A DNA stretch of 47,790 nucleotides, taken from assembly GCF_900103255.1 (NCBI RefSeq), contig NZ_FMWS01000009.1, forward strand, positions 1 to 47,790. Reading direction: 5' to 3'. This DNA is from Gilliamella bombi. Its GTDB lineage: Bacteria; Pseudomonadota; Gammaproteobacteria; Enterobacterales; Orbaceae. Below the pieces are notes generated by a model. The model was not told where the DNA came from, made no database searches, and was given only the letters and a program-made list of their open reading frames with translations. This document shows positions 1-47,790 of the stretch, one piece after another (positions within the stretch are counted from its first letter, which is position 1; each line of letters starts with the position of its first letter). Both the position numbers and the translations under genes were made by a program.

Positions 1-137
1 TCAGGTTTAACCTGTGTCAGTATGAGCTTAACGGATTGGTTTTAATGCCTTAAATAAAATAATAAAACGCTAGTTGATGGCTCCAATTTAAGCTAAATTA
101 GGTATATAATTTGAAAAAACAATAAATGGGATCGGTA

Positions 138-1139
138 ATGACTAGTCAAAATAGTGTAAGTTCTATTTCTGTTTCACATCTTTTAGAAGCTAAACCAGCT
201 TTTTGTTGTCAGTTAGATGGTAAAGGCAAAGCGCTACCACTTAATGAACAGAGTAAACCTTCAATTTCACAACCATTTTGGATTCATTTAGATTTTGCTA
301 AACAAGAAACCATCAATTGGGTAAATAATACAAATCTAGTTCCAGATTTGATTAAAAATGAATTGCTAAAACCTAAGCAAATATCCAAGGAAATTCGTTT
401 TGAGTCTGGTGTTTTAGTGGTTTTAAAAGGTGTTAATTTTGTTCCCAATGAGCTTCCCGATCCTATTGTTACCTTTCGTTTTTATATAACTGATAACATG
501 ATTATTTCAACACGACATCAACAAATTTCGGCTATTGCTGAATTAAAGGATCATCTAGAAAAGGGCATTGGTCCTGTAGATGTGGCGGATTGGTTGATTC
601 AAATGTCTGATTTAATTAGTGATCAAGTTAATTTATCTTTTGATAGTGTTCACAATAAAATCATTAAGTTAGAGGAATCTGTTTTAAACCAACGTATCTT
701 TTCTTATAAAGAAATTGGTCGAGTTCGTAAACAGTTGATCGTTTTACGCCGATTGTTATCACCACAACGCGATATTTTTGTAAAAATTTCGACTGAAAGA
801 ATATCGTGGATTGACGATAACGATCGCCAACGCTTGCATGATATTTCCTATCAACAAAATCATTATGTATCTGATATTGATAGCTGTTTATTAAGAATAG
901 CTTCAATTATGGAACAAATTAATAGCTTCTTGGCTGAATCAACCAATAAAAGAATCTATTTAATGTCACTCTTTACCATAATTTTTACACCCATTACGTT
1001 TTTAACCAGTTTGCTTGGTGTCAATTTAGCCGGCATTCCTTTTAGTAGTGAAGGTTGGTCTTTTGTAGGGTTAATATTATTGCTTGTTATTATTTGTGTT
1101 ATTTCAGTTATTTGGCTTAAATACAAAAAATGGTGGTAA
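138..1139 (+). CDS. zntB: Zinc transport protein ZntB (CorA family)
   Basis: Inner-membrane CorA-superfamily zinc transporter, 333 aa from this start. A long soluble N-terminal domain (to about residue 265) is followed by two C-terminal membrane segments. The family's pore signature follows the first segment, here as GVNLAGIPF near residue 298 (CorA proper has GMN; ZntB proteins have GVN). The protein ends in a short basic tail, as in the family. An ATG lies 12 bases upstream in frame, but the ATG at 138 has the GGGATCGG purine run just ahead, so I prefer it. It is monocistronic; the next gene follows after about 140 bases. The family assignment is firm; zinc rather than magnesium as substrate rests on the GVN motif and overall resemblance. 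Confidence 0.9.
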   Translation: MTSQNSVSSISVSHLLEAKPAFCCQLDGKGKALPLNEQSKPSISQPFWIHLDFAKQETINWVNNTNLVPDLIKNELLKPKQISKEIRFESGVLVVLKGVNFVPNELPDPIVTFRFYITDNMIISTRHQQISAIAELKDHLEKGIGPVDVADWLIQMSDLISDQVNLSFDSVHNKIIKLEESVLNQRIFSYKEIGRVRKQLIVLRRLLSPQRDIFVKISTERISWIDDNDRQRLHDISYQQNHYVSDIDSCLLRIASIMEQINSFLAESTNKRIYLMSLFTIIFTPITFLTSLLGVNLAGIPFSSEGWSFVGLILLLVIICVISVIWLKYKKWW

Positions 1140-1282
1140 TAAAGCATCTTTAAAAATGGATGAAAATTTATGAATGTTTATAAAGTTGGGTATAAGGATA
1201 TAATTGACTTTTTATTTAAAACCATAAAATTAATACTGATTCAAACTTATCTTGTTTGAAATTTTAATGAATAATTATTCTT

Positions 1283-3169
1283 ATGCAACCTAATCAATCT
1301 TATCGTTTATTTATTGCCGAAAAGCCCAGCTTAGCAAGGGCTATCGCTGACGTATTACCTAAACCTCTTCAAAAAGGTAATGGTTTTATTAAAGCGAGTA
1401 ATGGTGATGTGGTTAGTTGGTGTATTGGTCATCTCCTTGAACAAGCCACTCCAGAGGTTTATGATCCTCGATATAAGAAATGGGTGATTAATGATTTACC
1501 CATAGTGCCTGAAAAATGGATATTAATGCCTAAAGGCAATACAGAAAAACAATTTAATATTTTGGTAGATTTGATTAAGTCAGCAGAGCAAATAGTACAT
1601 GCTGGTGACCCAGATAGGGAAGGGCAGTTACTAGTTGATGAAATTTTAAATTATTGCCAATTATCGCCAGATAAGCGCAAAGCAATTCAACGCTGTTTAA
1701 TTAGTGATTTGAATGCCAGCGCTGTTGAAAAATCATTGCAACAATTACGCAACAATCAAGATTTTATTCCTTTATCAACTTCGGCATTAGCAAGGGCTAG
1801 AGCCGATTGGCTATATGGAATTAATATGAGTCGTCTTTGTACCATTGTTGGTCAAAAAAACGGTTATCGGGGGGTTTTATCAATTGGGCGAGTACAAACT
1901 CCTATTTTAGGGTTAGTGGTTAGGCGAGATTTAGAGATAGAGCAATTTGTACCTAAACCATTTTATGAAGTTTTTGCAGTGCTACAAACCAAAGATAATG
2001 AAATATTTAAAGCTAAATGGCAACCTAGCGAAGCTTGCTCGCCTTATCAGGACGAAGAAGGACGTGTTTTAGTTAAAAAATTGGCCGAAAATGTTTGTCA
2101 GCGTATTAATAAGCAATCAGGCACAATTGATAAAGTTAGTAATAAAAAGAAAGAACTTGCGCCACCAATGCCATTTAATTTATCGGCACTGCAAATTGAG
2201 ATGGCTAAAAAAAATGGGCTAAGTGCCCAAGATGTGCTTGATATTTGCCAATCGTTATATGAAAAACACAAATTAATTACTTATCCAAGATCAGACTGTC
2301 GCTTTTTGCCAGAAGAACACTTAAAACAAATTACAGGTGTAAAGTCTGCCATTGAAAATAATTGTCCAGAACTACAAACCGCAATTAATAATGCTGATTA
2401 TACTTTACGCACTAAAGCTTGGAATGACAAAAAAGTGGAAGCACATCACGCTATTATTCCAACGTTGCGTAAAGCTAAAATGGAAAACTTAACTGACAAC
2501 GAAAAGGCGGTTTATCAAGTTGTGGCAACGCAATATTTAGCTCAATTTTATCCAGCATATAAATATGCTGAATTGCAAATTGATGAAGATATTCAAGGCG
2601 GAAAATTTATTTCTAAAGCTAACCAAATGCTTGATGAAGGTTGGAAAGTTTTATTTAGAACTAAAAACCATCAATCCCCAACCGATATGAATGACAATGA
2701 AAGTAATGGTTTATTAACTAAATTAGTTAAAAAGGGTGAAACCGTGCAATGCATTGATACTGAACTGGTTAGCAAAGAAACTCAGCCACCAAGACAATTT
2801 ACTGACGCAACACTGTTGTCTGCGATGACGGGGATTGCCAGATTTGTTAAAGATCCCGAAATCAAAAAAATACTACGCGAAACAGATGGTTTAGGTACAG
2901 AAGCAACAAGGGCAGGTATTATTGAATTGTTATTTAAACGTCAATTTTTAATTCGTCAAGGCAAAGCAATTCGCTCAACCGAGGTGGGTAAAAATCTGAT
3001 TTTATCACTACCAGATATAATGTCGATGCCAGACATGACCGCCCATTGGGAATTGCAATTAAACGAAATTAGCAAAAAAGAGTTTTCGTACCAACAATTT
3101 ATGTATCAACTTAATTTATCACTGTTAGATCTTGTTAATCAGTTAAAGAATGCAAGGTTGAATATTTAA
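1283..3169 (+). CDS. topB: DNA topoisomerase III
   Basis: Type IA topoisomerase that relaxes negatively supercoiled DNA and unlinks replication and recombination intermediates. The N-terminal Toprim domain shows FIAEKPS (residues 10-16) and the acidic DPDREGQ motif near residue 110. The active-site tyrosine is in LITYPRSDCRF; by codon position it is Tyr334. Length is 628 aa against about 650 in E. coli, so the protein is complete and ends with only a short basic tail. It stands alone, with a hairpin directly downstream. Nothing unusual. Confidence 0.95.
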   Translation: MQPNQSYRLFIAEKPSLARAIADVLPKPLQKGNGFIKASNGDVVSWCIGHLLEQATPEVYDPRYKKWVINDLPIVPEKWILMPKGNTEKQFNILVDLIKSAEQIVHAGDPDREGQLLVDEILNYCQLSPDKRKAIQRCLISDLNASAVEKSLQQLRNNQDFIPLSTSALARARADWLYGINMSRLCTIVGQKNGYRGVLSIGRVQTPILGLVVRRDLEIEQFVPKPFYEVFAVLQTKDNEIFKAKWQPSEACSPYQDEEGRVLVKKLAENVCQRINKQSGTIDKVSNKKKELAPPMPFNLSALQIEMAKKNGLSAQDVLDICQSLYEKHKLITYPRSDCRFLPEEHLKQITGVKSAIENNCPELQTAINNADYTLRTKAWNDKKVEAHHAIIPTLRKAKMENLTDNEKAVYQVVATQYLAQFYPAYKYAELQIDEDIQGGKFISKANQMLDEGWKVLFRTKNHQSPTDMNDNESNGLLTKLVKKGETVQCIDTELVSKETQPPRQFTDATLLSAMTGIARFVKDPEIKKILRETDGLGTEATRAGIIELLFKRQFLIRQGKAIRSTEVGKNLILSLPDIMSMPDMTAHWELQLNEISKKEFSYQQFMYQLNLSLLDLVNQLKNARLNI

Positions 3170-3187
3170 GGTTAATATCTATATAAA

Positions 3188-3225
3188 AAACAGGATGAAA
3201 TTTAATAATACTGTTCATTCTGTTT
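3188..3225 (+). terminator. Hairpin downstream of topB
   Basis: AAACAGGATGAA (3188-3199) pairs with TTCATTCTGTTT (3214-3225), 12 pairs with one G-U, around a 14-nt loop. Only a weak T-rich tail (ATTAATAT) follows, so it may stabilise the 3' end or terminate inefficiently. Confidence 0.55.
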
Positions 3226-3574
3226 ATTAATATAGCCATACTAATTAAATAATAATTTTAAGTGCTTTTTCTTTTTGTTATTTTTATAACTCGATCAAAT
3301 ATCAGCATATATTAATAATATTATCCAAGTTAGCCGTTTTGAGTACATTTTTCTTAAATAAATGTGATAAAAGAAATCACAAAATAATTACCAAATTGGA
3401 CTGATTATTATTGAGTAATTCAGATAGTTCCCTTTAAAATATTTACGTTAGTTAATAGGGTAGCGATTGTATATTCTATCAGATAATAGGGTTATCAATT
3501 TTATATAAAGTAAAGATGAAAACGGCGATAAGTGCCGTTTTTCAACAACTGTATTTATTTTTTCGTGATATAGG
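3226..3574. other. Non-coding stretch between topB and the mgtA leader promoter
   Basis: No ORF with a plausible start and ribosome site. The only structure seen is one hairpin at 3519-3541, listed separately. The sequence is very AT-rich and otherwise featureless. Confidence 0.5.
3519..3542 (+). terminator. Intrinsic terminator-like hairpin
   Basis: AAAACGGC (3519-3526), loop GATAAGT, GCCGTTTT (3534-3541) and one more T. The 8-bp stem with flanking A and T runs is typical of a bidirectional Rho-independent terminator. No gene ends immediately before it, so it may catch topB read-through and insulate the mgtA transcription unit. Confidence 0.65.
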
Positions 3575-3603
3575 TTGACTTCTAATCCTTAAAGGAGTAT
3601 AAA
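3575..3603 (+). promoter_or_regulatory. Predicted sigma-70 promoter for the mgtA leader
   Basis: TTGACT (3575-3580), 17-nt spacer, TATAAA (3598-3603). Transcription would start near 3610, giving mgtA a 5' UTR of about 530 nt. I did not find a convincing PhoP box beside it. Confidence 0.55.
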
Positions 3604-3609
3604 GAGCCC

Positions 3610-4140
3610 GCCTTTTGAGCTTTTCTTCCTTTTTTAGCTATTATGGAAGTTAAAAACGAGGGTGAAGGGAAGTTGAAATATAAAGTGAAGAGTTCAATTT
3701 ACAGGAGAAATATGGACACTCAATCGGGTCACCCCAAGACTAGGGGAGACAAATTTAAACACATCATTATCGGTTAATGAACCTGTCTAAATAACCATTT
3801 TTTCAGTTCACAAACCGAAATTGATAAAACGGTAACGGTGAACGATATGTATTTTTTTACACGCTATCACACAAATTCAAAACACCAATGCGCGCAAAGT
3901 TTAATGGTGCGTGTTTTACATCTTTCAGAAAAACATTTAGAACCACCGAGTTGTATCTAAATTCTTAATTAATTCTGTTTGCTAATCAAATTTAATGCTC
4001 AGCCCAAGCTATAAGAAATAGCTTTATAGGCTACTTTTGATATGCACTAAATTTTAGTTAATCACAAAATTTAATTATTTATTGTTATTTAGTAACAATA
4101 AGTTGGCCTACTTTTGCCAAAATTATGAATATAGGTACTT
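3610..4140 (+). promoter_or_regulatory. Long structured 5' leader of mgtA, possible Mg2+-responsive element
   Basis: About 530 nt separate the predicted promoter from mgtA. The leader holds a 21-codon ORF (3712-3777); inside it a hairpin pairs GTC and CCCC (3728-3735) with GGGG and GAC (3743-3750). Downstream, GTTCAC/GTGAAC with inner ACCG/CGGT forms a second hairpin (3806-3843). A third area can fold in two exclusive ways: CACCA (3883-3887) with TGGTG (3905-3909), or AAAACAC (3879-3885) with GTGTTTT (3911-3917) extended by GCGC/GTGC. Enterobacterial mgtA leaders contain a leader peptide and switching stems, so the layout fits. The sequence does not match the mgtL peptide or an M-box as I know them, and the function is inferred. 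Confidence 0.45.
3712..3777 (+). CDS. Possible 21-aa leader peptide upstream of mgtA
   Basis: ATG with a strong ribosome site (ACAGGAG, 4 bases of spacing), 21 codons, stop TAA at 3775. The peptide is polar and basic (begins MDTQSGHPKTRGDK, ends HIIIG). It does not resemble the proline-rich MgtL peptide of enterobacteria. Its codons overlap the first leader hairpin (3728-3750), so its translation would melt that stem, as in a peptide-controlled attenuator. The frame is open upstream to an ATG at 3643, giving 44 aa, but that start has no ribosome site. Not recognised as a known protein. Confidence 0.45.
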   Translation: MDTQSGHPKTRGDKFKHIIIG

Positions 4141-6852
4141 ATGATGACAAAAAATACATCAAAAACTAAAGCACAAAATAGTGTAGATATTAAAGCTATC
4201 AACGAAGCTCAAAGCAGTCTTGATAGTATTTTAGCTAAATTTCAATCCAGCCTTTCAGGATTAACACAAGAAAGTGCAAAGTCGAGAATTGAAACATATG
4301 GAAAAAATGAAGTTGCACGCGAAAAGGTACCATCAGTTTTAGTACAACTATTAATGGCGTTTAATAATCCATTTATATTTGTATTATTAGCGTTAGCTAT
4401 TGTCAGTTTTGTGACTGATTTTTGGTTACCTTTGCAAAATGGTGAAGAGACAGATTTAACCAGTATTATCATTATTCTAACTATGGTATCACTGAGTGGA
4501 TTATTGCGTTTTTGGCAGGAATTTAGATCGAACAAAGCGGCTGAGGCGTTAAAATCGATGATTCGCACAACAGCAACGGTGCTAAGACGTGCGCATAAAG
4601 ATATGAGCCCAGAACGTATTGAAATTCCATTAAGTGAAATTGTTCCTGGGGATATTGTTTACTTGTCGGCTGGAGACATGATCCCAGCAGATATTCGATT
4701 GATTGAATCTCGGGATTTATTTGTTAGCCAAGCCGTATTAACAGGCGAATCAATTCCTGTTGAAAAGTACGACACATTAGGTGCTGTAACACAAAAAACA
4801 TCCGATAATATCGAAACATCAAACATCAACAAAGATAATTTGCTTGATGTTAATAACATTTGTTATATGGGAACCAACGTTGTTAGTGGAACCGCCACAG
4901 CCATTGTTGTTGCAACAGGAGGGGATACTCATTTTGGCTCATTGGCAAAATCAATTGTAGGATCTCGTGCTGAAACTTCGTTTGATCGCGGTGTTAATAG
5001 TGTTAGCTGGTTGCTTATTCGCTTTATGCTAATTATGGTGCCAATTGTATTTTTTATTAATGGTTTTTCAAAAAATGATTGGGGCGATGCTGCACTTTTT
5101 GCATTAGCCGTGGCCGTTGGCTTGACGCCTGAAATGTTACCAATGATTGTGAGCGCTAATCTAGCAAAAGGCGCTGTTGGTATGGCAAAACGTAAAGTAG
5201 TTGTTAAAAGACTTAACGCAATCCAAAATTTTGGGGCGATGGATATTTTATGTACTGACAAAACGGGGACATTAACACAAGATAAAATTATTTTAGAGCA
5301 TCACCTTGATATAAAAGGTCAAGTCGATTCATCTGTTTTGGAACTTGCATGGCTTAATAGTTATTATCAAAGCGGCATGAAAAACTTGATGGATAAAGCG
5401 ATTATTCGTTTTGCCGAAGAAAAGACCAGCATGAAAAAGGTTGGTGTTAGCTTATACAAAAAAATTGATGAATTACCATTTGATTTTGTACGCCGACGTT
5501 TATCGGTGGTGGTACAAAATGGTGATGATAACCATTTGATGATTTGTAAAGGCGCAGTTGAAGAAATGCTGTCTATTGCCAGTTACGTTTATGAAAATGA
5601 CGAATATTTACCATTAAACGATGAACGTAAACAAGCTTTGATCGCATTAGCACATGAATATAATAAAGAAGGTTTTAGAGTATTAGCCGTTGGAGTAAAA
5701 AACATTCCGGCAAGTGAAACAAAACCACAATACACCGTGCAGGACGAAACTGCGCTCGCCATTCGTGGCTTTTTAACTTTTTTAGATCCACCAAAAGAAA
5801 GCGCATTTGAAGCTATTTCGGCATTGAATGAGCATGGTGTGGGCGTTAAAGTTTTAACTGGTGATAACGAAATCATCACCATTAAAGTTTGCCGAGAAGT
5901 TGGTTTAGAACCAGGCACGCCATTACTTGGCACTGAAATTGAAAAAATGGATGATGTCGAGCTAAAAAAACAGATCGAACAGCACACTATTTTTGCAAAA
6001 TTAACGCCGCTGCAAAAATCGCGAATTATTCGGTTGTTGCAAGATAATGGACATACAGTTGGTTTTTTAGGCGATGGTATTAACGATGCACCAGCACTTC
6101 GCGATGCAGATGTAGGGATTTCGGTCGATACTGCAACCGACATCGCTAAAGAATCTGCTGATATTATTTTACTTGAAAAAAGCTTAATGGTTTTAGAAGA
6201 AGGTGTAATATGTGGCCGCGAGACCTTTGGCAATATCATGAAATATCTAAACATGACAGCAAGTTCTAATTTTGGCAATATTTTTTCAGTATTGGTTGCT
6301 AGTGCGTTTCTACCATTTTTACCTATGCTAGCGATACATTTACTTATTCAAAACTTATTGTATGATATTTCACAACTCTCATTGCCATGGGACAAAATGG
6401 ACAATGAATTTTTACAAAAACCACGTAAATGGAATGCGTTAAATATTAGACGTTTTATGATTTGGATTGGGCCTACATCGTCTATTTTTGATATCACAAC
6501 TTATGCATTAATGTGGTTTGTATTTAGTGCTAATAGTGTTGAAGCTCAATCACTATTTCATTCAGGATGGTTTATTGAAGGGTTATTATCGCAAACTTTG
6601 GTTGTGCACATGCTAAGAACACAAAAAATTCCATTTGTGCAAAGCACGGCGGCATTTCCTGTTATTGTGATGACTTTGTTAGTTATGGCGATTGGTATTT
6701 ATATTCCATTTTCTCCACTAAGTGGGTTAATTGGACTACAACCATTACCGTGGTCATACTTTCCATGGCTATTAGCAACTCTATTTAGCTATTGCTGCGT
6801 TGCACAATTAATGAAACGTATCTATATCAAACGTTTTGGACAATGGTTTTAA
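4141..6852 (+). CDS. mgtA: Magnesium-importing P-type ATPase MgtA
   Basis: P-type (P3B) ATPase importing Mg2+ across the inner membrane, 903 aa, the usual MgtA length. In order: N-terminal cytosolic segment, first membrane pair (about 70-130), actuator domain with LTGES near residue 200, second membrane pair, phosphorylation site CTDKTGTLT with Asp373, nucleotide-binding domain with KGAVEEM, hinge GDGINDAPALRDADVG (about residues 642-657), then six C-terminal membrane segments. Two adjacent ATGs at 4141 and 4144 make the start ambiguous by one codon. Its long leader and the hairpin after its stop suggest a separately regulated unit, likely induced at low Mg2+ (inferred from the family). Confidence 0.96.
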   Translation: MMTKNTSKTKAQNSVDIKAINEAQSSLDSILAKFQSSLSGLTQESAKSRIETYGKNEVAREKVPSVLVQLLMAFNNPFIFVLLALAIVSFVTDFWLPLQNGEETDLTSIIIILTMVSLSGLLRFWQEFRSNKAAEALKSMIRTTATVLRRAHKDMSPERIEIPLSEIVPGDIVYLSAGDMIPADIRLIESRDLFVSQAVLTGESIPVEKYDTLGAVTQKTSDNIETSNINKDNLLDVNNICYMGTNVVSGTATAIVVATGGDTHFGSLAKSIVGSRAETSFDRGVNSVSWLLIRFMLIMVPIVFFINGFSKNDWGDAALFALAVAVGLTPEMLPMIVSANLAKGAVGMAKRKVVVKRLNAIQNFGAMDILCTDKTGTLTQDKIILEHHLDIKGQVDSSVLELAWLNSYYQSGMKNLMDKAIIRFAEEKTSMKKVGVSLYKKIDELPFDFVRRRLSVVVQNGDDNHLMICKGAVEEMLSIASYVYENDEYLPLNDERKQALIALAHEYNKEGFRVLAVGVKNIPASETKPQYTVQDETALAIRGFLTFLDPPKESAFEAISALNEHGVGVKVLTGDNEIITIKVCREVGLEPGTPLLGTEIEKMDDVELKKQIEQHTIFAKLTPLQKSRIIRLLQDNGHTVGFLGDGINDAPALRDADVGISVDTATDIAKESADIILLEKSLMVLEEGVICGRETFGNIMKYLNMTASSNFGNIFSVLVASAFLPFLPMLAIHLLIQNLLYDISQLSLPWDKMDNEFLQKPRKWNALNIRRFMIWIGPTSSIFDITTYALMWFVFSANSVEAQSLFHSGWFIEGLLSQTLVVHMLRTQKIPFVQSTAAFPVIVMTLLVMAIGIYIPFSPLSGLIGLQPLPWSYFPWLLATLFSYCCVAQLMKRIYIKRFGQWF

Positions 6853-6864
6853 TTAACTAATAAC

Positions 6865-6892
6865 AGCTAAGTGATACTAATATCGCTTAGCT
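6865..6892 (+). terminator. Strong hairpin after mgtA
   Basis: AGCTAAGTGATA (6865-6876), loop CTAA, TATCGCTTAGCT (6881-6892): 12 pairs with one G-U, 12 bases past the mgtA stop. The tail AATTTAAG is a poor T-tract, so partial termination is likely. Confidence 0.55.
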
Positions 6893-6968
6893 AATTTAAG
6901 AAGTATTTATTTAAAAAATACTAAAAATCAAAATGTTAAATATAAAATAATAACAAAGGAAATAATCT

Positions 6969-7040
6969 ATGAAAACACCACATAAAAATTTAATTATGCT
7001 AATTAAAAGCCGAAAACAAAAAAAGCTCAAGCAAAATTAA
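6969..7040 (+). CDS. Possible 23-aa basic small protein behind mgtA
   Basis: ATG preceded by AAAGGA at suitable spacing, 23 codons, ending 51 bases before an intrinsic terminator. The peptide starts MKTPHKNLIMLIK and is strongly basic (about nine Lys/Arg), with a short hydrophobic patch. E. coli has a small protein, MgtS, that acts on MgtA, but MgtS is a hydrophobic membrane peptide and this is not, so no homology is implied. Supported by ribosome site, length and its own terminator; not recognised. Confidence 0.4.
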   Translation: MKTPHKNLIMLIKSRKQKKLKQN

Positions 7041-7091
7041 GCAATTAAATATAAAATAGTTAGCGCAAGGATTTTAAGTTAACACATAATA

Positions 7092-7116
7092 AAAAACCCC
7101 AATTATTGGGGTTTTT
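7092..7116 (+). terminator. Rho-independent terminator
   Basis: AAAAACCCC (7092-7100), loop AATTATT, GGGGTTTTT (7108-7116). The perfect 9-bp stem with a T-tract in both directions can end the unit with the small ORF at 6969 and also ydcH coming from the other side. Confidence 0.85.
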
Positions 7117-7194
7117 GTTTAATTGTTTATTAGTTTATTAGTTTGAAATAAAACGATTAATTAAAATAATTACAAGTTGTAGGTAATTAAAAGT

Positions 7195-7416
7195 TTAGAT
7201 AATTTCAGACGCTTTTTTTAGAATTTCATGAATTTCATCTTTAATTTTAAGTTTCTGTTTTTTTAATGCCTCTATCGTTTCAGCGGTATTGACAATAATT
7301 CCAGATTCAATATTTTTAATTTTTTGGTCGAGCTCATTATGTTGGTCGAATAATTTTTGAAAACGTAAATCGGTATTTTTTAATTTGGAAATTAATTCTC
7401 GATATTCTGGAAACAT
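7195..7416 (-). CDS. ydcH: YdcH family protein (DUF465)
   Basis: 73-aa soluble, highly charged, probably coiled-coil protein of the DUF465/YdcH family. Opening MFPEYRELISKLK and the later LKKQKLKIKDEIHEIL block match E. coli YdcH closely in order and length. A near-perfect ribosome site (TAAGGAGG) precedes the ATG. It is transcribed away from yjgR and stands alone. Molecular function is unknown in the family. Confidence 0.9.
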   Translation of the reverse strand: MFPEYRELISKLKNTDLRFQKLFDQHNELDQKIKNIESGIIVNTAETIEALKKQKLKIKDEIHEILKKASEII

Positions 7417-7584
7417 AGTGCCTCCTTATATGGGCTAGTTAGAATAATAACAATAGCAGCTATTGCTAATTCAGAATACAATATTATGCGTAGTTTTAAT
7501 AGAAAAATTGTTTTAATAACCAAATATATTTTTATAACAAAACTGTTTTAATTGCAGAGTAAAAAACAACAAGGGAGTTATTCC

Positions 7585-9108
7585 ATGAGTGAGTCGATTG
7601 TAGTTGCCAAAAGTCATGGTAAAGATTTATCAATTATTGCTGCATTAGCTAATCGTCATGGTTTAATTACTGGCGCAACTGGTACAGGTAAAACAGTGAC
7701 ATTACAAAAAATGGCAGAAGGTTTTTCAAAAATAGGTGTACCTGTCTTTCTTGCTGATGTTAAAGGCGACCTAACTGGGATTGGTGAAAAGGGCAAATTA
7801 ACTGAAAAACTACAAGCTCGTTTAGCGAGTATTGAAGTTAATAATTGGCAAGCAGACTCGTCACCCATTGAATTATGGGATGTATTTGCTGAAAAAGGAA
7901 TCCCCGTTCGTAGCACTGTGTCAGATATAGGGCCTATTTTGCTTGGTCAGTTACTCGATTTAAATAACGTTCAAGCAGGTGTGTTACAGTTGATATTTAA
8001 AATCGCTGATGATAACAATTTATTATTAATTGACTTTAAGGATCTTCGAGCATTAATTCAATTTGTTGGTGATAACGCTAAAAAATTTACCACACAATAT
8101 GGAAACATTTCGCTATCGTCAATTGGCGCAATTCAACGTGGATTGTTAACTCTTGAACAACAAGGTGCCGAATTTTTCCTTGGTGAACCAATGCTTAACA
8201 TTCAAGATTTAATGCAAGTTAATCCTAAAGGTTACGGTATAATTAACATCTTATCGGCCGAAAAGTTATATAACTCGCCAAAATTATATTCAGTCTTTTT
8301 ATTGTGGCTATTGTCAGAACTTTTTGAGCATTTGCCAGAAGTAGGTGATCTTGATAAGCCGAAACTTGTCTTCTTTTTTGACGAAGCTCACTTACTTTTT
8401 AATAACATTTCGCCTGCATTATTAGAAAAAATAGAACAAGTGGTGCGTTTAATTCGCTCTAAAGGGGTCGGGGTTTATTTTTCTTCTCAGAATCCGAGTG
8501 ATATTCCTGATACAGTTTTAGGGCAATTAGGCAATCGTGTGCAACATGCCTTACGCGCATTTACCCCAAAAGATCAAAAAGCTGTAAAAGTGGCTGCCCA
8601 AACTATGCGTGCCAATCCAAGTTTTGATACTGAAAAAGCAATAATGGAATTAGGCGTTGGCGAAGCTCTTATCTCGTTTCTAGATGAAAAAGGCAGTCCA
8701 AACATGGTTGAACGTGGTTATATTATTGCACCGAGTTCAAAAATGGGACCTATGTTGCCAGAAGATCAATTAACTATTATTCGCCAATCATGTTTTTACA
8801 ACAAATACGCACAAACCATAGATCGACAATCCGCTTATGAAATACTGAAAAATGGATTTTCGTTAAATAACCAATCCGATCAAAACAGCAATGGTAGCGA
8901 TATAAAAAGAGACGATGATAAAAATAATAAACAAAATAATGGTGGATTGCTAAATTTTTTAAGCACACTACTTTTTGGTACTAAGGGGCCAAGAGGTGGA
9001 CAACATGATGGTATCACCCAAAAAATAGCTAAAAGCGCAACAAGGCAAGTTGTTAATCAAATCGGTAAACAGATCACCCGTGGTATATTAGGTGGTTTAA
9101 AAAAATAA
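7585..9108 (+). CDS. yjgR: HerA-like helicase/ATPase, YjgR (DUF853)
   Basis: 507-aa P-loop ATPase of the HerA/FtsK-like DUF853 family. Walker A is GATGTGKT (residues 30-37), followed by [16 protein letters not shown]; Walker B is [12 protein letters not shown] near residue 275, then the sensor [26 protein letters not shown]-type region. The tail has a low-complexity Asn/Asp stretch around 435-460. The ATG at 7585 has AAGGGAG at good spacing, so an in-frame TTG 33 bases earlier is rejected. Related HerA proteins are hexameric DNA translocases; the role of YjgR is not established. Confidence 0.9.
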
Positions 9109-9156
9109 CCAAAACGAAGTTATTACTTAAAAAGTCAGCAAAATAGGAGTATTTTA

Positions 9157-10230
9157 ATGTTAAAAATGTTCATAGAATGGTATAAAAAACGCTTTAGCGA
9201 TCCGCATGTTGTTTCGCTAATGGCTGTTATTGTTGGCTTATTTGTTATTATCTATTTTTTCAATAAAATTCTTCTACCGGTTTTAATTGCGATTGTACTA
9301 TCTTATTTACTTGATAGACCGGTTAACTATCTACATAAAAAAAACATACCAAGAACACTGGCAGTTGTAATGGTGTTACTGCTTTTTTTAATGATTGTAT
9401 TAGTTGGATTTATGATTTTATTACCATTAATTTGGCAACAAAGCATTAGCTTAATCACTAATATTCCAAACATGCTAAATTTTGCAAACAACTTTTTAAC
9501 CACCTTGCCTGAACACTACCCTGAACTAATTGATGTTGGCTTATTCGACTCGATCATCCAAGGTATTACCAACAAAGTTGTGCAAACTGGTAATTCGTTA
9601 TTGCAATTTTCCATTGTGTCTTTATTAGGGCTAGTATCTGTTGCAATTAATGGGGTATTAGTGCCCATAATGATGTTTTTTTTATTAAAGGACAAAACAA
9701 AAATATGGGGATACTGTTCAAAAATCTTGCCTAAGAACCGTACAATTTTGAACAAAGTTGCTGCTGAAATGGATATGCAAATATCCAATTATATAGTAGG
9801 CAATGTACTACATATAATTATTTTATCCATTTGTGTCTATATTCCTTTTTGGTATTTTGGTTTAGATTATGGACTTTTATTAGCAGTGCTTGTTGGATTA
9901 TCTGTATTAGTGCCTTACGTTGGTATTATTATTTCAAGTATTCCGGTTGTATTAATTGCTCTATTTCAATGGGGATTAAGCGCACAATTTGGTTATTTAT
10001 TGTTTTTCTATGTATTAATACAAGCATTAGATGGTAATTTATTGGTACCTTGCTTATTTTCTGAAAAACTTAATTTACATCCATTAGTTATTATTTTAGC
10101 GGTAATTGTGTTTGGTGGTTTATGGGGATTTTGGGGAATATTTTTTGCAATACCTTTGGCTACATTGGTTAAAGCAATTATAAATGCATGGCCAAAATCA
10201 GACGAATTAAATACTATCAATAGCGAGTAA
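9157..10230 (+). CDS. perM: AI-2E family transporter, PerM-like permease
   Basis: 357-aa polytopic membrane protein with about eight hydrophobic segments. The opening MLKMFIEWYKKRFSDP and the late block QALDGNLLVP...LHPLVIILAV...FGGLWGFWGIFFAIPLATL closely match E. coli PerM. RBS AGGAG precedes the ATG. It is only 48 bases behind yjgR, so they may be cotranscribed. Having bcp next door is also the E. coli neighbourhood, which supports orthology. The transported substrate is not known for PerM. Confidence 0.9.
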   Translation: MLKMFIEWYKKRFSDPHVVSLMAVIVGLFVIIYFFNKILLPVLIAIVLSYLLDRPVNYLHKKNIPRTLAVVMVLLLFLMIVLVGFMILLPLIWQQSISLITNIPNMLNFANNFLTTLPEHYPELIDVGLFDSIIQGITNKVVQTGNSLLQFSIVSLLGLVSVAINGVLVPIMMFFLLKDKTKIWGYCSKILPKNRTILNKVAAEMDMQISNYIVGNVLHIIILSICVYIPFWYFGLDYGLLLAVLVGLSVLVPYVGIIISSIPVVLIALFQWGLSAQFGYLLFFYVLIQALDGNLLVPCLFSEKLNLHPLVIILAVIVFGGLWGFWGIFFAIPLATLVKAIINAWPKSDELNTINSE

Positions 10231-10258
10231 AAGCAGATTAATGGTTAATCTGCTTTTA
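10228..10258. terminator. Bidirectional terminator between perM and bcp
   Basis: TAAAAGCAGATTAA (10228-10241), loop TGG, TTAATCTGCTTTTA (10245-10258): a perfect 14-bp inverted repeat with A and T ends. Its first bases are the perM stop codon, and bcp ends 8 bases beyond, so it serves both convergent genes. Confidence 0.9.
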
Positions 10259-10265
10259 ATCAGAA

Positions 10266-10742
10266 CTATTTGCTGTGTTTTTTAAGATAGTCTAAAACTA
10301 CTTCGTGATGGTTAGCGGTTTTGAAATCATCAAACACTTTTTCGATTTTACCGTCTTTGCCAATTAAAAAGCTTATACGGTGAATCCCATCGTAGGTTTT
10401 TCCCATAAACTCTTTTTCGCCCCAAGTACCAAATGCTTGAGCAACTTCATGATTTTCGTCAGAAAGCAGCGTGAAATTTAACAGCTCTTTTTCGATAAAT
10501 CGAGATAACTTCTCAGGTTTATCGGTACTTATACCAAGGATCACCACATTATATTTTTTGAACTCATCAGAACAATCTCGCAAATTACATGCTTGCACAG
10601 TGCAACCAGGTGTCATCGCTTTTGGGTAAAAATAAATTAAAACACGTTTGCCTTTAAAGTCATTTAAGCCTACAAGCTCTCCATCTTGGTCTGGCAACGA
10701 AAACTGAGGTGCTTTTTCACCTTCTTTAAGTGGATTAACCAT
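10266..10742 (-). CDS. bcp: Thioredoxin-dependent thiol peroxidase Bcp
   Basis: 158-aa peroxiredoxin that reduces H2O2 and organic peroxides with electrons from thioredoxin. The peroxidatic motif TPGCTVQAC gives Cys47 (peroxidatic) and Cys52 (resolving), the atypical two-cysteine arrangement of Bcp/PrxQ. The blocks ISTDKPEKLSRF, KELLNFTLLSDE and GKTYDGIHRISFLI are nearly those of E. coli. It lies about 60 bases downstream of hemL on the same strand. Confidence 0.96.
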   Translation of the reverse strand: MVNPLKEGEKAPQFSLPDQDGELVGLNDFKGKRVLIYFYPKAMTPGCTVQACNLRDCSDEFKKYNVVILGISTDKPEKLSRFIEKELLNFTLLSDENHEVAQAFGTWGEKEFMGKTYDGIHRISFLIGKDGKIEKVFDDFKTANHHEVVLDYLKKHSK

Positions 10743-10803
10743 ATGATTATTACCTATTTTAATAGTTTAATTTTTAATTGGAAATATAAAAAGTGCCATA
10801 CAT

Positions 10804-12096
10804 CTAAACTAAGTTATTAAAAAAACGACTTGCTGCATCAATGGTATGATTGATCTCTTTATCTGTGTGCTTAAGTGACATGAAACCAGCTTCGAAAGCT
10901 GACGGTGCAAAATAAACACCTTCATTTAGCATATGATGATAGAATTTCTTAAATAATTCAACATTACACTGCATCACATCTTGATAAGTGGTTACTTCAG
11001 AAGCAGTTGTAAAGAATAATCCAAACATCCCTCCTACATAATTCAACACTAACGGCACATTATGCTTTTTAGCTACCGATAATAAACCATCAGCAAGCGA
11101 TGCGGTTTTATCTTTTAACTCTTGATAGATTCCAACTTCCATTAACTTGGTTAACGTTGTGTAACCAGCTGCCATTGCAACGGGGTTACCTGAAAGCGTT
11201 CCAGCTTGGTATATTGGACCAGTTGGTGCTAATTGCATCATAATATCTGCACGACCACCAAACGCTCCAACAGGCATACCTCCACCAATAATTTTGCCTA
11301 AACAAGTTAAATCGGGCACAACATCATAATAATCTTGAGCTCCGCCCAGCGCGACTCGAAAGCCTGTCATCACTTCGTCAATGATTAATAACGTACCATA
11401 CTTATCGCAAAGTGCTCGTAAACCGTGCAGAAACTCTTTTTGAGCTGGCACGCAATTCATATTGCCCGCAACTGGCTCAATAATGATGGCGGCAATTTGG
11501 TCGGGATATTGCTCAAATTGTTTTTTAACCGATTCTAAATTATTATAATCACAAACTAATGTATGCTTAACAAAATCATCAGGTACACCTGGTGAAGTTG
11601 GGTGACCAAAAGTAAGGGCACCAGACCCCGCTTTAACTAACAAATAATCAGCATGACCGTGATAACAGCCTTCAAATTTAATAATCTTATCACGTCCAGT
11701 AAAACCACGTGCAACACGGATGGCACTCATGGTTGCTTCAGTTCCCGAATTTACCATACGCACCATTTCAATTGAAGGCATTAATTGAGTAACCAAATTA
11801 GCAACTTTGGTTTCAATTTCGGTTGGTGCACCATAACTCAAACCGTTATGAACAGCGTTAATTACCGCATTAGCTACATCGGGGTCATTGTGTCCAAGGA
11901 TCATCGGCCCCCAAGAACCGACATAATCAATGTAGGCTCTTTCGTCCGCATCATAAATATACGCACCGTTTGCACGCTCGATAAATAAAGGTGAACCACC
12001 AACGCCATTAAAGGCGCGAACAGGCGAATTAACGCCACCAGGCATAACTGATTGAGCCTGATGATAAAGTTTTTCTGATTTGAAATTGTTTTGCAT
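10804..12096 (-). CDS. hemL: Glutamate-1-semialdehyde 2,1-aminomutase HemL
   Basis: PLP-dependent class-III aminotransferase of the C5 haem pathway, converting glutamate-1-semialdehyde to 5-aminolevulinate. 430 aa, against 426 in E. coli. Motifs: [11 protein letters not shown] near the N-terminus, [34 protein letters not shown] with the PLP-ring aspartate, and the Schiff-base lysine in [11 protein letters not shown] (Lys268 by codon count). Divergent from erpA across about 160 bases, a common gammaproteobacterial arrangement. Confidence 0.97.
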
Positions 12097-12255
12097 AACT
12101 GAGATGATCTCTCTATAAAAATTTGTTGTATTTATTCATAAAATCAAAATAAATTCAAGCCAACTATGAGAAATTTATTTAATAGAAGTTTTCTATTTTG
12201 TATTTTCATTTAGCAAAGGTATATAATGCAAAGATCAATATATTAGGAGAAGAAT

Positions 12256-12594
12256 ATGAGCGATGCTTTACCGATTAACTTTACTGATGCTGCAGCCAAC
12301 AAAGTTAAATCATTAGTCACTGAAGAAGAGAACCCAAACCTAAAATTAAGGGTGTATATAACAGGCGGTGGTTGTAGTGGATTTCAGTATGGTTTTACTT
12401 TCGATGAAAAGGTAAACGAAGATGACTTAGCTATTGAAAAAAATGGTGTATCTTTAGTTATCGATCCCATGAGTTTACAATATCTAGTTGGCGGCACTAT
12501 CGATTATGTAGAAGGTTTACAAGGCTCTCGTTTTGTGGTTGATAATCCCAATGCAACAACAACATGCGGTTGCGGTTCATCTTTCAGTGTTTAA
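12256..12594 (+). CDS. erpA: Iron-sulfur cluster insertion protein ErpA
   Basis: 112-aa A-type carrier that delivers Fe-S clusters to apoproteins such as IspG. The three conserved cysteines are present: Cys40 in GGGCSGFQ, and Cys104 and Cys106 in [19 protein letters not shown] precedes the ATG. It is divergent from hemL. Length and motifs are typical; IscA is the alternative, but the MSD-ALP start and the gene next to hemL favour ErpA. Confidence 0.95.
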
Positions 12595-12732
12595 GCCATA
12601 TTTAAGTTTTAAAAATACCAATAACGTTATGGGAAGATAATAAACCATAACTTTAATTTTTATAGAAAGATTAATAAAATCCATAAAAAGTGACAAACAT
12701 TGAGCAGTTAAACAATAATTTTTAATTTTTAG

Positions 12733-12760
12733 TTGACGGCAAAATTAAGATGGGTAAAAT
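12733..12760 (+). promoter_or_regulatory. Predicted tRNA operon promoter
   Basis: TTGACG (12733-12738), 16-nt spacer, TAAAAT (12755-12760), 45 bases ahead of tRNA-Leu. The position and strength suit the two-tRNA unit. Confidence 0.6.
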
Positions 12761-12804
12761 GCACAGCATTCGAAACGCAATTACCTTTTGGTAATAAGTT
12801 TTGA

Positions 12805-12892
12805 GCCCGGGTGGTGAAATCGGTAGACACAAGGGATTTAAAATCCCTCGGCCTTTTTGGCCGTGCGAGTTCAAGTCTCGCCCCGGGCACCA
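12805..12892 (+). tRNA. tRNA-Leu (anticodon TAA)
   Basis: 88 nt including encoded CCA. The acceptor stem GCCCGGG pairs with CCCGGGC. The anticodon arm AGGGA-TTTAAAA-TCCCT gives anticodon TAA, and the long variable arm (CGGCC/GGCCG) is that of a class II tRNA. The T arm carries TTCAAGT. Confidence 0.97.
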
Positions 12893-12910
12893 CTAACAAA
12901 CAACTCTCAT

Positions 12911-12986
<76 letters not shown>

Positions 12987-13748
12987 ATAAAACATCTATT
13001 TAGTATAAAAGTAAATTTATATCCCATAGTGTGTTAACTAACGAAAGTTATTAGTTGTGTGCGAGGCACAAAAAACACAGCAAAAACATTGTAATAAAAA
13101 CAGAAATTAGCTAATAATTACTTAAATTAAGTAAAATAAAAAACTTCAATAAAATCAATAGTCTACCTGAGCTATTTTAGAGAAAACACACAACACGGCA
13201 AGGTTAATTTACCTATCTTTTAACTGTGTCGGAGTGCTTTGCTGATAGACTGAGGGCAGCACGCCAAATAGGACTGTTTGGCGAGTTTGTGCTTTGTTAT
13301 GGATGCCAATTTATCAGGAACAATTTGGCACTTCTGAGCAAAGCAAATAGGCTTAAAAAAGGCGAATTTCATAATGATTTGAGTAAATCATGCCGATGGT
13401 TAAGAGCGAGCGTGGGCGTTGGGTACCGTAGTTTATATTTTGTAGCCATGTGATTTGTAAGATGTTACGCTCAAAATTCTTAAATTAAACGTTATCACCA
13501 ATATCAGTTATTCCGACAAAATTCAAAAGCTATAAAGCTAACACCCTATTTTAATTATAAAATTAACCTATCTATAAGACCAAATCGTTTTCATCTTTAC
13601 ATTTCTTTACAAAAAAGTCCGCTAAAAAACTAGCCAACTATTTTTTTATGGTTACACTTTTATCGCTATAGGAAAACAAGCTTATTAAATAAGTAAATAA
13701 TTATAAAAATCTAAATAAAACAAATCATTACTTGACAGGTTAACCATA
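12987..13748. other. Intergenic accessory DNA downstream of the tRNA genes
   Basis: About 760 bases without a supported gene, apart from the hairpin-rich part at 13234-13391. From about 13621 to the start codon at 13749 the sequence is clearly related to 47364-47492 upstream of the third family member (shared AAAAAACTAGCCAA, then a TTGACA/TTGACG-containing block). That part is therefore a duplicated 5' region of the lectin-like gene. No second copy of the tRNA 3' end was seen, so no attachment site is claimed. Confidence 0.5.
13234..13391. ncRNA. Candidate structured RNA of unknown kind
   Basis: TGCTTTGCT (13235-13243) pairs perfectly with AGCAAAGCA (13337-13345), enclosing two hairpins: CGCCAAA/TTTGGCG (13262-13283) and TGCCAA/TTGGCA (13304-13330). 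A third hairpin, ATGATTT-GAGT-AAATCAT (13374-13391), follows. This nested pairing sits in a segment richer in GC than its flanks. A 75-codon frame starting with GTG at 13226 crosses it, but it has no ribosome site and no recognisable domain. It matches no RNA family I can name; it could also be decayed mobile DNA. Confidence 0.3.
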
Positions 13749-14869
13749 ATGCATTATCATTTTAGACACCAGACACCAGACACCAGCACTGGCAAACCTA
13801 TGTCTTAAATTTATCAAATAATCCTATTCGACGAGTTTTTTCACGAAACTTATTTATACCTTCCAAATTATTTCTCAACGAATTATCGAAATTATCGCTC
13901 AAATCACCTAAAACAGCTTTGTTAGTATCAGCACTGTTATTATTGTCATCGTCATGGAATGTACAGGCAAATGGTAAAAAGGTTAGAGCGGGTAATCGTA
14001 GTGATGCAATAATAATACCGTCGCCAGTTATCAATTATGTAAGGCCAAATCTAAATTTTGGTGACGACGAATATGCAGGCCAAGCTAGCTTATGGAATCC
14101 TGATAAGGGCTTTTTAGTACAATCAATTGATTTTGAATCAATTCATCCTGAATTATACAACCTCAATTTCCCGACCACAGGTATGCATAATTTATATTTT
14201 GATTTACTTATAACTGGAGTAAATATAAATAAATTGACATGGGAACCCGTTACTTTGGGGGGAATCACTGCGACAGTGACAAATGTTGTAGCTAATGATA
14301 GGTGGATCCCTGATGAAGATAAGGGACAAGTTGTCGCCCGTGTTAAGCTAACAGGTCCAGAGGCTAGAAATCAATGGTACAATCCTCATCCTAACCCAAT
14401 TGCTAAGCCAAGGTTACCGCAGACGTTTGAGTTAGTGGGTAGGGATATTAGTACCGCTGATGAGGTAGTAAAATATGGATTTGTGTTAAAGCAGTGGTTC
14501 GTCAATCGGGGTGATCAATTGAAAACTTATAGTGACCAGTTAGCATGGTGTAATAGTTTGGGGTATCGAATGCCGAGGATAAGGGATTTAACCAATTCGA
14601 AGTGTGGTGTAGATAATAATTATTTCCCATGTATAAATAACATAGATGGGGCTACGCCGTCATCAGGTACTCTATTTTACCAGCGTCACATAAGAGCAGG
14701 ATTTTTTACGGAATGGGGCCGCATGGACGACTACGCTGGTGCGGGCTTCGTTTTTTACGGCTACTGGACAGGCGACGCGGCAGGTAGCACCCGGTTCGCT
14801 GTCGACTCGGACGACGCCCGCGTCCGCCCAGCTAGCCACACCAATTATGCTGTTTGCATTGCGCCTTAG
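13749..14869 (+). CDS. Exported lectin-like surface protein, out of frame at a 7-bp repeat (phase-off?)
   Basis: Starts MHYHF at ATG 13749, then loses frame in a 7-bp repeat and stops at TAA 13806. With one or four repeat copies instead of three, the frame joins the rest and gives about 368 aa with one copy. That product has a polar N-terminal extension containing WQTYVLNLSNN, a signal peptide core ALLVSALLLLSSSW ending near VQA-NG, a middle domain shared with the 45-kb protein (PNLNFG, NFPTTGMHNLYFDLL) and a C-terminal DUF1566/Lcl-like domain (LAWCNSLGYRMPRIRDL, YGYWTG, YAVCIAP). Four cysteines are spaced as in the paralogue. Without a shift, only an internal TTG at 13919 could start the body, with no ribosome site and no basic n-region. 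The last 42 codons differ sharply in codon use (separate entry). Function not known; adhesion or recognition is inferred. Confidence 0.6.
13764..13786 (+). repeat. Heptanucleotide tandem repeat, 3.3 copies
   Basis: AGACACC three times (13764-13770, 13771-13777, 13778-13784) plus AG. It falls five codons into the ORF beginning at 13749. The paralogue at 45037 and the remnant at 47493 have a single unit-length segment at the same place and stay in frame across it, so three copies add 14 bases and shift the frame. Confidence 0.85.
14717..14842 (+). other. NNC-codon-rich 3' segment, candidate DGR variable region
   Basis: Forty-two codons from GGC to ACC at the end of the lectin-like domain. About 25 end in C (GAC, TAC, GGC, CGC, GTC, AGC, ACC and others), while the rest of the gene uses C-ending codons about once in ten. 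The C-ending codons are interleaved with normal A/T-ending ones (GCT GGT, GTT TTT, CCA GCT), so this is not simply a foreign GC-rich block. Adenine mutagenesis of AAC codons in a template repeat would produce this pattern. Invariant-looking codons (AAT TAT GCT GTT TGC) close the domain. Confidence 0.45.
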
Positions 14870-14913
14870 CTTTTAGCATTTAGTTCTTAATCTGTATGAA
14901 AACGCCGAGTTGT

Positions 14914-15455
14914 TTACACTTCATAATTAAAATAATCCTCTAAAGACTCATAAGGCGTTTTGCCTGAAATCGCTTTATGGGGTTTAATGATATTATAAAA
15001 ATTAATAAAGCGTTTAAGTTTTTGTTTTCTATCTTTTGAATCGCTAAATATTTGCCGATTATGCTACATCGCAATTCAAAGTTTGTATCACTCTTTCGGC
15101 TTTCACATCGGTTTGACAGGTGGGATTGGTACATTTTTGCTTGATACAGCGATTATCACGCAGTTTATCTAAACAAATATTTATCTAACAAACAAAGACT
15201 GTCCAATTTTTGTCAAAAAGTTTCAGGAAAACACCGTGTTTAAGTAAAAAAACAAAAAAAATCATGTTAATACTAGAAAATAATTTTTCTAGTTTGCTGT
15301 TTCGTTTGATTTATAAGTAAAGATAAACCTTTGGTATCAACCTGTAGCATTTTGCTTGGATAGGTTTTGTAATAGCGTTTAGCCAAATCAATGGCCGTCG
15401 TTTTTTCTTTATGATATAAACGCCATATCGCTTGCTGGTGATAAAGCGCTAATTT
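14914..15455 (-). pseudogene. Decayed IS481-type transposase
   Basis: The minus strand carries transposase pieces in order but in different frames. Near 15455-15250: LALYHQQAIWRLYHKEKTTA, then DLAKRYYKTYPSKMLQVDTK. Near 15120-15070: TDVKAERVIQTL, the integrase-core block. Near 15020-14914: RFINFYNIIKPHKAISGKTP, then YESLEDYFNYEV and a stop. At least one large deletion and several frameshifts separate them. The core order and the FINFYN..KPHKAISGKTPYE C-terminus fit IS481-like DDE transposases. Terminal repeats were not found. Confidence 0.7.
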
Positions 15456-15846
15456 TGTTTTTTACGACTAATTATTACAGTAGTTTCTCAAATTACCGTA
15501 AACAATATTAGTAATATCTTACACATAAGACATCAAATAATATGATGCCTATTGAATTAAAAACACGAAAACAGGCAGCTTAATTTTCTACGTGAGAGTG
15601 TACTAAGTTTGGGGTATTTACATCGTGAGTATTTATTTTACCTATTTAGAAACACAACACAGCGAAGGTTTGAGTTTGTATTTTTTATTGTTTAATTATA
15701 TTTACTATTTTTTTACTGTTTATTTATTTTTGTTGAGAATAATTCGCATTTTTACACTAAAAATAACTTCATTTCTTTCTAAAATATGTATTTTTAATTT
15801 TATATGATTATTTATATCAGCACTGTTGTCATTTTTAGGAAGCGTA
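15456..15846. other. Intergenic region upstream of feoA
   Basis: AT-rich. A 60-codon frame opening with GTG at 15625 reads as a hydrophobic, Tyr/Phe-rich string without a ribosome site, as expected by chance here. An overlapping frame at about 15580-15690 reads RESVLSLGYLHREYLFYLF and could be a gene scrap. I saw no clear Fur box ahead of feoA. Confidence 0.4.
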
Positions 15847-16089
15847 ATGTCATTTTTTACTCTTAACCAGTTACCTTTAGGCCACGAGGCGGTTATTACT
15901 AGGTTGTTACCCGAATCGTTACCTTTTCGTCGAAAGTTACTTGCAATGGGGATTACACCAGGGTGTAAGGTTCTGGTTGTGCGAGTTGCACCATTTGGTG
16001 ATCCGATTGAAATTAAAATGCGTGGATTTTGGCTTTGTTTGCGTCGTAAAGAAGCACAAGCTATTGAAGTTATGGAGGTAAGTAAATGA
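15847..16089 (+). CDS. feoA: Ferrous iron transport protein A
   Basis: 80-aa SH3-like cytosolic partner of FeoB, needed for efficient Fe2+ uptake. Typical blocks: LTRLLPESLPFRRKLLAMGITPG-type core and VAPFGDPIEIKMRGFWLCLRRKEA. I start at ATG 15847, which has AGGA at good spacing; an in-frame TTG 21 bases earlier has none. The stop overlaps the feoB start (ATGA), so the two are translationally coupled. Confidence 0.93.
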   Translation: MSFFTLNQLPLGHEAVITRLLPESLPFRRKLLAMGITPGCKVLVVRVAPFGDPIEIKMRGFWLCLRRKEAQAIEVMEVSK

Positions 16090-18413
16090 AGATAGCATTA
16101 ATTGGTAACCCTAACTGTGGTAAGACGACATTATTTAATTTATTAACTGGCTCAAAGCAACGTGTAGGAAATTGGCCTGGAGTGACTGTTGAACGTAAGA
16201 CAGGTGTTTTTACTTATCATAATGCACAATATGAAGTCGTTGATTTGCCTGGTACATATTCGATCGAACCAGACCCACTTAGTGTTTCACAAGATGAGCT
16301 TATCGCACGTCAGTTTGTGTTGTCTGATAGTGATAGTGTTATTATTAATATTATGGATGCAACTAATTTGCAACGTAGTCTGTATTTAACTTGTCAGTTA
16401 ATTGATTTGCAAGTGCCAATGATTGTTGTATTAAATATGATGGATGCAGTTAAAGCCATGGGCGAACAGATTAATGTTGATATGTTGTCAACACTGTTAG
16501 GTTGCCCTGTTGTGGCATTATCATCAACCCAAAAAATGGGGCTATCGTGCTTTTTTCAACAAATCGAAAACATGGTAATCACGCCACAAGTAGCTCAACC
16601 GTCGATTGATTTGCTTGGCGATGATCAGCAAGCGGTGATTAATCGTTGTATTTGTGAGTTACCAGATGATAGTGTTGTGCATCAATTCAATCGTTGGCAA
16701 TTGATGGATGCGTTATTAGATGATTCGCGTTATAACTTACTCGAATGCGAAAAAGAGATGTTTGCAAACTGCCGTTCATTGCTTGCAAAATGGTGTGATA
16801 ATGAAATTGATGTGGCGCTTGCTAGTGCACGTTATGATACGATTGATACAATTTGTAAGAAAGTGATTGATAAACCACGTGAACTTAGTCGTCGATTTTC
16901 AGATATATTGGATAATATTACTTTAGGGCGTATTACTGGTATTCCGTTCTTTTTACTCGCAATGTATGCCATGTTTATGCTAGCAATTAATTTTGGGGCT
17001 GTGTTTATTGATTTTTTTGATGTGCTGTGTGGTACTATCTTTGTCGATGGCACAACGCAGTTACTTCATGCTATCAATGCACCGAATTGGCTTACGGCTG
17101 TTTTAGCTAATGGGATTGGCCGCGGCATTCAAACTGTTTCAACTTTTATTCCTGTCATTGGGGCGATGTTTTTTTGTTTATCTTTTTTGGAAGATTCTGG
17201 TTATTTGGCGCGAGCAGCAATGGTAATCGATCGGCTGATGCGTTGCATTGGTTTGCCGGGAAAAGCATTTGTGCCAATGTTAGTGGGATTCGGTTGTGGT
17301 GTGCCAGCCATTATGGGCACGCGAACGTTAGAAAGTACACGTGATCGTATTATGTCGATCTGTATGATTCCTTTTATGTCATGTGGAGCAAGATTGCCGG
17401 TGTATGCTTTATTCGCCGTGATATTTTTCCCTAAAAATGCTTCTTTAGTGGTGTTTGCCTTATATTTGCTTGGTGTAGTTGTGGCAATGATAACCGGATT
17501 TATACTTAAATTTACGCTATTAAAAGGTTCATTAACACCGTTTATTATGGAAATGCCAGTGTATCGTATTCCGACTTTAAGTAGTCTAATTAGTTTAACT
17601 TGGCAACGTTTAAAGTCGTTTATTTTTAAAGCAGGTAAAGCCATTGTGTTGATGGTAACAATATTAAGTATGCTTAATTCATGGGGGAGTGATGGTTCGT
17701 TTAGACACGAAAGTTCGCAGGACTCTATGCTTTCTGTTGTTAGCCAAACAATCACTCCAGCATTTGCACCAATGGGGATTAAACACGATAATTGGCCCGC
17801 AACGGTGGGAATTTTTACGGGTATTTTTGCTAAGGAGTCGGTGATTGCAACGCTTAATTCGCTTTATTCGATGGGCGATGACAATGAGCAAGCAACCAAG
17901 TCATTTGATTTATCACAAGGGATTGTAGATGCGTTGGCAACGATTCCTAAGAATTTAGTTGATCTATCAGATGCAGTATTAGATCCACTAGGGTTTAATA
18001 CAGTTTCACAAAATATTGATTCACTTCAGTCTGATTTGGATGTAAATTCGGTAACAATTTCTCAAATCAAGGGCGCTTTTGGTTCGTCTTCGAATGCGAT
18101 GAGTTATTTGATCTTCATTTTACTTTATACACCTTGTGCTGCTGCATTAGGAGCTGTGTACCGAGAGGCTGGTTTTAGATGGATGATATTTGTGGCAATT
18201 TGGACTTTTACTATCGCATGGCTAACAGCAACGATTTATTATCAATTTACTTTGCTTGGGCATTCTACTATGGCAGGTTGGTGGCTTTTGGGATGTAGTG
18301 TATTTATTGTTGTAGCACTATTGTTTATGCGTACTTTAGGGCGATATTCATCATTTAACCAACAAACGGAACCGAATCTACAACAGTGTAAAGAATCATC
18401 ATGCTGTCAGTAA
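16086..18413 (+). CDS. feoB: Ferrous iron transporter FeoB
   Basis: 775-aa inner-membrane Fe2+ transporter with an N-terminal G domain. G1 is GNPNCGKTT (residues 7-15), followed by the threonine-bearing switch region and G3 DLPGTYS; NMMDA is the G4-like motif. After about residue 275 come paired Gate regions in a polytopic domain with the conserved cysteine motifs GFGCGVPAIMGTRT and SCGARLPVYALF. The C-terminal tail ends in CKESSCCQ, a Cys-rich end often seen in FeoB. Second gene of feoABC. Confidence 0.97.
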   Translation: MKIALIGNPNCGKTTLFNLLTGSKQRVGNWPGVTVERKTGVFTYHNAQYEVVDLPGTYSIEPDPLSVSQDELIARQFVLSDSDSVIINIMDATNLQRSLYLTCQLIDLQVPMIVVLNMMDAVKAMGEQINVDMLSTLLGCPVVALSSTQKMGLSCFFQQIENMVITPQVAQPSIDLLGDDQQAVINRCICELPDDSVVHQFNRWQLMDALLDDSRYNLLECEKEMFANCRSLLAKWCDNEIDVALASARYDTIDTICKKVIDKPRELSRRFSDILDNITLGRITGIPFFLLAMYAMFMLAINFGAVFIDFFDVLCGTIFVDGTTQLLHAINAPNWLTAVLANGIGRGIQTVSTFIPVIGAMFFCLSFLEDSGYLARAAMVIDRLMRCIGLPGKAFVPMLVGFGCGVPAIMGTRTLESTRDRIMSICMIPFMSCGARLPVYALFAVIFFPKNASLVVFALYLLGVVVAMITGFILKFTLLKGSLTPFIMEMPVYRIPTLSSLISLTWQRLKSFIFKAGKAIVLMVTILSMLNSWGSDGSFRHESSQDSMLSVVSQTITPAFAPMGIKHDNWPATVGIFTGIFAKESVIATLNSLYSMGDDNEQATKSFDLSQGIVDALATIPKNLVDLSDAVLDPLGFNTVSQNIDSLQSDLDVNSVTISQIKGAFGSSSNAMSYLIFILLYTPCAAALGAVYREAGFRWMIFVAIWTFTIAWLTATIYYQFTLLGHSTMAGWWLLGCSVFIVVALLFMRTLGRYSSFNQQTEPNLQQCKESSCCQ

Positions 18414-18496
18414 GTAGCTGGCTAGCTAATTTGTAAAAATATAGATAGAGAAAAGATTTGTGATTTTTCTGTAACTTTAATTATCGGATTATTGCT

Positions 18497-18733
18497 ATGT
18501 TAATAACGTCGATTCGTGATTATGTACAATTAAAAGGTCGTGTACCATTGCAAGATGTTGCACGCCATTTTCGTTTACCTGAAAGTGCAGCTGAGCAGAT
18601 GTTAGGGTTTTGGATTAAAAAAGGGATGATAAAGCTCATAGTACAAGATCAGCTATTGTTTTGCCAAACTAATAAGTGTCACTCTTGTTCAAACTGTCAC
18701 TTAGCTGGTAATGTTGAATATGTTTGGGTTTAA
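18497..18733 (+). CDS. feoC: FeoC-like Fe-S regulator of FeoB
   Basis: 78-aa winged-helix protein (helices around residues 3-45) with the FeoC cysteine cluster Cys56, Cys61, Cys64, Cys67 (C-X4-C-X2-C-X2-C), which in studied members binds an oxygen-sensitive [4Fe-4S] cluster. It follows feoB after 83 bases, completing the enterobacterial-type feoABC order. A role in protecting FeoB from proteolysis is known for Klebsiella and Salmonella FeoC; here it is inferred. Confidence 0.9.
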   Translation: MLITSIRDYVQLKGRVPLQDVARHFRLPESAAEQMLGFWIKKGMIKLIVQDQLLFCQTNKCHSCSNCHLAGNVEYVWV

Positions 18734-18789
18734 TTGAATCATGAATCAGTAACTTTTTACATTTATAATGTGTTGTCAATTATTTTGTT

Positions 18790-18809
18790 GCATCATAGAT
18801 AAATGATGC
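18790..18809 (+). terminator. Hairpin downstream of feoC
   Basis: GCATCAT (18790-18796) and ATGATGC (18803-18809) around a 6-nt loop, about 55 bases past feoC. It has no T-tract, so it is a weak terminator candidate. Confidence 0.35.
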
Positions 18810-19054
18810 TAATTAACGCTGATTTGATTTTGTGATTAAATTCACAAAATTAATTTTATTTGTATGGATAAGCTAGCAAACATGGATAAGTGATTCTATA
18901 TTATCAAAGTCTGAGGCTACATTTTATGTTTTCAGCCTATCTGATTTTTGACAACAAGATAGATTAATGACCACCTCATGACAAAGTCGTTTTATTGTTG
19001 AATAAATGTTATTATACTTTCATTATAGTAAAACGTTGTATGAGGATAAGATGT

Positions 19055-20005
19055 ATGAGTCAATTAGATGAATTTAAAAAATTAACTGTAGTGGTAGCCG
19101 ATACTGGTGATATCGATTCTATTAAGCAGTTTTCCCCCGAAGATGCAACAACCAATCCTTCCCTCGTTTTGAAAGCAGCGCAACTTCCTCAATATCGTTA
19201 TTTAATTGATTCTGCAGTTGAAACTGCGAAAAAAATTGGTGGCAGTAAAGAACAACAATTAGTTAATGCGTGTGATCAGGTTGCAGTTAATATTGGCGCC
19301 GAAATTTTAAAAACAGTTCCTGGTCGTATTTCGACCGAAGTGGATGCCCGTTTGTCTTTTGATAAACAAGGATGTATTGAAAAGGCACGTAAAATTATTG
19401 CACTTTATGAAGAAAAGGGTATCGATAAGTCACATATCTTAATTAAAATTGCTTCAACTTGGGAAGGTATTAAAGCGGCTGAAGTGCTAGAAAAAGAAGG
19501 GATAAACTGTAATTTAACTTTGCTATTTTCGTTCGCACAAGCACGTGCTTGTGCTGAAGTAAATGCATTTTTAATTTCGCCTTTTGTGGGCCGAATCTAT
19601 GATTGGTATCAAGCTAAAAAATCAATCGAACCTTATGTTGCGGATGAAGATCCGGGCGTAATTTCTGTGCGTAATATCTTTAATTATTATAAACAACACG
19701 GTTATAAAACTATTGTTATGGGGGCTAGCTTCCGTAAGGTCGATCAGATTTTAGCATTAGCAGGTTGTGATAGATTAACTATTTCGCCTAATCTATTAGC
19801 CGAAATGCAACAATCAAATGCGCCTGTTGTACAGAAGCTCAATCCAAATCAAACCGTAGTTGCTCGTCCTGCGCCAATGACTGAGGCCGAATTTAGATGG
19901 CAACATAATAGCGATGCTATGGCAGTTGAAAAATTAGCCGAAGGGATTCGTGCTTTTGCCGTTGACCAAGGCAAATTAGAAGACATGATTAGCGCATTGT
20001 TATAA
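19055..20005 (+). CDS. tal: Transaldolase
   Basis: 316-aa (beta/alpha)8 enzyme of the non-oxidative pentose phosphate pathway, moving a dihydroxyacetone unit from sedoheptulose-7-P to glyceraldehyde-3-P. The Schiff-base lysine is Lys131 in [19 protein letters not shown] near the N-terminus and VGRIYDWY are family signatures. I start at ATG 19055 ([10 protein letters not shown]), matching E. coli TalB in length and sequence; the longer frame from 18995 adds 20 unlike residues. RBS-like GAGGA lies slightly far upstream. Adjacent to transketolase, its pathway partner. Confidence 0.95.
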
Positions 20006-20019
20006 TCGTATAAAACAAT

Positions 20020-20042
20020 TGGGGAGTATGCTCCCCATTTTT
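20020..20042 (+). terminator. Rho-independent terminator after transaldolase
   Basis: TGGGGAG (20020-20026), loop TATG, CTCCCCA (20031-20037), TTTTT. It separates tal from tkt, so tkt probably has its own promoter or depends on read-through. Confidence 0.9.
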
Positions 20043-20142
20043 ATGCTATTTTCTTTCGTTAATTTAAATAACGATTTTGCAAGTGATGTTAACCTTGCAG
20101 GTATTAACAAATTTAAACTCAAAATTTTTTGGAGATGATGAT

Positions 20143-22149
20143 ATGAATGCAACCACACTATCTCACCGCGAACTGGCGAATGCGATAAGGGCATTAAGCA
20201 TGGATGGCGTGCAAAAAGCAAAATCAGGCCATCCTGGTGCGCCAATGGGTATGGCGGATATGGCCGAAGTACTTTGGCGTGGCTTTTTAAAACACAATCC
20301 AACCAATCCTAAATGGGCTGATCGTGACCGCTTTGTTTTATCAAATGGTCATGCATCTATGTTGATTTATAGCCTATTGCATTTAACTGGTTATGATGTG
20401 ACGATTGATGATCTTAAAAATTTCCGTCAGTTGCATTCAAAAACTGCAGGACACCCTGAATATGGTTATGTGCCAGGTGTCGAAACAACCACAGGTCCAC
20501 TTGGGCAAGGTATTGCCAATGCTGTAGGTATGGCAATTGCAGAAAGAACATTAGCGGCACAATTTAATAAAGCAGGTCATACCATTGTTGATCACCATAC
20601 TTATGTGTTTATGGGCGATGGTTGTATGATGGAAGGAATATCGCACGAAGTGTGTTCATTAGCAGGCACGTTAAAGCTAGGTAAACTAATTGCATTTTAT
20701 GACGATAATGGAATTTCAATCGACGGTGAGGTAGAAGGTTGGTTTACTGATGATACCGCAAAACGATTTGAAGCATATGGCTGGCATGTTATTCGTGGTA
20801 TTGATGGCCATGATGCCAAAGCCCTTAAAGAAGCAATCGAACAAGCTCAAGCCGTAACCGATAAACCATCTTTATTAATGTGTAAAACGGTAATTGGTTT
20901 TGGTTCGCCAAATAAAGCAGGTAGCCATGAAAGTCATGGTGCACCTTTAGGTGATGCTGAAATTGAAGCAACCCGTAAATCATTAGGTTGGAATTATCCT
21001 GCTTTTGAAATTCCTAAAGATTATTATGATGCTTGGGATGCGAAAGCAAAAGGTAAACAAGTAGAAGATGAATGGAATGCTCGTTTTGATGCTTATGCTA
21101 AGGTCTATCCTGAATTAGCGAAAGAATTCAAACGTCGTGTTAATGGTGATTTGCCAGCAAATTGGACTCAAATCACTAACGATGTAGTGAATAAACTACA
21201 AGCAAATCCAGCAACTATTGCAACTCGTAAAGCATCTCAAAATGCTATCGAAGCCTTTGCTCCTGCATTACCTGAGTTTTTAGGTGGTTCAGCAGATTTA
21301 GCACCAAGTAACTTAACCATGTGGTCAGGCTCTAAAGAAATTTTAGCTAATGCTGATGGTAACTATATCCATTATGGTGTGCGTGAGTTTGGTATGTCAG
21401 CAATCATGAACGGTATTGCCTTACATGGCGGATTTATTCCTTATGGTGCAACATTCTTAATGTTTATGGAGTACGCACGCAATGCTATTCGTATGGCTGC
21501 GTTAATGAAAATCCGTTCATTATTTGTTTATACACATGATTCAATTGGCTTGGGTGAAGATGGCCCAACGCATCAACCTGTTGAACAAATGGCAAGCTTA
21601 CGTGTTACACCAAATGTGAGTACTTGGCGCCCATGTGACCAAGTGGAGTCAGCTATTGCTTGGCAGTATGGTATTGAGCGCAAAGATGGTCCAACTGCAT
21701 TAATCTTCTCAAGACAAAATTTAAAACAACAAGAACGTACTGCTGAACAATTAGCCAATGTCTATCGAGGCGGTTATATCTTAAATGATTGTACTGGTAC
21801 TCCAGAGTTGATAATTATTGCTACTGGTTCAGAAGTAGAACTTGCAGTTGAAGCTTATCATCAACTTACACAAGCAGGTAAAAAAGTGCGAGTTGTGTCA
21901 ATGCCATCAACTGATGCGTTTGATAAACAAGATAGCACTTATAGAGAGTCAGTATTGCCATCATCAGTGACAGCTCGCCTAGCTATTGAAGCTGGTATCA
22001 GCGATTACTGGTATAAATATGTTGGTCTTAACGGCAAAGTCGTTGGCATGACAAGCTTTGGTGAGTCAGGTCCAGCTGATCAACTATTTAAAGCATTCGG
22101 CTTTACTGTTGAAAATGTAATAGCTCAGGCAAATAGTTTATTAAAATAA
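20143..22149 (+). CDS. tkt: Transketolase
   Basis: 668-aa thiamine-diphosphate enzyme of the pentose phosphate pathway. Motifs: [31 protein letters not shown], the ThDP/metal motif GDGCMMEG...YDDN, and [15 protein letters not shown] with the glutamate-region of the pyrimidine domain; [16 protein letters not shown] is also intact. The start at 20143 ([16 protein letters not shown]) has TTGGAGATGATG upstream and gives the E. coli length; a longer in-frame opening at 20077 is AT-rich leader. Monocistronic, ending at a terminator. Confidence 0.97.
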
Positions 22150-22169
22150 TAATAGAATAATTATCAATC

Positions 22170-22199
22170 AAATGCCATCTGATCTAATGATGGCATTTT
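22170..22199 (+). terminator. Rho-independent terminator after transketolase
   Basis: AAATGCCATC (22170-22179), loop TGATCTAAT, GATGGCATTT (22189-22198) and further T/A. The stem is suitable for tkt and possibly also for the convergent gene at 22222. Confidence 0.85.
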
Positions 22200-22221
22200 A
22201 TATCTGTCTATGATTATAAAC

Positions 22222-23793
22222 CTAATAGGGATTAGGATCTTTTTTTAGTTTATCAAATTGATATAATTTATTGTTATCCCAGCCTTTAACTTTGATATTT
22301 TGTTGTTCTGGTATTTGAGAAAGTTCGTTTTCCATATAATTATGGTTTACGTCTAATTTTATACCCATCCAGTTACTCAATAGATAAACTAATTGGAATC
22401 CCGATACTTGTTTATTAATTTTTTGCTGGGGTGTTTTATCTGAATCAAAAAAGATAAATGGGACACGATAACTATCTTGATATTCTGAATTGTGTCTTAA
22501 GTCATTATGTTGATCTGCATGCGCAAGCCCATGATCTGCAAAGTAAACAACTGAATAATCTTGATTATATTTTTTTAGTATACTGATAGTTTGTGCAATA
22601 AGATCATCTGTTTCTTTAATACTACTAACATAACATGATATATTTTTATTATTCAGATCAAACTGCACATTAAATTCTAATCGCTTACAAAAGTTAGAGT
22701 GTGAACCAATTAGGTGCATAACAATAAGTTTTGGTTTGCTATTTTCTGTCGATAAAATATTATCTAATTCAGGTAATAATAAAGTATCATGTTTTCCTCT
22801 CGATGATTTACCATTATATTCACCTTTTTTAGTGTAAAATGAATGTTGTGCATAAGAGGCAATACGGGGTACCGTAATTTCAATTGTGCCTAATTTACCT
22901 TGATTTGAAAGCCAATAAGTTTCAAATCCTGCCTCATTAGCAATGCTAACAATATTATTATTTAGTTGTGCATTGACTTTTTTGTCGTCTAAAAAGATTG
23001 ATTGACTAATTAAATGTGGAATTGATGATTGGGTATTTGGTGCAGGTGTTATTAATCCATCCCAAATAATGCTGGCTTGGGTGCGAGCAAAGGGAGTATT
23101 GTCAAGTTTAAAACCATAAGCGCTCATATAGTCTTTACGAACACTTTCGCCAATAATAATAATATAGTTCTTTTTTTGAGGATTAATAGATAAAATTGGG
23201 ATAGTATTTGTTTGCTCAATTTGTTTTAATTGTTCTTGTTTTTCTTGAAAATAAAGTTTTGCGCTATCGTAAAATGAGAGAGAAAACTCAAAAATAGGAT
23301 ACTTTAAGTTATTCAATAAAGTAGTTGATATTGTATTGAAAGAATTTGGATTATGTTTTATTACAGCTTTAATTGGTCTATAAAAACATAGCCCTAATAC
23401 AAAAATAAGTAAATAGAAATTGTTAGTTTTTGGAAATGAAAATCTTTTAAATAATATAATAAAAATTAATGCTAAGATTAGAGGAGCAAAATAAAAATAA
23501 ACTGATAGTTGTGAACAGAATTCCGTTATTTCTTCAAAATCTGTTTCAGCAATAGCACTAATTACGGCAACATTAGGTGGACCATAATAAAATCCAATAG
23601 GAAAATAGATAGCAGCTATTACAAACCAAATGCAGAAAAAGATTCGAAAAAAAGTAAGTCGAGCTAAAAAAGTAAGAGAAAAGTAAGTTAGAAATATGCG
23701 ATCAAATCTTTGCTCGTAACCTAATAAGTAAACAAGCAAAATAGAAAGACAAAGACACACTCCGTGTGAAAGTATATTTTCTTTTTTTATCAT
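22222..23793 (-). CDS. Membrane phosphoethanolamine transferase-like protein (EptA/CptA/OpgE superfamily)
   Basis: 523 aa: about five N-terminal membrane segments (to about residue 160), a linker, then a periplasmic alkaline-phosphatase-fold domain. Catalytic features: IIIIGESVRKDYMSAYGF, with Ser217 where EptA has its threonine nucleophile; HLIGSHSNFCKRL; and VVYFADHGLAH with metal-binding Asp and His. Such enzymes move phosphoethanolamine from phosphatidylethanolamine to lipid A, LPS core or glucans. The acceptor cannot be read from the sequence. Start: the frame is open to a TTG at 23829, but the first ATG (23793) is 12 codons in; neither has a clear ribosome site. It stands alone. A serine nucleophile in place of threonine is the oddest point. 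Confidence 0.8.
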   Translation of the reverse strand: MIKKENILSHGVCLCLSILLVYLLGYEQRFDRIFLTYFSLTFLARLTFFRIFFCIWFVIAAIYFPIGFYYGPPNVAVISAIAETDFEEITEFCSQLSVYFYFAPLILALIFIILFKRFSFPKTNNFYLLIFVLGLCFYRPIKAVIKHNPNSFNTISTTLLNNLKYPIFEFSLSFYDSAKLYFQEKQEQLKQIEQTNTIPILSINPQKKNYIIIIGESVRKDYMSAYGFKLDNTPFARTQASIIWDGLITPAPNTQSSIPHLISQSIFLDDKKVNAQLNNNIVSIANEAGFETYWLSNQGKLGTIEITVPRIASYAQHSFYTKKGEYNGKSSRGKHDTLLLPELDNILSTENSKPKLIVMHLIGSHSNFCKRLEFNVQFDLNNKNISCYVSSIKETDDLIAQTISILKKYNQDYSVVYFADHGLAHADQHNDLRHNSEYQDSYRVPFIFFDSDKTPQQKINKQVSGFQLVYLLSNWMGIKLDVNHNYMENELSQIPEQQNIKVKGWDNNKLYQFDKLKKDPNPY

Positions 23794-23852
23794 AGTAACT
23801 ATATTTATTATATCAATTTTTGGTTTCAATAATTATAAATTTATTCAAATAT

Positions 23853-23881
23853 TTGACAATAGGTTTTGATAAAAAATATCC
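23853..23881 (+). promoter_or_regulatory. Possible promoter for the 38-aa ORF
   Basis: TTGACA at 23853-23858 with weak -10 candidates (AATATC or ATATCC) 16-17 bases on, about 45 bases upstream of the small ORF at 23924. Confidence 0.3.
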
Positions 23882-23923
23882 AATATTTTAATTGTGAGTA
23901 TTAGTATCGACGAGGAGAAAGTG

Positions 23924-24040
23924 ATGAAGTTTCCTATGTCTAGGGTTTACCACCATGGACTAATGTTAGAACTTCGATGGGATGGTTGCTTGTCCATAAT
24001 TATTGAAAGATTAACCTATTTATGTTTATTTATTGAATAA
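23924..24040 (+). CDS. Small ORF, 38 aa, strong ribosome site
   Basis: ATG preceded by GAGGAGAAAGTG, one of the best ribosome sites in the window, with a possible TTGACA promoter further up. The peptide begins MKFPMSRVYHHGLMLELRW and ends in a hydrophobic stretch (CLSIIIERL..LCLFIE). The 3' end overlaps the first arm of a 12-bp inverted repeat that ends in a T-run (24006-24080), so gene and terminator form a compact unit of about 200 bases. No homologue is recognised. It could be a small membrane peptide, a toxin or a translated small RNA. Confidence 0.4.
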   Translation: MKFPMSRVYHHGLMLELRWDGCLSIIIERLTYLCLFIE

Positions 24041-24080
24041 TCAATAAGTTGTTATTAATAAAATGAGGTTAATCTTTTTT
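24006..24080 (+). terminator. Long-loop inverted repeat with T-run
   Basis: AAAGATTAACCT (24006-24017) and AGGTTAATCTTT (24066-24077) are perfectly complementary, followed by TTT. The 48-base interval itself holds small AT hairpins. Acts as the 3' end of the small-ORF transcript, by appearance; mdtK ends convergently at 24110. Confidence 0.55.
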
Positions 24081-24109
24081 ATTTTATTGAATGTCTTTAA
24101 TAAATAACT

Positions 24110-25498
24110 TTATCTTGATGCCTGCTCTAAAATAACTTCAACAGGTTGTTTTTGAATATAGATCATCCTAGCTATTAATAGTAATGCCGCAACAGCAAGT
24201 CCTGATATAATACCTATCCAAAAACCAGCTGCGCCAATTGGCTGAATGATTAGGTCGGTTAATCCTAGAACATAACCAACCGGCAATCCGACTACCCAAT
24301 AAGAAAGTAGAGTAATAAAAAAAATGCTTTTAGTGTCTTTATAACCTCGAAGCACATTACTAGCTACTACTTGTAAATAGTCAGACGCTTGATAAATAGC
24401 GAGTAAAATAATAAGTTGCATACAAATAGCAATTACAGCATTTTCTTGTGTAAATATGGTGATGATTTGTGAACTAAAAATAACTAAAATTAATGCAACT
24501 ATAATGGCGATTGCTAAGGATATGGCTAAACTAATGTAAGAAGTTTGTTTGGCTAAAACTGGTTTTCTTTTGCCCAGTAAATAACCGACACGAATACTAG
24601 TAGCAACCCCAAGAGATAATGGAATAGCGAAGGTTAAACTGCTGATGGTGAAGATAATTTGATGTGCAGCAACGGTTATTTGACCTAATGGGGCAATTAA
24701 TAATGCAATCACAGCAAATAAGCTCATTTCAAAAAAGTAAGCGAGAGCAAGAGGAGTACCAAGCACAACAATTTTTTTGATTATAGCACAATCAACTAGT
24801 TTGGTGATTGGTGTTAGGCGAATGTCGCGTTGGCTTGCGCTAGTGAGTGTATATAAGCGTATTAATATAAACATGAGCCAAAAGATGATTGTCGCTGTAA
24901 TGCCACAGCCGACCCCACCAAAAGCAGGTAAGCCTAATTTTCCATAGATTAAAACGTAATTAATTGGAATGTTGGCAAGAAGGGCAATGAATATAATCAC
25001 CATGGCTGGCTTTGTGTTTGATAGCCCTTCACATTGATTGCGGTAGACCAAGAAAAGCAAGAATGCTGGCACACCCCACATTATGGCACGTAAAAATTTG
25101 GTTGCCACGTCCATCATTTCTGGATCAATAGGGTGATCGTCCGAGCTTCTTAAGTTTATTATTAGGTCGGAATGATAGAGAACTAACATCATAAGCACTG
25201 ATAATACCAATGCGATGACAACGCCTTGCCGAGTATGATCGGCAACTTGGTTTCGTTTAGCTGCACCATTTAGGTTTGAAATAATTGGCGTTAAAACAGT
25301 GAGTAAACCTTGCCCAAATAAAATTGTTGGTAACCAAATTGAAACTGCAATAGCCACTCCAGACAGGGCGGTTTTACTATAATTTCCTGCCATAATGGTA
25401 TCGACAAAAGTGATTGCGGTTTGCGATACTTGCGCAATTAGCACCGGAACTGCCAATTTAACCAGATTTTTTACTTCGTGTTTATAATGTTGTTTCAT
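24110..25498 (-). CDS. mdtK: MATE family multidrug efflux pump MdtK/NorM
   Basis: 462-aa inner-membrane cation-coupled drug exporter with twelve hydrophobic segments in two related halves. AVPVLIAQVSQTAITFVDTIMAG is the MATE opening; RNQCEGLSNTKPAMV, ANIPINYVLIYGKLG and ILRGYKDTKSIFFIT match E. coli MdtK, as does the QASR C-terminus. The ATG lies 9 bases past a rimO stop codon, so translation is probably coupled. Its first 19 codons are duplicated just upstream in a 245-bp tandem repeat; the full-length gene itself is intact. Confidence 0.95.
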   Translation of the reverse strand: MKQHYKHEVKNLVKLAVPVLIAQVSQTAITFVDTIMAGNYSKTALSGVAIAVSIWLPTILFGQGLLTVLTPIISNLNGAAKRNQVADHTRQGVVIALVLSVLMMLVLYHSDLIINLRSSDDHPIDPEMMDVATKFLRAIMWGVPAFLLFLVYRNQCEGLSNTKPAMVIIFIALLANIPINYVLIYGKLGLPAFGGVGCGITATIIFWLMFILIRLYTLTSASQRDIRLTPITKLVDCAIIKKIVVLGTPLALAYFFEMSLFAVIALLIAPLGQITVAAHQIIFTISSLTFAIPLSLGVATSIRVGYLLGKRKPVLAKQTSYISLAISLAIAIIVALILVIFSSQIITIFTQENAVIAICMQLIILLAIYQASDYLQVVASNVLRGYKDTKSIFFITLLSYWVVGLPVGYVLGLTDLIIQPIGAAGFWIGIISGLAVAALLLIARMIYIQKQPVEVILEQASR

Positions 25499-25933
25499 GG
25501 TGTTAATTAACGTTTAACCGTTCCCCATAGATCGTACTCATCGGAATGCTCAATGTTAACCTGAACAATATCACCGACTTTGACTTGGTTTTCTTCGTTT
25601 AAATAAACAACGCCGTCGATTTCAGGGGCATCAGCCATGCTACGACCTATTGCACCTTCATCATCAACTTCATCAATAATGACAGCTACCGGAACTGCCA
25701 ATTTAACCAGATTTTTTACTTCGTGTTTATAATGTTGTTTCATGGTGTTAATTAACGTTTAACCGTTCCCCATAGATCGTACTCATCGGAATGCTCAATG
25801 TTAACCTGAACAATATCACCGACTTTGACTTGGTTTTCTTCGTTTAAATAAACAACGCCGTCGATTTCAGGGGCATCAGCCATGCTACGACCTATTGCAC
25901 CTTCATCATCAACTTCATCAATAATGACAGCTA
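25443..25933. repeat. Perfect 245-bp tandem duplication across the rimO-mdtK boundary
   Basis: Copy 1 covers 25443-25688 and copy 2 covers 25688-25933, period 245, with no mismatch seen on reading. Each copy holds the last ~58 codons of rimO, the 9-base gap and the first 19 codons of mdtK. The junction is GCTA/CCGG at about 25688, with one shared base and no longer homology. Both parental genes stay whole; the middle of the array makes a hybrid ORF. Confidence 0.95.
25507..25743 (-). CDS. Chimeric ORF: MdtK N-terminus fused to RimO TRAM domain
   Basis: 78 aa. Residues 1-19 are those of MdtK ([19 protein letters not shown]); from residue 20 ([14 protein letters not shown]) to the end (LWGTVKR) it is the C-terminal TRAM domain of RimO. 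The fusion is in frame and ends at a rimO stop. It sits between rimO and mdtK with the same 9-base spacing on both sides, so it would be translated as mdtK is. TRAM domains bind RNA; in RimO the domain contacts ribosomal protein S12. Whether the product is stable or used is unknown; it is most likely a by-product of a recent duplication, or an assembly artefact. Confidence 0.6.
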
Positions 25934-27074
25934 GCGTTTTGCCAATTTTGGCTTGTAATTTTTGCGTTGAGATTTTTTGCTGTAATTGCATAAAACGATC
26001 AAAACGTTCTTGTTTGATTGTTTCTGGAATTTGGTTTGTCAGTTCATTCGCAACAGCCCCCTCTACTGGGCTATATGGGAAACAGCCAACGCGATCTAAC
26101 TGTGCTTGCGATAAAAATTCGAGCAGTAATTCAAAATCTTGTTCTGTTTCACCAGGGTAACCAACAATAAAAGTTGAACGTAACGTGATATCAGGACAGA
26201 TTTCTCGCCATTTATGGATACGTTCTAAGGTTCTTTCAATGGTTCCAGGTCGTTTCATTGATTTTAAAATTGTTGGACTTGCGTGTTGTAATGGCACATC
26301 TAAATAAGGCAAAATTTTACTATCCGCCATTAATGGAATTAGATTATCGACACTTGGATAAGGATACATATAATGCAATCTGACCCAAATACCCAAATTT
26401 GATAACTGTTCGCAAAGCGTTTGAATATCAGTTTTTAATGGCATTCCATTCCAGAAACTGGTCCTGTTTTTGATATCAACGCCGTAAGCTGAAGTGTCTT
26501 GTGCAATAACTAATAATTCTTTAACACCACTGTCGGCTAGTCGTTTTGCTTCATCAAGTACGTTACCAATAGGGCGACTAATCATTTCACCTCGTAATGA
26601 TGGAATAATGCAAAATGTACAACTATGATTACAACCTTCAGAAATTTTTAGGTAAGCATAATGTTTTGGTGTTAGTTTTATACCTTGTTGGGGAACTAGA
26701 CTGGTAAATGGATTATAAGCAGGTTTTGGTGCATATTTATTAACATGATTTAGTACCGCTTCATAGCTGTGTGGACCTGATATTTCAAGTACTTTTGGGT
26801 GTACAGTCCTAATTTGATCTTCTTTGGCACCAAGGCATCCAGTTACAATGACTTTGCCGTTTTCATTAAGAGCTTCGCCGATTGCTTCTAGAGATTCTTG
26901 TACTGCACTGTCAATAAATCCACAAGTGTTTACAATGACCAGATCGGCATTGTCATAGCTAGGTACGACTTGATAACCTTGTGTACGCAGTTCGGTTAAA
27001 ATTCGCTCAGAGTCAACTAAATTTTTAGGACAGCCAAGGCTCACAAATCCAATTGTAGGGGGTAACATATTCAT
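25752..27074 (-). CDS. rimO: Ribosomal protein S12 methylthiotransferase RimO
   Basis: 440-aa radical-SAM methylthiotransferase modifying the conserved aspartate of ribosomal protein S12. N-terminal UPF0004 domain ligands are Cys15 (SLGCPKN), Cys51 (NTCGFI) and Cys80 (TGCLG). The radical SAM motif is Cys148, Cys152, Cys155 ([10 protein letters not shown]). The C-terminal TRAM domain covers about residues 375-440. The start could also be Met3. First gene of a rimO-(chimera)-mdtK unit. Confidence 0.96.
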
Positions 27075-27397
27075 AGTATTTATAATAGTGTGTTATATTA
27101 AAGAGGTATTGTTTGAGAATTCAATAAACTATATTTGTTAATTATCGTTTACAAATCAAAATAAAGTCGGTATTTTATCACATTTCATCATAGTTAATAT
27201 ACCGATTTTCTAATTTCAAATTTACATTAACAATGCTTTGGCTTATCTATTAAGTATTAGTAATAAGTCGGAAAGTAGTTCGTTTGAATAAAAAGGATTA
27301 TTTATTAAGTATTTCTCTGATATTTATCAGTATAAAATAAAGCCTTTATTGACAATAAAGGCTATTTAAAAAATAGAAAGTTAACAATCAAGTTATA
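27075..27397. other. Intergenic region, rimO to siderophore-binding gene
   Basis: About 320 AT-rich bases. They hold the rimO promoter region and, at the right end, the terminator of the binding-protein gene. No ORF or other structure is supported. Confidence 0.5.
27341..27363 (-). terminator. Terminator of the siderophore-binding lipoprotein gene
   Basis: AGCCTTTATTG (27341-27351) and CAATAAAGGCT (27353-27363): a perfect 11-bp inverted repeat, 35 bases past the stop on the minus strand. As RNA the loop would open to about 5 nt. Confidence 0.75.
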
Positions 27398-28324
27398 TTA
27401 TTTTAATGCATTAATGATTTCGTCAATTTGACGATCTATGCTTTCAGCACCACCACCCGACAAATACCAAAGATCAGGAGTTAAATAAACAACCTGTGTT
27501 TTGCTTTTGTTTAATACTTTTTGTGAAAAAAAGTGCTCAGCCATACCTTGATTGCCGATTGCTTTGCTACGATCAACAACAAAAATAATATCAGGTTTGA
27601 CTGATTTAATGTAATTATCATCAATAAAAATTGGTTTTGGTTTGCCTATTAAGTTATTTGCGGGCATAACGGTGAGTGGTACCGCTCGTTTAACATCTAG
27701 TACATCGTGAATCAATGCCGCGCTGGAACTTGAATTGATAAGAATCATCTTCCCATCGTTATGAATAGCAACAATAGCTTTTTTAGAACTAGCTTCGGCT
27801 ACTGCTCGGGCATGTTGAATTTTTTCATCTAATGACTGAATAATATTATCAGCTTTACTCTCAGTGTCTGTAATATTTGCTAGTAGGTGGATATGATTTT
27901 TGGTTGATTCAACATAATTTTGGGCGTTTACACTTAAATTAATGACTGGTGCAATTTTAGATAGATCTTCAGTTTTACTAGCTTGACGGCCATCAATAAT
28001 AATTAAATCTGGCTTAACTTGTCTGATTGCATCAATATTGGGTTCTTTCATATTGCCTGTATCGGTAATTGATGTTTTGTTAAATTGTTGCAAATAAGAA
28101 GGGATAACTGATAGTGGAGTTGCAACAACTATCGAACCTTTACCTAATGCATCTAAAGTATCTAATGCCCCATAGTTCATGACAACAACTTTTTCGGGCG
28201 ACTTAGGAACTTGTACTGTTTGGTTGTTGGCAGTTACACTCATTGTTGTCGTTGATTGGCAACCAGTTAAACTTAATATAATCGATGCAATACTACTTAA
28301 AAATATCTTTTTCTTTTTATTCAT
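27398..28324 (-). CDS. Siderophore ABC transporter substrate-binding lipoprotein (CeuE/FatB-like)
   Basis: 308 aa. Lipoprotein signal MNKKKKIFLSSIASIILSL with lipobox LTGC (Cys22), then a class III periplasmic-binding fold: VVVMNYGALDTLDALG, KPDLIIIDGRQ, the helix-rich middle, KPDIIFVVDRSKAIG and the end WYLSGGGAESIDRQIDEI. That layout is that of CeuE/FatB proteins, which bind catecholate or related siderophores. Start at Met 28324 because of AGGAAAATTGAG just ahead; the longer frame to 28372 runs through the Fur box. It is divergent from a TonB receptor with Fur boxes between. Permease and ATPase genes are not adjacent, which is unusual. Confidence 0.88.
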   Translation of the reverse strand: MNKKKKIFLSSIASIILSLTGCQSTTTMSVTANNQTVQVPKSPEKVVVMNYGALDTLDALGKGSIVVATPLSVIPSYLQQFNKTSITDTGNMKEPNIDAIRQVKPDLIIIDGRQASKTEDLSKIAPVINLSVNAQNYVESTKNHIHLLANITDTESKADNIIQSLDEKIQHARAVAEASSKKAIVAIHNDGKMILINSSSSAALIHDVLDVKRAVPLTVMPANNLIGKPKPIFIDDNYIKSVKPDIIFVVDRSKAIGNQGMAEHFFSQKVLNKSKTQVVYLTPDLWYLSGGGAESIDRQIDEIINALK

Positions 28325-28347
28325 CTCAATTTTCCTGTTTTTATATA

Positions 28348-28368
28348 AATGATAATTATTATCATTTA
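28348..28368. promoter_or_regulatory. Fur box for the binding-protein gene
   Basis: A 9-bp inverted repeat AAATGATAA / TTATCATTT around TTA, in the classic GATAAT-type Fur arrangement, 24 bases upstream of the chosen start codon on the minus strand. Indicates iron-responsive repression. Confidence 0.85.
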
Positions 28369-28406
28369 ACAAAAAGGATTTGTCTAGCTATAAATAATTT
28401 TTTAAA

Positions 28407-28425
28407 GATATTGATAATCATTCTC
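28407..28425. promoter_or_regulatory. Fur box for the TonB receptor gene
   Basis: GATATTGATAATCATTCTC agrees with the 19-bp Fur consensus (GATAATGATAATCATTATC) at 17 of 19 positions, 67 bases ahead of the receptor start codon. Confidence 0.88.
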
Positions 28426-28491
28426 ATATAGTGTAGTCTTCATATATCTTATAAATCTATAAATGTCATTATAAATAATAGGGTTATAACA

Positions 28492-30462
28492 ATGAAAGCA
28501 AAGAAGAAGATTAAATTGGCTACAAATGTCATTAATACTAGTATTTTGTTGTCATTATCGACAGCTGCTATAGCAGCTAGCAATTCAGATACTGACACCA
28601 TGGTTGTTACTGCATCGGGGTTTTCTCAACAAGTCAAAGAAGCGCCGGCTACCATTTCGGTAATTACACCAGAAGAAATTGAAAAAAAACCTTATCGTGA
28701 TGTCACAGATGCGTTGAAGGATATTCCTGGAGTAAATATTACTGGTGGTGGTGATTCTACTGATATTAGTATTCGAGGCATGGATGCCAAATATACCCTA
28801 ATATTAGTAGATGGCAAAAAGGTTAGTACCCGCGAAACAAGACCAAATAGTGATAATTCAGGATTTGAACAAGGATGGTTACCACCATTAACGGCAATTG
28901 AACGTATTGAGGTTGTGCGAGGCCCTATGTCGTCATTATATGGTTCTGATGCGATGGGAGGGGTTGTTAATATTATTACCAAAAAAGTGTCAAATAAATG
29001 GCAAAGTGGTATACGTTTAGAATCGGTTATTCCTTATCGTTCAAAAGAAAAAGATACATATACTGGCAGTTTTTCGACCATGGGACCGATTATTGATGAC
29101 GTTTTAGGTATACAACTTTATGGGCAGTATTCAAATCGTCATGAAGATAAATTTCTTGCTGGTCATGCAGGACAAAAATTACGTAGTTTAAATGGTAAAT
29201 TGTCTTTAAATGCTACAGACACACAAAAATTTGATCTCGATTTTGGACGAGCTTTACAAAATAGTAATGCAACTGCAGGAAAAACAAGAGATAAATCTAG
29301 AAGTGATTTTAATAGAGATAATAGACGAAATACGTTTGCTTTAACACATAATGGTTTGTTTGGTGATGTTTCTACAACTTCATTTGTCTCTTATGAAGGA
29401 AATAATAATCCAAAAAGGAACATGAAAATTCGTAATACGGATGTAGATACACGTGTTACTATTCCTTTTAGTATTAACATGCTGACTTTAGGCGGAAAAT
29501 ATAATTATCAAGAGTTGCATGACGAAGGAAATCAACTAAAAACGACATTATCTAAAATTGATCGTTGGAATTATGCGTTATTTGGAGAAGATGAGTTACG
29601 TATTTTAGAAAATTGGAGTTTAACATTAGGATTACGTTATAACAAAGATGAAAATTATGGTAGCAACTGGAACCCAAGAGTTTACAGTGTGTGGAATATT
29701 GATGATAACTTTACGTTAAAAGGCGGTTATTCTACTGGTTATGCTACACCACAATTACGTTATGTGGTGACAGATTGGGGGCAAGTTACTGGTGGTGGAT
29801 ATTCTGATGGTGTAATCATTGGAAATCCAGATTTAAAACCAGAAAAAACAAATAATTTCGAAATTGGTATAGGTTATACCAATGATTATGGTATTGATGC
29901 CTCTGCAACTGCATTTTACACAAAATATAAAGACAAAATTCAATCATATTATATTTGTAATCGTAAAAAAGGAAGCAAGTGCTTGTTGAATGGTTATAGT
30001 AAAAAATTTGACTTTATACAAGGCCGTGAAAATGTTGGCAAAGCTGATCTTAAAGGCTTTGAATTTTCATTTAAAACGCCTTTATTTACTGATTTCCTAT
30101 TAACATCTAACTATTCTTGGACAAAAACAGAACAAAAAAGTGGGCAATTTAAAGGACGATCTTTAAATCGAACCCCTAAACAAAAATTCAATACTCAATT
30201 AGATTGGTATGTCACCCAACAATGGGATTTATGGACAAAAATGGCCTATTATGGCATGGAATCGTCTAATAACCGTGATGGCACAAAAGTTGAATATCCT
30301 GGTTATACTTTCTGGGACATCGGTGCATCTTATCAAATACATAAACAAGCTAAGGTTTATGCTGGTGTTTATAATCTATTTGATAAAAATGTAACTAACG
30401 ATGATTTTGGTAAAACCTTAGAAGGTAGACGATACTTTGTTGGGACTGAGGTTAATTTTTAA
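28492..30462 (+). CDS. TonB-dependent siderophore receptor, CirA-like
   Basis: 656-aa outer-membrane receptor. Signal peptide to about residue 28 (AAIA-AS), then TonB box DTMVVTA, plug domain (APATISVITPEEIEKKPYRDV, IPGVNITGGGD, SIRGMDAKYTLILVDGK, RIEVVRGPMSSLYGSDAMGGVVNIITKK), then a 22-strand barrel ending ...GRRYFVGTEVNF with terminal Phe. Block order closely follows E. coli CirA, the catecholate and colicin I receptor, over plug and barrel. Iron-catecholate transport is inferred. It is controlled by the Fur box at 28407 and divergent from the periplasmic binding protein. Confidence 0.93.
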   Translation: MKAKKKIKLATNVINTSILLSLSTAAIAASNSDTDTMVVTASGFSQQVKEAPATISVITPEEIEKKPYRDVTDALKDIPGVNITGGGDSTDISIRGMDAKYTLILVDGKKVSTRETRPNSDNSGFEQGWLPPLTAIERIEVVRGPMSSLYGSDAMGGVVNIITKKVSNKWQSGIRLESVIPYRSKEKDTYTGSFSTMGPIIDDVLGIQLYGQYSNRHEDKFLAGHAGQKLRSLNGKLSLNATDTQKFDLDFGRALQNSNATAGKTRDKSRSDFNRDNRRNTFALTHNGLFGDVSTTSFVSYEGNNNPKRNMKIRNTDVDTRVTIPFSINMLTLGGKYNYQELHDEGNQLKTTLSKIDRWNYALFGEDELRILENWSLTLGLRYNKDENYGSNWNPRVYSVWNIDDNFTLKGGYSTGYATPQLRYVVTDWGQVTGGGYSDGVIIGNPDLKPEKTNNFEIGIGYTNDYGIDASATAFYTKYKDKIQSYYICNRKKGSKCLLNGYSKKFDFIQGRENVGKADLKGFEFSFKTPLFTDFLLTSNYSWTKTEQKSGQFKGRSLNRTPKQKFNTQLDWYVTQQWDLWTKMAYYGMESSNNRDGTKVEYPGYTFWDIGASYQIHKQAKVYAGVYNLFDKNVTNDDFGKTLEGRRYFVGTEVNF

Positions 30463-30495
30463 TCACTAAGTAAATTTAATTTTGTCTATAATTTT

Positions 30496-30525
30496 AAGGC
30501 GGCTTTTTAATATAGCTGCCTTTTT
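30496..30525 (+). terminator. Terminator after the TonB receptor
   Basis: AAGGCGGCT (30496-30504), 9-nt loop, AGCTGCCTT (30514-30522) with one G-U pair, then TTT. Confidence 0.85.
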
Positions 30526-30624
30526 AATGATATTATTCAATTAAATATTATTTAATCTGATCTTACAATTAAATTTGTGTATTCATTTATTTATAAATTG
30601 CTTAATACGGTAATTTATTAAAAA

Positions 30625-30884
30625 ATGGACATATTCATCCAAAACAAGAAAAGTGAAACGAGTCGGTTTATTTTAGAAAAGTTAATTGCTTCCTTCAAAT
30701 GATAGATAGTAAAAATTTAGGATGGAACATTGCACTTATTTGTAGTGCTATTAATTGCGATTTATAATCAAATGAATTAAGTTTAATAATTAATTGTTCA
30801 GTAGCTTTTCATTGTACTAGGGAATTATTGACTGGACTATCAGGCTTTAACTTGATAGAAGATAAAAATCAAGTGTTTAACTGA
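30625..30884 (+). pseudogene. Possible remnant of two small overlapping ORFs
   Basis: A 25-codon frame (30625-30702, begins MDIFIQNKKSETSRFILEKL) overlaps by ATGA a second frame (30699-30884) reading MIDSKNLGWNIALICSAINC, then a TAA at codon 24, then on in the same frame through NELSLIINCSVAFHCTREL to a TGA. The ATGA overlap and the frame kept open after a single stop suggest a decayed gene pair. No ribosome site at the first ATG and no family recognised. The rest of 30526-30982 shows nothing else. Confidence 0.25.
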
Positions 30885-30982
30885 TGGTTTTGTTGGTTTA
30901 ATTTGATTGGATTTGAAGCCGTTTAAGATATTATGGCAAAACTACAATAGTTCTTCATACTCAAAATCCAATCACAATAAAA

Positions 30983-31924
30983 TTAATAATCCTTTAATAA
31001 TCTCACAATCTCTTTAATATCATTCGGTGTTGTTTGGCAGCAACCGCCAATTAATTTTGCACCTAATTTTGTCCAGATTGGTAGTTGATTTTTGAAGGTG
31101 CAATCATGTTGATGGTTCTTGTGCCACTGTTTTGTTATTGGATCATATTGTTCACCTGAATTTGGATAAACAATTAATGGTTTGGTTGTAAGCTTATTTA
31201 GCACTTCTAATGCTGGAGTAACACTTTCTAACGCAATGCAGTTAATACCAAGGCTTACAATTTGCTCGAAGTTGTTTAAATAATCTATTACTTGTGATAA
31301 TGGTGTGCCATCGCTAAGATGCTGGGCATCTTTTAATGTAAACGAAAACCATGCATTGATAGTTGGAAACTGCTGTATCAATTTAACTAACGCTTTAATT
31401 TCAGCAAAAGAAGGTAGAGTTTCACAAGCAAGGATATCAACTTGGGCATTAATCAAGGCTTGAATGCGATCACGGTGAAAATCAATAAATTCAGCTTCAG
31501 TTAGTTGATATTCGCCAGTATATTCTGACCCATTAGCAAGATATGCTCCATAGGGGCCAACTGACCCAGCAATCAGTAATGTTTTATTTTGTTTTGTTTC
31601 ATTCAAATACTGCTGTTTAGCTTGCTGTGCAAGTTCAACGCTTTTTTTTATTAATTTGATAGATTCATCAAACGTAATTCCTTTTTTTTCAAACCCTACT
31701 GGTGTGGCTTGATAGCTGGCGGTGATAGCGCAATCGGCGCCAGCTTTAAAATAGTCATAATGAACTTGATAGATCAGTTCGGGCTTTTCAATTAATACTT
31801 TTGCCGACCATAGGCTATCATTAAGATCGCATCCACGGCGTTGTAGTTCACTGGCTAGTGCACCATCAATAATAATGTGATTTTTTTGTTTGAATAGTGC
31901 ACTAATTGGATTATAACTTGTCAT
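30983..31924 (-). CDS. mmuM: Homocysteine S-methyltransferase
   Basis: 313-aa zinc enzyme that methylates homocysteine from S-methylmethionine, giving two methionines. Zinc ligands are Cys229 ([10 protein letters not shown]) and Cys295-Cys296 (IGGCCQTTP). N-terminal [17 protein letters not shown] is the MmuM signature. It overlaps the 3' end of mmuP by 14 bases (mmuM follows mmuP), so the pair is an operon for using plant-derived S-methylmethionine, fitting a host with a pollen or plant diet if the organism is a bee symbiont (inference). Confidence 0.95.
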
Positions 31925-33314
31925 TTTTTACTGCTCGTTTTTGATAAGATTGGGTAAAGTGATGCGCAATAAAACAGACAATTACAAAAGGAATACCGCA
32001 ATAAAGCGCAATGCGTTGTTCTGGATCGAATGCTAAACCAATGCAAGCAATCAAACACAGAATAAACCCTAAAATTGGCACAAAAGGGTAAAATGGTGCT
32101 TTATATTTTAAGGCATTTTTTTGATTTTCAGATAGTTGCTTTCTAAAAAAGTAATGTGAAATGCAAATACTTAACCAAACTGCTACCACGGCGAAGCCAG
32201 AAATAGCGGTTAATGCTACAAATACAGTATCAGGAGCTATCACGCTTGAAAATAACGCTAACAATCCACCAAGCATACTTACTGCAATAGCGATCATTGG
32301 AATACCTTTATTGGTTAATTTAGCAAAGCACTTTGGTAGTGTACCTTGATTAGACAACGACCACATCATACGCCCAGAGGCATAAAGTCCTGAATTAGCG
32401 GCTGATAAAATAGCGGTTACAATAACAAAATTAAATATATCAGCAGCATATGGAATACCGATATTTTCAAATACCATTACAAATGGACTAGTAATAACGC
32501 CAGCTTGATCCATAGGTAGTAGAGAGGCTAACACAATAATGGTTCCAATAAAAAAGAGAATCAATCTTAAAATTGTTGTTTTAATGGCAAGTGGAATCGA
32601 TTTTTCGGGATTATGAGTTTCGCCCGCAGCAATACCAATTAACTCGGTACCAGAAAAGGCAAAATTAACTGAAACCATCGTCATGATAATTGGTGTTATA
32701 CCATTAGGAAACCAGCCATTATCGGTAATATTGTGTAAAAAAGGTGCTGGCATGTCATTTTTCATAGGAACAAAACCAAAGATAGCAGCAGCTCCAGCAA
32801 CAATAAAAATAATAATAGTGATGACTTTAATGATTGAAAACCAAAATTCACTTTCGGCAAAGAATTGAGCGGTTATAATGTTTAATGCAAAGATTACGAT
32901 ACAAAAAATTAAACACCAAATCCAGACCGAAACAGTAGGGAACCAATACTTCATACATAATCCAGCTGCGGTTAGACTTGAACCAAGTGCCACTGTCCAA
33001 GTTAACCAATACAGCCAAGCAACGGTATAACCAGTGCCAGGACTAATAAAGCGAGAAGCATAAGTGTGAAATGCACCTGTTTCAGGCATAGCGACAGCCA
33101 GTTCGCCTAGGCACAACATCACTAAATAAACAACTAATGCACCAATTAAATAAGCAATAATAGCGCCAATAGCCCCAGCAGTAGCAATAATATAACCAGT
33201 ATTAAAAAATAAACCTGTGCCAATAACGCCACCCAGTGACAACATAATTAAATGACGGGTTTTCATGGTTCGTTTAAATTGGTTTTCTGTTGTGGATGAT
33301 GAATTTGTATTCAT
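31911..33314 (-). CDS. mmuP: S-methylmethionine permease
   Basis: 467-aa APC-superfamily amino-acid permease with twelve membrane segments. The N-terminal [19 protein letters not shown] is the conserved amino-acid-permease motif; [27 protein letters not shown] is the second. The assignment to S-methylmethionine rests on the overlap with mmuM and overall resemblance to MmuP; on sequence alone it is an amino-acid permease of the same subfamily. Confidence 0.9.
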
Positions 33315-33346
33315 AAATTTTTTTGCTTAAGTTAAAAATAATAAGA

Positions 33347-33369
33347 TTCCGCCAAAATTAGTGGCGGAA
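33347..33369 (-). terminator. Terminator-like hairpin after the first ydgA-like gene
   Basis: TTCCGCC (33347-33353) and GGCGGAA (33363-33369) around a 9-nt loop; read on the minus strand it is followed by a T-rich tail (TCTTATTATTTTT). It ends the ydgA-like unit before mmuP. Confidence 0.65.
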
Positions 33370-33403
33370 CTAAATAGGTTAATTTGAATAATAAATTAGC
33401 TAA

Positions 33404-34696
33404 TTATAATTGTTCAAAGAATTCTTCTTTTGTTACTTTTTTACCATTTACGTTAACTTCATCACTATCTTTGGTTAGGCTTATATCAGAATAGATACCT
33501 TTGGTTTTACCATTGCTTGAAGTAAAATATTGAGAGCTACTAATGAAAAATGCGGACATCATTTGTAGGTTTTGATTTGCTTTAGCAATTTGTTCTGGTG
33601 TTACCGTGTTAGAGTTAGGGTTTTCGATCTGTGCGGACGTATACGCTAATACATCAAATGGTGCTTCAAGTTTTAATTTTAGTGAGTCAATTTTATCGTA
33701 ATCAGCTTCATCAATAGCTGTACTATCTACATCAGACATACTGAAAATTAGGTTAAGATTAATATCGCCTGCAGGATTGTGCCAATTCAATTTATTTAAC
33801 GAAAAATTAATATAATGCTTTTGTTCTGTATCATCTGAGTCAGGATAACCTATTCCCAATTGATTAGTGAATAGATGCTTATCAAGTCCTTTAAAATCAA
33901 TATTTATCGAGCCATAACCTAGATTTTGTTGTCCATAAATAATTGAATCTACACTACTTGAAAATGATCCATCGACAGTATTAGTGACATCATTTAGGAC
34001 ATTTTTTTCGTCCATAACGAATTTATTAATAACAACCGAAACTGGTTTTGAATTAAATGATGCAGGGTAGGTTAATAAAATTTTATCAATTTCAATTTTA
34101 GTTGATATGTCAGAGCCAGTAGTATAACTACCAAAGGTGTACTTGCCTTCACCAAGTTCTAATGCACTATCAATTCTTGGAAAGAATGGAACTTCATTTT
34201 GGGTAACTTTTATTGCTTTGCTTGCTAGTTTAACAGTGATATATTCGCCATAACTTATACCTGCATGTCCTGTAATAAAAGGCTGATTGCCCGCTAGCTT
34301 CCAAAGTGTCGGATTAGTTTGTTCGCTCATTTCATATTCTAACCAAGCCATTTTAGGCGCAAAACTTCCTTTGGCGAGTGCAGCGATAGGAAATGGACCA
34401 TGATGAATAGTAACATCATCAGAAAATAAGGTTTTAGGTTGAGCATCGTCGCCTGTAGCATTTTGGAGTGATGCTGTAATAGTTAAATGCAATTTAGTTG
34501 AAAAGATATTCTTTTCATAATTACTTTTTATAATATTAAACGTGAAATCGTTTTGAGTTTGATTAATTTTGTTTGTAATTTGTACCAATTCATTATCGAT
34601 GTTATTTTCGATCATGTTGCCTGTATGCCATGCAGTGCCTACGTAAGCAACCCCTAATACAGCAAATATTCCTATAGCAAGTGTGGTTTTTTTCAT
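33404..34696 (-). CDS. YdgA family protein (DUF945), paralogue 1
   Basis: 430 aa. One N-terminal membrane segment (MKKTTLAIGIFAVLGVAYVG), probably an uncleaved anchor, then a periplasmic DUF945 domain. DDVTIHHGPFPIAALAKG and NKLNWHNPAGDINLNL correspond to blocks in E. coli YdgA. The C-terminus VNGKKVTKEEFFEQL matches the family's ending. It is colinear with the 503-aa paralogue at 35010 but lacks a stretch of about 70 residues in the middle. Family function is not established. It arose by tandem duplication with a piece of mfd (see 34733). Confidence 0.85.
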   Translation of the reverse strand: MKKTTLAIGIFAVLGVAYVGTAWHTGNMIENNIDNELVQITNKINQTQNDFTFNIIKSNYEKNIFSTKLHLTITASLQNATGDDAQPKTLFSDDVTIHHGPFPIAALAKGSFAPKMAWLEYEMSEQTNPTLWKLAGNQPFITGHAGISYGEYITVKLASKAIKVTQNEVPFFPRIDSALELGEGKYTFGSYTTGSDISTKIEIDKILLTYPASFNSKPVSVVINKFVMDEKNVLNDVTNTVDGSFSSSVDSIIYGQQNLGYGSINIDFKGLDKHLFTNQLGIGYPDSDDTEQKHYINFSLNKLNWHNPAGDINLNLIFSMSDVDSTAIDEADYDKIDSLKLKLEAPFDVLAYTSAQIENPNSNTVTPEQIAKANQNLQMMSAFFISSSQYFTSSNGKTKGIYSDISLTKDSDEVNVNGKKVTKEEFFEQL

Positions 34697-34732
34697 TATA
34701 GATCTCTTAGTTATTTATTATATTTTAAATTA

Positions 34733-34866
34733 TCATTCCTGATGATTTATAAAATCAACTAGAAAATTTTTAACATATTCAACGTGATAAATTAATTGTA
34801 ATCCTAGTTGTTATAATTTTAATCGATTTGAGCTTTCTAGGCGATAGTTTTTTGATGTTTTGTAAA
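34733..34866 (-). pseudogene. Fossil of the mfd 3' end between the two ydgA paralogues
   Basis: On the minus strand this reads NYRLESSNRLKL, a TAA stop, then a degenerate match to the last 26 codons of mfd ending DFINHQE and TGA. True mfd ends with the same NYRLESSNRLKL and DFASHQE (36558-36690). The two are colinear codon by codon with no indel over 38 codons. It has no start and cannot be expressed. The rest of 34867-35009 holds a TGCACC/GGTGCA inverted repeat (34868-34913) and nothing else. Confidence 0.85.
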
Positions 34867-35009
34867 ATGCACCTATACAAGTTTAAATAAGTACCTTAGC
34901 ATATTATGGTGCATATATTGTTAACTACTACGCTTGAATCTAAAATAATCGCCAAATTAACCAATATCATTGAAACATTTTATAATTTTTTTAGTGTCGC
35001 TAAAATAAA

Positions 35010-36521
35010 TTAGAAATTTCCAAAAAAATCTTTTTTATCTAGTAATTGTCCATTTACCTTTACGCTTTGATTGCCTTTTGTATACTCCACATTAGAATAG
35101 ATACCTTCTGTTTGATCTTTATTAAAGATAAAAAATGGTGATCTACTAAAAAACATTTTGGCATTGTTTTTTATTACAGCGCTTTCTTTTGCAATTTGTT
35201 CTGATGTAACTTGCTTAGTGTTAGGGTTTTGGATTTGTGCGGACAAACTAGCTAAAACATCAAACGGAGCTTCGAGATTGAATTTAAGTGTATTTATTTT
35301 GTCATAGTTTTCTACATCAGTATTTGAGCTATTTATTTCTGATATATTAAACAATAAGTTAACATTAATGTCGCCACTAGCATTGTGCCAATTCAATTTA
35401 TTTAACGAAAATTCAATATTGTGTTTGTCGCTCTCACTTATGTCAGGATCAGTTGTTTCAAAGTGAGGATCGAAAAATTGTCTACCAACCCCTTTGAAGT
35501 CAATATCAAATGATCCACTACCTAGATTTTGTTGACCGTAAATAATCGAACCAATACGACTTACAAGCGAACCTTCAATTGTATTATTGCTGTCATTTAA
35601 GATATTTTTTTGACTCATCACAATTTTGTCAATAATCACTGATTCGTTTTTCGGTGTGGATGATTTGAAATTTAATGTAATTTTATCAATACTGCTTTGC
35701 TCATCAATATTTCGATTTTTGTAGTTAGCACGACCTTTTGATTTTAAGTTGTCAATATTAAAATTCCCTTTTGAAAGATAGCTATCAAAACTGTAGTTAA
35801 TATTGCCAATATTAAATTCATAATCGATGTCTTCTGTGGTAGTCAGTGGCTTTAATGACAGTTTAAAGTCATCAAAGTTAAAATGATGGGTATCGTCAGA
35901 AAGAAAAACTAATTTATCCAGTTTGATTTCAGCCTTGATGTCAGAACCATCGGTATAGCTACTAAAGGTATAACTGCCGTTACTGATATCTAAGATACTA
36001 TCATGAATGGTTGGGATTTCGTTTTGCGAGGCTTTAATCGCTTTGCTTGCTAGTTTAACGGTAATATATTCGTCATAACTCACGCTTGTATGTCCACTAA
36101 TAAACGGTCGATTGCCCGCTAGTTTCCACAGTGTTGGATTTGCTTGTTGACTCATTTCATATTGTAACCAAGCCAATTGTGGGGAAAAAGTCCCTTTTGC
36201 AAGCGCAGCAATAGGAAAAGGACCATGATGGATAGTGACATCGTCATCAAATAAGTTTTTTGGATAACTACCTTGAATAGTCGATTCACGTGGTGATACG
36301 GTCACTGTTAGATGTACTTTTGTTGAAAAAATACCTTTGTCATAATGGTTTTTAGTAACGGAAAATGTGAAAAGATCTTGGGACAGGTTAACTTTGTTTG
36401 TGATTAGTGCTAATTGGTCATCAATATGCTCTTCAATCATATTACCGCTGTACCATGATGTACCTGCATAAGCCATACCTAATACAGCAATTATTCCTAT
36501 AGTAAGTGTGCTTTTTTTCAT
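35010..36521 (-). CDS. YdgA family protein (DUF945), paralogue 2
   Basis: 503 aa, near the E. coli YdgA length. N-terminal anchor MKKSTLTIGIIAVLGMAYAG, then DDVTIHHGPFPIAALAKG, YDEYITVKLASKAIK and the shared C-terminal half (NILNDSNNTIEGSL, IIYGQQNLGSGSFDIDFKG, NKLNWHNASGDINVNLL). Much of the protein is plainly alignable with paralogue 1. It lies 36 bases past the mfd stop, so it is probably read from mfd or from a promoter inside it. Envelope location is inferred from the anchor; role unknown. Confidence 0.87.
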   Translation of the reverse strand: MKKSTLTIGIIAVLGMAYAGTSWYSGNMIEEHIDDQLALITNKVNLSQDLFTFSVTKNHYDKGIFSTKVHLTVTVSPRESTIQGSYPKNLFDDDVTIHHGPFPIAALAKGTFSPQLAWLQYEMSQQANPTLWKLAGNRPFISGHTSVSYDEYITVKLASKAIKASQNEIPTIHDSILDISNGSYTFSSYTDGSDIKAEIKLDKLVFLSDDTHHFNFDDFKLSLKPLTTTEDIDYEFNIGNINYSFDSYLSKGNFNIDNLKSKGRANYKNRNIDEQSSIDKITLNFKSSTPKNESVIIDKIVMSQKNILNDSNNTIEGSLVSRIGSIIYGQQNLGSGSFDIDFKGVGRQFFDPHFETTDPDISESDKHNIEFSLNKLNWHNASGDINVNLLFNISEINSSNTDVENYDKINTLKFNLEAPFDVLASLSAQIQNPNTKQVTSEQIAKESAVIKNNAKMFFSRSPFFIFNKDQTEGIYSNVEYTKGNQSVKVNGQLLDKKDFFGNF

Positions 36522-36557
36522 TGTGGCTCTCTTAGTCGTTTATTGTAATTATAGTTA

Positions 36558-39500
36558 TCATTCTTGATGACTTGCAAAATCAGACAACAAATTTTTAATA
36601 TATTCAATGCGATCGATTCGTTGCAATTCTGATTTTTGTAATTTTAATCGATTTGAACTTTCTAAGCGATAATTTTTTGGTTCTTTTTGAATTATTTCAA
36701 TTAAGTAATCGACTGACACCTTATTATTATTACCGAATTCAATATAACCGCCTTTTTCACCAAATTCAATCTTAGTAATGCCTAATTGAGTTGCGTGATA
36801 ACGGATTTTGGTAGTTTCTAGTAAAAAAAGCACTGCATCGGGCAATTTACCAAAACGATCTCGCATTTCAACTTGAATATCGGTGAGTTCGATAAGATCG
36901 GTGATACTCGCAATACGTTTATATAGTGATAAACGTGTATTAACATCGGGAATAAAATCATCAGGAATAAGTGTTGGTAAGCGTAACTCAATTTCTGTTT
37001 GTTGATTATTGAGTAATGATTCTAGTGTTGGTTCTTTGCCTTCTTTTAGTGACTTAACAGCGTCATCAAGCAGTTCAATATAAAGATTAAAGCCGATAGT
37101 TTCGATTTGACCACTTTGATCACTGCCAAGCAGCTCGCCAGCACCACGAATTTCAAGATCGTGTGTGGCTAGAGCAAAACCTGCACCTAAATCTTCAAGT
37201 GAGGCAATTGCTTCTAGGCGTTTTTTTGCATCTTTAGTGAGTAATTTAGGATGTGGAGTTAATAGATAAGCATAAGCCTGATGATAAGAACGTCCAACTC
37301 GTCCTCTGAGCTGATGTAACTGGGCTAAACCAAATTTATCGGCACGATCAATGATAATGGTATTGGCATTAGGAATGTCGATACCAGTTTCAACAATGGT
37401 TGTACAAACAAGTATGTTAAAACGTTGATGATGAAAGTCATTCATTACGCGCTCTAAGTCGCGTTCATGCATTTGCCCATGACCAATGGTAATTCGCGCT
37501 TCGGGCACCAGCTCTGCCAGTTTTTCGCTTACTTTTTCGATATCAGAAATATCATTGTGTAAGTAATAAATCTGACCACCACGTAAAATTTCACGCAAAA
37601 TGGCTTCTCTAATCACGAGATCATCATATTCTCTAACAAAGGTTTTCACTGCTAAACGGCGAGCTGGAGGAGTCGCAATAATAGAAAGATCCCGCATACC
37701 ACTCATTGCCATGTTGAGGGTTCTTGGAATTGGCGTTGCGGTTAGTGTTAGAATATCAATGTTTGCTCGCATTGCTTTAATTCGTTCTTTTTGGCGGACG
37801 CCAAAACGATGTTCTTCATCAACAATCAACAGGCCTAAATCTTTCCATTTGATATCTTCTTGTAACAATTTATGTGTGCCAATTACAATATCAATTTTGC
37901 CTTCACCAAGAGCTTCTATAATACTTTTTTGTTGTTTGGCGGTTTTGAATCGAGACAGGCTTTCTATGCGAATTGGCCAGTTTGCAAAGCGATCACAAAA
38001 GCTTTCGTAATGTTGTTCTGCAAGTAAAGTTGTAGGAACTAAAACTGCTGTTTGTTTATGATTAATAACGGCTAAAAAAGCAGCTCGGATCGCTACTTCT
38101 GTTTTACCAAATCCAACATCACCACAGACTAATCTATCCATGGCATAAGGAGAGCACATATCGCCAATTACTGCCCCAATGGCATTTTGTTGATCATCAG
38201 TTTCTTGATAAGGAAACCCTTGGCAAAATAGTTCATACTGCTCTCGGTCTTGTTTAAATTCAAATCCGGGTTTACTTTCACGTTCAGCGTAAATATCTAG
38301 TAATTCAGCTGCAACATCTCGTACTTTTTCGGCCGCTTTTTGCCGTGCTTTGCTCCATGCATCAGTACCTAATTTATTCAATGGTGCGTTCTCTTCATCG
38401 CCACCAGAATAACGGCTAATTAGATTTAATGATGAAACAGGAACATAAAGCTTGGTGTCATTAGCATATAATAGAATAAGATATTCAGCCGTAATCCCAC
38501 CTGTTTCTAATGAGGTAAGTCCTGCATATCGACCAACGCCATGTTCTAAATGGACAACGGGTTTGCCGGGTGTTAGCTCAGCTAAACTACGAATAAGTGA
38601 ATCAGTATTGATAGCTTGTTTATTTTCTTTTTTGCGACGAACTACTCGTCGTCCTAATAGCTCATTTTCAGTAATAAAGGCAAAATTATCTTGCTGATTG
38701 ATAAAGCCCTGTTCACTAGCTCCAACGATTAAATAAAATCGGCTATCACTGTTTTTTCTTTCATCAAGTAAATTGATGGTAGTGGGATGAATACGAATTC
38801 GTCCAAGAATTTCTTGTAAAGCCTCTTTGCGTCCTTCTGATTCAACCGAAAAGATGATTGTTCCTGCAAAATTTTCAACAAATTTTTGAAATTGCAAATA
38901 AGGATCTTTTTGTTGGATCTCAATAGCAATATTAGGTAATGCTACATAAGGCAAATTAACGTTTTTATTTGATTCAATCGTTATTGCATGCGATAAAACC
39001 ATTCTTGGGTAGTTTTTGAAATTGGCAAAAATCTCGTCAGTTTTAGACCAAATAACATTTGGTGCAAGTAATGGTCGCATAGGATCGACTTTGCGACTTT
39101 CATAACGTTGGGTAATATCTTGCCAATATTTGTTAGCACATTGCTCAATATTAACTGTATTGATAATTAAGCTATTTGTTAAAAAATAAGAAAATAGAGG
39201 TGTTAATGGTTCGTTAAAAAACAGTGCTTGCCAATATTCAATACCGGTTGGCAAAATATTTTTACTAACTTGTTGATAGATGCTTTCTGAGTCTAATCTA
39301 ACCTCAAATTGTTCTCGCCATTGACTACGAAACAACTCAATAGCTGTTTTATCGAAAGGAAACTCATGGGCTGGTAGCAATTGTATTTCAGCAATTTCAC
39401 CAAAGGTACGTTGAGTTTCGACATCAAAAGTACGGATACTGTCGATTTCATCATCAAAAAAATCGATGCGATAAGGCTTATCACTGCCCATGGGGTAGAT

Positions 39501-40016
39501 ATCAAAAAGTGCTCCACGAGTAGCATATTCGCCATGCTCCATAACTTGGCTGACTGAACGATAGCCAGCAGTTTCAAGTTGAAGGCGTAAATGTTCTCGG
39601 CTAATTTGTAAGCCTTTTTTCATCATAAAAACATGTCCACCCAAATAACTTTGTGGACAGACTTTTTGCATTAAGGTATTAATGGGTAAAATTAACGCCC
39701 CTTTGGTTAAATGTCCAAGATGATAAAGGCAAGATAAGCGTTCTGATACGATATCTTGATGAGGAGAAAAGCTGTCATAAGGCAATGTTTCCCAATCTGG
39801 AAAGATAATAGAAGGGAAGGATGTAAACTGCTTTAGTTCTTCATGAATGCGCGAAGTTTGTTGCATATCATCAGTGACAATCACAACTATACCTTCATGT
39901 GCATCTATAGCTTGAGCGCAAAATTGTGATAAGGAAGAGCCAACTAGCTGCCCAATTTGCTTTACTTCACCTGATTTTTGAGGAATTAAGTTTGAAATAT
40001 TAACTGTTTTAGACAT
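36558..40016 (-). CDS. mfd: Transcription-repair coupling factor Mfd
   Basis: 1152-aa SF2 translocase that removes stalled RNA polymerase and recruits UvrA. In order: UvrB-homology region (domains 1-3; LPYDSFSPHQDIVSERL near residue 60), RNA-polymerase-interaction domain (PVVHLEHGVGRYAGL, near residue 480), translocase with Walker A GDVGFGKTE (about residue 636) and DEEH (about residue 732), TRG-type QLRGRVGRS, and a C-terminal D7. Complete and typical. Its 3' end was duplicated together with ydgA (34733). Divergent from lolC. Confidence 0.97.
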   Translation of the reverse strand: MSKTVNISNLIPQKSGEVKQIGQLVGSSLSQFCAQAIDAHEGIVVIVTDDMQQTSRIHEELKQFTSFPSIIFPDWETLPYDSFSPHQDIVSERLSCLYHLGHLTKGALILPINTLMQKVCPQSYLGGHVFMMKKGLQISREHLRLQLETAGYRSVSQVMEHGEYATRGALFDIYPMGSDKPYRIDFFDDEIDSIRTFDVETQRTFGEIAEIQLLPAHEFPFDKTAIELFRSQWREQFEVRLDSESIYQQVSKNILPTGIEYWQALFFNEPLTPLFSYFLTNSLIINTVNIEQCANKYWQDITQRYESRKVDPMRPLLAPNVIWSKTDEIFANFKNYPRMVLSHAITIESNKNVNLPYVALPNIAIEIQQKDPYLQFQKFVENFAGTIIFSVESEGRKEALQEILGRIRIHPTTINLLDERKNSDSRFYLIVGASEQGFINQQDNFAFITENELLGRRVVRRKKENKQAINTDSLIRSLAELTPGKPVVHLEHGVGRYAGLTSLETGGITAEYLILLYANDTKLYVPVSSLNLISRYSGGDEENAPLNKLGTDAWSKARQKAAEKVRDVAAELLDIYAERESKPGFEFKQDREQYELFCQGFPYQETDDQQNAIGAVIGDMCSPYAMDRLVCGDVGFGKTEVAIRAAFLAVINHKQTAVLVPTTLLAEQHYESFCDRFANWPIRIESLSRFKTAKQQKSIIEALGEGKIDIVIGTHKLLQEDIKWKDLGLLIVDEEHRFGVRQKERIKAMRANIDILTLTATPIPRTLNMAMSGMRDLSIIATPPARRLAVKTFVREYDDLVIREAILREILRGGQIYYLHNDISDIEKVSEKLAELVPEARITIGHGQMHERDLERVMNDFHHQRFNILVCTTIVETGIDIPNANTIIIDRADKFGLAQLHQLRGRVGRSYHQAYAYLLTPHPKLLTKDAKKRLEAIASLEDLGAGFALATHDLEIRGAGELLGSDQSGQIETIGFNLYIELLDDAVKSLKEGKEPTLESLLNNQQTEIELRLPTLIPDDFIPDVNTRLSLYKRIASITDLIELTDIQVEMRDRFGKLPDAVLFLLETTKIRYHATQLGITKIEFGEKGGYIEFGNNNKVSVDYLIEIIQKEPKNYRLESSNRLKLQKSELQRIDRIEYIKNLLSDFASHQE

Positions 40017-40165
40017 GATGAGTTCGTTGATGTCGCTGAAAATTTATTGTCAGATTATAACGTAAGTATGAGGTTGTTTTCTATAACTGTTTAATCCTGT
40101 ATGATAAGCACCTTGCATTTAACTAGCAAAACTTTGTAAAAAAGTTTCAGGTAATATATACGTTT

Positions 40166-41377
40166 ATGTCAAAAATATTTCGTCCATTAGTATTTTTTAT
40201 TGGTTTGCGCTATGTATACGGGCAAAAAACGGATGGGTTTGGTCGCTTTGTATCATGGTTGTCGATGATTGGGATTATGTTAGGTTCAATTGGTCTAATT
40301 GTGGTCTTATCAGTCATGAACGGGCTTGAAGATCAGATGCAAAGTAGTATTTTAAAGTTTTTACCTCAAGCCCAGATCACAACACCACAAGGTAGGATAG
40401 ATCCTAAGGTCATTACTCGTGAGCAATTTAATCAGATTCAAGGTGTTAATCGTATTAGTTCTTTGGTGTCGAGTGATGTGGTTTTGCAAAGTGAGCAAAG
40501 TATCACTGTAAGTACACTAATGGGCATTAACCCAGAAGATGATGATCCTATTAATGATTATATCTATAGTGGATCGTTCTTAGATCTTCAAGCAGGGCAA
40601 TACAATGTTATCATAGGGCAAACGTTAGCTAATCAATTAGGTGTAACCGTTGGCGATAAAATACGTTTAATGGTAACAGATGCAAGTCAAATTACCCCAG
40701 TTGGGCGTATACCTTCCCAGCGTTTATTTAATATTGTAGGACTGTTTACGGTTAACCACGATATCAATCAAACGCTTATTTATGTCAATCAATCTGACGC
40801 TAAAAACTTATTACGTTATCCTCCTAATATGATTAGCAGTTGGCGCCTATTTTTAGATAAACCACTTGATATTGCCTCGATAACCAATACCCCATTACCT
40901 GAAGGATTAGTCTTTAAAGATTGGCGAGCTAAACGCGGTGAATTATTTCAAGCCATTAAAATGGAAAAAAATGTCATGGGATTACTTATTAGCCTGATTG
41001 TGATTGTTGCGGCTTTTAACATTATTACTTCATTAAGCTTGTTGGTGATGGAAAAGCAAGGCGAAGTCGCTATTTTAAAAACACAAGGTCTGTCTCGCTT
41101 TAAAATTATGTTAATTTTTATTATTCAAGGTGCAAGTTCAGGAATAATTGGCACGTTATTAGGTAGCGCCTTAGGACTGCTACTTGCTATTAACTTAAAC
41201 GAAATCATGCAATTGTTAGGTTTATCTTTAGCTGGTATCTTGCTACCTTCATTGGTTGAACCATCGCAAATTATTTTAATTATTATTGGATTGCTTATGT
41301 TATCGCTAATTTCAACACTTTATCCTGCATATCGTGCAGCCAATATTCAACCTGCCGAGGCTTTACGTTATGAATAA
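40166..41377 (+). CDS. lolC: Lipoprotein-releasing ABC permease LolC
   Basis: 403-aa inner-membrane subunit of LolCDE, which extracts outer-membrane lipoproteins and hands them to LolA. One N-terminal membrane segment, a long periplasmic domain (about 50-260), then three membrane segments, the MacB/LolC topology. Starts [37 protein letters not shown], as in E. coli LolC. Its stop overlaps the lolD start by 8 bases. Confidence 0.95.
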
Positions 41378-42074
41378 TTCACAAATATTACTAAGTGCCA
41401 AAAATCTTTATAAAACTTATAACGAAGGCAAAATGGTGACCGAGGTTTTAAAAAATGTCTCGTTTGACATTTATTCACAATCATTACTCGCCATTATAGG
41501 TAGTTCAGGATCAGGTAAAAGCACTTTACTGCATTTGCTTGGTGGCTTAGATAATCCCACATCTGGCGAAATTATTTTTAAATCACATCAGTTAAATCAA
41601 TTATCTGAACAAGAAAAGGCACGTCTACGCAATCAAGAAATTGGCTTTGTTTACCAATTTCACCACCTATTGCCTGACTTTACCGCGCTTGAAAATGTAG
41701 CCATGCCACTATTAATTGGCGGCGTTTTACCCAACGAAGCTAAAAAACGGGCTATGGCAATGCTAGAGTCGGTTAATTTAGTCAAACGAGCAAATCATCG
41801 TCCTTCCGAGTTGTCTGGTGGAGAACGCCAACGAGTGGCAATAGGGCGTGCATTAATTAATAACCCCGCTTTAGTAATGGCTGATGAGCCAACAGGTAAC
41901 CTTGATAAATCAACAGCCGATTCTATTTTTGAGCTACTGATTAAATTAAATCGTGAACACGGAACTGCGTTTTTGGTTGTTACACATGATCTTGAGCTTG
42001 CCAATAAACTTGATAAACAAATGGTGATGAGAGATGGTCAACTTTCTGATAGCGCATCATCAGATAACAATTAA
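41370..42074 (+). CDS. lolD: Lipoprotein-releasing ABC ATPase LolD
   Basis: 234-aa ATPase of LolCDE. Walker [10 protein letters not shown]-loop [16 protein letters not shown] signature LSGGERQR, Walker [14 protein letters not shown], switch His in VTHD. I start at ATG 41370 (MNNSQILLS), overlapping lolC; a GTG 36 bases earlier lies inside the lolC end and is rejected. Middle gene of the lolCDE operon. Confidence 0.96.
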
Positions 42075-42086
42075 TGGATAATTAAT

Positions 42087-43325
42087 ATGAATTTATCTTT
42101 AATTACCGCCATAAAATTTCGAAAAGGGCGTCGTAAAAGTGGTATGGTGTCATTAATTTCGATTATCTCAACACTCAGCATTGCTATTGGTATTGCGGCA
42201 TTAATTATTGGCTTAAGTGCCATGAATGGCTTTGAGCGTGAATTACACAATCGAGTGTTATCGGTAGTGCCACATGGACAATTCTATCCAAAATACGGCA
42301 ATTTAGATAATTGGCAACACGTTCAACAAGAACTTAAAGACAATAGTAATATTGTATCAGCCTTACCATTTGTTAATTTTACTGGATTAATTGAAAACGG
42401 TAGTAAGCTTGGTGCAGTACAAGTACAAGGTCTTGACCCTGAACAAGAAATGCAATTTAGTTCACTACCGAATTATGTACTGAATAAAAAATGGCAAGAT
42501 TTTAAGCCCGATAGTCAACAAATTATTATTGGTGCTGGGCTTGCTAAAAATTTATCAGTGAGTGAAGGGGGATGGGTTTCTTTATTAATTCCTGTTTCGA
42601 GTAGTCCAAATCAACTCAAACCACCTAAAAGAGTCCGTTTGCAAGTAGTAGGGATTTTAGAATTAAGTGGCAGCTTGAGTAATAATATGGCAATAATTCC
42701 ATTAACAGATGCGCAGAAATTACTAAATATGGGCGATAGCGTTACAGGCGTTATGGTAAATGTAAAAGACGTTTATCAATCCAATAACCTTATTGGTCAA
42801 GCAGCATTAGGGCTTGACGAAGATCTGTTATTTAATAGCTGGGAACAGACGTTTGGCTTTATGTATCGTGATATTCAAATGATTAGGCAAATCATGTATC
42901 TGGCCATGATTGTGGTCATTGGCGTGGCTTGTTTTAATATTGTATCCACTTTAGTCATTGCCGTAAAAGATAAACAGCGTGATATTGCCATATTAAAGAC
43001 CCTAGGCGCAACTAATCGTTTAATCAAACATATTTTTATATGGTATGGGGTGATTTCAGGGTTAATTGGCAGTCTAATTGGAGTTATTTTAGGCGTAATA
43101 CTGTCATGGCAACTTTCTAACATCATGGGCTTTATTGAGTCATTAATGGGGCATAAAATCTTAAATAGCAATATCTATTTTATCGATTTTTTACCATCCG
43201 AAATTCATCTGTTTGATGTGGTGATAGTGTTTATAACTGCCATGTTACTTAGCTTAATTGCTAGCTATTATCCAGCTAAACGTGCTTGTAAGATTGAGCC
43301 TGCACGGATTTTAAATAGCTTTTAA
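42087..43325 (+). CDS. lolE: Lipoprotein-releasing ABC permease LolE
   Basis: 412-aa second permease of LolCDE with the same layout as LolC: N-terminal membrane segment, large periplasmic domain, three C-terminal segments (from about residue 270). 12 bases after lolD. Its last codons lie in an 11-bp tandem repeat TTTTAAATAGC (43309-43330) that supplies the stop, a small recent slippage event. Confidence 0.95.
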   Translation: MNLSLITAIKFRKGRRKSGMVSLISIISTLSIAIGIAALIIGLSAMNGFERELHNRVLSVVPHGQFYPKYGNLDNWQHVQQELKDNSNIVSALPFVNFTGLIENGSKLGAVQVQGLDPEQEMQFSSLPNYVLNKKWQDFKPDSQQIIIGAGLAKNLSVSEGGWVSLLIPVSSSPNQLKPPKRVRLQVVGILELSGSLSNNMAIIPLTDAQKLLNMGDSVTGVMVNVKDVYQSNNLIGQAALGLDEDLLFNSWEQTFGFMYRDIQMIRQIMYLAMIVVIGVACFNIVSTLVIAVKDKQRDIAILKTLGATNRLIKHIFIWYGVISGLIGSLIGVILGVILSWQLSNIMGFIESLMGHKILNSNIYFIDFLPSEIHLFDVVIVFITAMLLSLIASYYPAKRACKIEPARILNSF

Positions 43326-43343
43326 ATAGCTTTTGTATAAATT

Positions 43344-43375
43344 AGGCGCTGTTTAATGATAATCAGCGCCTTTTT
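43344..43375. terminator. Shared terminator between lolE and the rhomboid gene
   Basis: AGGCGCTG (43344-43351), 12-nt loop, CAGCGCCT (43364-43371), TTTT. It lies between convergent genes; the T-tract favours the lol operon. Confidence 0.9.
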
Positions 43376-43379
43376 ATTA

Positions 43380-44111
43380 TTAATAATAGACATAATAACC
43401 ATTAGGTAAAGCATAGTGCATATATTGCACATAGATCCCCAATGCAGTCACAATAAATACAAGACCAATAATAAGTAGAGTTAACTTACTTGGGTATTTG
43501 AACATTTTAATACATAACGAAACAGCCCCACCAAGTACAAAACCAGCACAAGCACCACCAATATGCGCCATATTATCGATAGATGGCAATAACCCTAACC
43601 CAGCAGTTAATACTAAACTCACCAGCATTGCTTTGACTGGCATTTCTTGTATATTGGTTTTAAACACCAAACAATAAGCCAACAATGCGGTAATAATACC
43701 CAAAATAGCACCCGAGGCACCACAGCTAATCACATTTTGATTGATGGTGGCAATATCGCTTGATAAGCTTCCTACTAGCCCTGAAAAAAAGTAAATGCCA
43801 ACAAAAGCAAGGCAAGGAATGCGCTGTTCTAAAATAGGACCAATGCTCCATAATGCCAGCATATTCATAGCTAAATGAGTAAAACTGACATGCATAAATA
43901 AATTAGTAAACATGCGCCAATATTGGCCAGAAAAAGTTAACTCCGCAACATCGGCTCCCCAATCAATCAAAAAATGATTTTCATATAATGGCGAAAACCC
44001 ACGGCTATCAACTAGCCGAAATGCAAAAAAACACAGAATATTGATTACTACCAGCGTTGTTGTGATTTTAGATTGACTGGCGTAATATTTAATATCATTA
44101 AAGGTGCTCAT
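43380..44111 (-). CDS. Rhomboid family intramembrane serine protease
   Basis: 243-aa membrane protein with about six or seven hydrophobic segments. Catalytic dyad Ser133 in CGASGAILG (GxSG motif) and His183 in MAHIGGACAGF; the early HVSFTHLAMNMLAL has the conserved H-x-x-x-N region that lines the oxyanion site. It lacks the N-terminal cytosolic domain of E. coli GlpG and is not next to glpR or glpE, so I do not call it GlpG. Substrate unknown. Confidence 0.9.
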   Translation of the reverse strand: MSTFNDIKYYASQSKITTTLVVINILCFFAFRLVDSRGFSPLYENHFLIDWGADVAELTFSGQYWRMFTNLFMHVSFTHLAMNMLALWSIGPILEQRIPCLAFVGIYFFSGLVGSLSSDIATINQNVISCGASGAILGIITALLAYCLVFKTNIQEMPVKAMLVSLVLTAGLGLLPSIDNMAHIGGACAGFVLGGAVSLCIKMFKYPSKLTLLIIGLVFIVTALGIYVQYMHYALPNGYYVYY

Positions 44112-44154
44112 TAAAAATCCTTTTGAATAGGTAAATTTTATCGATAGAGGTCAG

Positions 44155-44649
44155 TTAATCTAACCGTTTACCTAATATCACTAAATCACGCTGAACATTA
44201 TCTAATTCAGCAATTTTTGGAAGAAGCCCCCATTGTTGATACTGCATTTTTTTAAATAAATTAACACTAGGTAAGTTATGTCGAAACACATAGCTAAAAA
44301 TTGCCTCAATTCCAGCTTGTTTAGCAAATTGTTCAATTTTATCCACCATAAATTGACCAATTTTTTTGCCACGAAAATCTTGATGAAGATATAAGCTAAT
44401 CTCAACGGTTTTATAAAAAGCGGGGCGACCATAAAACGAAGATAAACTAATCCAACCACAAGGTTTATCTTGATATTTAATTAACCAAAGTGGACGATTG
44501 TTAGGGTTATGCTGGTAAAACCATTCCAATCGACTTTCAACAGAAACAGGTACTGTATCGGCAGTAACTTGGCGACCAGCAATTGTTGAATTATAAACAT
44601 CAACAATAAATGGTAAATCTTCTAATGTAGCATCGTGGTAAGTAATCAT
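44155..44649 (-). CDS. GNAT N-acetyltransferase, phosphinothricin-acetyltransferase-like
   Basis: 164-aa acetyl-CoA-dependent transferase. Opening ITYHDATLEDLPFIVDVYNS and middle WISLSSFYGRPAFYKTVEISLYLHQDFRGKKIG hold the GNAT acetyl-CoA loop (DFRGKKIG), followed by the C-terminal NLPSVNLFKKMQY. The layout is that of Pat/Bar-type and YncA-type enzymes. Substrate not predictable; 44 bases upstream of the rhomboid gene on the same strand, so cotranscribed, with no clear functional link. Confidence 0.85.
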   Translation of the reverse strand: MITYHDATLEDLPFIVDVYNSTIAGRQVTADTVPVSVESRLEWFYQHNPNNRPLWLIKYQDKPCGWISLSSFYGRPAFYKTVEISLYLHQDFRGKKIGQFMVDKIEQFAKQAGIEAIFSYVFRHNLPSVNLFKKMQYQQWGLLPKIAELDNVQRDLVILGKRLD

Positions 44650-45036
44650 TTTTTTTTGCTTTAAGTGGTTTAAAGTGAAATTATTGTAATTTTATTATTG
44701 TTTATTGGCAATAAAGCATATTTTTTATAGTGAGAAAAATACAGCGTAGAAATGGTTAAATAAAAAATATAGTAAAGTTTTTTATTTTATTTTATTTTTT
44801 GTTGTTTTTAGCCAAAAACACCACCAAGACCATTTCCAAAAGCATACCAACAAAAACTTAATTTTATTTATTTAACAAAAAATTACAAATTTTTAACAAA
44901 AAACTAGTGAATTTCCATTTAATAGATTATAATTCCACCGCTTTTAATGCAAGGGAGTGCTCATTAGCTGAGGAATATGAGGAATAATTATAAAAAATAA
45001 AATTAGAACAATAATTTAAATGGTTGAATAATCGTT
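44650..45036. other. Upstream region of the second lectin-like gene
   Basis: About 390 very AT-rich bases with homopolymeric T and A stretches. A good -10 (TATAAT, 44928-44933) lies about 105 bases before the ATG, with only a weak -35 (TAGTGA, 44905). Unlike the 13.6- and 47.4-kb loci, it shares little with their duplicated upstream DNA. Confidence 0.45.
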
Positions 45037-46830
45037 ATGCGCTATAGTACTTGGTATCTAACCTGCCAAACCTGTGTCCTAAATCTTTTTCAATTTCATC
45101 ATAGTCAAAATCAGACTCATTTCCTATTTTTATTGCCTAATATAGCGAAATTGCTAGATTTATCGGCCGAATTGCCACCAAGGCTATTACCGATTTCCAA
45201 GTTGTTATTCAAGTTCCCACTGGTTTTTATGGCACTGTTATTACTTTCGTATTCGATGAGTTCGCAGGCATTATCGGCGCAGACTTTGCAGGATATTCAC
45301 GGCACGGCGCCTTATTTAACGTTTGATGGTGGGGTAACAAAAGCAAATGATATTAGTTCATTGTTGGGTATTACGTTATCGGATGGAACAATAATTAAAG
45401 CGAACAAAGATAACTCAAGTACAACCAGTCCGATTGAATTACCGAACGCTTTGGATACCTTTGAAACGGTACAAAGTATGGTGCCTTTTCCTCGATCTGG
45501 CAATAATAACTACCCGACTATTAATCTCAATGATGTCGTTAATGCCCCATATAACTATGGGCGAGATGATGATGGTGATGATGATGATGGCATCAGTGCG
45601 ACAGGAAGCATAACGGTAAAGTGGGAAAGTAAGAACGCCAATAATGCCTATGAGGACATTACCTCAATCGTTAAGCGTAACCCTAATAGTTTGCTAAATG
45701 TTTGTGATGCGCCATATAGGTTAACTATTAGTTCATCGGGAGGTCTGTTACAGACGCGATCTGGTGTACCAGATCGTATCGACTTTGCCAGTGGAAGTCA
45801 TACCTATTATATCAATCCTAATAAGGCAATTGTATCGGTGTGCTATGCCCAACCTAATTTGGCTTTTGGCAGTACTTCTAATGGGATGGGGCTTAATGTT
45901 GATGGTTCGACGTGGGTGGCTAATAAGGGGTATAAGGTATTAAGTGCTTCGAATAGTGGAAATTATAATGGGGCGTCATCAGTTACTAGCAATAACTTTC
46001 CAAGCACTGGTTCGCATGGGTTGTTTTTTTATTTGTTACTTAAAAATATAACCCCAGCTCAAGTGTTAGCAGCTAATGGTAACGTGGTAAGGGCAGAAGA
46101 AGGTGGTAATGTCAGTTTGACATTGAGTACAGAGAATACACCACGTTGGCAATATAAAAATTATAATAACTCAGGGGCATTAGGTAATGCCGAGCCAAGT
46201 TTAAAAATAACCTTGAAAGGACCAAGATATAACTCAAATAATAAAAGTTTTACACCTGTCACATTCAAACTATATGCCGATAGTTCGAAGACAAAATTAT
46301 TATATGAATTTAAAATAATGCGCTGGTATATAGCTCAGCCAAATGTTAATTATCGTGGTACAGGTAATGGTTCTAATGCCCAAACACAAGTTAGTAATTA
46401 TTGTGCAAGTTTTGGTAGTGGCTATCGAATACCAGATGTAAATGACTATACGAATGCAAATGCAAGTCGTTATGGTTGGCGAGGCGGTATTCCAGGAAGA
46501 GCCGAAAATAGTGCTCGCGTTGGTTTACCTGTTCGTCAATTAAGCTATCAAGAAAGCACAACAATGTGGCAGGGCGGGCTATTTAATGAATGGGGGTGTA
46601 TTGTTAACAATTTTGATGCAGAAGATTTGGAAAGCGTTAGATGTAGCGGTTATCCAGGCAGTGACTGGGATATCTATATAGGGTATTGGAGTCGAAGTGT
46701 AGGGGTGAATGCAGGAGATTCTCATCGTAATGGAAAAGGACTTGGTGTTCATTCAGCTTTAGGGTTTCCTTATAGTTATGATTTTTACAATGCTAGTGCC
46801 ATTACTCGTGCAGTTTGCGTAACACCATAA
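45037..46830 (+). CDS. Exported lectin-like surface protein, full-length paralogue
   Basis: 597 aa. N-terminal extension MRYSTWYLTCQTCVLNLFQ, a long hydrophobic stretch and a signal core FPLVFMALLLLSYS ending near SSQALSA. Then a unique part with a low-complexity acidic run (DDDGDDDDG, about residues 178-186) and a cysteine pair, a middle domain shared with the 13.7-kb protein (PNLAFG, NFPSTGSHGLFFYLLL), and a C-terminal DUF1566/Lcl-like domain (NYCASFGSGYRIPDVNDY, FNEWGC, IGYWSRS, AVCVTP) with four cysteines. Unlike the paralogue, its final codons are normal for this genome. The start is fixed by residue-by-residue agreement of the first 19 codons with the paralogue; no strong ribosome site. 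Function unknown; adhesion inferred. Confidence 0.7.
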   Translation: MRYSTWYLTCQTCVLNLFQFHHSQNQTHFLFLLPNIAKLLDLSAELPPRLLPISKLLFKFPLVFMALLLLSYSMSSQALSAQTLQDIHGTAPYLTFDGGVTKANDISSLLGITLSDGTIIKANKDNSSTTSPIELPNALDTFETVQSMVPFPRSGNNNYPTINLNDVVNAPYNYGRDDDGDDDDGISATGSITVKWESKNANNAYEDITSIVKRNPNSLLNVCDAPYRLTISSSGGLLQTRSGVPDRIDFASGSHTYYINPNKAIVSVCYAQPNLAFGSTSNGMGLNVDGSTWVANKGYKVLSASNSGNYNGASSVTSNNFPSTGSHGLFFYLLLKNITPAQVLAANGNVVRAEEGGNVSLTLSTENTPRWQYKNYNNSGALGNAEPSLKITLKGPRYNSNNKSFTPVTFKLYADSSKTKLLYEFKIMRWYIAQPNVNYRGTGNGSNAQTQVSNYCASFGSGYRIPDVNDYTNANASRYGWRGGIPGRAENSARVGLPVRQLSYQESTTMWQGGLFNEWGCIVNNFDAEDLESVRCSGYPGSDWDIYIGYWSRSVGVNAGDSHRNGKGLGVHSALGFPYSYDFYNASAITRAVCVTP

Positions 46831-46854
46831 CAGAAAAATTCAAAATCACTAAAC

Positions 46855-46878
46855 AAGCCGACGGAAAAATCGGCTTTT
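46855..46878 (+). terminator. Terminator after the second lectin-like gene
   Basis: AAGCCGA (46855-46861), 8-nt loop, TCGGCTT (46870-46876), TT. A second hairpin CGGCTTT/AAAGCCG overlaps its 3' arm, so two structures compete. Confidence 0.8.
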
Positions 46879-46948
46879 ATAAAGCCGTATCATATTATTC
46901 CACATATGAAATTTTAAAAGTTACCTAAAACGACTTTAGATCTTTAAT

Positions 46949-47171
46949 TTAGTTAGTCCATTTTCCTGTATTAGTTAGTCTACTAAGTCTAACCATTTTT
47001 TTGTGCAAATTTTGACAATTTAAACTATCGCCATCTATTTCTCCGTTTATACATTTTTTACGATATTCATTTAGTCTTTCTTTGTTATTTTCAATAATCT
47101 TCTACAGTATAAGTTTTTTCATTACATTCAAATAAAAACATGGCAGTAATAAGTACTAATATTTTTTATAT
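46949..47171 (-). pseudogene. EexN-family lipoprotein pseudogene
   Basis: On the minus strand, after AAGGAATT, codons read (ATA TAA) K I L V L I T A M F L F E C N E K T Y T V E D Y, then a one-base deletion, then IENNKERLNEYRKKC, INGEIDGDSLNCQN and LHKKMVRL, ending KWTN and TAA. Short lipoprotein signal, cysteine, TYTVEDYIENN motif and a paired cysteine in LNCQN are those of EexN entry-exclusion lipoproteins carried by type IV conjugative systems. The start codon is lost (ATA), codon 2 is a stop and there is a frameshift, so it is dead. It marks former conjugative DNA here. Confidence 0.6.
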
Positions 47172-47232
47172 AATTCCTTATGCTGTTAACTAATAATTTA
47201 AGGTACATAGTAAATTTGCTAATTATAATTGG

Positions 47233-47349
47233 TTAGTTTTTTAACTCAAAAATAACTTGTCCACCAAGTAATATTGTTAATATTTTTTGTAGTAATAGGG
47301 AGTTATCTCGTGTTATATCTACTGTAACGTCAAAACCTAACACCGTATT
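47233..47349 (-). pseudogene. C-terminal fragment of an unknown gene
   Basis: Minus strand frame reads NTVLGFDVTVDITRDNS, then LLLQKILTILLGGQVIFELKN and TAA, continuing upstream only to a TAG beside the duplicated 5' region of the lectin-like family (from about 47364). It reads like a real, truncated protein end, on the same strand as the EexN pseudogene and ahead of it. Not recognised. Confidence 0.35.
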
Positions 47350-47363
47350 CTAATTAAAAAATT

Positions 47364-47625
47364 GCATAAAAAACTAGCCAAGTTTTTTTTAAATGGCTAT
47401 ACTTTAATCACCTTAAAGGAATAGATTATTAAACAATCAAATAAATATAAAAATTAAAATAAATCACTAGGTTACTTGACGGGTGAACCGTAATGCATTA
47501 TCATTTTAGCCACTAGCACTGGCAAACATATGTCTTAAATTTATCAAATAAACACACTAGTTGGATTTTTAGCCCCGCCACGTTTATATTTTCAAAGTTA
47601 TCTTCCAAATTATTATCAAAATTAT
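47364..47625 (+). repeat. Diverged duplicate of the 13.6-kb upstream region and leader
   Basis: Related to 13621-13870. Shared runs include AAAAAACTAGCCAA, the TTGACG/TTGACA block, TAATGCATTATCATTTTAG, then CACTGGCAAAC and TATGTCTTAAATTTATCAAA. Similarity covers about 130 bases upstream of the start codon and most of the leader codons. Confidence 0.8.
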
Positions 47626-47681
47626 TCCGATGGATTTGTTCTACAAAAGTGGTTTGTGAATCGTGGAGAGAGCGATTGGCA
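47493..47681 (+). pseudogene. Third lectin-like family member, deleted and interrupted
   Basis: ATG 47493 starts MHYHFSH and meets TAG at codon 8, where the intact relatives have an amino-acid codon. The leader continues (HWQTYVLNLSNKHTSW, FSKLSSKLLSKLF) to about 47630. There it jumps, out of frame, into GFVLQKWFVNRGESDW, which matches GFVLKQWFVNRGDQL in the middle of the 13.7-kb protein. So some 150 codons are missing. The match breaks at 47681, where an IS end begins. Confidence 0.75.
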
Positions 47682-47790
47682 TGTCCACACTTTTTAGTAC
47701 CAAAAAAAGATAAGGTCATCGATTTCTTTTGTATTCAATCGGCGACTGGTAATTTAATGTTGAATGAATTCGATTATAATTAAACCAATC
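47682..47790 (-). mobile_element. End of an IS3-family element, running off the window
   Basis: Begins TGTCCACACTTTTTAGTACC at 47682, a TG-ended terminal sequence, exactly where the lectin-like remnant stops. The minus strand carries the transposase C-terminus (next entry). Only one end is in the window, so neither inverted-repeat partner nor target duplication can be seen. Confidence 0.65.
47716..47790 (-). CDS. IS3-family transposase OrfB, C-terminal part
   Basis: Partial: the last 24 codons, reading DWFNYNRIHSTLNYQSPIEY, then KRNR and TGA. The YN..RIHS.L.Y.SP.EY ending is typical of the DDE integrase core of IS3-family OrfB proteins. The rest lies beyond the right end of the window, so whether the gene is intact is unknown. 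Confidence 0.8.
   Translation of the reverse strand, partial: DWFNYNRIHSTLNYQSPIEYKRNR

Follow-up and report, generated by a model that had tools for sequence, protein, structure and literature searches.

A very probable diversity-generating retroelement variable region, apparently orphaned, in a dispersed gene family of Gilliamella

One gene in the 47,790-nucleotide stretch of Gilliamella bombi DNA analysed here (the window) ends in a run of codons with C in third position, and the question it raises is what wrote this tip and whether the writer is still at hand. In DGRs (diversity-generating retroelements) of the Bordetella phage BPP-1 type, a reverse transcriptase (RT), Avd and a template go with a C-terminal variable region (VR) and with change that is adenine-specific. 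The initial annotation proposed that the segment is, or was, such a variable region. If so, there is more at stake than one gene: a bee gut symbiont with a 2.6-Mb genome has around 40 target matches in it, the RT is present in some species, broken in others and absent from the rest, and such a family would let one follow both the action of a DGR on many loci and what stays behind. Should the proteins be surface-located, their variation may bear on colonisation, competition and phage adsorption. A literature search found no paper joining Gilliamella with a diversity-generating retroelement or with a retroelement. Coordinates are collected in Table 1.

Table 1. Positions of the features discussed (window coordinates unless a locus is named)
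Feature	Position	Strand	Basis
Likely ATG start, not in frame with target ORF	13749..13751	+	Paralogues having 1 or 4 units are in frame
Heptamer array AGACACC, 3.3 copies, between likely ATG and ORF	13764..13786	+	Tandem Repeats Finder
Target gene: open frame, hydrophobic signal-like stretch, then variable tip	13769..14869	+	Translation
Very probable DGR variable region (VR), 3' end of target gene	14718..14856	+	Aligned to G017 template positions 1-145
Distant paralogue of target, no NNC signature	45037..46830	+	BLASTP 22.8% identity, 298 columns, E 3e-9
Template repeat (G017)	L057 2579-2726; L105 7292-7439	opposite to RT	
Same gene order with and without Avd-RT between AI-2E-transporter gene and two targets	L107 4308-9355; L040 1-5000 (G000 C78)		

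The codon signature and a template in a sister species

Between 14717 and 14842, C is the third base of 26 of the 42 codons; upstream in the same listed ORF this is true of 27 of 266 (Fisher p ~8e-13). The excess first noticed is thus real, its hand count of 25 having been one short. Across the genome around 10-19% of codons end in C, and in the other 24 scanned ORFs the maximum is 16 per 42-codon stretch. The C-ending codons alternate with ordinary ones, an interleaving that had been described before and is seen again on recount, and the 45-kb paralogue, said to lack the signature, has at most 11 of 42.

A full DGR core is found in one of the 35 Gilliamella genomes examined, that of G. bombicola R-53248 (G017), where it adjoins a PTS gene. 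Its RT, of 421 residues, carries the motifs IPIGSASSQ and YMDD, which we take to be DGR-like, and its best PDB match is 8ub7 (E 1.3e-29), an entry whose title names a DGR RT; no NCBIfam model passes for it, the top one, a group II RT, lying below cut-off. On these sequence grounds the RT is of DGR type. PF00078 matches occur in 11 of the 35 genomes, and relatives of the G017 RT (E up to 1e-20) in three genomes out of 44 in the family, each from Gilliamella (G017, G012 and G023). In the same three of the 35 genomes a divergent ORF of 145-148 residues adjoins the RT. It matches NF033474 at E 1.2e-4 with 22.4 of the 80 bits required, which is below cut-off; its model is four-helix (pLDDT 64.8), and Foldseek places the Avd chains 8ube and 4dwl among the best hits at E 0.08-0.1, with none at E 0.001. 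Profile and fold thus agree, weakly but jointly, on an Avd-like protein. No relative of the RT was seen among viral contigs in a search sensitive to close relatives only. Elsewhere in the genus, the best PADLOC match of an RT in G027 (L059 1369-2313) is RT_VI (E 4e-79), and RT pairs are present in G006 and G026.

The template, 148 bp and AAC-rich, lies on the opposite strand, 25 bp beyond the G017 RT stop codon. Translated in the frame of the VR it reads N M N N Y A D A G F V N N N Y W T S D and onward. It was first found by a scan that forgives mismatches at template adenines, and blastn and an alignment with equal penalties agree with it. Its AAC codons align with the NNC codons of the window segment. 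With equal penalties the window mismatches the template at 25 of 43 template adenines and at 18 of 96 other sites (p ~8e-6), and within AAC or AAT template codons at 13 of 14 first positions, 8 of 15 second and 3 of 15 third. The 18 mismatches away from adenine show that template and window VR, as aligned, have drifted apart. The bias extends to the G017 copies themselves: the 21 that score at least 90 among 37 regions fetched, out of 40 matches in that genome, differ from the template at 435 of 906 A, 183 of 789 C, 135 of 695 G and 62 of 500 T. None of the 37 regions matches the template at every non-A site, the best having 12 mismatches in 100, and therefore no very recent copying is seen even there. 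For template counts in the window's own genome (G000) a five-copy set was used, because a larger set counts the copy on contig C66 twice (L003 and L039).

The RT, Avd-like gene and template in a sister species support the proposal that the tip belongs, or once belonged, to a DGR as its variable region, and the segment aligned to the template was very probably written by such an element. A Gilliamella DGR, comprising RT and Avd with a separate template repeat, would copy the AAC-rich template into the 3' end of the target and place varied bases opposite template adenines, so that AAC would become NNC, with the third-position C and other non-A bases largely kept. Like the BPP-1 system it has an RT, an Avd-like gene, a template and a C-terminal VR with adenine-specific change, and the RT and, weakly, the Avd-like fold match DGR entries in the PDB. 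Unlike in BPP-1, the Gilliamella targets are scattered over the chromosome away from the RT, the template follows the RT but on the opposite strand, and no significant hairpin was found after the VR. Past the stop codons of many targets, L159, L150 and L154 among them, a GC-rich stretch like GGGCCGCGGGGGCGGTTATGG does recur. Fold z-scores for such stretches behind VRs, against plain shuffles, run from -2.6 to 2.0, with no significant hairpin of the kind expected of a cis element (IMH, hairpin).

Apparent absence of the core from the window's genome

A search of the whole genome for template, RT and Avd, advised in the initial annotation, finds none of them in G000 but, in the congeneric G. bombicola, a DGR-type RT, a template and an Avd-like gene. 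The G000 assembly has no match to the G017 RT, a search of it for Avd found none, and its seven blastn matches to the template all lie inside target genes. A group II intron was considered as source and rejected, the sole PF00078 match in G000 (C98) being group II intron-like and on another contig. At one site the presence and absence of the core can be compared directly. In G023 Avd, an RT reduced to a 130-residue remnant and two targets lie beside an AI-2E-transporter gene, and in G012 too Avd and RT lie beside that gene, the RT match breaking off next to an ORF with integrase-core domains (L106 6877-7251). In G000 the AI-2E-transporter gene and two targets are there, but blastn finds nothing that matches the Avd-RT stretch, and in G017 and G021 an mnmE-like gene directly follows the transporter gene. 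Judged from gene order, loss of the core from G000 is the simpler reading, with gain in the other genomes as the alternative.

It is unlikely, though worth keeping in mind, that the DGR is still in this strain and is hidden in an assembly gap. The assembly consists of 132 contigs, and some target matches begin or stop at contig ends (e.g. C42 at base 1, C52 at 4713 of 4715); furthermore G010, where no RT was detected, has two copies that differ at 22 of 43 template adenines and at 11 of 102 other sites. Yet the completeness of G000 is given as 100%, separate searches for RT, Avd and template all came back empty, and at the AI-2E-transporter site, occupied by Avd and RT in G012 and G023, G000 has neither. 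Loss rather than a missed contig would account for this, and the window VR is apparently orphaned in its genome. Because RT, Avd and template were not found there, the window copy is probably a relic, in which ordinary mutation and recombination are now the sole sources of change.

That targets can be orphaned is already known, since an account of cyanobacterial DGRs (PMC7517822) describes remote paralogous targets, 219 copies across 21 genomes, and in Nostoc a copy that keeps remnant homology but has no RT close by. The Gilliamella case is like these in its scattered paralogous targets and its orphans apart from the RT, and unlike them in that two genomes alone have 40 and 39 matches, and in the domains involved. 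In Thiohalocapsa PB-PSB1, where another paper (PMC10907252) describes nine DGRs in one genome, remote or incomplete loci are also met with and diversification in trans is considered; in contrast, there is one full core among the 35 Gilliamella genomes.

A dispersed family and the changes in its tips

The ORF of the target has no usual start codon before TTG 13919, and its protein may be exported, to go by a signal peptide judged by eye. Its C-terminal 159 residues match 41 places in G000 at E up to 1, a number that includes the window gene itself and one weak match at E 0.36; a profile built from 19 copies finds 40 matches in G000 and 39 in G017 (E up to 1e-10), with at least one match in 32 of the 35 Gilliamella genomes, and G010 has 41 target matches. 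By these matches the target domain is a dispersed gene family, and one template would therefore probably act in trans on many loci. Not all of the 40 and 39 members still resemble the template. The copies share a scaffold as far as an EWG motif, and a Cys close to the end, with variable sequence between. Among the 36 copies with the EWG motif the C-ending share of tip codons runs from 0.07 to 0.68, several other copies in G000 carrying the same NNC signature as the window gene, and in the closest copies the constant codons are the same and in place, with variation at NNC codons.

Searches of the target tip for a lectin fold gave no Pfam or NCBIfam match and no PDB relative, and its structure model is too poor to be of use (pLDDT 45); the tips might bind variable ligands at the cell surface. 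A phage origin of the target was considered and dropped, there being no relative in a phage collection. Of 14 regions beside hemL/erpA examined for a syntenic copy of the window gene, only that of G010 has a family member, 45.8% identical; none of the 14 has a match to feoA/feoB, and the contigs of G023 and G017, at least, end there.

The clearest view of change at the tips comes from a related pair, L078 in G023 and L079 in G007. Their tips differ at 31 of 45 template adenines and at 8 of 100 other sites (p ~9e-14), and by codon position the differences number 19, 18 and 2 of 52. Their bodies show 19 differences over 491 sites, in which adenines are not over-represented (2 of 145 against 17 of 346), with third-position changes at 3 of 164. 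These are related copies rather than proven orthologues, because the alignment of the locus spans the gene only. It had been suggested that strains be compared for substitutions confined to the first two positions of NNC codons; the pattern is all but complete in this pair, which stems from two other Gilliamella species and not from strains of the window's own. In 26 distinct related pairs (from 30 rows, one G010 gene occurring twice, as L098 and L112, and with nine of 95 loci unplaced: L032, L020, L086, L135, L160, L170, L171, L173 and L174), the differences at template adenines are higher in 21, lower in four and equal in one. Some tips are frozen, with 0 of 42 template-A and 1 of 94 other differences between L116 and L115, and 1 of 42 and 5 of 100 between L094 and L081. 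The bodies of L116 and L115 have an adenine excess of their own (12 of 147 against 10 of 350, p 0.015), and the other four pair bodies tested have none. A-biased tip differences are also seen in G010 (e.g. L080 and L123), though no DGR RT was found there.

Ordinary diversifying selection with gene conversion among paralogues is a very improbable source of the variable tips. There are many paralogues to convert, the tips in several related pairs are frozen or have changed evenly, and the G000 copies are now without a detected RT; however, selection at the amino-acid level would not lead one to expect 37 changes at first and second positions against two at third in the tips of L078 and L079, nor a third-position C in a genome with so few C-ending codons. 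These processes are disfavoured as sole cause and may act on top of a DGR. It is more improbable still that recombination brought in the tip from some GC-rich donor, with no link to a DGR, a reading already thought a poor fit in the initial annotation: the tip has a GC content of 0.63 against 0.38 in the body and a large family offers copies that could recombine, but the interleaved codons align with a template adjoining an RT, the changes fall at template adenines in codon positions 1 and 2 with position 3 spared, and the constant codons stay in place across related copies.

The heptamer array at the gene start

Writing of the tip by a DGR leaves aside how the gene is expressed, and here its start is of interest. 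Read from the likely ATG, the frame meets a stop after 19 residues, and a heptamer array stands between that ATG and the target ORF. Several Gilliamella genomes have arrays with a 7-bp unit where related genes start, the unit sequence varying by lineage and the unit length staying constant. Copies with one unit (L078, L081) or about four (L110, L118) are in frame, and L119, with 10.7 units, is out of frame; L094 and L081, with three units and one, have bodies 99.6% alike. A strict leader is found in 46 of the 70 gene starts examined, 36 out of frame and 10 in frame, some rows being doubtful (L005 is a wrong leader assignment, and the in-frame rows L023, L024 and L025 contain N). The leader contains TTGACA, 17 bases and TATCAT, which resembles a promoter, and for this reason the ATG at 13749 is only a likely start.

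In phase-variable surface genes, shifts in the copy number of simple tandem repeats change the reading frame. The Gilliamella arrays are like these in standing just behind the likely start with a unit that is not a multiple of three, and the ORFs behind them remain open, which suggests that they are used at times. They are unlike them in that the copy number is nearly constant among the related copies compared; about three units is by far the commonest state, which speaks against simple phase variation. The array is accordingly put forward, from its sequence, as a candidate phase switch. Among the matches listed in a literature search on DGRs with phase variation, no title concerns arrays at DGR targets. 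DGR tips together with heptamer arrays would unite two known routes to variety in one gene family. Possibly, though we hold it only tentatively, the Gilliamella repertoire has two layers, one DGR template writing the tips of dozens of scattered exported proteins in trans and the arrays choosing the few that are made, with the core coming and going from species to species and leaving frozen repertoires behind, that of the window's genome among them.

Apart from the target family, a 245-bp unit stands twice in tandem at 25443-25933 in the window (2.0 copies, 100% identical), which may be a recent duplication or an effect of assembly.
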